Assembly: GCA_031277915.1 (NCBI GenBank)
Contig: JAITLL010000079.1
Span: forward strand, 1-42,532
Reading direction: 5' to 3'
From: Acinetobacter sp.
Lineage (GTDB): Bacteria; Pseudomonadota; Gammaproteobacteria; Pseudomonadales; Moraxellaceae
Length of the DNA stretch: 42,532 nucleotides
Part shown: piece after piece, positions 1 to 42,532 of the stretch
Position numbering within the stretch: the stretch's first letter is position 1
Layout of the letters: every line of letters starts with the position of its first letter
Translations under genes and position numbers: made by a program
Notes under the pieces: model-generated
What the model was told of the DNA's origin: nothing
Databases searched by the model: none
The model's input: only the letters and a program-made list of their open reading frames with translations

Positions 1-34
1 ACCGTTATAAATTCTTGTTGTTTCTAAGTGAGAT

Positions 35-73
35 AAAAAAACTGTGCCCTTTCTGGGAGAAAAAAAGGCACAG
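35..73 (-). terminator. Rho-independent terminator ending C4-like leader copy 1
   Basis: Read on the minus strand, CTGTGCC and GGCACAG arms (42-73, with a further T/A extension and one bulge) form a hairpin followed by seven T residues (35-41). It stands between the leader and the tetR gene expected to the left. Confidence 0.75.
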
Positions 74-185
74 CAAAGCCGTAGAGACTGTGCATGGCAC
101 ATCTCAAGTTTTGTTGTTGCTAAGTTTTAAATAAGAATGACTTAAAGCCTGAAAACCTTATGGCATTCAAGCTGCTTTAAAATTT

Positions 186-394
186 TTAAGCGGTATCGTT
201 ATAGCTTTTGGCATCGAGAGCCAAGAAATAATGAATGTGCAAAGCCAACTCCTTTTTATTGGGAGTTCTGCCGACATTAAAATTATGGTGGCAGAACGGA
301 AGCAGGTTGACGAACTGGTCACACGAGGCCAGCACACTCGAAAGTGTCCCACTCCCGTCCTACCGCTACGGGAGGGAACGAGGTGTGCACACAA
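186..394 (-). pseudogene. Icd-like leader ORF, copy 1, frameshifted
   Basis: This is the copy-1 counterpart of the intact 92-codon ORF at 15918-16196. The stretch ending RSATIILM matches that ORF, but one base is missing at about 272-276. The upstream frame therefore runs out in a different frame (stop at about 167), while the tail HIHYFLALDAKSYNDTA stays readable in the ancestral frame to a TAA at 186-188. Against copy 2 the tail shows three synonymous changes and one replacement (D for I), the pattern expected of coding sequence. An AAGGAG site (minus strand of 249-254) lies six bases before an in-frame TTG, so the tail might be translated alone as a peptide of about 18 residues. The broken part may therefore not matter. 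The call is by position in a C4 leader (icd in P1), not by strong sequence recognition. Confidence 0.45.
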
Positions 395-401
395 AACTAC
401 T

Positions 402-423
402 CCTCAGATGGAATAATTCTGAT
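402..423. repeat. 22-bp direct repeat, left copy (in C4 leader)
   Basis: It contains CAGATGGAATAATTCTGAT, found again with one mismatch at 1845-1866 at the end of the CPBP gene. It is not present at the equivalent place in leader copy 2. Confidence 0.75.
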
Positions 424-477
424 ACTCGTGTGAGAGCGGTTCGTCAAAACCGACTGGCAATGTAGGCCAGCAGGCAA

Positions 478-506
478 AGAATAGTGCCCAAGTCCCTTGC
501 AGTCAA
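478..506 (-). promoter_or_regulatory. Promoter of C4-like leader copy 1
   Basis: On the minus strand TTGACT (501-506) is followed after exactly 17 bases by TATTCT (478-483). Copy 2 has TTGACA-17-TACCAT at the same distance from the shared start TTGCCTGCTGGCC. The spacer and upstream sequences differ between copies, so the two boxes appear selectively kept. Confidence 0.7.
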
Positions 507-510
507 GCAC

Positions 511-992
511 ACAAAATGACATTTGTTTTAAATTAGATCATTAAAAAGTAAGGATAAATAATTAACAAATTATTGTTAAATTGGGGTTTATAAAGGAGCA
601 AATCAAGCGAATCACTCATAAGCGGCATATACGTTTCTCCTATGACCAAATTATCAAGAATAGGAAGTTCGAAGCCTAAAACAAAAGTGATAAGTCATAC
701 ATAAGCATATGAAGGATGACAGGAATTGCCTTTACAAAGAACTCCGAATACAAAACCCAGAGACAGAATGTCTGTTTTTTTGAGACTATTCATAAGAAAT
801 ACTAAGAATTTTTTAATATTATTATGCCTGCTTTTAGATATATTTATTTAATTGTATTTTTGCAGATTAATAAATATTCCTTAATCATAAAAATTATTTA
901 TTATTGAGATATATTAAAATAATCAATAAAAGCATAAGTAAAGTAAAAAATAAAGATCCCATACATGTATATGATTAAAACTTAGGTAAAAT
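511..992. other. AT-rich intergenic stretch, no supported gene
   Basis: I find no convincing reading frame; the longest small frames (for example a 24-codon ATG frame near 710) lack a ribosome binding site. A short hairpin ACAGA-ATG-TCTGT followed by seven T residues (758-781) resembles a weak terminator on the plus strand. The final 150 bases are extremely AT-rich and probably hold the promoter of the following protease gene. The stretch has no similarity to the corresponding side of leader copy 2. Confidence 0.5.
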
Positions 993-1859
993 ATGCGATT
1001 AATGAATTTTATTTTTAATATATTATCTTTATCATTTTTAAGTATAAGTGTTCATTTTATTGGATATTATATAGTTAATAAATCAGATGATGGATTAATT
1101 ATTAATCTTACGATATTTACCGTATTGGGTATTACAAGCATTATTATTTCTTTATCCTTAATCAATAAATACGTTTACACATCAAAATTACCTTCGTTAA
1201 ACTCAACACAGTTTAAACTAGACGCATCTAGAGTTTTTTTCTGGATATTTTTAAGCTTAGCTTTTTGTTTCATTGCTTTTGTAAGTACTTTTCTATTTAT
1301 TGGAAAAAATATCTATATCACACAAACACCCTTTCTATACAGCCTATATTTTTCGTTTATTTCGGCCCTATTCCCTGGTGTTGTAGAAGAAATTTGTTAC
1401 CGTTGGTTTCTTTATGGAAGATTAAAAAAAACTACAAACAAATTCTTAGCAGCCACTGTCGTAGGCATCATATTTTCCCTGTTACATTTTAATCAAGTCA
1501 ACACATTTGAATCAAAAGTTTTATTATTATATGCAGGCATTTCAGTTACATATTTATTTTGTGCTCTGTACGAAAGTACAGGAAGTATTTGGCCTTGTGC
1601 TATCTTACATACTGCATGGGATATGTTTTCGATAAATACTCTAGTCCATGTGCAATTTGCATCCAAATTAGAACCCGTTAAGGCTTATCAACTTATAGTT
1701 ATAACACTTCAGGATAGTAATATATTGATGAGTGGTGGTGACTTTGGTTTTGAATCCAATATTAGTTCTATAACATTGTACTTACTGGCAGCCATCAGCC
1801 TAATTATGTATCAAAGAAGCTCTATATCTAAGCAAAGAAATATCCCTCAGACGGAATAA
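993..1859 (+). CDS. CPBP-family intramembrane metalloprotease (Abi/CAAX protease-like)
   Basis: The 288-residue hydrophobic protein has several membrane segments and the three glutamic-type protease motifs of the CPBP (PF02517) family: EEICYR at 132-137, a FxxxH motif at 161-165 (FSLLH) and HTAWD at 206-210. CPBP proteins act in the membrane as CAAX-type proteases; bacterial members are linked to bacteriocin self-immunity, prenyl-peptide processing or regulated proteolysis, and the substrate here is unknown. The gene is more AT-rich than its neighbours, which suggests transfer. Its last codons (NIPQTE) are encoded inside a 22-bp sequence shared with C4 leader copy 1, so the 3' end may be a recombination junction. 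A second ATG at codon 4 is an alternative start. Nothing adjacent on the same strand suggests an operon. Confidence 0.85.
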   Translation: MRLMNFIFNILSLSFLSISVHFIGYYIVNKSDDGLIINLTIFTVLGITSIIISLSLINKYVYTSKLPSLNSTQFKLDASRVFFWIFLSLAFCFIAFVSTFLFIGKNIYITQTPFLYSLYFSFISALFPGVVEEICYRWFLYGRLKKTTNKFLAATVVGIIFSLLHFNQVNTFESKVLLLYAGISVTYLFCALYESTGSIWPCAILHTAWDMFSINTLVHVQFASKLEPVKAYQLIVITLQDSNILMSGGDFGFESNISSITLYLLAAISLIMYQRSSISKQRNIPQTE

Positions 1860-1915
1860 TTCTGATGCGGTATACAGCAGTCTGCGACTATCAGTTGGCA
1901 ATGTCTTTTATCTTA
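1845..1915 (-). repeat. Degenerate C4-leader fragment with 22-bp direct repeat
   Basis: Bases 1845-1866 repeat 402-423 with one mismatch. Reading on, a CCAACTG/GGCAATGT element lies about 31 bases away, against 33 in leader copy 1 (ACATTGCC on the minus strand). The interval has the arrangement of the 5' end of a C4 leader but no C4 hairpins follow, because the CPBP gene occupies that place. Confidence 0.55.
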
Positions 1916-1985
1916 GAAATATCTATAATAAACATAGCAGATTCTTAGAATCACTGCTCTATATGGATATTGACGGTGAAGTAAT

Positions 1986-3038
1986 ATGAAATATTCTTCT
2001 CATGCTTATGATGAAGCATCTCCCTCTGAAGAAAGCCTTTCCTCGGTTCATCCCGATTTACGTGTCGGATTTATTCTGATGAATAAATTTACGTTAGCGC
2101 CTATTTCTGGTTTTGTAGAGTCACTTAGATTTGCAGCAGACAAATCTTTTCGTAGTTTGCAAATTTACTGCAAATGGGACTGGATGACTTTTAATAATGC
2201 ATCGGTTACTGCCAGTTGCGGACTGTCGGTTAACCCAACAACATCACTTGATTTAAAAAATTTAAAAGAAAATTATGATTACATTATAATTGCAGGTGGC
2301 CTACTCACAGAAACACGGGACCCGCCAGAAAAAATATTAGAAATACTCAAAGAAATACACAACGCAAAAATACCCATTATTGCCTTTTGTTCAGGCTGTT
2401 TTGTTTTAGGAAATGCAGGACTTATGGACGGTCGAAAATGCGCAATTCATTTCACCACCCGAGAAGAGTTTTCAGAACGATTCCCTAAAGCCATTACAGT
2501 GGTGGATAAAGCTTATGTTGAAGATCAAGGTATTTTTACCTGCCCCGGCGGAACAGCTATAGACTTGGCAGCCGATTTAATACGGCGCCACTGTGGTGAT
2601 ATTCGGGCACAAAAAAGCTTAGAGTATTTACTGATTAATGCAGATAAACAGTCAATTGAAACAAAACTAGATATGCACTTGGATAATCCAAGTACCTATG
2701 AAAATAGTATGGTTTCTAAAGCGATTTCGTTTATGAGTGAAAATTTAAGTGCTCATTTTACCCTGAAAGAAGTGGCCGAACATGTGCGTACCAACCCTAG
2801 ACAACTGCACCGCGCATTTTTATCGAGTACCAATGAGCCGCCATCCAATTATTGGCGCAAATTACGACTAGAGCATGCAAGGAAATTACTTGCTAACACA
2901 AATGCTTATATTACGAATATCGCTATTGAATGTGGTTTTTCTGACGCTTCTCATTTTATTCTTTGGTTTAAAAAACAATATGGTGAAACCCCTTTTACAT
3001 ATAGAAAACGCCGTCATGAGGTAGAAAAACTCAAATAA
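1986..3038 (+). CDS. GlxA-type AraC family regulator with DJ-1/PfpI-like domain
   Basis: This 350-residue protein has an N-terminal class I glutamine amidotransferase-like (DJ-1/PfpI) domain, about residues 25-210. The nucleophile-elbow region is AFCSGCFVLGNAG with C135. A C-terminal AraC helix-turn-helix pair covers about 245-345 (HFTLKEVAEHV and ITNIAIECGFSDASHF). The family includes GlxA, ArgR, CdhR and GbdR of Pseudomonas, which sense amino acids or quaternary amines and activate nearby catabolic or transport genes; the amidotransferase domain is usually a ligand pocket, not an enzyme. The two downstream YddG-like exporter genes are the closest plausible targets. The catabolic operon further right has its own GntR regulator. 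The ligand cannot be read from the sequence. Confidence 0.88.
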   Translation: MKYSSHAYDEASPSEESLSSVHPDLRVGFILMNKFTLAPISGFVESLRFAADKSFRSLQIYCKWDWMTFNNASVTASCGLSVNPTTSLDLKNLKENYDYIIIAGGLLTETRDPPEKILEILKEIHNAKIPIIAFCSGCFVLGNAGLMDGRKCAIHFTTREEFSERFPKAITVVDKAYVEDQGIFTCPGGTAIDLAADLIRRHCGDIRAQKSLEYLLINADKQSIETKLDMHLDNPSTYENSMVSKAISFMSENLSAHFTLKEVAEHVRTNPRQLHRAFLSSTNEPPSNYWRKLRLEHARKLLANTNAYITNIAIECGFSDASHFILWFKKQYGETPFTYRKRRHEVEKLK

Positions 3039-3197
3039 CAACGAGATTTAACCATTCAGCAAAAGTGCAATATTTTATATAAATTGTCCTGTACAACCTA
3101 TTTTCTAACCTTAAATTCTTTTAACCTGTCAGGCTCCGTGTTTTTTTCTACTTCCTGTTAGCAGCTCAGTCCATTATTTGAGTTATCCAACTTTCTT

Positions 3198-4151
3198 ATG
3201 TCAAAAAATCTAGCAACATTGATTGGTTTAAGTGCCATTCTCATGTGGGCATCTATGGTCGGTCTGGTCAAGCATATTACCGCCGCAATCGGGCCAGATA
3301 TAGGTATTACGCTGATTTATTCTTTCAGTGCAGTGCTATTGCTTATTATTTTTAGAGTTCCAAATTTTAAGCTCATTTCTAAAACATATTTAATTTTAGG
3401 TACTGCTTTATTCATTGCATACGAACTCTGTTTTTCATTTGCAATTGCCTATTCCAAAACAGCTCAACAGGCTATTGAAGTAAGCATTGTTAACTACTTG
3501 TGGCCAAGTTTAACCATTTTAGCTCTGGTTATTTTTAAAGAGTTGAAATTTAATTTCATGATTATCTTGGGTCTGTTGATCTCAGTTACGGGTATTATCT
3601 TTATTCAGGCCGGTAATGACGGTTTTAGCCTAAATAGTATTCTTGAGCATTTACACAGTAATCCTTTAAGTTATATTTTGGCTTTTATTGGTGCCATTAT
3701 CTGGGCTTTTTATTGTGTAATCACCAAGAAAATGAGCAATGGACAAAATCCAATTTCTATTTTCTTTATTTGTGTTGCACTGACCCTATGGTTAAAGCTG
3801 TTTATTGCAGGTCACGCTACTGTTCCCACCCTCGATTTAACCACATGTGCCTCGCTAGTGGTGGCTTCCGCCGCGATTGGTTTGGGTTATGCAGCTTGGA
3901 ATATTGGTATTATTCACGGCAATATTACCATGTTGGTGGTGTCTTCCTATTTTATGCCCATTATCTCATCTGTTCTTGCCATGCTGGTTTTGCAAACGCA
4001 ATTGTCCATAAGCTTTTGGCAAGGCACAGCCATGGTGACAGCAGGTTCATTTATTTGCTGGGTTTCAACCAACTGGAACATTGTTTATCCTTTTTTCAGA
4101 CGAATCAGCCGTGAAATCCGTTATTTGTTTAAATTGAATCGTTGGAAATGA
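3198..4151 (+). CDS. EamA/DMT exporter, YddG-like (paralogue 1)
   Basis: A 317-residue inner-membrane protein with ten predicted helices and two EamA repeats. It resembles the aromatic amino acid/drug exporter YddG: note the WASMVGLVK start, the NYLWPSLT segment in helix 4 and GYAAWNIGIIHGN in the second half. YddG exports aromatic amino acids and some toxic compounds; the substrate here is inferred. It converges with a clear paralogue (4178-5065) only 26 bp away, with most motifs in common. It differs by a basic C-terminal extension of about 20 residues (RRISREIRYLFKLNRWK). The upstream AraC regulator is on the same strand but 159 bp away. It may have its own promoter. Confidence 0.85.
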   Translation: MSKNLATLIGLSAILMWASMVGLVKHITAAIGPDIGITLIYSFSAVLLLIIFRVPNFKLISKTYLILGTALFIAYELCFSFAIAYSKTAQQAIEVSIVNYLWPSLTILALVIFKELKFNFMIILGLLISVTGIIFIQAGNDGFSLNSILEHLHSNPLSYILAFIGAIIWAFYCVITKKMSNGQNPISIFFICVALTLWLKLFIAGHATVPTLDLTTCASLVVASAAIGLGYAAWNIGIIHGNITMLVVSSYFMPIISSVLAMLVLQTQLSISFWQGTAMVTAGSFICWVSTNWNIVYPFFRRISREIRYLFKLNRWK

Positions 4152-4177
4152 AACTTGTATAACCTGACCATTGAGTT

Positions 4178-5065
4178 TTAACGCTTTTGCCGCGTGGCAA
4201 GCCAACATAAAACTGAACCGATACATACCATAGCCGCCCCCTGCCAAAACGACATGGAAAGTGGTGTATGTAAAACGATTGCTGCTAGAGCTGCTGAAAA
4301 TACAGGTATAAAGTAAGATGCCCCTGCAAGAATCGTTACATTGCCATGCAAAATACCGACATTCCATGCCGCATAGCCAAAACCCATTGCCGCAGCAGCA
4401 AGTGCAAGATAGATCACGGCGTGGAGGTCAAATACCATTGGTGCACCGCCAATGACCAAGTATTTCACCCATAACACCAGTGCTGTAAGCATAAAAAAGA
4501 GTGTTACGCCATTTTTCCCGTTGGCTATTCTTGCAGTTACCGTACAGTAAGTCGCCCAAATTAATGCACCGATAAAAGCCAACCCATAACTGAGCGGATT
4601 GTCTTTGATATTTTCGAGCATACTTGCCAAATCAAGCCCTTGTTCACCACCAAGTACCCAGCAGATTCCCAAAATGGCAATCACAAAGCCGGGAATCACC
4701 AACCAGTTAGATTTTTGATTGTTAAATAAGATAGCTGCGACCATAGTTAAAGCTGGCCATAAATAATTGACCATGCCCACTTCAATAGCTTGGCGGTTGG
4801 TATTTGAATAACCAATAGATAAAGCAAGACATAACTCATAGGACACAAACAATAGGCTGCCCCAAATTAAATAACGTTTAGGGAATTCACTCAGTTTTGG
4901 AAATCCAATGCTAAGCAAGAGAAAGGCAGAGGCAACACTGTATATCATGGCAGCGCCGCCAGTTGCGCCCAAGCTTTCACTCACACTACGAATTAGTCCA
5001 ACAATAGAACTCCATAGCAAAACAGCGATGAGTCCTATTAACGTTGCATTTCTCTTGCTGATCAT
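4178..5065 (-). CDS. EamA/DMT exporter, YddG-like (paralogue 2)
   Basis: A 295-residue ten-helix DMT transporter, clearly related to the gene at 3198-4151. Both carry a WxSxVGLxx first helix, a QAIEVxxVNYLWPxLT block, a NPLSYxLAFIGAxIWAxYCV block and GYAAWNxGIxHGN. The two genes converge, so they are an inverted duplication or two recruited paralogues. It lies directly downstream of the porin gene on the same strand but is separated from it by a strong hairpin (5098-5145). It is therefore probably transcribed from its own short upstream region. Function by family: export of aromatic amino acids or related small molecules; the substrate is not readable. Confidence 0.85.
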   Translation of the reverse strand: MISKRNATLIGLIAVLLWSSIVGLIRSVSESLGATGGAAMIYSVASAFLLLSIGFPKLSEFPKRYLIWGSLLFVSYELCLALSIGYSNTNRQAIEVGMVNYLWPALTMVAAILFNNQKSNWLVIPGFVIAILGICWVLGGEQGLDLASMLENIKDNPLSYGLAFIGALIWATYCTVTARIANGKNGVTLFFMLTALVLWVKYLVIGGAPMVFDLHAVIYLALAAAAMGFGYAAWNVGILHGNVTILAGASYFIPVFSAALAAIVLHTPLSMSFWQGAAMVCIGSVLCWLATRQKR

Positions 5066-5097
5066 ATCTTTAAATCACTTCATTCATTGTCATTGTC

Positions 5098-5145
5098 GCT
5101 AAAAAATGAACTATAGATGTAGAGCTATAACTTTCATTTTTTAGC
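5098..5145 (-). terminator. Terminator after the catabolic operon
   Basis: A 13-bp stem, GCTAAAAAATGAA (5098-5110) with its complement at 5133-5145, plus an inner CTATAG/CTATA pairing. The arm is T-rich on the minus strand, just downstream of the porin stop codon. Confidence 0.65.
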
Positions 5146-5157
5146 AATTTTCAAAAT

Positions 5158-6333
5158 TTAAAAGTTATACACTAACATCACATTTAAGAGTTTGTTCCAC
5201 TTACCATCATCACCTGCTGCAAGTGAGCTACCATTTCCACCTACAAATGGGTCATTTTTACTCATTAAATATTCGGTATAGAGTGAAACATTTTTGTAGT
5301 CCCATGCCACACCCACGATGTTGCGCTGAGAGTCTTTAAAACCCTGTTCTTTCTTGTTGAAACCACTGAACACCACATACGGCGTTACGTTAAGTGAGTC
5401 TCGTACATTCTTAAATTTGTAGCTGGTATCTACAGTGTAGAAATAGCCCTTATTGGCAATGTCATATTCACCATCAAACGAACCAAAAGTAGAGCTTGAT
5501 GGGCTTAAGGCATCTTTGTTGCTAATGGACTGTCTTCCGCCTGTAAGCACTACATTTAAGTTTTTATAATTAATGCGGTTAAATACCGCCCATGTGTTTC
5601 GATTTCCATCGGCAGAGGTCTTTTTGTTTTCAATGTCTGAATACCAGTAGCTTCCCCCAACCGATACTTTTAAATCATCTGTACTTAAAAACTTAAGATC
5701 TTGATCTACTCGTGCCATCCACATGTTTTTTTCATTCAGATTCGTTTTAAGTGGATCAGATGAAGTCACTACATTAGCCGTATAGCGTGCCGAGTCTTTA
5801 CTACTTCCGTGGTAGTTGCCACCGTCAGTTGCAAAATATGCGAGGTCAACTTTGGTCGCTGTTGGCATTTCAAAGTGATAGTTCACGCCTAAATCTAAAG
5901 CGTCTTGCAGGCCCATAGTATTGTTAATACCCGCATAGAAACTAGTGTCCCAATAGCGGCCCGGCCCCAAAGGAATTGGTTGTAAACCGACCGTAATATT
6001 ATCAGTTGCATTTAAACGGTAGCCTGCATAGGCCTGTACCAAAGTTGAGAAATCACAAAGAGTATCGTACTGATAACAACGGTATTGAAATTTACCAAAC
6101 CAGTCTGGTGAGTCATAAGCAACATTTAGAATAGCAGCATCGAACTTAATTTTTTGATCAGACGCTGGTTCACCATAGTGCTTATCTTGATAGTTGGCCC
6201 GTAAAGTTCCCGAAACAGTCACCGCCCCCAATTCACTGGTTGGGTCACCCAAAGTCACTCCAGCAAAAACAGGTGTAGACATACAGACTACAAACAAACC
6301 CATTCCTACTTTTTTGATATAGACATTATTCAT
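5158..6333 (-). CDS. Outer-membrane beta-barrel porin
   Basis: The 391-residue protein begins with a signal peptide (about 25 residues ending PVFAG) and continues as alternating amphipathic strands. It ends in the outer-membrane signature LVYNF with a C-terminal phenylalanine, recognised by the Bam machinery. Two cysteines (YRCYQYDTLCDF) near residue 85 could form a loop disulfide. It is the last gene of the minus-strand operon with the transporter, aldehyde dehydrogenase, DapA-family enzyme and oxidase, so it is probably a substrate-specific entry porin for the compound catabolised by them. I cannot assign it to OprD, OprP or another named subfamily from sequence alone. Confidence 0.8.
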   Translation of the reverse strand: MNNVYIKKVGMGLFVVCMSTPVFAGVTLGDPTSELGAVTVSGTLRANYQDKHYGEPASDQKIKFDAAILNVAYDSPDWFGKFQYRCYQYDTLCDFSTLVQAYAGYRLNATDNITVGLQPIPLGPGRYWDTSFYAGINNTMGLQDALDLGVNYHFEMPTATKVDLAYFATDGGNYHGSSKDSARYTANVVTSSDPLKTNLNEKNMWMARVDQDLKFLSTDDLKVSVGGSYWYSDIENKKTSADGNRNTWAVFNRINYKNLNVVLTGGRQSISNKDALSPSSSTFGSFDGEYDIANKGYFYTVDTSYKFKNVRDSLNVTPYVVFSGFNKKEQGFKDSQRNIVGVAWDYKNVSLYTEYLMSKNDPFVGGNGSSLAAGDDGKWNKLLNVMLVYNF

Positions 6334-6462
6334 TTACATTTCCTTATTTAAATGAATTTTGGACAAAATAATCCCTTCAAAAACTTTTTTTGTTTTCGAG
6401 TAAGACGTTAATGTGTGTTTTTAAATGCCCTTAGCTCCTAAGAACCAAGGGCTGCAAAGCAA

Positions 6463-7959
6463 TTAAGGCTCAGAAACATCAATCCAGATGGTCTTTAACT
6501 CAGTATATTGATCATGCGCCCAAATCGATTTATCTCGGCCACCAAAACCAGATTCTTTATAGCCACCAAACGGTGTCGTAATATCACCTTCACCAAAGCA
6601 GTTCACGGTCACGACCCCAGCACGAATAGCGCGAGAAAGCTTGATCGCATGGCGTAAGTTACTGGTATAAACCGAACCTGCAAGGCCATAGACCGAATCA
6701 TTGGCAAGTGCAATGGCTTCATCGACTGTATTAAATGTGGTCACTGACAGAATTGGGCCAAACACCTCTTCTTTAAATAAGGTGTCTGTCGCCTTAATAC
6801 CATCCACTACGGTTGGCTGAACAAAAATATCTTGTTCCGTGTTACCACCAAAAACGATGCTTTGTTTTTCAGCTTTTGCCTGATCGATATAAGACTTCAC
6901 TTTTTCGTAGTGTGACTTACTGACCATCGAACCCAGTTTATTCTCTGGATCAAGCGGATTACCCATTTTCCATTCGTTTAGATGAATACCGATTAAACCT
7001 AATAGCTCATCTTTAACATCGGAATGAACAATTAAACGCGAAGATGCAGAACAGTTTTCACCCATGTTCCAAAAAGCACCATTCACAATATGCTGTGCAA
7101 CCTGATCTAAGTCATCGACATCATTCATCACTACGGCAGGGTTTTTCCCACCACACTCAAGAACAACACGTTTTAGATTCGATTCGGCAGCATATTGTAA
7201 AAATAGACGGCCTGTTTCAGTTGAACCGGTAAAGCTCACCATAGTGACATCCATATGTCTGCCTAATGGCTCACCGACTTCACGTCCACTACCTGGCAAA
7301 ATATTGAACACACCAGCCGGAATACCAGCTTCGGCAGCTAACTCAGCCACACGCAGTGCGGTTAAAGTGGTTTCTTTAGCTGGCTTGATAACTATAGAAC
7401 AGCCTGCTGCCAAAGACGGCGCAATTTTCCAAGCCAGCATGAGCAATGGAAAGTTCCAAGGTAAAACAAGGCCTACTACACCAATCGCTTCACGTACCAC
7501 AAGCGACAAAGTATCTGAACCTACAGGTGCCGTATTGTCATAAATCTTGTCGATCAGTTCTGCATGCCAACGAATGGTATGAATCATTTCTGGCACATCA
7601 GTTAACTGACATTCACTGACTGGTTTACCACTGTCTAGACTTTCCATGACAGCCAGTTCAACCGTATTTTTCTCTAGAAGGTCAGCAAACTTAAGTAAAA
7701 CGTGTTTACGTTCATTTGGAGATAAACGATGCCAGCGACCATCCTCAAATGCGGCTTTAGCTTTAGCAACAGCAAGGTCCACATCTTGGCTATTACAGGC
7801 AGTAATTTCTGCCAGTAACTCACCTGTTGCAGGGTTGGTCGTTTTAAACGTTTTGCCTGACACAGATGACTGAAACTGACCATCAATAAAGGCTAAAGTC
7901 TGAAACGATAGGTTTTTAGCAATCGCCGCATATTCCGCTGCACTAAGAAGCTCAGACAT
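6463..7959 (-). CDS. NAD(P)-dependent aldehyde dehydrogenase, PuuC-like
   Basis: A full-length 498-residue ALDH. Catalytic residues are visible: N169 in PWNF, E268 in LECGG, C303 in GENCSAS, and the nucleotide-loop motif FTGSTETG near 243-250. The C-terminal block PFGGYKESGFGGRDKS...YTELKTIW is typical of the PuuC/gamma-aminobutyraldehyde dehydrogenase group. It oxidises an aldehyde to the acid in the cytoplasm. Its ATG shares one base with the stop codon of the DapA-family gene (TAATG), and its GGAGG ribosome site lies in that gene's last codons, so the two are translationally coupled. That implies the DapA-family product, or something derived from it, is the aldehyde; alpha-ketoglutarate semialdehyde is one candidate, an aminoaldehyde another. 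Confidence 0.92.
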   Translation of the reverse strand: MSELLSAAEYAAIAKNLSFQTLAFIDGQFQSSVSGKTFKTTNPATGELLAEITACNSQDVDLAVAKAKAAFEDGRWHRLSPNERKHVLLKFADLLEKNTVELAVMESLDSGKPVSECQLTDVPEMIHTIRWHAELIDKIYDNTAPVGSDTLSLVVREAIGVVGLVLPWNFPLLMLAWKIAPSLAAGCSIVIKPAKETTLTALRVAELAAEAGIPAGVFNILPGSGREVGEPLGRHMDVTMVSFTGSTETGRLFLQYAAESNLKRVVLECGGKNPAVVMNDVDDLDQVAQHIVNGAFWNMGENCSASSRLIVHSDVKDELLGLIGIHLNEWKMGNPLDPENKLGSMVSKSHYEKVKSYIDQAKAEKQSIVFGGNTEQDIFVQPTVVDGIKATDTLFKEEVFGPILSVTTFNTVDEAIALANDSVYGLAGSVYTSNLRHAIKLSRAIRAGVVTVNCFGEGDITTPFGGYKESGFGGRDKSIWAHDQYTELKTIWIDVSEP

Positions 7960-8867
7960 TAAACACCTCCTGTAATGGCTGCAACTTCACGTTTCAGTTC
8001 ATCCACAATCACTTTGAATGCTTGTTTCTTTTCTGCATCCATATCTTGTAACGGCGCACGAACACTGCCTGCTTTTAGACCATTAAGTTCACAGCCATAT
8101 TTAATACATTGAATGAAATGACCCGTTTCAAGGAAATCCATTAATGGCATCATTGCAGCCATAATGCGGCGGCCTTTGTCGAAGTCTTTCTCAATCACAC
8201 AAGCTTCATATAAAGCAATGTGTTCACGAGGTACAAAGTTTGAGCCTGCACAAACCCAACTACGTGCGCCCCATGCAAAGAACTCAAGCGCCTGATCATC
8301 CCAACCACAAGAAATTTCAAAGAATGGATAGTTACGCGCCAGCATATGTAACTGGTTCATATCACCAGAACTTTCTTTAATACCAACAAAGTTCTTTGAT
8401 TCGGCAAATACAGTATCAAAAAACTCTTTACCCATGCTTACGCCCATACGCGCAGGATAGTTATAGAACATGATGGGTAAGTCTGCTGCTTTATCAATTG
8501 TTAAAGCATGAGCTGCAACTTCTTTTTCAGTTGGCAATGCATAAGGCGGAATAGTCACTAAAATACTGTCAGCTTTAATTTCTTTGGCCACTTTTGCATA
8601 TTCAACCGAATCTTCGGTACGAATTGCACCTGTACCAATCATCAATGAAGTACGTGAACCAATGACATCTTTCGCGTATTTAGCAAGGTCATAACGTTCT
8701 TGAGCAGTATGTGCGTAATATTCACCAGTTGTTGCTGCCACAATAATGCCGTGTACTTTTGCATCAATTAAATATTCTAAAACTTCTGCAAAAGCAGTTT
8801 TATCAATTGAACCGTCAGCAGCTAAAGGAGTGATTGCTGGTGTATAAATGCCTTCAAAAAATGTCAT
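7959..8867 (-). CDS. DapA/NanA-family class I lyase or deaminase
   Basis: A 302-residue TIM barrel of the dihydrodipicolinate synthase/N-acetylneuraminate lyase superfamily. Motifs seen: TTGE at 46-49, FYNYPARMGVS with Y135, and the Schiff-base lysine K164 in VGIKESSGD. True biosynthetic DapA carries YNVPGRT; the YNYPAR variant points to a catabolic member. Known relatives include pyrroline-4-hydroxy-2-carboxylate deaminase (hydroxyproline route) and keto-deoxy-glucarate dehydratase, both yielding alpha-ketoglutarate semialdehyde for an ALDH. Context (oxidase upstream, coupled ALDH downstream) fits a deaminase or dehydratase better than lysine biosynthesis. The true reaction needs testing. 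Confidence 0.88.
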   Translation of the reverse strand: MTFFEGIYTPAITPLAADGSIDKTAFAEVLEYLIDAKVHGIIVAATTGEYYAHTAQERYDLAKYAKDVIGSRTSLMIGTGAIRTEDSVEYAKVAKEIKADSILVTIPPYALPTEKEVAAHALTIDKAADLPIMFYNYPARMGVSMGKEFFDTVFAESKNFVGIKESSGDMNQLHMLARNYPFFEISCGWDDQALEFFAWGARSWVCAGSNFVPREHIALYEACVIEKDFDKGRRIMAAMMPLMDFLETGHFIQCIKYGCELNGLKAGSVRAPLQDMDAEKKQAFKVIVDELKREVAAITGGV

Positions 8868-8948
8868 GATATTTTCTCCGTTTTAAAGTGTGTTGATGGT
8901 TGCCATAATCAATTTGAGAGACTGAGATTGTGGCAACACAATCCATTG

Positions 8949-10280
8949 TTAATTTTTTAAAGAAGTTGCTTGTTCCAAGTTCAACCCTTTGGTTTCAGGG
9001 GCTGTCATAATGGAAACAATCAGACCAAGTAAGGTGACGCCTGCTGCCACAAACATCGTGTTGCCAATACCAATGGTGTCTAATGACATCGGAACCAGCC
9101 ATGTACCGACTGCTGCGCCGATACGAGAAAATGAAGTTGCCATGCCGACACCAATGCCACGCATTTCTGTTGGAAAAAGTTCGTTTGGATAAACCAGTTC
9201 CAAAACTTGCGCCCCACCAATCAACACCGCATATAAACAAAACAGTACCAATACCAACATTTGTGAGCCGTCAGCAAATGCACCTAAACCCAGCAATGCA
9301 AGACCTGACCACAAGAAGCTATGAATAACCATTTTACGGCGGCCCATCGTATTGATTAGCTTGGTTGCAATCACACAGCCCACTACAAACATCAGCGTAA
9401 TCATGACTGAACCGTATTCAGCCCATGAGCCTTTTAGATTCATTGCATCTAAAACACGAGGTGCAAAGGAATACACGGCAAACACAGGAATCACCGCACA
9501 CATCCAAAACATCGAACAGAAAAATACGCGTTTGCCATAACCTAAAGCTAAGATTTCTCTAAGCGACAAGCTTTTAACAGCTTTCTGAACAGGTACATTA
9601 GCTAGTGAAAAAGAGGGCCCGTATACTTGTTTAATAATGACTTCTGCTTCTGCATTACGACCCTTGCTAATGAGCCAGCGTGGTGATTCTGGTGTGCCAA
9701 TTCGGATTAAAATCAAGGTCAGACCAATCACGGCAGGACTCGCAAACACCCAACGCCAAGCTTCTGTAAGATCCATTTTTAAAATCATATTGCCAAAGAG
9801 ATACGCCAACATTGCGCCAAAGAACCACATAATTGTGAGCATTGCTAAACGAGGGCCACGTTCTTTGGTTGGTAAAAACTCGGCAAGCAATGAGCCGCCT
9901 GCGGCATATTCAAAACCTACGGCAATCCCAATCATGAAACGGCATAAAAACAGTACCCATCCGGAATCGACCCAAAGCTGAGCCACCGAACATAAGGCAA
10001 ATAATGTTGGGGCAATGAAATACAGTTTCTTGCGTCCCATCCAGTCACTTAGCCAACCACCTAAAAAGCCCCCAAAAAACATGCCAAATAGTGCGGATGC
10101 CGCAATCATGCCTTGCCAGAAATTGGATAACTGTAATTGCGCAGCAGCCTGCATTAATGCAACACCGATAATACTCAGAACATAACCATCCAGTAGCCAA
10201 CCGCCACCTGTACGAATACTCAATAACTGATGAAATCCATTTACGGGTACATCATCAATTGACATATGATTCGTTGTCAT
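8949..10280 (-). CDS. MFS transporter (sugar porter/aromatic acid:H+ symporter-like)
   Basis: A twelve-helix major facilitator protein of about 443 residues. It has the loop 2-3 signature GGWLSDWMGRKK, a charged ERGPR segment after helix 4 and PESPRWL at the central loop, which places it in the sugar porter/metabolite:H+ symporter group that imports organic acids or betaine-like solutes. The start chosen is the internal ATG at 10280 (MTTNHMSID), because TTGGAG lies seven bases upstream; a 16-codon longer frame to 10328 has no such site. It sits between the oxidase and the DapA-family gene on the same strand and is the probable importer for the pathway substrate. Confidence 0.88.
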   Translation of the reverse strand: MTTNHMSIDDVPVNGFHQLLSIRTGGGWLLDGYVLSIIGVALMQAAAQLQLSNFWQGMIAASALFGMFFGGFLGGWLSDWMGRKKLYFIAPTLFALCSVAQLWVDSGWVLFLCRFMIGIAVGFEYAAGGSLLAEFLPTKERGPRLAMLTIMWFFGAMLAYLFGNMILKMDLTEAWRWVFASPAVIGLTLILIRIGTPESPRWLISKGRNAEAEVIIKQVYGPSFSLANVPVQKAVKSLSLREILALGYGKRVFFCSMFWMCAVIPVFAVYSFAPRVLDAMNLKGSWAEYGSVMITLMFVVGCVIATKLINTMGRRKMVIHSFLWSGLALLGLGAFADGSQMLVLVLFCLYAVLIGGAQVLELVYPNELFPTEMRGIGVGMATSFSRIGAAVGTWLVPMSLDTIGIGNTMFVAAGVTLLGLIVSIMTAPETKGLNLEQATSLKN

Positions 10281-10451
10281 TTTTATCTCCAATACTCGTC
10301 CACCGAAGTGGATGTGTTTCCTACACATTTAAGAAATTTAAGGTTGAATAGCCCCTGCGAAACTGAAAACTCAATTTCGCCACCTTCGCTGTTTAAAGCT
10401 GTTTACCTAATTAATTTGATCAAAAAACATGTAAACCTGATGCCACCTACA

Positions 10452-11777
10452 TCACTCTTCCAACCCTGCTTTTTTTTGCCCCCACCACAAGGTTGCATTA
10501 ACACCGATGGATAAGAACGGCTCAGGCGGAACTTTGTTTGGACCTGAAGTTTCTAAAAGAAAATCGATCAGGTCACTGCGCTGGCCTGCAATCCAGTCAG
10601 CCAATAAAGTCCCTGTGACTGTTCCTCGAGTAATTCCAAGCCCGTTACAACACAAAGCACCATATACATTTGGAGCAAGCTGCCCAAAGAAGCCTTTATG
10701 GTTTTGCGACAATGCCAGTGAACCACTCCACGTATATTCAAAGTTCACGTCTGGCAACATTGGAAAACGATTGTCAAAGGAACGCTGATGCTTAGAAATA
10801 AAGCGCTCTAAACAATGCGGCTTTGGTTTTCCATTTGGGTTAAAACTAAAACTGTTACGCATTAAAATACGGTTGTCGTGGGTACGACGAACAGTACTAC
10901 CAAAAGGATCTGATGGAATCACGCCCCAGAAATCTTTACCACCCAGTTCGGCTTGCTCACTTGGTGTTAAAGGACGAGTCATGCTTGCATATAAAAAGAC
11001 AGGCAACATGGTGCGTTTTAATTGTGAAAAACCAAAACGTTGCCCAAAAGCGTTATTTGCCAAAATCAATTTATCCGCAGTGATTTGACCAAGCTCATGC
11101 TTTAATACAACTTTATCGCCGTATTCAACTTCAGTAATTGCGGTATTTTCATAAAGCGTCACATTCGACGGTAAACTGTCTGCTAACCCTTTCACCAAGG
11201 CTGATGGTTGAAGCAGCATCGTTCCTGGTGTGAACAGTGCTTTTTTATAAAATGAGGTTCCAATATGGCTTGGCAATTCCGAACCATTAATCACTTGATA
11301 CTCTTGCCCGAGTTTATCTAAACCACGTTGATAAGCTTCCAAAACCTTAATACCACGGTCTTCTACCGCACCTTGATATTTACCGCTTGGGCGCATATGA
11401 CAATCAATTCCGTGTTTATTGACTAAGTCATGCAAAATAGACTGACCTAACAAGTTTAGCTTCAGTGTGGTTTTGGCAATGTCGATATCACCGATATAAT
11501 CTTCGGCCCCAATATCATGTGGAAGATCAATTGCAAAACCCGCATTGCGACCTGCTGTACCAAATCCAACTTCTTGTGCTTCAATCAAGATCACTTCATC
11601 ATTTGGAAAATTGAGTGCCAATTGACGTGCCGCAGCCAAGCCCGTATATCCAGCCCCAATGACAGCCCAGCGCGCTGCGCTTTTACCTGTATGGCTTGGT
11701 TTAACCATTCGTTTTGGGCTTAAGTGATACCATGCACATCGCTGGTCATCGGCAGGTAAGGCTGTAACTTTAGTCAT
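10452..11777 (-). CDS. FAD-dependent oxidoreductase, DAO family (PuuB/OrdL-like)
   Basis: A roughly 441-residue flavoprotein of the DAO superfamily. A Rossmann FAD-binding motif VIGAGYTGLAAAR lies near residue 40, with the acidic residue of the second strand in IEAQ, then a TAGRNAGF segment, and a C-terminal flavin block NGLGITRGTVTG. Such enzymes oxidise secondary amines, gamma-glutamyl amines or D-amino acids/imino acids to imines, passing electrons to oxygen or quinones. ATG 11777 is preferred over 11792 because ATGGAG just upstream serves as its ribosome site. It is the first enzyme gene after gntR in the operon, consistent with the first catabolic step. The substrate could be a cyclic imino acid such as 4-hydroxyproline or an amine; I cannot decide. 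Confidence 0.88.
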   Translation of the reverse strand: MTKVTALPADDQRCAWYHLSPKRMVKPSHTGKSAARWAVIGAGYTGLAAARQLALNFPNDEVILIEAQEVGFGTAGRNAGFAIDLPHDIGAEDYIGDIDIAKTTLKLNLLGQSILHDLVNKHGIDCHMRPSGKYQGAVEDRGIKVLEAYQRGLDKLGQEYQVINGSELPSHIGTSFYKKALFTPGTMLLQPSALVKGLADSLPSNVTLYENTAITEVEYGDKVVLKHELGQITADKLILANNAFGQRFGFSQLKRTMLPVFLYASMTRPLTPSEQAELGGKDFWGVIPSDPFGSTVRRTHDNRILMRNSFSFNPNGKPKPHCLERFISKHQRSFDNRFPMLPDVNFEYTWSGSLALSQNHKGFFGQLAPNVYGALCCNGLGITRGTVTGTLLADWIAGQRSDLIDFLLETSGPNKVPPEPFLSIGVNATLWWGQKKAGLEE

Positions 11778-11859
11778 TTCAAAAAACTCCATTTATATTG
11801 TCCACTCACCTACTTTTCCTGTAAGTGAAAGTATTATTTGTAAAAAGTTTTGCCTTTAA

Positions 11860-12537
11860 TTAATAAGTAAGTGGAACATCAATACCTTCCGGAACAACAT
11901 ATTCAGTCATTCGACGGCGAGATAAATCCATGTGCACGCGGATCAGCTCACCAGCTTCACCTGCGTTGTGATGCTCTATGGCATCAATAATCTGGTCATG
12001 TTGAAGAACTGCGGTATCGAGGTCTTCTTGCATATCTGATGAAGTCGGCTGGCGATAGAAAATCTTTCCTAAACGCGCATGATCAATCAGCAAACGTTCT
12101 AGACTCGGCATGAGATATGCATTTTGGGAAATCTTTCCTATTTCCAAATGGAATTGGTTGTTATAGTAAACACGGCCTTCCAAATCACTTTCATCAATGG
12201 CCTTACGAAATTGCATCTGAATTTCTTTCAACTGCTTAATATCAATTGAGCTTGCATTAATTGCTGCTAATTGTGTCGTAGCGATATAAATTAATGGCGC
12301 AGCGAGAAAGAAATTACGGAGTGATTGATGGCTCATTGAAGAAACACGAGCAGCGCGATTTGCTTCAAGCTCAAGGTAACCTTCGGCTGCCATTTGACGG
12401 ATGAGTTCACGAACAGGTGATCTGGAAATTCCAAATTCTTCACTTAAAGATATTTCATCTACAATAGCGCCCGGTGCCAATTCCATACTAATAATGCGGC
12501 GTTTTAATGTTTCGGCTAATCGTATTTTCTTATCCAT
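11860..12537 (-). CDS. GntR-family (FCD) transcriptional regulator
   Basis: About 225 residues. An N-terminal winged helix (ETLKRRIISMELAPGAIVDEISLSEEFGISRSPVRELIRQM) is followed by a helical FCD ligand domain with metal-binding-type histidines (FHLEIG, IDAIEHHNAGEAGELIRVH). FCD regulators usually repress catabolic operons and bind pathway acids. The start is taken at 12537 (MDKKIRLAE); the in-frame extension to 12615 would run through the probable operators. It is the first gene of the minus-strand operon, so it probably controls all five downstream genes and itself through two direct repeats at 12590-12644. Confidence 0.88.
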   Translation of the reverse strand: MDKKIRLAETLKRRIISMELAPGAIVDEISLSEEFGISRSPVRELIRQMAAEGYLELEANRAARVSSMSHQSLRNFFLAAPLIYIATTQLAAINASSIDIKQLKEIQMQFRKAIDESDLEGRVYYNNQFHLEIGKISQNAYLMPSLERLLIDHARLGKIFYRQPTSSDMQEDLDTAVLQHDQIIDAIEHHNAGEAGELIRVHMDLSRRRMTEYVVPEGIDVPLTY

Positions 12538-12589
12538 GTTGACCACTCTATCCTTAAGCCTGAGCTTGGTTCCTACCTTTAATAGAAAA

Positions 12590-12644
12590 TGTCTACAATT
12601 TGTATAATTCTCCATTTCTCAGATAATACAGTGTGTCTACAATT
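12590..12644 (-). promoter_or_regulatory. Probable GntR operators and operon promoter
   Basis: An exact 11-bp direct repeat TGTCTACAATT occurs at 12590-12600 and 12634-12644, 44 bp apart, or about four helical turns. On the minus strand it reads AATTGTAGACA, the TTGT-N-GAC/ACA type of half-palindrome bound by GntR/FCD proteins. A TATTAT (minus strand of 12623-12628) between them could be a -10 box. It lies directly upstream of the gntR start. Confidence 0.5.
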
Positions 12645-12890
12645 GAAAAAGATAATGAAAAGGACAGAAAATATAATAAATTTACCTAAATAAATTTTTT
12701 GAGCATAAATTTAATAAAAAGTGGCTTAACCAAGAAAAGAACAGGTAGGCTACGAACTAGAAAAAATACATATTATTGATATTAAATAATTTAATAGAAA
12801 TCTTGGGAGAGTTTTGAACCGCTGTACTTTGTAAATTACAGCTTATTTTTATATAAATAAGTTCAAAAACATCTACCCAATAAAAATGCT
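12645..12890. other. AT-rich intergenic stretch, no supported gene
   Basis: Between the gntR control region and the end of the hydrolase gene I see no reading frame with a credible ribosome site. A six-base inverted repeat GCTGTA/TACAGC near 12820-12842 followed by TTATTTTTAT could be a weak terminator; I cannot assign it to a strand with certainty. Confidence 0.4.
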
Positions 12891-13964
12891 TTATTTCACT
12901 GTAGTGCTGTAAAAACTATCAATGGCATCAACCATTTGCGATAACCCTGGTTGCTCTAATGGATAATGCCCAACATTTTCCAATATCACAGTTTTTACAG
13001 GGACCTTGTGAATACGACTAAGAAATGGCGTACTTAAATCAAGCGGAGTCCAACGGTCTTTTTCAGGTTGCGTTAACAAAACTGGGCATACATCAAAATC
13101 TTCAGGTGCAACCTCAGGTTTGTAATGTATATATGAGTCTAAAAAGGTCAGAGAAACCGAGTTTCCTGCTGAAGTTTTATCTTTCATAAAGACCTTTAAA
13201 GCATCTTTATTATTGACTAAAGCACTCATTTTACTTGCCCAACTCATTGGAACATGCATAGCTGCTAAAGGTGTCTTAGCAGTTAGATGTGTGATTGGCG
13301 TTCCTACCCGACTCATAAACAAATTGCTTGCTACAGTGTCTTTCACTTTTTGATTGCTTGTATCAAGGAAGGTCATTCCAACTATAGCTTTAACCTTTTT
13401 ATTTTTGGCAGCAACATGATAAGTCAGCATGCCACCAGCACTTAAACCATACAGTACAACCGGACGATTATCTTTGGCCAATTCCACATCAATTAAGTCG
13501 CTACCAGCCTGCACCCAATCGTTATAACTTATCGGCTTACCCTTTCTAACTTGAGTAACACCATAGCCAGGCATATCTACAGCAATTGTTTCATAACCTC
13601 GATCAGCCAATGGTTTTCCTAAAATCATCGACATTTGTCGACCATTGGTACCCACGCCATGAAATAGAATGACCTTAATTTTGGCATTCGGATTACGGTA
13701 AGTATCTAAATGGATGTTATTACCATTCCAAGCCCACCATTCTTCTTTTGGTAACTGGTCTTTAGGAATATGAAATTCTTGAGGAAGAAATTGTTCAATT
13801 TGTTGCCAAGCTGCTTGATTTTGATAACCCATTACAGATTCTCCTGATTTTATTTCTTGAGCTGAAGATACACCTGTCACACAAACCATTAGGCCAATTA
13901 CGCCTAATTTACTCATTAATTGCCGCATCATATTTATCGGCTTTACTGGTTGAACGGTATTCAT
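12891..13964 (-). CDS. Exported alpha/beta hydrolase
   Basis: About 357 residues. A hydrophobic signal segment (LGVIGLMVCVTGVSSAQ) precedes an alpha/beta hydrolase fold. The elements are the oxyanion motif LFHGVGTNG, the nucleophile elbow GLSAGG (serine at about 175), an acid in QPEKDRWTP and the histidine in NVGHYPLEQPG. It is therefore probably a periplasmic or secreted esterase, lipase or similar hydrolase. The ATG at 13964 is preferred to an upstream TTG (13997). The gene is divergent from an OruR-type AraC regulator 101 bp away, a frequent arrangement in which the regulator activates the lipase/esterase. The substrate is unknown. Confidence 0.82.
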   Translation of the reverse strand: MNTVQPVKPINMMRQLMSKLGVIGLMVCVTGVSSAQEIKSGESVMGYQNQAAWQQIEQFLPQEFHIPKDQLPKEEWWAWNGNNIHLDTYRNPNAKIKVILFHGVGTNGRQMSMILGKPLADRGYETIAVDMPGYGVTQVRKGKPISYNDWVQAGSDLIDVELAKDNRPVVLYGLSAGGMLTYHVAAKNKKVKAIVGMTFLDTSNQKVKDTVASNLFMSRVGTPITHLTAKTPLAAMHVPMSWASKMSALVNNKDALKVFMKDKTSAGNSVSLTFLDSYIHYKPEVAPEDFDVCPVLLTQPEKDRWTPLDLSTPFLSRIHKVPVKTVILENVGHYPLEQPGLSQMVDAIDSFYSTTVK

Positions 13965-14065
13965 TGTTTTACTACTCGTTGCTCTCTGATGAATCAATAC
14001 TAGGCTTTAGTCTTCTTATCAACCATGCTAGATTGGGACACGCATTTTAGTTTTTAGGCCAACTG

Positions 14066-15097
14066 ATGTTAGAGTTTCAAGATTATTTACGAGCTCCATC
14101 TAGCGTGCAATTATTATTAGAGTTTGGTGAACAATTAAAAATACAAAAAGCACAGTTATTGGCTGGTACAGGCCTTAGCTTCACACGATTAAATGATGCT
14201 AATAGTGTTATAACCCCAGATGAAGAACTCGGTGTAATTAATAATTTAATTCATATTTTATCTTTTGATACTGCTGGCCTAGGTCTCATCATAGGTTTTA
14301 GACATCAACTGACCACATATGGCATTTTAGGTTATGCACTCATGAGCAGTGCCACAGGTTTAGATGCGATGAAGCTCGTACAACGCTATCTAGCACTTAC
14401 CTATACCTTTGTTAAAATTAATTTTTCCGACGAAAATGACGAATGTATTATTAGTTTTACTGAACCTGTAGGCCTCACAAGTGAATTACAAAGATTTGTA
14501 CTTGAGCGTGCCATGGGCGCCACGCTGCGCGTCATCCGTGATATTTATGAAGGTTCATTTCAATTAAATGCATTTCATCTTAAAGATTTAGAACCAAAAC
14601 ATTGTTTAATACCGATACCCAAAGAATATTTAAATGTGCCAATTGAATTCGGTCAAAAGAGTAATATTCTGAAATTTAATAAATTTCAATTACAACATGA
14701 ACTTCCACATGCAAACTCAAATACCGCAGCCATGTGTGAGCGTTTATGTATGGAGCTTATTACACAGCGTCATACCACGTTAACCACTACCATGATTGTG
14801 CGTGATTTTTTAAGCAATGCACCTTCTGGCACATTACTTAATCTCAATGATATTGCAACTAAATTAAATATGAGTGAAAGAACACTCAAAAGAAAATTAC
14901 AAGATGAAAATACCTCGTTTAGGACCCTACAAAATGAAACCCTACATGAACGGGCAAATACACTCTTAGCGAAAGATTTAAGCTTAAGCCAGATAGCAGA
15001 AACCTTAGGTTTTTCTGATTTATCGACTTTTTCACAAGCTTATAAACGCTGGACAGGTATTGCCCCAAGTCATTATAAAAAGAGAAAGATTAAATAA
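14066..15097 (+). CDS. AraC-family regulator (OruR/ArgR-like, arabinose-binding-like N-domain)
   Basis: A 343-residue protein. The N-terminal two thirds resemble the PF12625 effector domain (GLGLIIGFRHQLTTYGILGYALMSS is characteristic). The C-terminal 100 residues are an AraC helix-turn-helix pair (NLNDIATKLNMSERTLKRKL and SLSQIAETLGFSDLSTFSQAYKRWTG). Family members such as OruR and MmsR-like proteins control catabolic or lipase genes. It is divergent from the exported alpha/beta hydrolase and most likely regulates it from the shared 13965-14065 region. Confidence 0.87.
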   Translation: MLEFQDYLRAPSSVQLLLEFGEQLKIQKAQLLAGTGLSFTRLNDANSVITPDEELGVINNLIHILSFDTAGLGLIIGFRHQLTTYGILGYALMSSATGLDAMKLVQRYLALTYTFVKINFSDENDECIISFTEPVGLTSELQRFVLERAMGATLRVIRDIYEGSFQLNAFHLKDLEPKHCLIPIPKEYLNVPIEFGQKSNILKFNKFQLQHELPHANSNTAAMCERLCMELITQRHTTLTTTMIVRDFLSNAPSGTLLNLNDIATKLNMSERTLKRKLQDENTSFRTLQNETLHERANTLLAKDLSLSQIAETLGFSDLSTFSQAYKRWTGIAPSHYKKRKIK

Positions 15098-15183
15098 AGA
15101 TCTATCTAACAAAATTTAATGCACCCATAAGCAAAGTCTGTGCAACCGTAAATGAGCATGAAAACTTAAGTTTTAATTTGACC

Positions 15184-15732
15184 CTAAAAAATAAAAAACC
15201 GCTCCATCACCACATCCCTTTCCTCAAAATTGTTTGAGCTTAAAACCTGTAGCAGCAAACCATCTATAAGGTTTACAACCATGTTGGCATCGAATTTTGG
15301 CTCGCGGGTTTCTCCGCTAAAAATCAGGTCAAAAAGCTCATGGCGAAGCCATTTTCGATATTCAACTGCCATGCCGTAAGCCTTCGGATAAAGCTGTTTA
15401 ATTTCAAAAATGGCTTTCAGTAAAAGGTTATATAAGCTGTTTAAATTGGTATGTAAAATGATAATTTCTTTAAGTTTATCTTTTGAAGTGTAATAACGAT
15501 TTGCATAGATAATGGCCAGCACTTCCTCTCTGAGTAAGCTTTTTTGAAAGGCAATGCACATTTCAATCAGGTGTTCTTTCGAGCGAAAGTAGTTGTAAAG
15601 TGTTGCTTTCGGTATTTTGGCTTCTTTGGCAATGAGGTCTACCCCTGCGGTGTGAAATCCATAAGTGGTAAACAGGCGTATAGCCGTTTGAATAACATGT
15701 AATTTTTTGGAAGAGGTTTCTAAATTTTGCAT
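15184..15732 (-). CDS. TetR-family regulator of the C4-like module, copy 2
   Basis: A 182-residue TetR/AcrR protein. The N-terminal helix-turn-helix is RLFTTYGFHTAGVDLIAKEAKIPKATLYNYFRSKEHLI, with a helical C-terminal domain. It is about 85 percent identical over 133 residues to the partial gene at the right edge (42131). Only 37 bp separate its ATG from the leader terminator at 15770-15808, and no promoter boxes are visible there. Expression therefore probably depends on read-through from the C4-like leader. The gene occupies the place of ant in the P1 c4-icd-ant operon. No DNA-binding site or ligand is known from the sequence, and a role in chromosomal or prophage gene control is inference only. 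Confidence 0.85.
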   Translation of the reverse strand: MQNLETSSKKLHVIQTAIRLFTTYGFHTAGVDLIAKEAKIPKATLYNYFRSKEHLIEMCIAFQKSLLREEVLAIIYANRYYTSKDKLKEIIILHTNLNSLYNLLLKAIFEIKQLYPKAYGMAVEYRKWLRHELFDLIFSGETREPKFDANMVVNLIDGLLLQVLSSNNFEERDVVMERFFIF

Positions 15733-15769
15733 AGTTTTACCGTTTTAAGTTCTTGTTGTTTCTAAAAGA

Positions 15770-15808
15770 GAAAAAAGCCTGTGCCTTTTTGGGAGAAAAA
15801 AAGCACAG
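15770..15808 (-). terminator. Rho-independent terminator between C4-like leader and tetR
   Basis: On the minus strand CTGTGC (complement of 15803-15808) pairs with GCACAG (complement of 15779-15784), extended by a T/A run, and is followed by a T tract (15771-15776). It is conserved in copy 1 at 35-73. Confidence 0.75.
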
Positions 15809-16190
15809 CAAAGCCGTAGAGACCGTGCATGGCACATCTCAAGTTTGTTGTTGCTAAGTTTTAAGTAAAAATGGCTAAAGCCTGAAAACCTTATGGCATT
15901 CAAGCTGCTGTAAATTTTTAAGCTGTGTCGTTATAGCTTTTGGCAATGAGTGCCAAGAAATAATGAATGTGCAAAGCCAACTCCTTTTTATTGGGAGTTC
16001 TGCCAGGCATTAAAATTATGGTGGCAGAACGAAAGGGGGTTCGCGGACTGGCCTTAAGACTCCAGCACACCCAAAGGTGTCCCCCTCCCGTTCCACCGCA
16101 GAGGGGGCACGAGTAACTAAACACTAAAAGTATAACCTTTAATGCTCCTAAGGGACGGTCCGCGACGACCGACTGGCAATGTAGGCCAGC
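15770..16190 (-). ncRNA. C4-like structured antisense RNA leader, copy 2
   Basis: Same plan as copy 1. Hairpin 1 is CCCCCTC/GAGGGGG (16081-16107), and hairpin 2 is ACACC...GGTGT (16067-16080). A long-range pairing joins 16041-16048 (TCGCGGAC) and 16158-16165 (GTCCGCGA). The Shine-Dalgarno hairpin AACTCC/GGAGTT lies at 15979-15999 and the terminator at 15770-15808. Relative to copy 1, three base pairs in the long-range helix and one in hairpin 2 change on both sides, keeping the pairing. This is strong evidence for a functional RNA. By analogy with P1/P7 the processed C4 RNA would pair with the leader and control translation and termination ahead of the next gene, here tetR. Confidence 0.8.
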
Positions 16191-16196
16191 AGGCAA
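15918..16196 (-). CDS. Icd/Ash-like small ORF within the C4 leader
   Basis: A 92-codon frame runs from inside the C4 region to a TAA at 15918-15920. Its last third (RSATIILMPGRTPNKKELALH... ending KSYNDTA) is conserved in copy 1 with synonymous changes, so that part is probably coding. In P1 the icd (cell division inhibitor) frame overlaps the c4 leader in the same way, and P4 ash is analogous; I place this ORF there by position and layout. The first half overlaps the C4 hairpins and may be open only by chance. A well placed AAGGAG, six bases before a TTG codon, could start an 18-residue peptide instead. The AAGGAG is within a hairpin (15979-15999), so translation is probably controlled by RNA folding. 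Confidence 0.5.
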   Translation of the reverse strand: MPAGLHCQSVVADRPLGALKVILLVFSYSCPLCGGTGGGHLWVCWSLKASPRTPFRSATIILMPGRTPNKKELALHIHYFLALIAKSYNDTA

Positions 16197-16225
16197 ATGG
16201 TAATCTTCAATATTTGAGGTGTCAA
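16197..16225 (-). promoter_or_regulatory. Promoter of C4-like leader copy 2
   Basis: On the minus strand a perfect -35 TTGACA (16220-16225) and TACCAT (16197-16202) are separated by 17 bases. The predicted start is in the shared sequence GCCTGCTGGCC at about 16185-16195. Confidence 0.75.
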
Positions 16226-16364
16226 TGTGAAATTGTCTAGAAAATATTTAAATAATTATTGTTTTTCATTAAATTACATATTTAAGCTAAAGCTTAATTA
16301 AATATAGTTAATAAAAATTAAATGATCCGTTACCCTCTACATTTTTATAGTGAAATATATCGTT

Positions 16365-17531
16365 TTAGCGGAACCCATATTGCTTCGCCCGCCAAACGAC
16401 AATGAATGTAAAAGCTAACAATATTAAAATAACGAAAGGAAAAGTATGCACTCCAAAATCACTCAGCAAAAAGCCACCAATAACTCCTCCACCAGCAATC
16501 GCGATATTCCAAACCGTGACTAACATCGATTGAGCAATATCAGCCATATCATTTGTCGTTTTCGCCAAGGCCGTTTGAAACAATGTTGCAGCACCACCAA
16601 ATGCAACACCCCAAATTGCAATTGCCACATAAACAGGAACCGCGTGATTAGCCATGACCGCCAGCAAAAGGGCGGAAAAGCCAAATAATATTATGCTACT
16701 GAGCGTTAATAGGCGTGAATATTGGTCAATCAGCAGTCCTGTAATAAAGATGCTGAATAATGATAGACATCCGAATATCAGTAAAATAATGTCCGTATTT
16801 TTAGCTAAATCAGCAAGTGTTAAAAACGGAGTAATGTAGGTATATAGAAGATTATGGGCAAGCACAAAGCTTAGAACAGTAAATAATATGGGTCTGACAC
16901 CGGGTAAAATGAATACTTGTTTTAAAGATATACGTTTATTTGTAGCCTGCCCCGCAAAGTCAGGTAGTGTGAGACTCCCCCACACCACTAAAATAATCGC
17001 AAAAATACTCATAACACCAAAAGCCATTCGCCAACCGAACAGTTGTCCAAGGTAAGTCCCTGCTGGCACACCTAGAGACAAAGCCAATGGTGTTCCTAAC
17101 ATTGCTATTGCTATCGCACGCCCTTTTAAGTGTTCTGGCGCCATTCGCGTTGCATATCCAGCGAGCAACGCCCAAAGCAAACCTGCTGAAACACCTGCCA
17201 AAAATCGAGCAACCATTGTTAAAAGATAACTGGTAGATAACGTTGTAATTAAATTTGTGAGAGCAAAACCCACTAGAGCAATGAGTAACAGAGGTTTACG
17301 TCGAATACTTTGAGTCGCATTCGTTAATGGAATGGCTGTTAATAAAGACCCCATTGCATATATCGTGATTGTTTGTCCCGCTAAGGATTCAGAGATATTT
17401 AAACCCAAAGCTAATTGAGGTAATAGTCCCGCAGGTAAAGCTTCTGTCAAGATCGTAACAAACGCTCCCATAGCGAGGATGAGTAAGGAAACAATAGGCA
17501 GCAACCGATCATTTGAGTGTGAGCTGCTCAT
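16365..17531 (-). CDS. MFS exporter, DHA1 family (AraJ/YdhP-like)
   Basis: A 388-residue twelve-helix drug:H+ antiporter. Family marks are TEALPAGLLPQLA in helix 1, the antiporter-type motif GTPLALSLGVPAGTYLG in helix 5, and a GRAIAIAM loop after helix 4. It exports small molecules, sugars or drugs from the cytoplasm; the substrate is unknown. Its ATG overlaps the stop codon of the upstream serine hydrolase gene by four bases (ATGA), so the two are co-translated. The pair is probably regulated by the divergent LysR gene. It ends about 140 bp from the promoter of C4 leader copy 2. Confidence 0.88.
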   Translation of the reverse strand: MSSSHSNDRLLPIVSLLILAMGAFVTILTEALPAGLLPQLALGLNISESLAGQTITIYAMGSLLTAIPLTNATQSIRRKPLLLIALVGFALTNLITTLSTSYLLTMVARFLAGVSAGLLWALLAGYATRMAPEHLKGRAIAIAMLGTPLALSLGVPAGTYLGQLFGWRMAFGVMSIFAIILVVWGSLTLPDFAGQATNKRISLKQVFILPGVRPILFTVLSFVLAHNLLYTYITPFLTLADLAKNTDIILLIFGCLSLFSIFITGLLIDQYSRLLTLSSIILFGFSALLLAVMANHAVPVYVAIAIWGVAFGGAATLFQTALAKTTNDMADIAQSMLVTVWNIAIAGGGVIGGFLLSDFGVHTFPFVILILLAFTFIVVWRAKQYGFR

Positions 17532-18718
17532 TCGACAACTCCTATCGCTTTATAAACTGCATCGCGTAGGTCTGTAACAAACTTTCCAGACATGCCTTCA
17601 TAAAGCGTGTTTGTAAATGCAATCACAGTCAGATTATGTTTTTTATCAACAAACCATGAATGACCGTAAGCTCCTCCCCAACGCCATGTTCCCTCTGACT
17701 CTGGTGATAGTGCTTGCTGAGCGTTTCTGAGTACTGAAAATCCGAGACCAAAACCAAAGCCCGGCGCATTTGGTAACTCATAACCACCCGTTTGATCTCT
17801 TGTCATTTCATCAATTAATTCAGTGGGTAAAAATAATGAGTCTTCCTGACGAAGAGCTTCTAATAAGCTAAAAAAATCCTCAACGGTTCCAGCCATGCCC
17901 GCACCACCAGAGAAAAATGCTTGCGAATTAAAAATACGGCGAGGACTAAAATTAATTCCGACACATCCCTCAAATGGTGAAACCACCTCTTCTTCTAATA
18001 AAACATGCGGTTCAGGACTATCACTCACATAGGCAGTTGCTACATATTGGTTATCTGGTACAGCAAAACCAGTGTTGTTCATTTTCAATCGATCAGTGAC
18101 TAATTCTTTAACTGCTTGATCTAAAGGCTTGCCATACGCTTTTTCAATTAATGCACCTAATACATCGGTAGCCAAAGAATATCCCCATCCTTTCCCTGGT
18201 TCATAGAGTAAAGGTACGGTAGCGATTCGACGTAGGTTTTCTTCTAAACTAATATTGGATGAATCCATGCCATCAGATACATCTGCCTGTGAATATGCAC
18301 CACCGTTATCTGGTTCAAGAAACCGATAGCCCAAGCCTGCCGTATGACTAAGAAGTTGACGTAGAGTAATTGGAATAAATTTTCCATTTTCTAATTTAGG
18401 CTGGAAATATGGCAATTGGTGATGAATCGACTCATCTAAACCCAATTTATTTTGAGCAACTAAAACTAAAGCAGTCGTTGAAACAATGACCTTGCTCACT
18501 GACGCTAAGCGAAAGACAGTGTCCGTGGTCATGGATATTGATTGCTCTCGATCAGAAAGTCCTAATGCCTCACGGTGTATAACTTTCCCATGTTGAGCCA
18601 CAATAACCGCAGCACCTACTAACTGGTTATTGTCTATAGCTTTTTGAACAACATTTTGCACTAGGCTTAAAGAGGTCGATGGTACAGTAGTACTTGATTC
18701 AAACGCTTTAGAATTCAT
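17528..18718 (-). CDS. Serine hydrolase, beta-lactamase/EstB fold
   Basis: A 396-residue protein of the class C beta-lactamase/DD-peptidase/EstB family (PF00144). The nucleophile motif SVSK lies at residues 73-76 (S73, K76), a Y180-S-L motif replaces the classical YxN, and WGGAYGHSW near the C-terminus replaces KTG. There is no clear signal peptide, unlike AmpC, so it is more likely a cytoplasmic esterase than a resistance enzyme. It is co-translated with the MFS exporter, suggesting that one compound is both hydrolysed and exported. It is divergent from a LysR gene. Confidence 0.88.
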   Translation of the reverse strand: MNSKAFESSTTVPSTSLSLVQNVVQKAIDNNQLVGAAVIVAQHGKVIHREALGLSDREQSISMTTDTVFRLASVSKVIVSTTALVLVAQNKLGLDESIHHQLPYFQPKLENGKFIPITLRQLLSHTAGLGYRFLEPDNGGAYSQADVSDGMDSSNISLEENLRRIATVPLLYEPGKGWGYSLATDVLGALIEKAYGKPLDQAVKELVTDRLKMNNTGFAVPDNQYVATAYVSDSPEPHVLLEEEVVSPFEGCVGINFSPRRIFNSQAFFSGGAGMAGTVEDFFSLLEALRQEDSLFLPTELIDEMTRDQTGGYELPNAPGFGFGLGFSVLRNAQQALSPESEGTWRWGGAYGHSWFVDKKHNLTVIAFTNTLYEGMSGKFVTDLRDAVYKAIGVVE

Positions 18719-18791
18719 ATTAAAAACTTCTTTTCATATTCGAGATTTATATACTAGGAAGACTCCTATTAAAGAAAAAGTCGGTTATAGT

Positions 18792-18826
18792 TCCTTGTTA
18801 TACGGAAGTTTTGTTCCGTAATAAGG
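18792..18826. promoter_or_regulatory. Long imperfect inverted repeat between lysR and the serine hydrolase gene
   Basis: TCCTTGTTATACGGAA and TTCCGTAATAAGGA face each other over a six-base centre, with two single-base bulges. The right arm includes the AAGGAG ribosome site of the lysR gene (18823-18828). It may be the LysR operator of the divergent promoters, or an RNA hairpin hiding the lysR ribosome site. Confidence 0.5.
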
Positions 18827-18834
18827 AGAGAAGA

Positions 18835-19722
18835 ATGGATAGCCTGAATGGGTTTACCGTATTCGTTAAAATTGCTGAGACTGGAAGCATTGTGGCAGCG
18901 GGACGTTCATTAGGAATCTCAGCTTCTGCTGTTGGTAAAAGCTTGATTCGCCTTGAAGAAAAGATTGGTGTGCGACTTTTTCATCGTAATACACGCAGTA
19001 TTAATCTGACTGCTGAAGGAATATTATTTTTAGAGCGTAGTCGGCGCATACTGGCTGAAATTGAAGCCGCAGAGATGGAATTATCGCAAGCGATTAAATC
19101 TCCTAAAGGACGGTTACGTGTAAGTTTACCTTTGGTTAGTTCACTGGTATTACCTGTACTTGGTGACTTTATGCAGGAATATCCAGAAATAGAATTAGAT
19201 CTGGATTTTACAGACCGATTGGTCGACGTAATTGAAGAAGGATTTGATGCTGTTGTTCGTACAGGTATTCCCACAGATTCACGCTTAAAAGCCTTGAAAC
19301 TAGGGACTTTTAGACAATTACTGGTTGCCTCTCCAGCGTATTTAGCTCAACGTGGAACTCCGATAGTACCTGCTGATTTATTAGAACACTCTTGTTTACA
19401 TTATCGATTTTCTCATAGCGGCAAGCTTGAGAAATGGCCCTTAAAAACAACTGAAAACGAACCCGACTTGCAACTTCCAATATCGATGATTTGTAATAAT
19501 ATTGAGACACGAGTTTGTTTTGCACTCAAAGGTCGAGGAATTGCTTGCCTGCCTGACTTTTCGATCAAAGAATTATTAAATACTAATGAGTTAGTTCAAG
19601 TATTACCCGAGTTTATAGATAGAACAGGCGTATTTAATGTACTCTGGCCTGCAAGTAAACATCCCTCTCCGAAAGTTCGAGCATTTGTTAATTTCTTGTC
19701 TGAACGTATGTTTGAAAAATAA
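18835..19722 (+). CDS. LysR-family transcriptional regulator
   Basis: About 295 residues. The N-terminal helix-turn-helix (GSIVAAGRSLGISASAVGKSLIRLEEKIGVRLFHRNTRSINLT) and linker are followed by a periplasmic-binding-like effector domain. It resembles the DsdC/CrgA-type subgroup widely divergent from exporters. The ATG at 18835 is chosen because AAGGAG stands seven bases before it; an upstream TTG extension (18811) is unlikely. It probably regulates the divergent serine hydrolase-MFS pair; the effector is unknown. Confidence 0.9.
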   Translation: MDSLNGFTVFVKIAETGSIVAAGRSLGISASAVGKSLIRLEEKIGVRLFHRNTRSINLTAEGILFLERSRRILAEIEAAEMELSQAIKSPKGRLRVSLPLVSSLVLPVLGDFMQEYPEIELDLDFTDRLVDVIEEGFDAVVRTGIPTDSRLKALKLGTFRQLLVASPAYLAQRGTPIVPADLLEHSCLHYRFSHSGKLEKWPLKTTENEPDLQLPISMICNNIETRVCFALKGRGIACLPDFSIKELLNTNELVQVLPEFIDRTGVFNVLWPASKHPSPKVRAFVNFLSERMFEK

Positions 19723-19784
19723 AAAGCTCATCAAAATTTAGTTTATAAAATAGATATAAAAAGCTGAATCTAGTTATTTATAAT

Positions 19785-19819
19785 CAGTCTACTGAAGGAC
19801 CATATCCTTCAGTAGACTG
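19785..19819. terminator. Perfect 15-bp hairpin between convergent genes
   Basis: CAGTCTACTGAAGGA (19785-19799) and its exact complement (19805-19819) enclose a five-base loop. It stands between the ends of lysR and the PepSY gene. It has no clear T tract on either side, so a bidirectional intrinsic terminator is probable but not certain. Confidence 0.55.
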
Positions 19820-19851
19820 GTGAAAACCATCAAAAATAAAGATAGAAATAT

Positions 19852-21270
19852 TTAACCTGTAGAAAATCTAGTTAGACCCAAATATTGTGCGACTCTTGGA
19901 ATTTTACTAAAGCAAAACTTTTCGAGTAATAAAACAACAATTAAGGTTAAACCCAGTAACGGCAGTATTATGCCTATTATCACAATCAATACTTTAAATG
20001 ATAGGCTCAGGCGGTAAGGTAAACTTATAGGTGGAGCACCTAGCTCATGTTGTGGTTTGCGCTTTATCCACATGAGTAGTCCACTGATACTCACTAGAAT
20101 CAGAGCAATGACAGTAAACACTCCAATCATAAGATTCAGTAAACCAAACATTTGACCTTCATGGATCGCAACGCCATATCCAATCAAACGATCAAGCAAT
20201 AGTTTATTTGCAAATGTCTCATGTTTAATCACTTTTCCATGTTCATCAAAAATAAAGATTTCTCTTAAAGGCCTATTTTGAGTTTGTGATGAAATGCTCC
20301 AAGTCCCTGCCATTGCACCTGAAAGTTGAATTTGTATCGGCGGCTGTAGTTTGAAAATATCAACTTTTGAAATTAAGTCATCCAGCACATGTGCCTGTTC
20401 AGCATTCAATTGAGTAGATTGAGATACCATCATATGATGATGCTCAGATTGCATATGTTTAACAGCTTGGTCGAACTTTTGTTTTTGATGATGTGATTCT
20501 TCTTTGCTACTGGTCGTCCAATCTTGCTGAACTACAGTTGGAGCAGACCATTGCCGAATATTTTTTAGCATCCCGCCCCATGAAGCTGTCCACGGTAATC
20601 CTGAAATGAGTAGAAATATCGTAAAAAACGCTACCCAAAAACCAGTCACCGCATGAATATCTTTCAAAAAGGCACGACCTTTACGGTTTAAACGCGGATA
20701 GACCATACCTCCAAATGAAAGCTTTCCACCTTTGCCCAACCATAAATAAATACCTGTCACAATCATGATAATGGTCCAAGAGGCAGCAATTTCTACAACT
20801 CTAGAACCATTATCACCCAACATTAGCTCTCCATGTAAATGAAAAACCTGTCTGGTAAATTGATCATCTTGATTAATGATTTTCAAAATTTCTAAAGATT
20901 CAGGATGAACATAAACTTTATAAACTTCTGCATTTTTCGCGACTAAAACACGAGTTGCAGAATGCTCATTTGGCCCAAGTTCTACCGCAGAAAAAATAGA
21001 ATTTGGTATTGCTTTTAAAGCAGCATTCACCTGAACTGATGGCGACTTTGCTTGATGTACAACCAAATTGTTATATGGTCGATCAATCCACTCATCAATT
21101 TGAGGTTTAAAAAGATAAATTAAACCTGTAAGCGAAAGCCATAAAATAAAAGGTATACAAAATAAGCCGGCATAAAAATGCCATCGCCATACTGTTGTAT
21201 AACTTAACCCTTGTTTTGGGTTTTTCTGTGTAGGTATTTTCTGCTCTGTACTACGCTGTATCATCTGCAT
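19852..21270 (-). CDS. PepSY-domain inner-membrane protein (PiuB-like)
   Basis: A 472-residue PepSY-associated transmembrane protein. Its first membrane helix follows WRWHFYAGLFCIPFILWLSLTGLIYLF, the usual start of the family. PepSY-like periplasmic domains follow, with three further helices including DIHAVTGFWVAFFTIFLLISGLPW, and a histidine-rich patch (HMQSEHHHMM) near residue 280. Members accompany TonB receptors in iron-siderophore or metal uptake and may reduce or pass on the metal. It is the last gene of the operon DUF2946, TonB receptor, PepSY. The ATG at 21270 is followed by an extra cytoplasmic stretch of about 27 residues before the first helix. Confidence 0.87.
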   Translation of the reverse strand: MQMIQRSTEQKIPTQKNPKQGLSYTTVWRWHFYAGLFCIPFILWLSLTGLIYLFKPQIDEWIDRPYNNLVVHQAKSPSVQVNAALKAIPNSIFSAVELGPNEHSATRVLVAKNAEVYKVYVHPESLEILKIINQDDQFTRQVFHLHGELMLGDNGSRVVEIAASWTIIMIVTGIYLWLGKGGKLSFGGMVYPRLNRKGRAFLKDIHAVTGFWVAFFTIFLLISGLPWTASWGGMLKNIRQWSAPTVVQQDWTTSSKEESHHQKQKFDQAVKHMQSEHHHMMVSQSTQLNAEQAHVLDDLISKVDIFKLQPPIQIQLSGAMAGTWSISSQTQNRPLREIFIFDEHGKVIKHETFANKLLLDRLIGYGVAIHEGQMFGLLNLMIGVFTVIALILVSISGLLMWIKRKPQHELGAPPISLPYRLSLSFKVLIVIIGIILPLLGLTLIVVLLLEKFCFSKIPRVAQYLGLTRFSTG

Positions 21271-21352
21271 AGTGTGACCTCCATAGAAAAATACAACGAT
21301 TAGAACTAAAAGCTAAATCTCTGTATTTTTACTCATTCAACAAAATGCAAGA

Positions 21353-23542
21353 TTAAAAGGTGTATTTAGCGCCAACGGTTACTGCTAACGGCAATGCATA
21401 ACTTGGAACAGTACCTGAACCTGAGGTATTTACGCTGCCATCAGCCAGATAACTTAACCCTTGATCATAGTAAGATGTGTCACCAATATTTTGAGCAATC
21501 AGGTACAACTTTAACTTGTCATTGGCTTGATAATTGACACTAACATCTGCTGTCAGTGCGCCATCATTTTTCTGAGTATGTGCTGTATTGTTCCAGTAGT
21601 CAGGGAAATCTCTTAGTTGTAAAGCGATATTGAGTTTGTCTGTTGCTTGCCATGCAGCTCCAGCACTCACATTCCATAAAGGAATTTGACCAAGTTGTTG
21701 TCCAACTGGTGTAACAGAAGCTGGATTAGTGGTCGATACTAGTTCTGCTTTAGTTCTTGTATAACCAGCGTTTAAGCTAAGCCCGTCAAGTATCTGCCAG
21801 TTTGCAATAAGCTCAAAGCCCTGCATTTTTGCATCACCAGCATTAATGTACTGTTTCAAGGTTTGAGCAGATGTAACGCCTGTACCACAGTAGTTATTGG
21901 CCGCTGAACATCCTGTTTTTACAGTCGCATAGTCAATATAGTTATTTACTTTGTTATTAAAATAAGTGCCTGACAAACTAAAGTCTTGGTATTTGAAATC
22001 GAAACCAGCTTCAGCACCTTTGTTGGTTTGCGCCATTAAATCTGTATTTGGAATGGTATACCCCGTCCCACTCACAAAACTACGATACATTTGATTTAGC
22101 CCAGGCGCAGAAAAGTTTTTATACGCGGCAGCGCGTAAATCTAACATATCATTGACTTGATATTTTAAGCCTATACGTGGATTAAAATGATTTGATGACT
22201 GATCTGGCAATGCATTATTAATATCACTCCCACGATAATTTCCATAGGTTTTTGCATCACTTGCTTTCCAATAGTCTTGACGTAAACCTAAGGTAATATC
22301 TAAAGGAATAACAAATGGTCTATACACTCCCTGAGCAAATATTCCTGCAAATTGGTGATTTGCTTCCGCAGTAATATTCCCCTGATATCCTGAAGCATTA
22401 TAAATATTTAATGGATCTTTAACTCCAATTTGGCGGTAGTCCACACCAACTTTTAAGTCTGTTAAGTTTCTCCATGCCGTTTGTAAATACATCGATGTTC
22501 CAAAGCTATCGTATTCTGCTTTTTCTTTTTGGCTCACGAACGGCGTACCATTATTTGGTGTTGCTAAAGTATAACCATTGTTTGAAGCATTCTGAGTCTC
22601 CATTTCGGTATATTGATACCAACCCAGCATATTCAAGGAAGTGTCTTTGGTAATATCAGTCTTACCACCTAAAGATGCTCGATAGGTATTCCACTGGTTA
22701 TTTGCCAAAGCATATGTCGAATGGTCTTCACTGGTTTGGCTAGCTTGTAAAGTCAAAAAATATTGTGAGAAGTCTGTAGGCGTATAAGTTGTCTTAAAAT
22801 AAACATTATCTGTCTGCGACTGGGTTGTTGTCATTGCAGGATGTCTATATTGCTCTGGTATTTGTTGATAGCCATCCGATCGACTTCCGTCGTAACTTAG
22901 TCCGACTTCCCAGTGATCATCAATTTTATAGCCCGTGCTTATGCCATAACTTTGACTATCAAAACTGCTGGCACTCACACTTAACTCTGTTTTATTTTCA
23001 GGATGACGAGTAATAATATTGATTACCCCACCCATCGCCATATTTCCCCACAAACTCGTTGCGCCACCCCCTCGAATGACTTCAATTCTTTCAACTTGAT
23101 CTTTTGGAATTTGTGCCCAATTGATTGTACGAAAGTATGGATCATTGACTGGAATGCCATCGAGTAACACAAGCGTTAAGCCATTGGTTGAAGTGCCAAA
23201 ACCACGAATATTAAGCATTTGCCCTGTAGGATGAATTTGTGTTGATGGCCGTGCAGGCACAACAATTCCTGGAATTTTATTAATAATTTGATCAATACTT
23301 GTTTCTGGCGCATTTGAAATTTGTGTACGTGTCAATACCGTTGTACTGATGTCCATATCTTTTAGCGCAGTACCACGACTCGCCATAACGGAAATTGTTG
23401 GTAATTGATCAACAGACTTTGCTGTTTCATTTGTGATTGATGGAGTGGTCGCTTCAGCATGAGCTTGTTGTATACCTAGCGTGATCAAGCTCATCGCAAT
23501 AGTTAAAGCTTTAGGCAAATAATGTTGTTCAGCAATATTCAT
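21353..23542 (-). CDS. TonB-dependent outer-membrane receptor
   Basis: About 729 residues. A signal peptide (ending QAHA-EA) precedes a TonB box-like ISVMAS segment, a plug domain (IDQIINKIPGIVV ... RGGGATSLWGNMAMGGVINIITR) and a 22-strand barrel ending in ALPLAVTVGAKYTF with terminal phenylalanine. It imports a metal chelate or vitamin using TonB energy. The neighbours (PepSY and DUF2946 proteins) point to a metal; DUF2946 next to a receptor recalls the copper receptor OprC locus of Pseudomonas, but no CxxxM/HxM copper motif is evident, so iron-siderophore is equally possible. The ATG 23542 start is preferred over the upstream TTG. Confidence 0.9.
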   Translation of the reverse strand: MNIAEQHYLPKALTIAMSLITLGIQQAHAEATTPSITNETAKSVDQLPTISVMASRGTALKDMDISTTVLTRTQISNAPETSIDQIINKIPGIVVPARPSTQIHPTGQMLNIRGFGTSTNGLTLVLLDGIPVNDPYFRTINWAQIPKDQVERIEVIRGGGATSLWGNMAMGGVINIITRHPENKTELSVSASSFDSQSYGISTGYKIDDHWEVGLSYDGSRSDGYQQIPEQYRHPAMTTTQSQTDNVYFKTTYTPTDFSQYFLTLQASQTSEDHSTYALANNQWNTYRASLGGKTDITKDTSLNMLGWYQYTEMETQNASNNGYTLATPNNGTPFVSQKEKAEYDSFGTSMYLQTAWRNLTDLKVGVDYRQIGVKDPLNIYNASGYQGNITAEANHQFAGIFAQGVYRPFVIPLDITLGLRQDYWKASDAKTYGNYRGSDINNALPDQSSNHFNPRIGLKYQVNDMLDLRAAAYKNFSAPGLNQMYRSFVSGTGYTIPNTDLMAQTNKGAEAGFDFKYQDFSLSGTYFNNKVNNYIDYATVKTGCSAANNYCGTGVTSAQTLKQYINAGDAKMQGFELIANWQILDGLSLNAGYTRTKAELVSTTNPASVTPVGQQLGQIPLWNVSAGAAWQATDKLNIALQLRDFPDYWNNTAHTQKNDGALTADVSVNYQANDKLKLYLIAQNIGDTSYYDQGLSYLADGSVNTSGSGTVPSYALPLAVTVGAKYTF

Positions 23543-23605
23543 AAAATAACCCAATTCGGATCAGAATTTTTCAATACGATGACTCCATACCAAGCCTTAT
23601 TGAAT

Positions 23606-23618
23606 GTCGTTATACGAC
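23606..23618. promoter_or_regulatory. Inverted repeat upstream of the TonB receptor gene
   Basis: GTCGT-TAT-ACGAC is a perfect inverted repeat about 65 bp before the receptor start. It does not match a Fur or Zur box. It may be an operator, but no regulator is recognised. Confidence 0.3.
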
Positions 23619-23679
23619 TCAATAGACTCAAATAAGGAAAAATAATGAATTAGATCAATTTCATACAAGTTGTATAAAA

Positions 23680-24171
23680 TTAAATCGCGAACTGAATTTT
23701 TGGGGGAGCTCTATTCTGGAACAAATAGAAATAGAGTTTTTGATGTAACTTAAAGAAATATGCTGTTAGAGCAACTCGAACGGGTTCACAAAGCAAAATA
23801 CTCAGTAAAATGAGTAAACAACTCAGTAATACTGGACTAAATTGATGTCCAAGAAGTAAACAGAATTTACACGATAAGCTATTAGCATGCTGATCATGAG
23901 TAGAAGTATCAGAGGCTTTTATATGCTTGATAAGCTTTGAATGCTCTTCACTTTGTACATGTACTGTATGCTTCACTGGAGCCTGTGTATGATGCATTTC
24001 ATGTGCTTGATGACTAGAAATTGATGGCATTACACTTACACTGGCCAACTGCTCACAAATACCGAAATTTAGCTCAGGATGTTTTACAAGAATAGGCGTA
24101 ATAAAAACAGAAAGCTGCATTAGCCATGCAAAGATGGCTAAAAAAATACAAGCAGTCCGATGATTCAACAT
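23680..24171 (-). CDS. DUF2946-like membrane protein with His/Cys motifs
   Basis: About 163 residues. An N-terminal hydrophobic segment (AIFAWLMQLSVFITP) precedes a histidine/methionine-containing periplasmic stretch (SSHQAHEMHHTQAP) and the conserved CKFCLLLGH motif. A second hydrophobic segment follows, then the terminal block NRAPP. The layout Cys-x-x-Cys plus RAPP is shared with the divergent gene at 24394-24852, and fits the DUF2946 family found near copper-related TonB receptors. It probably binds a metal in the periplasm or passes it on; the function is not demonstrated. It is the first gene of the operon with the TonB receptor and PepSY protein. ATG 24171 is preferred over TTG 24177. 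Confidence 0.7.
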   Translation of the reverse strand: MLNHRTACIFLAIFAWLMQLSVFITPILVKHPELNFGICEQLASVSVMPSISSHQAHEMHHTQAPVKHTVHVQSEEHSKLIKHIKASDTSTHDQHANSLSCKFCLLLGHQFSPVLLSCLLILLSILLCEPVRVALTAYFFKLHQKLYFYLFQNRAPPKIQFAI

Positions 24172-24329
24172 ACGCAATGTACAAAAAATGAAACAAGCAG
24201 ATTATAAAGATTTTTTTAATTATTGTTAGATATATTTATCTATATTGATTCGATTACCAATTGAGGCTAATTAAACTTATAAAATAGGAAAAATCAAAGT
24301 TTTATAAAAAAAGCTATTTATGCCTTTAA

Positions 24330-24369
24330 GAAATCAGATTTTTTGTTATAGTGTTGCGCAACTGATTTC
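24330..24369 (+). promoter_or_regulatory. Promoter with inverted repeats before the second DUF2946 gene
   Basis: GAAATCAG (24330-24337) and CTGATTTC (24362-24369) enclose a TTATAGT -10-like box (24346-24352) and a perfect palindrome GTTGCGCAAC (24353-24362). The arrangement suggests a repressor site on the promoter for the rightward genes. Confidence 0.4.
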
Positions 24370-24393
24370 CATAAAGTGATTATTTGGGTGTCA

Positions 24394-24852
24394 ATGGTTT
24401 TAGGCAGATTGCTTGGTTTAGCAGCAATCTTGTTACAAATCGCTGTTTTCTTACAGCCATTACTACCAGAGAAATATCAAGTTTCTCCAGTATGTGAGAC
24501 TATTGCCCAAGCACTTCAACTCAATCACTCTCCAGAACAGCATTCTCACCATTCAATGCATCATGATGATTTATCTCATCATCAAATGCATGATATGTCC
24601 CCTTCTTCCGTCACCAAAGCTGAAGCGAAACAAAATACGACACATCATCATGATGCCGGTCATCAATGTCAGTACTGTGTTGTTTACAGTCATGTGTTGC
24701 CGTTGCCAGATCTAGATTTAAAGCAAATTCTAGTCAGAATTCAGGTTCGGTTTCTTGCTTTTCTAGAAAACTTTTTTCATGTTTTCTTTAAGCTTCAACA
24801 GCTCTTTCTTATTCCCCAAGGCCGCGCCCCACCTTTATTACTATCAGTCTAA
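24394..24852 (+). CDS. DUF2946-like membrane protein, histidine-rich
   Basis: About 152 residues. A signal/anchor segment (GRLLGLAAILLQIAVFLQPLLP) precedes a strongly histidine- and methionine-rich periplasmic region (HSHHSMHHDDLSHHQMHDM, then THHHDAGH) and CQYCVVYSH. A hydrophobic C-terminal part ends in GRAPP. It is a divergent paralogue of the gene at 23680-24171 with the same order of motifs. The histidine/methionine loop indicates Cu(I/II) or Zn binding. It lies just upstream of the cioAB genes and may be co-transcribed with them (146 bp gap). The ATG at 24394 is chosen over a GTG at 24376. Confidence 0.7.
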   Translation: MVLGRLLGLAAILLQIAVFLQPLLPEKYQVSPVCETIAQALQLNHSPEQHSHHSMHHDDLSHHQMHDMSPSSVTKAEAKQNTTHHHDAGHQCQYCVVYSHVLPLPDLDLKQILVRIQVRFLAFLENFFHVFFKLQQLFLIPQGRAPPLLLSV

Positions 24853-24909
24853 CTTGATACTCAAAACTTTATGTTTTGAAAAAATTATATTTTTCAAGAG
24901 ATTATAGTA

Positions 24910-25002
24910 ATGCTTTCTTTTCAAAATCATGCTCTTAACCGGGTAGAGACAACTACAACTGTCGTTTTAGCAAATCAAATAAAATTTGAGGTGCTCGTAT
25001 GA
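24910..25002 (+). CDS. Possible 30-codon leader ORF overlapping cioA
   Basis: A short frame (MLSFQNHALNRVETTTTVV..., ending FEVLV) ends with TGA overlapping the ATG of cioA in an ATGA. The cioA ribosome site GAGGTG lies within its last codons. This is the geometry of translational coupling. There is only a weak AAGAG before its own ATG. No homologue is recognised, so it may be a regulatory leader peptide or chance. Confidence 0.35.
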   Translation: MLSFQNHALNRVETTTTVVLANQIKFEVLV

Positions 25003-26432
25003 CTCTAGGCTTAACAGCACTTGAATTGGCTCGAATCCAATTCGCATTTACCGTTTCATTTCATATTATTTTCCCTGCAATCTCAATTGGCCTTGCAAGC
25101 TTCCTTGCTGTTTTAGAATGGCGTTGGCTGCGTACCAATGACGCTATCTATAAAGATCTCTTTAAGTATTGGGTCAAAATCTTCGCCGTTGCATTTGGGA
25201 TGGGCGTTGTCTCGGGTGTGGTCATGAGCTATCAATTTGGAACCAACTGGAGCGAATTTTCACGCTTTGCAGGTGGAGTTACAGGCCCTTTACTCACCTA
25301 TGAAGTTCTTAGTGCTTTTTTCTTAGAAGCTGGTTTTTTAGGAATTATGCTGTTTGGCTGGGGCCGTGTGGGCAGAAAAGCTCACTTCTTCGCAACGCTT
25401 ATGGTTGCGATAGGTACCTGTATTTCAATGTTCTGGATTTTATCTTCAAATAGCTGGATGCAAACCCCTCAAGGGTTCTCAATTGAGAATGGCATCATAG
25501 TTCCTCAAGACTGGTTTGCAATTGTATTCAATCCTTCCTTCCCTTATCGACTTGCACATATGGCAATCGCAGCTTTTATGGTTGCAGCTTTACTTGTAGC
25601 AGGTACCGCAGCTTGGCATTTAATTAAAGGTCGCCGTGATGAGTTAATAAAAAAGTCGTTTTCTATGGCTCTTTGGCTGATTTTAATTTTAGCGCCAGTA
25701 CAAATCTTTGTTGGTGATGCACACGGTTTAAATACCTTAGAACATCAACCAGCAAAACTTGCAGCAATGGAAGGTCATTGGGAAACCAATCATAACGAGG
25801 GAATGCCACTGTACTTATTTGGTATTCCAGATATGCAAGAAGAACGCACTAAGTATGCGATTTCAATCCCAAATCTTGGAAGCTTAATTCTTACTCACTC
25901 CAAAGACGGTAGCGTAAAAGGTTTGAAAGATTTTGCACCAGAAGATCGTCCAAATTCGACTGTAGTATTTTGGAGTTTCCGAATTATGGTCGGGCTTGGC
26001 ATGCTTATGCTGCTTTTGGCACTTACAGGATTATGGCTAAGAAAAACTGGCAAGCTTTATGAGAGTAAATGGTTTCATCGATTCGCTTTAGTTATGGGCC
26101 CGTCAGGTTTTATTGCTTTACTTGCGGGTTGGTTTACTACAGAAGTTGGACGTCAACCTTGGGTTGTTTATGGGGTCATGCGAACTAAAGATGCATTATC
26201 TCCTGTATCTGCCGAACAAGTCGGACTCACGCTCATTATTTTTGTTTTGGTTTATTGCATCGTATTTGGAATCGGAATTTATTACATGCTGAAATTGATC
26301 AATAAAGGGCCTGAGTTCACTTATAGCCAAGTTAATGAGGTGGGTGGTGTTGGGCACTTTAAAACACCAATGCGCCCTCTAAGTGCAACTGATGAACATA
26401 TTGACGATCAAGGACAAGGAGCATCTTCATGA
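24999..26432 (+). CDS. cioA: Cyanide-insensitive/bd-type quinol oxidase subunit I
   Basis: A 477-residue cytochrome bd subunit I. It has the axial haem histidine H22 in SFHIIFPAISIG, a quinol-binding Q-loop core EHQPAKLAAMEGHWET, and the signature GWFTTEVGRQPWVVYGVMRT. It is shorter than E. coli CydA (522) because the Q-loop is short, which is typical of the CioA branch. It forms a quinol:O2 oxidoreductase in the inner membrane with CioB, with low-spin b and high-spin b/d haems and no copper. That makes it useful under cyanide, sulfide, low oxygen or copper shortage. It overlaps cioB by four bases. Confidence 0.95.
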   Translation: MTLGLTALELARIQFAFTVSFHIIFPAISIGLASFLAVLEWRWLRTNDAIYKDLFKYWVKIFAVAFGMGVVSGVVMSYQFGTNWSEFSRFAGGVTGPLLTYEVLSAFFLEAGFLGIMLFGWGRVGRKAHFFATLMVAIGTCISMFWILSSNSWMQTPQGFSIENGIIVPQDWFAIVFNPSFPYRLAHMAIAAFMVAALLVAGTAAWHLIKGRRDELIKKSFSMALWLILILAPVQIFVGDAHGLNTLEHQPAKLAAMEGHWETNHNEGMPLYLFGIPDMQEERTKYAISIPNLGSLILTHSKDGSVKGLKDFAPEDRPNSTVVFWSFRIMVGLGMLMLLLALTGLWLRKTGKLYESKWFHRFALVMGPSGFIALLAGWFTTEVGRQPWVVYGVMRTKDALSPVSAEQVGLTLIIFVLVYCIVFGIGIYYMLKLINKGPEFTYSQVNEVGGVGHFKTPMRPLSATDEHIDDQGQGASS

Positions 26433-27433
26433 TTGATTTATCTTTGATCTGGATTGTCATTATTGCAATTGGCGTATTTATATATGTTGTACTTGATGGT
26501 TTTGATCTAGGTATTGGAATCTTGTTTCCTTTTATCAAAGACCAACAGGAACGCGATGTAATGATGAATACCGTTGCACCTGTCTGGGACGGTAATGAAA
26601 CATGGATGGTACTTGGCGGTGCTGGTTTGTTTGCGGCATTCCCGATGGTTTATTCAGCAGTTTTATCTGCTTTATATTTACCTATTATTCTCATGGTGAT
26701 CGCACTAATTTTTCGCGGTGTCGCTTTTGAGTTCAGATTTAAAGCGAATCGAACCAAATACTTATGGGATGCTGCTTTTATTGGAGGTTCTGTTTTATCA
26801 AGTTTTTTACAAGGCGTAATTCTTGGTGCATATATTCAAGGTATCCATGTTATTGATGGTCGCTATGCAGGTGGCGGATTAGATTGGTTAACGCCTTTTT
26901 CAGTTTTTACAGGGTTCGGCGTAATCATTGTGTATGCAGCACTCGGTTGCGGTTGGCTCATCATGAAAACTGAAATGCAATTGCAAACAAGTATGTATCG
27001 CTTAATGCCAAAACTAATTATGACGCTATTGTTAGTTTTTATTGCTGTGAGTGTTTATACCCCATTAGCTCATCCGGTTATTGCAGCACGTTGGTTCAAT
27101 GCGCATCAGCTTCTTTACTTTAGTCCGGTACCTATTCTGGTCGTAGTTTTCACTTATCTCACCATTAAAGCTTGTCAAAAACAGCAAGAATCAATGCCCT
27201 TCTTATATACCTTGGCTTTAGTATTTTTAGCCTATACAGGTTTTCTAATTAGCATTTTTCCATACGTTATTCCGCCATCAATTACGATTTGGGAAGCCGC
27301 AGCACCTGCCAATAGTCAATTGTTTGCGCTTATAGGTGCGCTCGTACTTATTCCTATTATCATCATCTATACCATTATGGCTTATTGGGTGTTTAGGGAT
27401 AAAGTACGTGTAGGTGATGAAGGTTATCACTAA
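26429..27433 (+). CDS. cioB: Cyanide-insensitive/bd-type quinol oxidase subunit II
   Basis: A 334-residue CydB/CioB family protein with eight to nine membrane helices. Characteristic are DGFDLGIGILFPF near residue 24, PVWDGNETWMVLGG near 50 and FRGVAFEFRFK near 90. It pairs with CioA; start and stop overlap (ATGA). Twelve bases downstream begins a 35-residue DUF2474-like gene, completing the operon. Confidence 0.95.
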   Translation: MIDLSLIWIVIIAIGVFIYVVLDGFDLGIGILFPFIKDQQERDVMMNTVAPVWDGNETWMVLGGAGLFAAFPMVYSAVLSALYLPIILMVIALIFRGVAFEFRFKANRTKYLWDAAFIGGSVLSSFLQGVILGAYIQGIHVIDGRYAGGGLDWLTPFSVFTGFGVIIVYAALGCGWLIMKTEMQLQTSMYRLMPKLIMTLLLVFIAVSVYTPLAHPVIAARWFNAHQLLYFSPVPILVVVFTYLTIKACQKQQESMPFLYTLALVFLAYTGFLISIFPYVIPPSITIWEAAAPANSQLFALIGALVLIPIIIIYTIMAYWVFRDKVRVGDEGYH

Positions 27434-27444
27434 GAGTAAATGAC

Positions 27445-27552
27445 ATGAAATTATCGAAATTCCAATGGTTTATTTTACTCTGGGTTGCTGGTTTCTTAAG
27501 TCTACTCACTATTGCGATGTTCTTTAGATTACTTTTGCAGCTTGCTTATTAA
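27445..27552 (+). CDS. DUF2474/CydX-like small oxidase subunit
   Basis: A 35-residue single-span protein: MKLSKFQWFILLWVAG, then a hydrophobic helix ending FFRLLLQLAY. It begins 12 bases after the cioB stop. Proteins of the DUF2474 family, about 35-50 residues, follow cioAB in many proteobacteria and, like CydX in E. coli, probably stabilise the oxidase. It is followed after 14 bases by the HTH gene with an AGGAGG site. Confidence 0.75.
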   Translation: MKLSKFQWFILLWVAGFLSLLTIAMFFRLLLQLAY

Positions 27553-27566
27553 AGGAGGAGCAAACA

Positions 27567-27797
27567 GTGGATATGCCCTCCATCATGCAAATGCACGAGC
27601 AAGAGTTTGGCTATGAAATTATCAGAGCACGGCGCCAAATGAAAATTTCACAAGCTCAACTGGCAAGTAAGCTAGGAATATCAATACGCACCTTAGAAAG
27701 TTGGGAAAGAGGGATTAGGCACCCTTCTAAACCTTCTCAAGCACTTATTCGGCTATTTATTAAATCACCCGAATTTGTTTTGAAAAATCTGACCTAA
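27567..27797 (+). CDS. Small XRE-type HTH protein (antitoxin/NadS-like)
   Basis: A 76-residue protein with a Cro/C1-type helix-turn-helix: SQAQLASKLGISIRTLESWERGIRHPSKPSQALIRLF. The WERGxRxPSxPxxALIRL wording is typical of HigA/NadS/MqsA-like antitoxin HTHs, but no toxin gene is adjacent. The start is GTG (27567), eight bases after a strong AGGAGG; ATG at 27573 is the alternative. As it is the last gene of the cioAB operon it may regulate it. It is followed by a strong terminator. Confidence 0.75.
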   Translation: MDMPSIMQMHEQEFGYEIIRARRQMKISQAQLASKLGISIRTLESWERGIRHPSKPSQALIRLFIKSPEFVLKNLT

Positions 27798-27798
27798 C

Positions 27799-27832
27799 AA
27801 GAAAAGACCATGCACATGCATGGTCTTTTCTT
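27799..27832. terminator. Strong terminator after the cio operon
   Basis: AAGAAAAGACCATGC and its complement form a 15-bp stem with a four-base loop, followed by a T-rich tract (27828-27842). Confidence 0.88.
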
Positions 27833-27898
27833 CTTTATTTTTTACTTAATCAAAATTTATCAAGGTACTTAAGCCATCTAGCAAACTTGCTAGCGCCT

Positions 27899-27922
27899 AA
27901 TGTTATGTTATAACATAACATT
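27899..27922 (+). promoter_or_regulatory. Zur box
   Basis: AATGTTATGTTA is followed directly by its reverse complement, a perfect 24-bp palindrome 26 bp before folE2. It fits the gammaproteobacterial Zur consensus (TGTTATA-type arms around ATAACA). Zur bound to zinc would repress the folE2-gamma CA-pyrQ operon. Confidence 0.85.
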
Positions 27923-27948
27923 AATTTCATAATTTAAGTTCTTAATCA

Positions 27949-28863
27949 ATGAATCTTGTTCTCCCAGATATCTCTGCCGAGCCAACTTTACCAAATGCCT
28001 ATAGCCACCGCCTAGATTGGGTCGGTATGGAAAACATTGCATTACCAGTCCGAATTGAAAATACCTTATGCTCAAGCCATGTAAATGCTTATGTCAGTCT
28101 GGATGATCCCTTAGCAAAAGGCATTCATATGTCGCGTCTATACACACGACTTTTAGAGTTAACATCACTCGAAAACATAAATATGCCTGATTTAAAATTA
28201 GTCTTAGAAGACTTTTTAGACAGCCATCAAGATTTATCGCAGCATGCCAAAGTTGAAATTCACAGTCAGCTTTATATCGAGCGACCAGCACTGGTCAGCA
28301 AGCTTTCAGGGTGGAAAAGCTATCCTTTTGTTTTGTCATGCCAACTTTCTAATGATCAATTTGAAGCAGAATTAAAAGTCGAGATTCCCTATTCTTCAAC
28401 CTGCCCGTGCTCTGCTGCACTTTCAAGAAACATTATTCAACAACGGTTTGAGTCTGCCTTACAGAACCAAGAACTTCGACTTAACCCCCAAGACATTATT
28501 GAATGGTTAAATACCACAGATGCAATTGCAGCAACGCCACATAGCCAAAGAAGCTTTGCCCTTCTTCAATTTAAATTAAACCAAGACTTTCACGAAATTC
28601 CACTCATCGAGTTTATAAACCAAGCTGAACTGGCCTTAATGACGCCCGTACAAACTGCTGTAAAACGGATTGATGAACAGGCATTTGCGGTTGCCAACGG
28701 TCAAAACTTAATGTTTTGCGAAGATGCATTAAGACGACTTTACGGCTCATTTATACATCACAAATATATTCATGGTTTCAAATTTAGAGTGACTCATGCA
28801 GAAAGCCTGCATGCACATGATGCTGTGGCTCAAGGGTCTTGGCAGTGGCAGGACATTATATAA
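27949..28863 (+). CDS. folE2: GTP cyclohydrolase I, metal-flexible type IB
   Basis: A 304-residue FolE2 (COG1469) protein with the conserved STCPCSAALSR block around residue 150 containing the metal cysteine. It converts GTP to dihydroneopterin triphosphate for folate (and queuosine) synthesis. Unlike zinc-dependent FolE it works with Mn or other metals, so it substitutes during zinc limitation. A Zur box directly upstream supports this. No clear Shine-Dalgarno is visible and the leader is short. The two following genes, gamma carbonic anhydrase and pyrQ, form the same Zur operon type as in Pseudomonas aeruginosa. Confidence 0.95.
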   Translation: MNLVLPDISAEPTLPNAYSHRLDWVGMENIALPVRIENTLCSSHVNAYVSLDDPLAKGIHMSRLYTRLLELTSLENINMPDLKLVLEDFLDSHQDLSQHAKVEIHSQLYIERPALVSKLSGWKSYPFVLSCQLSNDQFEAELKVEIPYSSTCPCSAALSRNIIQQRFESALQNQELRLNPQDIIEWLNTTDAIAATPHSQRSFALLQFKLNQDFHEIPLIEFINQAELALMTPVQTAVKRIDEQAFAVANGQNLMFCEDALRRLYGSFIHHKYIHGFKFRVTHAESLHAHDAVAQGSWQWQDII

Positions 28864-28978
28864 GCAACTGAAACTATGGACTATTTTTTTAAAAACTTTT
28901 ATTTCTCATCAATTAAATAGTTTCAGCCTACTCCTCTCACCACCTCAACTTATATAAACAGATATAAACGGTAACCCC

Positions 28979-29539
28979 ATGCTACGTAAAAACCCATCTG
29001 GCCATCTCCCTGTAATTGATCAATCGGCCTATGTCGATCAAACCGCCATTATTTGCGGCAAGGTCATTGTTCATGCCAATGTATTTATTGGCCCTTATGC
29101 GGTGATTCGTGCAGATGAAACCGACGAAAATGGAGAAATGCAACCAATTATTATTGGCGCAAATTCCAACATCCAAGATGGTGTTGTGATTCACTCCAAA
29201 GCTGGTGCATTAGTTGTTATTGGTGAAAATACATCCATTGCCCACCGTTCAATTATTCATGGGCCATGTGAAATTGGTCATCATGTTTTTGTCGGTTTTA
29301 ACAGCGTCATATTTAACTGTAAGGTCGGTAATCACAGCGCTATCCGTCATAACGCAGTGGTCGATGGACGTGATTTACCTCACCATTTTTATGTTCCCGC
29401 AATGAGCTACATCAATCCTAAAACTGACTTAAACCAATACCCTCCGCTTGATATTTCTACCAGTGAGTTTTCAGAGAGTGTTGTCTCAACAAACATTGAG
29501 TTAGTCAAAGGCTATAAGGCATTACACAATGAGTTTTAA
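28979..29539 (+). CDS. Gamma-class carbonic anhydrase-like hexapeptide-repeat protein
   Basis: A 186-residue left-handed beta-helix protein. Hexapeptide repeats run through most of the sequence (VHANVFIGPYAVIRAD, IIIGANSNIQDGVVIHS, IGENTSIAHRSIIHG, IGHHVFVGFNSVIF). Gamma carbonic anhydrase-type metal histidines are present in VVIHS, AHRSIIHG and GHHV. It hydrates CO2 to bicarbonate if the metal site is active; these enzymes can use Fe or Co, suiting a zinc-shortage role. Its end overlaps the start of pyrQ by 11 bases. It is encoded between folE2 and pyrQ. Confidence 0.85.
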   Translation: MLRKNPSGHLPVIDQSAYVDQTAIICGKVIVHANVFIGPYAVIRADETDENGEMQPIIIGANSNIQDGVVIHSKAGALVVIGENTSIAHRSIIHGPCEIGHHVFVGFNSVIFNCKVGNHSAIRHNAVVDGRDLPHHFYVPAMSYINPKTDLNQYPPLDISTSEFSESVVSTNIELVKGYKALHNEF

Positions 29540-30884
29540 ACCCTATTCTAAAATTATTATTCGAGATGCCAATGTAGTGAATGAGGGAAAACAGCAATGT
29601 GTAGATGTACTCATTCAAGATGGTCGAATCGAAAAAATTGCTCCATCAATTGCTCATGTTATTAATGCTAAAACCATTCATGCTAACGGAAACTGGCTAA
29701 TTCCCGGAATGATTGATGATCAAGTCCATTTTAGAGATCCTGGTTCGCCACATAAAGGCAGTATTGCATCAGAATCTATGGCAGCAGTCATGGGTGGTAT
29801 TACCAGTTATATGGATATGCCAAACACCAATCCCCCAACACTATCTTTAGATGCCTTAATGCAAAAAAAGCAAATTGCTGCCCAATATAGTATGGCAAAT
29901 TATGCTTTTCATTTTGGAGTAAGTTCTCAAAATTTAGAGATTGTTGAGCAACTTAACCCCAAGCTCATTAGCGGTGTAAAAGCTTTTATGGGGGCATCTA
30001 CTGGCAATATGTTGGTTGATGACCCACAAGTGCTTGAGCGTTTATTTGCCAATGTCCCGACCATTCTTTTAACGCATTGCGAATATACACCGCGCATTAA
30101 AGAAAGAGAGAACTTATATTTCGGGAAATATGGTGAATATATTCCAGCACATCTGCACCCTAAAATTCGCGACAAACAAGCATGCTTTGAGAGTTCACGT
30201 TTAGCAGTGTCTTTAGCGGAAAAATATGGAACTCAACTGCATGTATTACATATTAGTACAGCCAAAGAATTGTGCTTATTTAAAGATTTACCTTTAAATC
30301 TAAAGCATATTTCTGCGGAAGTATGTGTTCATCATCTTAGTTTTGATGAATCAGACTATGCTGCGCTTGGACATTTAATAAAATGTAATCCAGCCATTAA
30401 AACTCAACAAGACAAAGATGCACTTATCACTGCTATTGCTCAGACCAATCGCTTAGATATTATTGGTACAGATCATGCACCACATACATGGGATGAAAAA
30501 CAGCAATCCTATTTAAAAGCACCCGCTGGCCTTCCTTTGGTTCAACATGCAGTTCCTGCACTCATGGAACTTGTGGCAGATAAAAAAATAACGATAGAAA
30601 CAATGGTTAAGAAAACATCCCACCAAGTCGCTGATTTATTTAAACTCAAAAATCGTGGATATATCCGCGAAGGTTATTGGGCTGACTTGGTTTTACTTAA
30701 AGAAAATAAAGAGGCTATTGCGGTCAAAGATCAAAAAAACTATATGCGATGTAACTGGACGCCATTTCAAAATAAAACCTTCCGCTATGACGTCGATACA
30801 ACTATTGTTTCAGGGCAATTGGCTTGGCATCAAAATCAGTTATTTTTAAGCTGTCGAGGCAAAGCCTTAGATATAGACAGATAA
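29529..30884 (+). CDS. pyrQ: Dihydroorotase-like amidohydrolase, zinc-sparing paralogue
   Basis: A 451-residue amidohydrolase of the dihydroorotase type, cyclising carbamoyl-aspartate in pyrimidine synthesis. The usual metal HxH is changed: DDQVHFRDPG (about residue 60) has Gln for the first His, while H in VHFR remains. The bridging lysine (GVKAFMGAS), the LLTHCE and VLHIS histidines and the catalytic Asp in IGTDHAPH are kept. The DDQVHFR form is known in a dihydroorotase subgroup that includes Pseudomonas PyrQ. As a Zur-operon member it would keep pyrimidine synthesis going when zinc is scarce. It converges with the RhtA-like gene with no gap. Confidence 0.9.
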   Translation: MSFKPYSKIIIRDANVVNEGKQQCVDVLIQDGRIEKIAPSIAHVINAKTIHANGNWLIPGMIDDQVHFRDPGSPHKGSIASESMAAVMGGITSYMDMPNTNPPTLSLDALMQKKQIAAQYSMANYAFHFGVSSQNLEIVEQLNPKLISGVKAFMGASTGNMLVDDPQVLERLFANVPTILLTHCEYTPRIKERENLYFGKYGEYIPAHLHPKIRDKQACFESSRLAVSLAEKYGTQLHVLHISTAKELCLFKDLPLNLKHISAEVCVHHLSFDESDYAALGHLIKCNPAIKTQQDKDALITAIAQTNRLDIIGTDHAPHTWDEKQQSYLKAPAGLPLVQHAVPALMELVADKKITIETMVKKTSHQVADLFKLKNRGYIREGYWADLVLLKENKEAIAVKDQKNYMRCNWTPFQNKTFRYDVDTTIVSGQLAWHQNQLFLSCRGKALDIDR

Positions 30885-31760
30885 CTATGGACTTATATTC
30901 TTACGTTTATAAGAAAAATAAGAGCATCCAGCACACGATGCCATAATAATTGCTATCCCGAGGATCTGAAAATGATTTAACTGTTCATTTAAAATCACCC
31001 ATCCAGCTAAAGCACTCACCGCGGGTGATGCGCTCACTAATATTCCAAACACTCGCGGATGCAGTTTTTTCATAGCAACCATATCTAATATAAATGGAAT
31101 AGCACTCGCGAGCATCGACATGAGTAAACAGGTAAGAAGAATCTTATAACTATCAAAAATATGGATAAAGTGAGACGCCCCTAAAGGGGTTGCAAACAAA
31201 GCCGCTAGAAACATTCCTGTTGCAACCGAGCTACCGCCACCTTGAGCAACTTTAGAACCATAAATAATATACAGTCCCCAACCCACGGCAGCCACAAGCG
31301 CATACGTCATACCAATAAAACTAAAGTTATTGTTTGCATTACCCATAGGTAAAAAAAGCAAACCAATAATAGACAAGCCTCCCCAAAAATAATCTAATTT
31401 ATTTTTAGACATTAAAATAGCAACCGTAAGTGGTCCCAACACTTCAATAGAAATAGCGATCCCCACAGACATATAAGAAAATGCTTTATAAATTAAAGTA
31501 TTCATTAAAGTGAGGATGGCCCCATAAATAATGAGATTTTTCCAATTGGTCTGCTTATTCCAGTCTCTCCAAGGTTTAAACACAATCCATAAAAAACATG
31601 CCGATAAGGCAAGTCGAGTTAAGGTAACGCCTTCTGCGCTAAGAATGGGAAAAAGGACTTTTCCTATCGATGCGCCTATTTGCACAGAAACCAAAGATAG
31701 AAATGCGGCTGCAAATGCTATGCCTTGTCTGGAGTTTGTCTCAATCATCATATTTACCAT
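30885..31760 (-). CDS. EamA/DMT exporter, RhtA-like
   Basis: A 291-residue ten-helix transporter with RhtA-family marks (SVQIGASIGKVLFPILSAEGVTLTRL, and SPAVSALAGWVILNEQL at the end). RhtA exports threonine, homoserine and other amino acids. A divergent Lrp/AsnC-type regulator starts 109 bp away, an arrangement common for amino acid exporters. The start may be one of three close ATGs (31760, 31751, 31748); the ribosome site is weak. Confidence 0.85.
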   Translation of the reverse strand: MVNMMIETNSRQGIAFAAAFLSLVSVQIGASIGKVLFPILSAEGVTLTRLALSACFLWIVFKPWRDWNKQTNWKNLIIYGAILTLMNTLIYKAFSYMSVGIAISIEVLGPLTVAILMSKNKLDYFWGGLSIIGLLFLPMGNANNNFSFIGMTYALVAAVGWGLYIIYGSKVAQGGGSSVATGMFLAALFATPLGASHFIHIFDSYKILLTCLLMSMLASAIPFILDMVAMKKLHPRVFGILVSASPAVSALAGWVILNEQLNHFQILGIAIIMASCAGCSYFSYKRKNISP

Positions 31761-31869
31761 TCTAGGAATGATTGAAATTTTAATTCTATATAATCAATAT
31801 ATTTCTTCTATTTCCCCCAATAAAACGATTAAATAACTCTATATTTAAAGCTTAATGAGAGATTTACTC

Positions 31870-32337
31870 ATGTCAGATATTTCTTTAGATAATTTTGATT
31901 ATGCAATCTTAAGAATACTTCAAAAAGACAATAAAACTTCTCATCGAGAAATTTCTGAAAAAATTGGTCTATCTGCTGCGTCTGTTCAACGGCGTATATC
32001 TCGTATGGAGGAAAATGAGATTATTTTAAGAAATTGCGCCATCTTAAATCCGCTTAAATTTGGTGAAAAAATTACCTCTATCATTGAAGTCCGCCTGAGC
32101 GAAGACCGTTCTGTCGTTATGGACAGAGCAAAGCTGTACTTTGCTTCAGTTGAAGAAATTCAACAGTGCTACTTTGTGAATGGAGGAGTCTCATTTATCA
32201 TTATTATGCTTAGCAACAACTTATCTCATTTTGAAACTTTGGTTAGAAAACATTTCGCTGACAATGAAGACGTCAAAACCTATAGAACTCTCATTGTTTT
32301 AGATCGTGTAAAAGTAAACTTTGAGTTAAATATTTAA
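31870..32337 (+). CDS. Lrp/AsnC-family regulator
   Basis: A 155-residue feast/famine regulator. The N-terminal helix-turn-helix is DYAILRILQKDNKTSHREISEKIGLSAASVQRRISRME; the RAM ligand domain covers about residues 70-150. It probably senses an amino acid and controls the divergent RhtA-like exporter. The ATG at 31870 (MSDISLDNFD) fits the family start better than one at 31855. A terminator follows at 32428-32457. Confidence 0.9.
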   Translation: MSDISLDNFDYAILRILQKDNKTSHREISEKIGLSAASVQRRISRMEENEIILRNCAILNPLKFGEKITSIIEVRLSEDRSVVMDRAKLYFASVEEIQQCYFVNGGVSFIIIMLSNNLSHFETLVRKHFADNEDVKTYRTLIVLDRVKVNFELNI

Positions 32338-32427
32338 ACTTTTCAATTTTAAACTTTAGAATATTCCAGTAGTTCAGGTTTCACCTAGCTAAGCAAGTTA
32401 AGAAAATAACTGCTAAGACTATGTCAT

Positions 32428-32457
32428 AAAAATCCCGCAGAAATTGCGGGATTTTTT
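32428..32457. terminator. Bidirectional intrinsic terminator
   Basis: AAAAATCCCGC and GCGGGATTTTTT arms with a seven-base loop separate the lrp gene (plus) from the His-rich peptide gene (minus). T runs occur on both strands. Confidence 0.9.
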
Positions 32458-32470
32458 GTAGTGAGTTGAA

Positions 32471-32740
32471 TTACATATGACCGCGTCCGTGGCTATGCAT
32501 ATCAGACCCATGATCGCCATGTGCTTTATTATGATAGTAACCCTTACCATGATGCGGGCCAGAATAAGCGCGATCATAACCATGATGTGAACCACGATAA
32601 GCATGACCATAACCATGATGCGAACCATGATAAGCCTGACCATAGCCATGATGTGAACCGTGGTAAGCATGGTCCTTTGCAAAAGCTGGAACAGAGAGCG
32701 CAATCAGTAAAGCGGCAAAAATAGACTTAATGTACTTCAT
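32471..32740 (-). CDS. Secreted histidine-rich repeat peptide
   Basis: An 89-residue protein with a signal peptide (MKYIKSIFAALLIALSVPAFA), then four 11-residue repeats at 25-68: AYHGSHHGYGQ, AYHGSHHGYGH, AYRGSHHGYDR, AYSGPHHGKGY. A histidine-rich tail (HNKAHGDHGSDMHSHGRGHM) completes it. The mature peptide is almost one-third histidine, so it probably binds Ni, Zn or Cu in the periplasm. The repeats are also exact enough in DNA (33-bp unit) to vary by slippage. It lies 55 bp after a QseC-like kinase gene on the same strand, so it may be an operon product or target of that system. No assigned family is recognised. Confidence 0.75.
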   Translation of the reverse strand: MKYIKSIFAALLIALSVPAFAKDHAYHGSHHGYGQAYHGSHHGYGHAYRGSHHGYDRAYSGPHHGKGYYHNKAHGDHGSDMHSHGRGHM

Positions 32741-32795
32741 GATAAACTCCTTTTTATTTTAGTACTGGAATTTAAAGTAATACATAAGTGTATCG

Positions 32796-34151
32796 TTAGG
32801 AACAAGTGCTTATCTGTACTGGAATGTAAATTTTAACCTGTAACCCAGTTTGTGTTTCTTTATCAGTGAAACTGAAATCGATTTTTGCGCCCCAACGTGC
32901 GGCAAGCGTATTTACAATGGATAAGCCTAAACCTGAACCCACCTGCTCACCACCAAGTATTCGATAAAATGGGTCTAAGACTCTTTCTCTTTCACTCATA
33001 GGAATACCCGGCCCATTATCTTGAACTTGTAAAATCACCTGCCGATTTTCTTGATGTACCGACAAATCGATTCGCCCTGCTGACGGCGTATAGCGAATCG
33101 CATTATCAACTAAGTTTTTAACGACAGTCATGAGTTCTAACTCATTGACCCATACTTGAGCATCCAACACCCCTTCAATACCAATATCAATCTGCTTTTC
33201 TTCTGCCAACGGCATCAAGTCTTCCAATACTCGGCGATAAATGCCCTGAACAGAAACCCATGCTTTTGGAGATTCAACATTGGTCTGAACCTTAGCCAAT
33301 GTTAAAAGTTGCTCTAACAGGCTTCGTCCGCGTTTAATGCCTTTTTGTAATACATTTAAGCGCTCTCTAGCTGTATCAGACATATCGGCATCTGCCAATC
33401 GTTCAGCCTGTAAAGAGAGTGCTGTCAGTGGTGAACGTAGTTCATGTGCTGAGTCGGCAACAAAACGCCGCTGTGTTTCCATCGATCGTTCTACACGTAA
33501 AAACAATGAATTGATCGCAACAACAAAGGGACGAACTTCTGTTGGTAAATGGGTACTTTCTATTGGACGTAAATCTTGTTCAGCACGCTGGTCTATTTCA
33601 TTTGAAAGTGTCGCAATTGGCCGAAACATACTTCGAACTAAATGTGAAACAAGGAATAACAAAACCGGGATAAAAATTAAAAAAGGCATGACTGTACGAA
33701 AAGCACTGTCATACGCAATTTCATTTCTTAAACTCGATGGCTGAGCAACCACAATGCGGTCACCACTAACCAGTGTTTTGACCAGTACACGAAAAGTCTT
33801 ATCCCCCACGTCTTGGGTATGCAAACCATCGGGCAGCATTGGTGATATCGGTAAGATACCATTTGTATCTACAGTAGTCTGATTGGCTTTTAAATGTTGG
33901 ACAATCACTTGAGCCTCAGCATCACTCCCTTTGAGATGAGTTATCGGAGCAAGACTAGAAGACAACTGTTTTTGGTCAATAAGCTGAGCGACTTGCCGTA
34001 AAATATCGTCCTGTAACTCATGGGCTTCATCAAAAGCAAATACGAATGAACAAATCCCTGCGACCAAAGCAACAAGTAAAATTGAAACTGATAAAGTGAA
34101 AGATAATTTGAGCTGAATCGAATTATTCAGACTTTTTTTGACACCATCCAT
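32796..34151 (-). CDS. QseC-like sensor histidine kinase
   Basis: A 451-residue inner-membrane kinase. Two membrane segments (about 13-40 and 155-175) flank a periplasmic sensor domain. A HAMP-like linker follows, then the H-box FVADSAHELRSPLTAL with phospho-acceptor H236. The N-box DNAIRYTP, G1 DNGPGIP and G2 GSGLGLSIV of HATPase_c are intact. It resembles QseC and related kinases. Its start overlaps the end of the response regulator by 25 bases. The signal is unknown; the adjacent His-rich peptide gene hints at a metal. Confidence 0.92.
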   Translation of the reverse strand: MDGVKKSLNNSIQLKLSFTLSVSILLVALVAGICSFVFAFDEAHELQDDILRQVAQLIDQKQLSSSLAPITHLKGSDAEAQVIVQHLKANQTTVDTNGILPISPMLPDGLHTQDVGDKTFRVLVKTLVSGDRIVVAQPSSLRNEIAYDSAFRTVMPFLIFIPVLLFLVSHLVRSMFRPIATLSNEIDQRAEQDLRPIESTHLPTEVRPFVVAINSLFLRVERSMETQRRFVADSAHELRSPLTALSLQAERLADADMSDTARERLNVLQKGIKRGRSLLEQLLTLAKVQTNVESPKAWVSVQGIYRRVLEDLMPLAEEKQIDIGIEGVLDAQVWVNELELMTVVKNLVDNAIRYTPSAGRIDLSVHQENRQVILQVQDNGPGIPMSERERVLDPFYRILGGEQVGSGLGLSIVNTLAARWGAKIDFSFTDKETQTGLQVKIYIPVQISTCS

Positions 34152-34792
34152 CCAGCTCCCCTAATATTTTTAATGACTTCAGTTCCTAATTTTCGTCTTA
34201 AGGCATGAATCAGATATTCAACCGCATTACTTTCGACTTCCTCTCCCCAGCCATAAATACGGTCTTCTAACTCACTACGAGATAAAATTGCGCCCGGTCT
34301 AAGTAGTAAAGCATGAAGTAATGCAAATTCACGGTTCGATAACTGCGTCGGAAGTCCACCATTTATAGCGGCCTCTTTTGTTACCGGATCGAGAGTCACC
34401 ATACCATTACTGAGTGTAGGTGTCGCATTACCCACCTTGCGCCGTAGCACAGCTCGAATACGGGCAAGTAATTCAGCCATATCGAAAGGTTTTAATACGT
34501 AATCATCTGCACCGCTATCAAGTCCATTTAAACGATCTTCTAACCCATCACGTGCAGTAATAATCAGTAAAGGAATTGGATTATTTTGGGCCCGAATACT
34601 TTTAAGTACCTCTAGCCCATCTTTGTTTGGTAGCCCCAGATCAAGAAGAACGACGTCATAATGTTGACATTCCAGAGTGCTGAGTGCCACTTGTCCATTT
34701 TTAACCCAATCAACTGCATAAGAGGCATCTTTTAAAGCACTCTGAACAGCGTCGCCAATCATAGGGTCATCTTCAACCAATAGTACTCGCAT
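34127..34792 (-). CDS. QseB-like OmpR-family response regulator
   Basis: A 221-residue response regulator. The receiver has D8/D9 and phospho-acceptor D51 (VVLLDLGLP), T/K active-site residues in ITARD and LKPF, and a C-terminal winged helix (LSNREFALLHALLLRPGAILSRSELEDRIYGW). It is phosphorylated by the downstream QseC-like kinase and binds direct repeats. Candidate direct repeats TTAG at ten-base spacing lie at 36144-36157, upstream of the first gene of the operon. Confidence 0.93.
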   Translation of the reverse strand: MRVLLVEDDPMIGDAVQSALKDASYAVDWVKNGQVALSTLECQHYDVVLLDLGLPNKDGLEVLKSIRAQNNPIPLLIITARDGLEDRLNGLDSGADDYVLKPFDMAELLARIRAVLRRKVGNATPTLSNGMVTLDPVTKEAAINGGLPTQLSNREFALLHALLLRPGAILSRSELEDRIYGWGEEVESNAVEYLIHALRRKLGTEVIKNIRGAGWMVSKKV

Positions 34793-34847
34793 CGGAACTC
34801 CACTTCATATTTATTCGTTCGACTGATCATCTAGGCATACGTATCAA

Positions 34848-35297
34848 TCAGACTTTGCCTTGAAGCATATCAAAAGTTTTTAATAATTGAGTCATGGCAT
34901 TTTTACAATCTGCTTGCTTGGCCGGATTAGCACGCAGTGCTGCTAAAGCCTGATCAATTGACTTATCTAACACATGCCAGTCGTCTGCTGCTCTTGGTTT
35001 TAATCCAGCTTCGGCAGAGTCCCACGCCAACTCTAAATCTTTAATTCGTGTTTTAGCAGCAGGTAAATCACCTTTTTCAACTAGCGCATTAACTTCAAGC
35101 GCAATGTTATGAAAAGCAGTTAAATCACCCAACTTAGAAGCTGTATGAGCTTGGGCTGTTTGAGTACCTTGAGCAGTTGTATCGGTATTTGAAGTGCCCG
35201 AATGCTTAGAGCATCCTACAGCTAAAGTCACAATAATAGTTGATGCTACAACAGCAAGCGGACGAATCAATGAGCGTTGTGATTTCATAGTTTTCAC
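34848..35297 (-). CDS. Small lipoprotein of the two-component operon
   Basis: A 149-residue protein with a lipobox (VTLAVGC, Cys near residue 29), a low-complexity Thr/Gln/Ala linker and a helical domain. The domain contains LAWDSAEAGLKPRAADDWHVLDKSIDQALAALR and a final Cys. It is probably anchored to a periplasm-facing membrane. It lies between the four-repeat membrane protein and the response regulator, on the same strand with short gaps (18 and 55 bp). I recognise the helical domain as conserved near such operons but not its function; an accessory sensor is possible. Confidence 0.75.
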   Translation of the reverse strand: MKTMKSQRSLIRPLAVVASTIIVTLAVGCSKHSGTSNTDTTAQGTQTAQAHTASKLGDLTAFHNIALEVNALVEKGDLPAAKTRIKDLELAWDSAEAGLKPRAADDWHVLDKSIDQALAALRANPAKQADCKNAMTQLLKTFDMLQGKV

Positions 35298-35315
35298 CTA
35301 AAAAAGTAAAGAAAA

Positions 35316-36104
35316 TTAGTATTTGGTTTGCACAGACCGATTCTGTGTTACATAGGAATTAAACTGGGCTTTGGTCACTAAAATGACAATAACAGAAAGG
35401 AAAATAATACTGGTCCACATGGCACCCAAACCTAATCCACCATATGTGTGATCTTGCGTTAGGAAATCACCAAGTGCGGCACCAAATGGGCGTGTTAAAA
35501 TATAGGCTATCCAGAAAGTGAGTACGGCATTTACTCCCATGCGCCACAGAATGAAAACACTGCCAATCAATGTACCAAACAGTACAGCACCCCAAACAAA
35601 GCCTAAACCTAACGCTTCGGTCGCCAAGTCTCCTGCTGCTGTGCCGAGCGCAAAAGTGCACAAAATAGCAGCCCAGTAAAACAGCTCTCGTCTAAGTGAA
35701 ATAACTTCATGAATCGATAAGGTTCGCTCAACTCGGTACCAAATGAAAAAAATCACGGCGAGTGCAACTGAAAATACGGATGTGCTGAGGTATAAACTAA
35801 TATTTAAGCCATCAGTTAATAAATCAGTGATTTGTGTACCAACAATGCTCACCAGTACAACGGTCAACCAGTAAATCCACGGTACATAGCGTTTAGTACG
35901 CAACTGAATCGTCAGCGCAATTAATAGTAAAGCGGACATAATGGCACAAGTAATGTTCTGACCAAGACCAGCATTTACAGCTAGAAAGTCAGCCCCTGTT
36001 TCACCAACAGTGGTTGACATAATTTTGATAATCCAGAACGACAAGGTAACTTCTGGAACTTTATTCAGCCAACCACTGGTACTGGCCATTTGCAAGTTAC
36101 TCAT
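35316..36104 (-). CDS. COG4705-like membrane protein with four internal repeats
   Basis: A 262-residue polytopic protein of about eight helices. Four copies of a related helix-end motif are seen: GETGADFLAV (34-43), GTQITDLLTD (89-98), GTAAGDLATE (154-163) and GAALGDFLTQ (208-217). Each holds a Gly and an Asp, followed by a GLG-like loop. The repeats suggest fourfold internal duplication and a line of acidic residues in the membrane, as in an ion or metal channel or transporter. The opening KVPEVTLSFWIIKI...TTVGETG is typical of COG4705 proteins, whose function is not known to me. It is the first gene of the QseBC-like operon. Confidence 0.75.
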   Translation of the reverse strand: MSNLQMASTSGWLNKVPEVTLSFWIIKIMSTTVGETGADFLAVNAGLGQNITCAIMSALLLIALTIQLRTKRYVPWIYWLTVVLVSIVGTQITDLLTDGLNISLYLSTSVFSVALAVIFFIWYRVERTLSIHEVISLRRELFYWAAILCTFALGTAAGDLATEALGLGFVWGAVLFGTLIGSVFILWRMGVNAVLTFWIAYILTRPFGAALGDFLTQDHTYGGLGLGAMWTSIIFLSVIVILVTKAQFNSYVTQNRSVQTKY

Positions 36105-36143
36105 GGTGTTTTACCAAACTAAATGGACTTGCAAGCAGTTTAA

Positions 36144-36160
36144 TTAGGCTAACTTAGCTG
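36144..36160 (-). promoter_or_regulatory. Candidate response-regulator direct repeats
   Basis: TTAGGCTAAC and TTAGCTGAAAC are arranged at a ten-base period, typical of OmpR-family binding, about 45 bp upstream of the operon start. The assignment is tentative. Confidence 0.25.
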
Positions 36161-36370
36161 AAACATAGGTACATATTTTTATCGGCCGAACACGTACTTT
36201 TTTCTTTTGCTTTATTTTTAAAACACAATTTTTATAAAGATTATTAGAATGTCTTCATATGCAATTTGAATATTTATTTGACTAAATTTTATAGCTTTTT
36301 AAAAAATAATACTTCTTTGATGAAGTAAATCGCTATAAGCTCAATGAACCACTTATAGAAAATTATTCCA

Positions 36371-36604
36371 ATGACTGAACACCCCTTACTACAAGAACTT
36401 AACTCACGAATCCAGTATTACTCTACAAGGACAGACCATCCGCTTAAAAGAATTTTGATAGGCTACCAAGCCTATGCCGAACTCATGCTATGCGCATCTT
36501 TCTCACATGAAGTCATAAATTCGGCTATTAGCCCAAACAAACGAAAATATAAAAATTTAAAAATCAAAGTCACTCAAGATGATGACCAACTTGATCTTGA
36601 ATAA
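36371..36604 (+). CDS. Hypothetical protein, 77 residues
   Basis: A small cytoplasmic protein, no signal or membrane segment, with a basic middle (SPNKRKYKNLKIKV) and an acidic end (QDDDQLDLE). I do not recognise a family. It converges with the acyltransferase gene with only 15 bp between. Its codon pattern looks like a real gene rather than a shadow, as no gene overlaps it on the other strand. The ribosome site is weak. Confidence 0.5.
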   Translation: MTEHPLLQELNSRIQYYSTRTDHPLKRILIGYQAYAELMLCASFSHEVINSAISPNKRKYKNLKIKVTQDDDQLDLE

Positions 36605-36619
36605 TCGAATCAAACTCAA

Positions 36620-37552
36620 TTAGTAGAACTTTGCTTCACCTATGGGACGAGTTTTAAACCGTCTATGAAACCACATGTACTGTGTTGGGGCGATACGGAT
36701 CTGGTTTTCAATAATTCTGTTGACGCGTTCAGCATCATAAACTTCACACCCACTTGGAAAGTTTTCGAGTTTAGGTTCGACCAGTACGTTGTATTGAGGG
36801 TTTCGGATATCCCCACTTCTATAAAAATATAATGGGATTGCAACAGCATTTGAAATATCCATAAGCCTTCGGTGTGCTGTTACTGTTGCAGCTTGTATTC
36901 CAAAAAATGATGCCATAACCCCTTGCTTTAAACCGAAATCCTGATCAGGGCTATACCAAATTGCATGTCCCTTTTTTAGTTTTTCAATTAAGCTACGCAT
37001 GTTATCTTTCGCAATTTGATTTTTATAAACCCGAGCTCGACTACGATGAATAAGAAAATCCATAAAAGGATTATTTTGAGGTCTATACACCACATCCATA
37101 TCGAAGAATAAGGTACAAGCAGCACCCCCTGCATCGAGTAATGTACTGTGTGTGCCTAATAGCAAAATACCCCGATCCCGATTGTCATTTAGATGTTCTA
37201 ATCCTTCTATATGAACCCTTTTTTTAAACCATGCTGGGCAATACCAAGCATTTAAGGCTTCAAATATACCAATCATTGTGTCAGTAAAAACCAACTTCGC
37301 TTTAGCTTCAATTTGCTCGGGTGTTTTTTCCGGAAAACACGCTCCTAAATTTCTTAAAGTTGTTTTCCTTCTGGAAGCCAAGAGTATCCAAGCAATTTTT
37401 GAAAAAAGTTTTGCTAAACGCCACTGGATTGCCCAAGGCAAATAGGCAAGAAATATGAGAATAAAAGCTGAAAACCAGATACCCCAATATTTTAGTGATA
37501 GAAAGGAAAATTGAAACTGCCCAGATTGATACTGCGGTTCAGATTTCGTCAT
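36620..37552 (-). CDS. Lipid A/lysophospholipid acyltransferase (LpxL/HtrB family)
   Basis: A 310-residue inner-membrane acyltransferase. An N-terminal membrane helix (about 22-42) precedes the HX4D catalytic motif GTHSTLLDAG (H135, D140). Family blocks are RRKTTLRNLGACFPEKTPEQ and YSPDQDFGLKQGVMASFFG. It adds a secondary acyl chain to lipid A, or acts on another acyl acceptor. Acinetobacter encodes more than one such enzyme, so I give no final symbol; LpxL is likeliest. It has a monocistronic position. Confidence 0.9.
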   Translation of the reverse strand: MTKSEPQYQSGQFQFSFLSLKYWGIWFSAFILIFLAYLPWAIQWRLAKLFSKIAWILLASRRKTTLRNLGACFPEKTPEQIEAKAKLVFTDTMIGIFEALNAWYCPAWFKKRVHIEGLEHLNDNRDRGILLLGTHSTLLDAGGAACTLFFDMDVVYRPQNNPFMDFLIHRSRARVYKNQIAKDNMRSLIEKLKKGHAIWYSPDQDFGLKQGVMASFFGIQAATVTAHRRLMDISNAVAIPLYFYRSGDIRNPQYNVLVEPKLENFPSGCEVYDAERVNRIIENQIRIAPTQYMWFHRRFKTRPIGEAKFY

Positions 37553-38013
37553 ACTATAAATATCAAGAGGTATAGAAAATCATGCTAACACACGTTAAAT
37601 CCATATGCGTTTGCAAAGTATGTCTTAATATTGAACTTATTTTATTAAGAAAATTTATACAATAAGCTGATTAGCGCTCATATTTAGGTCTTAATTTTTT
37701 TAAAGAAATTAATAAATAATAAGTATTTATAAAATTTAATTACTTTATTTTTAAGCACTATCACATCTAAAAACTTAAAACGTTAAGCCTCTCATCACTT
37801 GCAGAAACGTTGAATACCTATCTTTATGTTCAAAAGTAAACTTTACTTCTGAGCCACCTGTGAACTGAACTCGAATCGAGCTTAACAGGATGTGGAATCA
37901 GGTTAATATCTATTTTAACTTTGCTGTCAAAAAGCGTACATTTAAAGGCATCTTTTCAGTAGATGAAATACTTTTTATTTTCTCTCTATCCAATTGTGAA
38001 AGAACGCTTTTGC
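37553..38013. other. Intergenic stretch with possible decayed ORF
   Basis: About 460 bp without an intact gene. On the minus strand, between about 37775 and 37958, two overlapping open stretches in different frames read protein-like: FKCTLFDSKVKIDINL and then IRVQFTGGSEVKFTFEH. One base shift would join them and the second ends at a TAA (37775-37777). No start with a ribosome site remains. It may be a degenerate small gene or chance. The rest is very AT-rich. Confidence 0.3.
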
Positions 38014-39387
38014 TTATTTTTTGAAGTGCGGTACTTGTTCTATAAAGTCATTAAAAGACATAGGACAACCCCATAAATAACCTTGAAACTCCGTACAAGC
38101 ATTATTTTTAAAAGCGTAAAACTGTTCGGCCGTTTCTATTCCCTCGACTAATACGCGAAGGTTTAAGTCCAGACCAATTTTAATAATACCCGTGACCAAT
38201 TTGTTACTACGTTTGTCATCTAAAGCTGCCTCTACAAAACTACGATCAATTTTAATTTGGCTAATCGGCATTTTTTGCAAATAGCTTAAAGATGAATAAC
38301 CTGTGCCAAAATCATCAAGAGAAAGCTGAATTCCATGTTTTGACAAGAAGTGCATTTTTTCGATCATGCTAGCGCAATTATTTAAAGCAATATTTTCAGT
38401 AATTTCTAATATGAGCAGCGCCGGATTTATGCCATGTTTCTGAACCATACCAATCACAGTTTGCTCAAAGTGCGGTTGCATAAAATGATCGGCACTGATA
38501 TTGATTGAGAGTGTCAGGTTTTTCGTCTGTTCTTTTTTGCTCCATTGATTCAACACACAACAGGCTTGTGCGAGTACCCATTCACCAATCTTGGGCATTA
38601 ACTCATGAACTTCAGCGACCGGAATAAAATCTTTTGTCGGAACATACCCTAAAACAGGATGATGCCATCTAAGCAAAGCCTCTGCACCAATTAGGGTTTC
38701 AGACGAATCTATTTGTGGCTGATAAAAAAGCTCGAATTGTTTTTTAGTAAGAGCCAGTCTTAAGTCTTGCACCAACTTATTTTCTATTTGCATCTCTAAT
38801 TGCATGGTATAAATTGAGATACAAATCATAAGTGTAGCGACACAAGTCACAATCCATCCGCCATGATGACGAATGTTTTCTGGCAAAGGGATTGCCCCAG
38901 AGATATTAAAAGAGCTACCACTAAAAAATATAAAGCATGTAATCGACAATACAATCAAAATAAATTGTAAGAAACTTGGCTCACGGCGGTAATTTAAATA
39001 CCCCAATATCGCTCCGGCAGGCAAAAACAAATGTGCCACTCGAGGATAATCAATACTAGCCACATCAAAAAACAGGCAAAAAACCACTGGAAAAACCAGC
39101 AGCACCACTTGGGATAAAAGAATGCCTGCTGAAATTTGACGTATATATAGTAAAAAAAGACTAAATAGAGATATCAGTGTGAAAAAGATATCCATAGAAA
39201 CAATAAGCCACATTTGTGCTATTGCGAAATATATAGTCCAAAGCAAACAAAAGATAAGGCAAATAAAGATATTGGCTTTGGCTGCAATGGTGAGTTGTTG
39301 ATCCTTTACAGCACTATAATTTTTCTTTTGTTTTTTTAAGTAAGGCGAAGCAATCATAAATAAATCAACCGTAAAATATTTCGTCAT
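38014..39387 (-). CDS. Membrane-anchored EAL-domain c-di-GMP phosphodiesterase
   Basis: A 457-residue protein. About six membrane helices (residues 38-205, MHYT/MASE-like sensor region of unknown type) precede a complete EAL domain (about 212-450). Active-site motifs are intact: EALLRW (E236), SINISADHF with Asn, ITENIAL, DDFGTGYSSL, KIDRSF and VEGIE. There is no GGDEF domain. It should hydrolyse c-di-GMP to pGpG, lowering adhesion or biofilm signals in response to a membrane or environmental cue. It is a single gene between two gene-free stretches. Confidence 0.92.
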   Translation of the reverse strand: MTKYFTVDLFMIASPYLKKQKKNYSAVKDQQLTIAAKANIFICLIFCLLWTIYFAIAQMWLIVSMDIFFTLISLFSLFLLYIRQISAGILLSQVVLLVFPVVFCLFFDVASIDYPRVAHLFLPAGAILGYLNYRREPSFLQFILIVLSITCFIFFSGSSFNISGAIPLPENIRHHGGWIVTCVATLMICISIYTMQLEMQIENKLVQDLRLALTKKQFELFYQPQIDSSETLIGAEALLRWHHPVLGYVPTKDFIPVAEVHELMPKIGEWVLAQACCVLNQWSKKEQTKNLTLSINISADHFMQPHFEQTVIGMVQKHGINPALLILEITENIALNNCASMIEKMHFLSKHGIQLSLDDFGTGYSSLSYLQKMPISQIKIDRSFVEAALDDKRSNKLVTGIIKIGLDLNLRVLVEGIETAEQFYAFKNNACTEFQGYLWGCPMSFNDFIEQVPHFKK

Positions 39388-39731
39388 AGATCCCCAACGT
39401 GATCATTGATACTCCATTTCAATATTTACTCATAAAAACGTAATGTTTTTTCCCTGTTATTTATACTTTTCGTTTTAATGTAGGTTAGGTATTGTTTTAA
39501 TAGTGGTGATACAGTTCGGTTTTTTAATTGAACGATACTGCTTTAAGCACCCTATAATTTTAAAGTATCATGAGCTAACGATACATGCCCCTGCTACTAA
39601 GGTACAGTCTTTAAATGTTTAAAATTGAAGCAAATGTCAAAAATATGCGCTTATTGTAATCTTACACACCCTTAAATGCATAAGATTACCTGTTCAAGAA
39701 CTTTAAAAATGGCTGATTTAGCCTTCAAGTT
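39388..39731. other. Intergenic stretch with a hairpin
   Basis: No reading frame is supported. GTAATCTTA (39656-39664) and TAAGATTAC (39681-39689) form a nine-base stem. A small GGCT/AGCC hairpin followed by ATTTTT on the minus strand at about 39700-39720 is a likely terminator for the antiporter gene. The remainder probably contains the EAL gene promoter. Confidence 0.45.
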
Positions 39732-40733
39732 TTATCTAAGATAAATAGCAACGATTACTGCAAAAACACCATATAAGCTGCTTACGGCAACTAACGCTCG
39801 ACCATCGACCGACCCACGGCGGAATAACGTCCACAAAAATACAATAGCGAGTGCAGTGATCACACCAGATGCTAATAGCACGCCATCAAAGCGCCACGGT
39901 GTGAAGAAAATACCCAGCGCACTGGGTATGGTCGCCTGAATCATCATGGCTCCGGAAATGTTCGCTAAAGCTAAGCGTTCTTTGCCTTGGCGCACCCAAA
40001 TCAGCGCATTCATAATTTCAGGTAACTCAGTTGCAACTGGACTAAGTAGCAAAGCAACCATATGAGGTGGCCAGCTTAGTGCTGTACCAATCGCTTCAAG
40101 TTGAGCCACAAACGTGTGTGATGCAATACTAATCACAACCAAAGCCAGCAATACTTGTAGACCAGCCCAGCCCAAAGATGGTTCGGCTGTGTTTGGACGA
40201 AACTTGAGGGGTTCGAGCTCTTCTTCTTCAGCGCTTGTGTCTGATTCTCTAATCTCACGCCAGACATAAGCTGCATAAGCCGCCAAGAATAAAATACCTA
40301 ACCAAGGCTTAATGGCAAATGCAACTAAACCAAGCGCCACTTTTAATACAAAGATGGCTAGAAAAGAAACCTGATCTCGACTTAAACGAGCGTAATCAAC
40401 TTGCACCTGATTCGATGCGCGTGCCAGCTTTTTGCGATGAAGAATTAATACTAGACCAACAACAGCATAGCCCAACGTCGCCAAAACCAGTGGGCCGCCC
40501 ATTGCAGCCCCAACACCCAAGTCTTTTTGTTCTGGGGTATTACCAAATACCACGGCCATAAAAGTGACCGCACTTTCAGGCAGCGCTGTACCAAAAGCTG
40601 CAAGTACTGAGCCTACTGCGGTTGCACCCAGGTTAAGACGTTTACCAAACCATTCAATACCATTGACGAAATATTCACAGGCGAGATAAATTGCCCCAGC
40701 GGACAAAAAGAATAAGATAAAAGTGAGGAGCAT
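39732..40733 (-). CDS. Na+/Ca2+-type cation antiporter (YrbG/CaxA-like)
   Basis: A 333-residue, ten-helix exchanger with two inverted alpha repeats: GSVLAAFGTALPESAVTF near residue 45 and LLSPVATELPEIMNAL near 230. These match the GTSLPE-type motifs of CaCA exchangers. The start is taken at ATG 40733 (MLLTFILFF). The longer frame from 40799 would translate through the end of the riboswitch. It is preceded by a yybP-ykoY manganese riboswitch, so Mn2+ export, perhaps with Ca2+, is the most likely function. It is one of the less usual families under this switch. Confidence 0.88.
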   Translation of the reverse strand: MLLTFILFFLSAGAIYLACEYFVNGIEWFGKRLNLGATAVGSVLAAFGTALPESAVTFMAVVFGNTPEQKDLGVGAAMGGPLVLATLGYAVVGLVLILHRKKLARASNQVQVDYARLSRDQVSFLAIFVLKVALGLVAFAIKPWLGILFLAAYAAYVWREIRESDTSAEEEELEPLKFRPNTAEPSLGWAGLQVLLALVVISIASHTFVAQLEAIGTALSWPPHMVALLLSPVATELPEIMNALIWVRQGKERLALANISGAMMIQATIPSALGIFFTPWRFDGVLLASGVITALAIVFLWTLFRRGSVDGRALVAVSSLYGVFAVIVAIYLR

Positions 40734-40789
40734 AGGAATAGTTCCAGCCGGGCGAATAAGAAACCATTGGCGCGACAACACGCCTCGCC

Positions 40790-40975
40790 CGACTAGCAAA
40801 GCACGTTGCGGCCAAAGGTCTCGCCTAGCTCACACTGTATATATACAGCGGCTGAACACGCCATGAGATACTCATCTCAAGTTTGTTGACGTGGTCTTCC
40901 TAGCTGGGTACTAGGAATGGCTACTCCCCAATGACAATGGGGTGGATTCTACCAGTGTTTTCGTCGCAACTCTAC
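40790..40975 (-). promoter_or_regulatory. yybP-ykoY manganese riboswitch
   Basis: The minus strand carries the conserved core ATTGGGGAGTAGCC (GGGGAGTAGC at 40920-40929) and, after two arms, GCGAGACCTTTGG (40814-40824 and beyond), which are the two Mn2+-aptamer strands. A hairpin with arms AGTCGGGCGA and TCGCCCGGCT follows next to the antiporter ATG. It could hide or free the start region (GGA about nine bases before ATG). Mn2+ binding would turn on translation or read-through of the exporter, as with mntP and alx in E. coli. Confidence 0.88.
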
Positions 40976-40983
40976 AGAGTTGG

Positions 40984-41922
40984 TCAGACAAAATGGATTT
41001 CTACGCTGGCATGTACAATTTCTTCATGGATAGATAATGCCCTTTTGACCAAATCGGGTGTTAAATCTGTTCTATTGGTTTCTAAGGCTAAAATGCATGA
41101 GAATTTCCCCTTGCCCACTTTCCATACGTGTAAATCCGTAATTTTCACTTGGGACAATTGCTCTATAACTTCTTGTATTTCTGCCACCACGGGATGTGAC
41201 ATTTCGGCATCTAGTAAAGTTTTTCCTGTGTCACGCAAAAGCCCCCAAGACCATTGTGCAACAAGTATGGCTCCTACGATCCCCAATAGCGCATCTAAAA
41301 AGTTCCATCCAAAATACTTACCTGCAATAAGTGCAACTATGGCCAATACCGAAGTTACGGCATCGGCAACCACATGTATAAACGCAGCTTTATGATTTAA
41401 ATCATGATGATGGTCATGTTCATGATGGTGGTGACTATGTGCATGATCGTGATGATGGTCATGTTCATGAGTATCATGTAATAACCATGCGCAAATGATA
41501 TTGACAGCCAAACCAACAACAGCAATAGGAATCGCTTCATCATAATGAATATTGACAGGATGGAGTAATCGATCAATAGATTGGGCACCCATCAAAAGCG
41601 CAACAACCATTAATATGATTGCACTGCTATAGCCACCCAAAATTTCAATTTTCCAAGTTCCGAAACTAAAACGTTTGTCATGGGCATAGTGACGGGCCAT
41701 TTTGTAAGCAACATAAGCCAACCCTAGCGCAACCATGTGTGAGCTCATGTGCCATCCATCGGCCAAAAGTGCCATGGAATTAAATATCCATCCCCCTACG
41801 ATCTCAAAAACCATCATCACGGCAGTTAAAATTGTTGCGATCAAAATTTTCTTCTGAGCCAGAGGATTACCCTCATCAAACTGATGAGAATGGTAACGTT
41901 CTAAATTGCTGTTAATTTCCAT
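40984..41922 (-). CDS. dmeF: CDF family Co(II)/Ni(II) efflux transporter
   Basis: A 312-residue CDF protein with six membrane helices. The N-terminal start HSHQFDEGNPLAQKK and a long histidine loop (HDTHEHDHHHDHAHSHHHH) between helices 4 and 5 are typical of the DmeF branch. Metal-site helices 2 and 5 carry HxxxD-type motifs (ADGWHMSSH, HVVADAVTS). It exports Co2+ and Ni2+, possibly Zn2+, in exchange for H+. An RcnR/CsoR-like operator is found upstream (41942-41956), but no dmeR gene is next to it. The gene is just upstream of the Mn riboswitch and antiporter on the same strand. Confidence 0.9.
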   Translation of the reverse strand: MEINSNLERYHSHQFDEGNPLAQKKILIATILTAVMMVFEIVGGWIFNSMALLADGWHMSSHMVALGLAYVAYKMARHYAHDKRFSFGTWKIEILGGYSSAIILMVVALLMGAQSIDRLLHPVNIHYDEAIPIAVVGLAVNIICAWLLHDTHEHDHHHDHAHSHHHHEHDHHHDLNHKAAFIHVVADAVTSVLAIVALIAGKYFGWNFLDALLGIVGAILVAQWSWGLLRDTGKTLLDAEMSHPVVAEIQEVIEQLSQVKITDLHVWKVGKGKFSCILALETNRTDLTPDLVKRALSIHEEIVHASVEIHFV

Positions 41923-41941
41923 ATTTATGGTCTTTTATTAA

Positions 41942-41956
41942 TACTCCCCCATAGTA
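41942..41956 (-). promoter_or_regulatory. RcnR/CsoR-type operator
   Basis: On the minus strand, TACTATGGGGGAGTA has the TACT-(G)n-AGTA form bound by RcnR/DmeR-family cobalt/nickel repressors. It lies 20-34 bp before the dmeF ATG. Confidence 0.7.
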
Positions 41957-42130
41957 TATATTTTTTGGAAGAAAAAAAGGTTACATCACGACCAAGACAA
42001 GAAAAATTTAAAATCGGATTAAATGCATTTAAGGACAAGGAACTTTTTAGAGAAATCCTTACTTAGCCATGACCTACAATTTATCAACTATATTTCAAAA
42101 ACTTATATAGATTAAAAATGCTCTACTAGA

Positions 42131-42532
42131 CTAAAAAAACCTCTCCACCACCGCATTCCTTTCTTTCAAACTCTTTGAGCTTAAAGCCTGTAACAGCAAA
42201 CCATCGATTAGGTTGACCACCATGTGGGCATCGAATTTTGGCTCGCGAGTTTCTCCGCTAAAAATCAGGTCAAAAATTTCATGGCGAAGCCATTTTCGAT
42301 ATTCAACTGCCATGCCGTAGGCCTTCGCATAAAGCAGTTTTATTTCAAAAATAGCTTTGATTAAAAGATGGTACTGGCTGTTTAAATTGGTATGTAAAAC
42401 AATAATTTCTTTAAGTTTATCTTTTGAAGTGTAATAACGATTTGCATAGATAATGGTGAACACTTCTTCTTTAAGTTTGCTTTTTTGAAAGGCAATACAC
42501 ATTTCAATTAGATGCTCTTTCGAGCGAAAGTA
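42131..42532 (-). CDS. TetR-family regulator of the C4-like module, copy 3 (partial)
   Basis: The C-terminal 133 codons of a second TetR gene, open to the right edge and in the same orientation as copy 2, about 85 percent identical to it. Identity is highest in the block from AYGMAVEYRKWLRHE to SGETREPKFDA. Differences concentrate at the C-terminal end (LSSKSLKERNAVVERFF). The missing N-terminus (helix-turn-helix) and the expected C4-like leader lie beyond position 42532. Its presence shows that the modules recur about every 15-26 kb in this region. Confidence 0.85.
   Translation of the reverse strand, partial: YFRSKEHLIEMCIAFQKSKLKEEVFTIIYANRYYTSKDKLKEIIVLHTNLNSQYHLLIKAIFEIKLLYAKAYGMAVEYRKWLRHEIFDLIFSGETREPKFDAHMVVNLIDGLLLQALSSKSLKERNAVVERFF

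What the first reader, a model, noticed from the sequence alone, without database searches (positions are those of the whole stretch)
307..447. Compensatory changes show two C4 copies with different pairing specificity
In copy 1, TTGACGAAC (307-315) is complementary to GTTCGTCAA (439-447). The equivalent elements in copy 2 are TTCGCGGAC (16040-16048) and GTCCGCGA (16158-16165). Three base pairs changed on both sides at once. Hairpin 2 likewise changed an A-T to a G-C pair (ACACT/AGTGT to ACACC/GGTGT). This is direct evidence for a selected RNA interaction. It also suggests the copies regulate themselves but not each other, as in heteroimmune P1 and P7.
Basis: seen in the sequence. Interest (0 to 1): 0.75.

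Follow-up and report, generated by a model that had tools for sequence, protein, structure and literature searches.

The report
Private antisense switches before TetR genes
This bacterium carries about two dozen copies of a phage-type antisense RNA, each matched to its own leader and most sitting in front of one of a family of related regulator genes, which suggests how such genes could be switched on one at a time.

Summary
Confirmed and enlarged. The window's two elements are C4 antisense RNAs (RF01695) on the MINUS strand (284-370, 16017-16103), two of 26 in this genome. But a' comes in few classes. Individuality sits mainly in a second pair, b1:b' (425-433:319-327; 16146-16153:16052-16059). 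Within each of seven genomes all copies scored (149 together) differ in a'+b'. Both window copies lack P1's ribosome-site targets a2/b2 but keep the leader match. New here: the element leads a gene. Of 26 C4 entries, 24 are followed by a TetR paralogue (19 entries, 17 genes) or a small cysteine-containing protein (5); 2 meet a contig end. In a named A. baumannii the 14 closest TetR paralogues each have their own C4. By map position these are very probably the published TTTR regulators that are activated stochastically. Proposed: C4 in trans competes with cis pairing in its leader and keeps each gene off. Pairing: shown. TTTR identity: strong inference. Mechanism: inferred.

The parts
478..506 (-). 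copy 1: sigma-70-like promoter TTGACT-17-TATTCT
   Evidence: consensus match only; 2 found, 1.3 expected
454..470 (-). copy 1: Region 1 hairpin CTGGC-CUACAUU-GCCAG
   Evidence: same loop motif as Region 1 of A. baumannii Group 1 sRNAs
425..433 (-). copy 1: b1 TCACACGAG, pairs with the P3 loop b' of its own C4
284..370 (-). copy 1: C4 RNA
   Evidence: RF01695, 57.8 bits
319..327 (-). copy 1: b' in the loop of hairpin P3
289..297 (-). copy 1: 3' arm of the C4 closing stem, also complementary to 265-272
247..272 (-). copy 1: arm partner GGCAGAAC and hairpin AACTCC/GGAGTT that covers the Shine-Dalgarno
186..242 (-). copy 1: 18-codon reading frame (TTG start)
   Evidence: frame only, translation not tested
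41..74 (-). copy 1: intrinsic-terminator-like hairpin with T tail
   Evidence: the contig ends just beyond it
16197..16225 (-). copy 2: sigma-70-like promoter TTGACA-17-TACCAT
   Evidence: consensus match only
16173..16189 (-). copy 2: Region 1 hairpin
16158..16165 (-). copy 2: a1
16146..16153 (-). copy 2: b1 CCTTAGGA (8 pairs with b', one of them G-U)
16017..16103 (-). copy 2: C4 RNA
   Evidence: RF01695, 61.8 bits
16052..16059 (-). copy 2: b'
16041..16048 (-). copy 2: a'
16022..16030 (-). copy 2: 3' arm, complementary to 15997-16005
15979..16005 (-). copy 2: arm partner TGGCAGAAC and Shine-Dalgarno hairpin
15918..15974 (-). copy 2: 18-codon reading frame (TTG start)
   Evidence: frame only
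15779..15808 (-). copy 2: intrinsic-terminator-like hairpin, 43 nt before TetR by the script's measure
15184..15732 (-). copy 2: TetR-family regulator, 182 aa, led by the C4 element
   Evidence: Pfam TetR_N 2.8e-14; paralogues behind other C4 copies

Best explanation
Each element is a self-addressed antisense switch in the 5' leader of a gene, most often a TetR-type regulator. The leader reads: Region 1 hairpin, a1 (in a hairpin loop), b1, C4, an 18-codon frame with its ribosome site in a hairpin, an intrinsic terminator, then the gene. The a' and b' of C4 match a1 and b1 of the same leader, and better than nearly all other leaders of this genome (shown by sequence: unique best for 20 of 24). 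Released C4 binds a1/b1 of later transcripts of the same gene in trans. That stops the leader from pairing with its own C4 domain, so this domain folds and is cut out, the ribosome site stays closed, the terminator acts and the gene stays off (inferred). When C4 is scarce, a1/b1 pair in cis with a'/b', C4 is not released, its 3' arm pairs downstream beside the ribosome site, and the gene can come on (inferred). C4 would thus favour its own release, giving two self-sustaining states per gene, independent of each other because the addresses are private. The TetR set is very probably the TTTR family that drives opaque/translucent switching in A. baumannii (inferred from map position).
For: 26 C4 in the genome. 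Leader match cognate for a' and b', 0 of 2000 permutations in each of 7 genomes; a1:a' covariation; C4 stems covary too. In the type without downstream target (78 copies, 11 genomes) the leader is cognate (0 of 2000 for both) and the downstream is not (b' 400, a' 87 of 2000), so selection acts on the leader pair. At shared chromosomal sites, 59 of 64 rows have an exact b' match of 6 or more in the own leader (counted), and in 33 of 65 pairs with different loops the downstream protein is still at least 80% identical. TetR within 450 nt behind 106 C4 in 7 genomes; in A. baumannii X4-300 the 14 closest TetR paralogues each have a C4 280-319 nt upstream. 12 of 12 TTTR tags (11 genes, one pseudogene; PMC9802203) lie within 30 kb of a published Group 1 C4 sRNA, 0 of 5000 random sets do. 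Folding of 43 leaders: cis pairing 0.81, C4 closing stem 0.09; with a1/b1 blocked the stem rises to 0.51 and arm-downstream pairing falls from 0.68 to 0.40. The arm-downstream complement is itself cognate (0 of 2000). Published RNA-seq shows RNase-P-like release of C4 in AB5075 (PMC5320573, section 16).
Against: No expression, binding or switching data of my own. Blocking a1/b1 restores little of the C4 stem in the window's own copies (L019 0.03, L010 0.11) and ribosome-site exposure moves little on average (0.125 to 0.067); such folding ignores transcription order. Two of 43 leaders (L300, L304) fold as C4 unaided. In six other genomes the own leader is the unique best for only 12 to 14 of 19 to 24 C4s, so insulation is not complete there. 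TTTR identity rests on locus-tag order, not sequence. The leader that holds SrvS, the known activator of TTTRs, shows no complementarity above shuffles. 5 of 26 elements here, and 5 of 19 in X4-300 by position, do not lead TetR. Copy 1's gene lies beyond the contig end.
Confidence: 0.58

Rival explanations
1. Simple negative feedback: released C4 binds a1/b1 of its own nascent leader and stops transcription early (as seqA/CI RNA of phage P4 is thought to work, recalled), with no bistability.
For: a1/b1 kept where a2/b2 are absent; terminator-like hairpins before TetR.
Against: Does not explain why the downstream arm partner tracks C4, nor why published TTTR-on variants are stable enough to be isolated (PMC9802203, section 16).
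Confidence: 0.25
2. a1/b1:C4 pairing is only a cis fold of the precursor (stability or RNase P timing); no trans action.
For: The cis fold is the predicted minimum for both window copies (z -4.85 and -2.51).
Against: A purely cis helix gives no reason for all copies in a genome to differ; published reads show far more C4 than upstream leader, that is released C4.
Confidence: 0.15
3. C4 copies are guides against incoming P1/P4-like elements (one of two options raised in PMC5320573 for P1/P7-like phages).
For: C4 leaders precede phage genes in some genomes (Rha in L052, L140 and L169, CHC2 zinc finger in L054).
Against: The retained match is to the own leader; regular association with TetR or the small protein. 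Of 28 phage records that match the window's element the 20 listed look like bacterial contigs; 8 were not seen.
Confidence: 0.05
4. No selected pairing: whole elements are copied by recombination, so leader and C4 match by descent.
For: Identical addresses recur at different sites in different species, 18 of 2215 pairs.
Against: Descent preserves a match but does not make many different matched pairs. At one site (L174 and L239) a loop substitution is met by its compensating base in b1, although b1 has a second, uncompensated change and the loop an added T.
Confidence: 0.04

Closest known systems
C4 antisense RNA of phages P1 and P7 (c4-icd-ant operon, Rfam RF01695)
   Same: Fold; order a1, b1, C4 (P1 record AF234172 annotates putative a1 and b1 5' of C4); the a' core CTGTCAA of many copies equals that of P1.
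   Different: No a2/b2 in the window copies, an 18-codon frame in place of icd, TetR in place of ant, about two dozen copies with private loops in one genome. P7 was not examined.
Group 1 sRNAs of A. baumannii AB5075 (PMC5320573)
   Same: Multi-copy C4-like RNAs with the Region 1 hairpin, released as by RNase P; a variable loop is noted (sections 11 and 16 and passages seen).
   Different: What I read does not report cognate a1/b1 sites, their covariation, or the genes that follow; the genomic context is in a supplement that I could not open.
TTTR family and opaque/translucent switching (PMC9802203)
   Same: A set of closely related TetR regulators activated stochastically, with a transcribed stretch between start site and coding region (abstract, sections 8, 15, 16, 18 and passages seen).
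   Different: The main text holds no 'antisense'; C4 leaders are not described in what I read.
c4-a1b1 motif (PMC2864571)
   Same: A named motif of gamma-Proteobacteria and phages (table row seen).
   Different: Only that row and one other passage were seen; no paralogous, gene-leading use is described there.

Membership tests
C4 antisense RNA (RF01695) | Covariance model score over the gathering cut-off, three stems | tested here: met
   57.8 and 61.8 bits, cut-off 45; stems covary
C4 antisense RNA (RF01695) | a1/b1 upstream complementary to a'/b' | tested here: met
   same layout in P1
C4 antisense RNA (RF01695) | Release by RNase P | not testable with these tools
   inferred from RNA-seq for AB5075 Group 1 in PMC5320573
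P1-type immunity operon (c4-icd-ant) | a2/b2 downstream over the ribosome site | tested here: not met
   absent from both window copies; 78 copies of their type show no downstream match
P1-type immunity operon (c4-icd-ant) | antirepressor downstream | tested here: not met
   copy 2 leads TetR; copy 1 could not be judged, the contig ends
A. baumannii TTTR family | TetR protein closely related to ABUW_1645 in the DNA-binding domain | tested here: inconclusive
   ABUW_1645 sequence not at hand; map-position match 12 of 12 within 30 kb

The most novel reading that the evidence does not exclude
A bacterium runs a family of parallel, mutually insulated RNA memory switches: each TetR gene is held off by a C4 RNA released from its own leader, cis versus trans pairing of the same two short addresses makes each switch bistable, and rapid compensated change of the addresses keeps paralogous switches from silencing each other. 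This would be the missing cause of stochastic, combinatorial TTTR activation in A. baumannii.
Probability: 0.3. Interest if true: 0.93.

Novelty: new variant of a known kind. Interest (0 to 1): 0.8.

Why it matters
How single TTTRs are switched on at random is open in the papers seen: PMC9802203 (discussion read) offers effects of SrvS on termination or mRNA stability as possibilities, and PMC10845969 (passages seen) speaks of uncharacterized molecular events. A private antisense RNA in front of each gene makes that question directly testable. It also gives a natural set of many near-orthogonal antisense pairs, useful for learning how RNA addresses diverge, and a likely use for some twenty small RNAs whose role was unknown.

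Tried and rejected
Tried without support: (1) SrvS as a partner of the C4 leaders: ten 70-nt windows of the aadB leader (the exact SrvS ends were not at hand) gave energies within those of 20 simple shuffles each, compared on 8 of 19 leaders. (2) A phage carrier of the window's own element: 28 phage records matched; all 20 listed are 'Acinetobacter phage MD-2021a', contigs of up to 378 kb with up to four places each, probably bacterial DNA filed as phage; 8 were not listed. Three of the plasmid hits are 3.7-4.1 Mb records. (3) Depletion of identical addresses within a genome: 0 of 599 within-genome pairs identical in a'+b' against 18 of 2215 between genomes at other sites; suggestive only, since unrecognised orthologues may inflate the second figure; 76 copies of five genomes entered this call. 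(4) Naming AB5075 TTTRs by sequence: I reached the AB5075 plasmid but no AB5075 chromosome. (5) A PDB sequence search of the TetR gave 7 matches, all other TetR-type or transcriptional regulators, best 7.7e-12. A first segmentation script matched no row. In the printouts and in notes 1 to 3 the letters a and b are reversed against P1's; the report uses P1's.

Full report
Observation. Both helices exist at the stated places. The transcript is the minus strand: Rfam C4 (RF01695) scores 57.8 bits at 284-370(-) and 61.8 bits at 16017-16103(-). In P1's naming, taken from the annotated record AF234172, putative a1 and b1 lie 5' of C4 and a2 and b2 lie 3' of it, b2 next to the icd start (letters). 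Copy 2 pairs 8, not 9, bases.

Scale. The genome holds 26 C4 matches, 25 over the cut-off; 0 of 14 control genomes ring. Of 80 Acinetobacter genomes drawn (own included), 67 have at least one; nine have 15 to 26 and the others 0 to 8. I took 29 new loci offered, 114 further listed places (the list was cut and one short contig, G030, was left out), all matches of six genomes (own, G007, G008, G054, G062, G047), and the 19 found in a named A. baumannii record, X4-300, filed as a plasmid (stricter filters there may lose weak ones). These are 289 entries, 251 distinct places; 250 were scored.

Two addresses. C4 has an unpaired 3' segment (a') and a hypervariable loop (b'), and its own leader carries both complements in antiparallel order. 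In each of seven genomes the leader match beats 2000 permutations without exception for both. The a1:a' helix covaries on 43 rows, and the hairpin that presents a1 covaries on its own, 99.5% paired with 4 of 5 pairs changed on both sides. The a' has few classes, so it does not mark a copy; b' mostly does. In seven genomes 149 copies (L018 and L026 left out) have 149 distinct a'+b' sets within their genomes; in three of the seven, one b' loop occurs twice. By summed helix score the own leader is the unique best for 20 of 24 C4s here, and for 12 to 14 of 19 to 24 in the six other genomes. Separation is good here and partial there.

Where selection acts. I split copies by the sequence just after C4. 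In 78 copies from 11 genomes (type D, which includes both window copies) the leader match is intact and no downstream match exists (b' 400, a' 87 of 2000 permutations); 15 copies of a second such type behave alike (583 and 1107 of 2000). The other 156 (51 genomes or records; 'not type D' by signature) match both leader and downstream as a group, 0 of 2000. In this genome 20 of 25 classed copies are of the two types without target. As whole genomes, the downstream b' match is weak here (53 of 2000) and strong in the six others (0 or 1 of 2000), which hold more of the P1 layout. At 19 chromosomal sites shared by two or more of five genomes (one flank matched), 65 of 89 pairs differ in the b' loop. 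In 33 of these 65 the downstream protein is at least 80% identical; in 23 it is below 60%, so there another paralogue stands at the site or the site was misjudged; the background between sites is 46.5%, 3 of 76 at 80% or more. One of the 19 sites has no real protein call. In one search, 59 of 64 rows have an exact b' match of 6 or more letters in the own leader; the misses are L240, L247 and the three rows of the site without a real protein. L009 has 5 letters, and several G047 rows are poor. At one site the loops of L174 and L239 differ by a substitution and an added T; b1 has the compensating base and one further change, and the helix goes from 8 to 7.

The gene behind. About 280 to 340 nt after C4 comes a TetR paralogue or a 94-aa cysteine-containing protein without a Pfam match. 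Here 19 entries lead TetR (17 genes; two entries are tandem remnants before the same gene), 5 lead the small protein, and 2, window copy 1 among them, run into a contig end. In X4-300, 26 regions match the window's TetR; the best 14 (E at most 2.3e-42) each have a C4 280-319 nt upstream on the same strand, the 15th (5.5e-38) and the 11 weaker ones have none there; 5 of the 19 C4 have no TetR match behind them. Elsewhere other genes follow, phage Rha regulators and a CHC2 zinc-finger protein among them.

Link to a known switch. PMC9802203 (abstract, sections 8, 15, 16, 18 and passages seen) describes 11 related TetR regulators and a pseudogene. Four of them are activated at random; with few exceptions they do not alter each other's expression, and no autoregulation was seen in three. 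PMC5320573 (sections 11 and 16 and passages seen) lists Group 1 C4-like sRNAs with positions in the same strain. With position taken as tag number times one fitted constant, 12 of 12 tags lie within 30 kb of one of 17 Group 1 places (a four-member cluster counted once; the 21st name was cut off in the passage), against 0 of 5000 random sets fitted alike; at 10 kb it is 7 of 12, against 4 of 5000. In the searches I made (listings) I saw no paper that joins the two; supplements and most subscription papers were out of reach.

Mechanism. Predicted minimum folds of both window leaders pair a1/b1 with a'/b' in cis and break the C4 closing stem. Over 43 leaders cis pairing averages 0.81 and the closing stem 0.09; with a1 and b1 barred from pairing, as if covered by C4 in trans, the stem rises to 0.51 and pairing of its 3' arm to the segment beside the ribosome site falls from 0.68 to 0.40. 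That arm-downstream match is cognate too, 0 of 2000 in 249 loci, in the own 24 and in 80 low-copy loci. Ribosome-site exposure moves only from 0.125 to 0.067, and the window copies regain little stem (0.03 and 0.11). Between C4 and TetR a hairpin of -10 kcal/mol or better before a T run was found in 93 of 106 loci; this scan had no shuffled control and in L017 it picked the ribosome-site hairpin. I infer a three-way exchange (leader:C4, C4 stem, arm:downstream) that could make each gene's state self-sustaining. The exchange is supported by sequence; the direction of control and the bistability are not shown.

Verdict. The helix is real and selected. The specificity idea is right but lodged mainly in b1:b'. 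The P1/P7 analogy holds for the RNA and not for the operon.

Noticed in passing
window 1831-1940 (-): An orphan leader: part of Region 1, an a1-like TCGCAGAC and the next hairpin, with no C4 match behind it. Could be a remnant or a decoy for C4s of that a' class.
   Followed up: partly
window 40744-40941 (-): Manganese (yybP-ykoY) riboswitch, 63.7 bits.
   Followed up: no
L013:935-1219 (-): 94-aa cysteine-containing protein behind 5 of 26 C4 leaders, no Pfam match; at several sites the gene is kept while the C4 address changes.
   Followed up: partly
L034, L045, L088 and other loci of low-copy genomes: C4 leaders in other Acinetobacter genomes precede small proteins that look like lipoproteins and membrane proteins by eye (L034's has no Pfam match): C4 leaders may be a general module in the genus.
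   Followed up: no
phages collection, CAKLQF02/CAKLQH02 records: Records named Acinetobacter phage MD-2021a, up to 378 kb and with several such elements, look like bacterial contigs filed as phage.
   Followed up: no
NZ_CP064203.1, NZ_CP104448.1, NZ_CP077849.1: 3.7-4.1 Mb A. baumannii records filed as plasmids; probably chromosomes.
   Followed up: no
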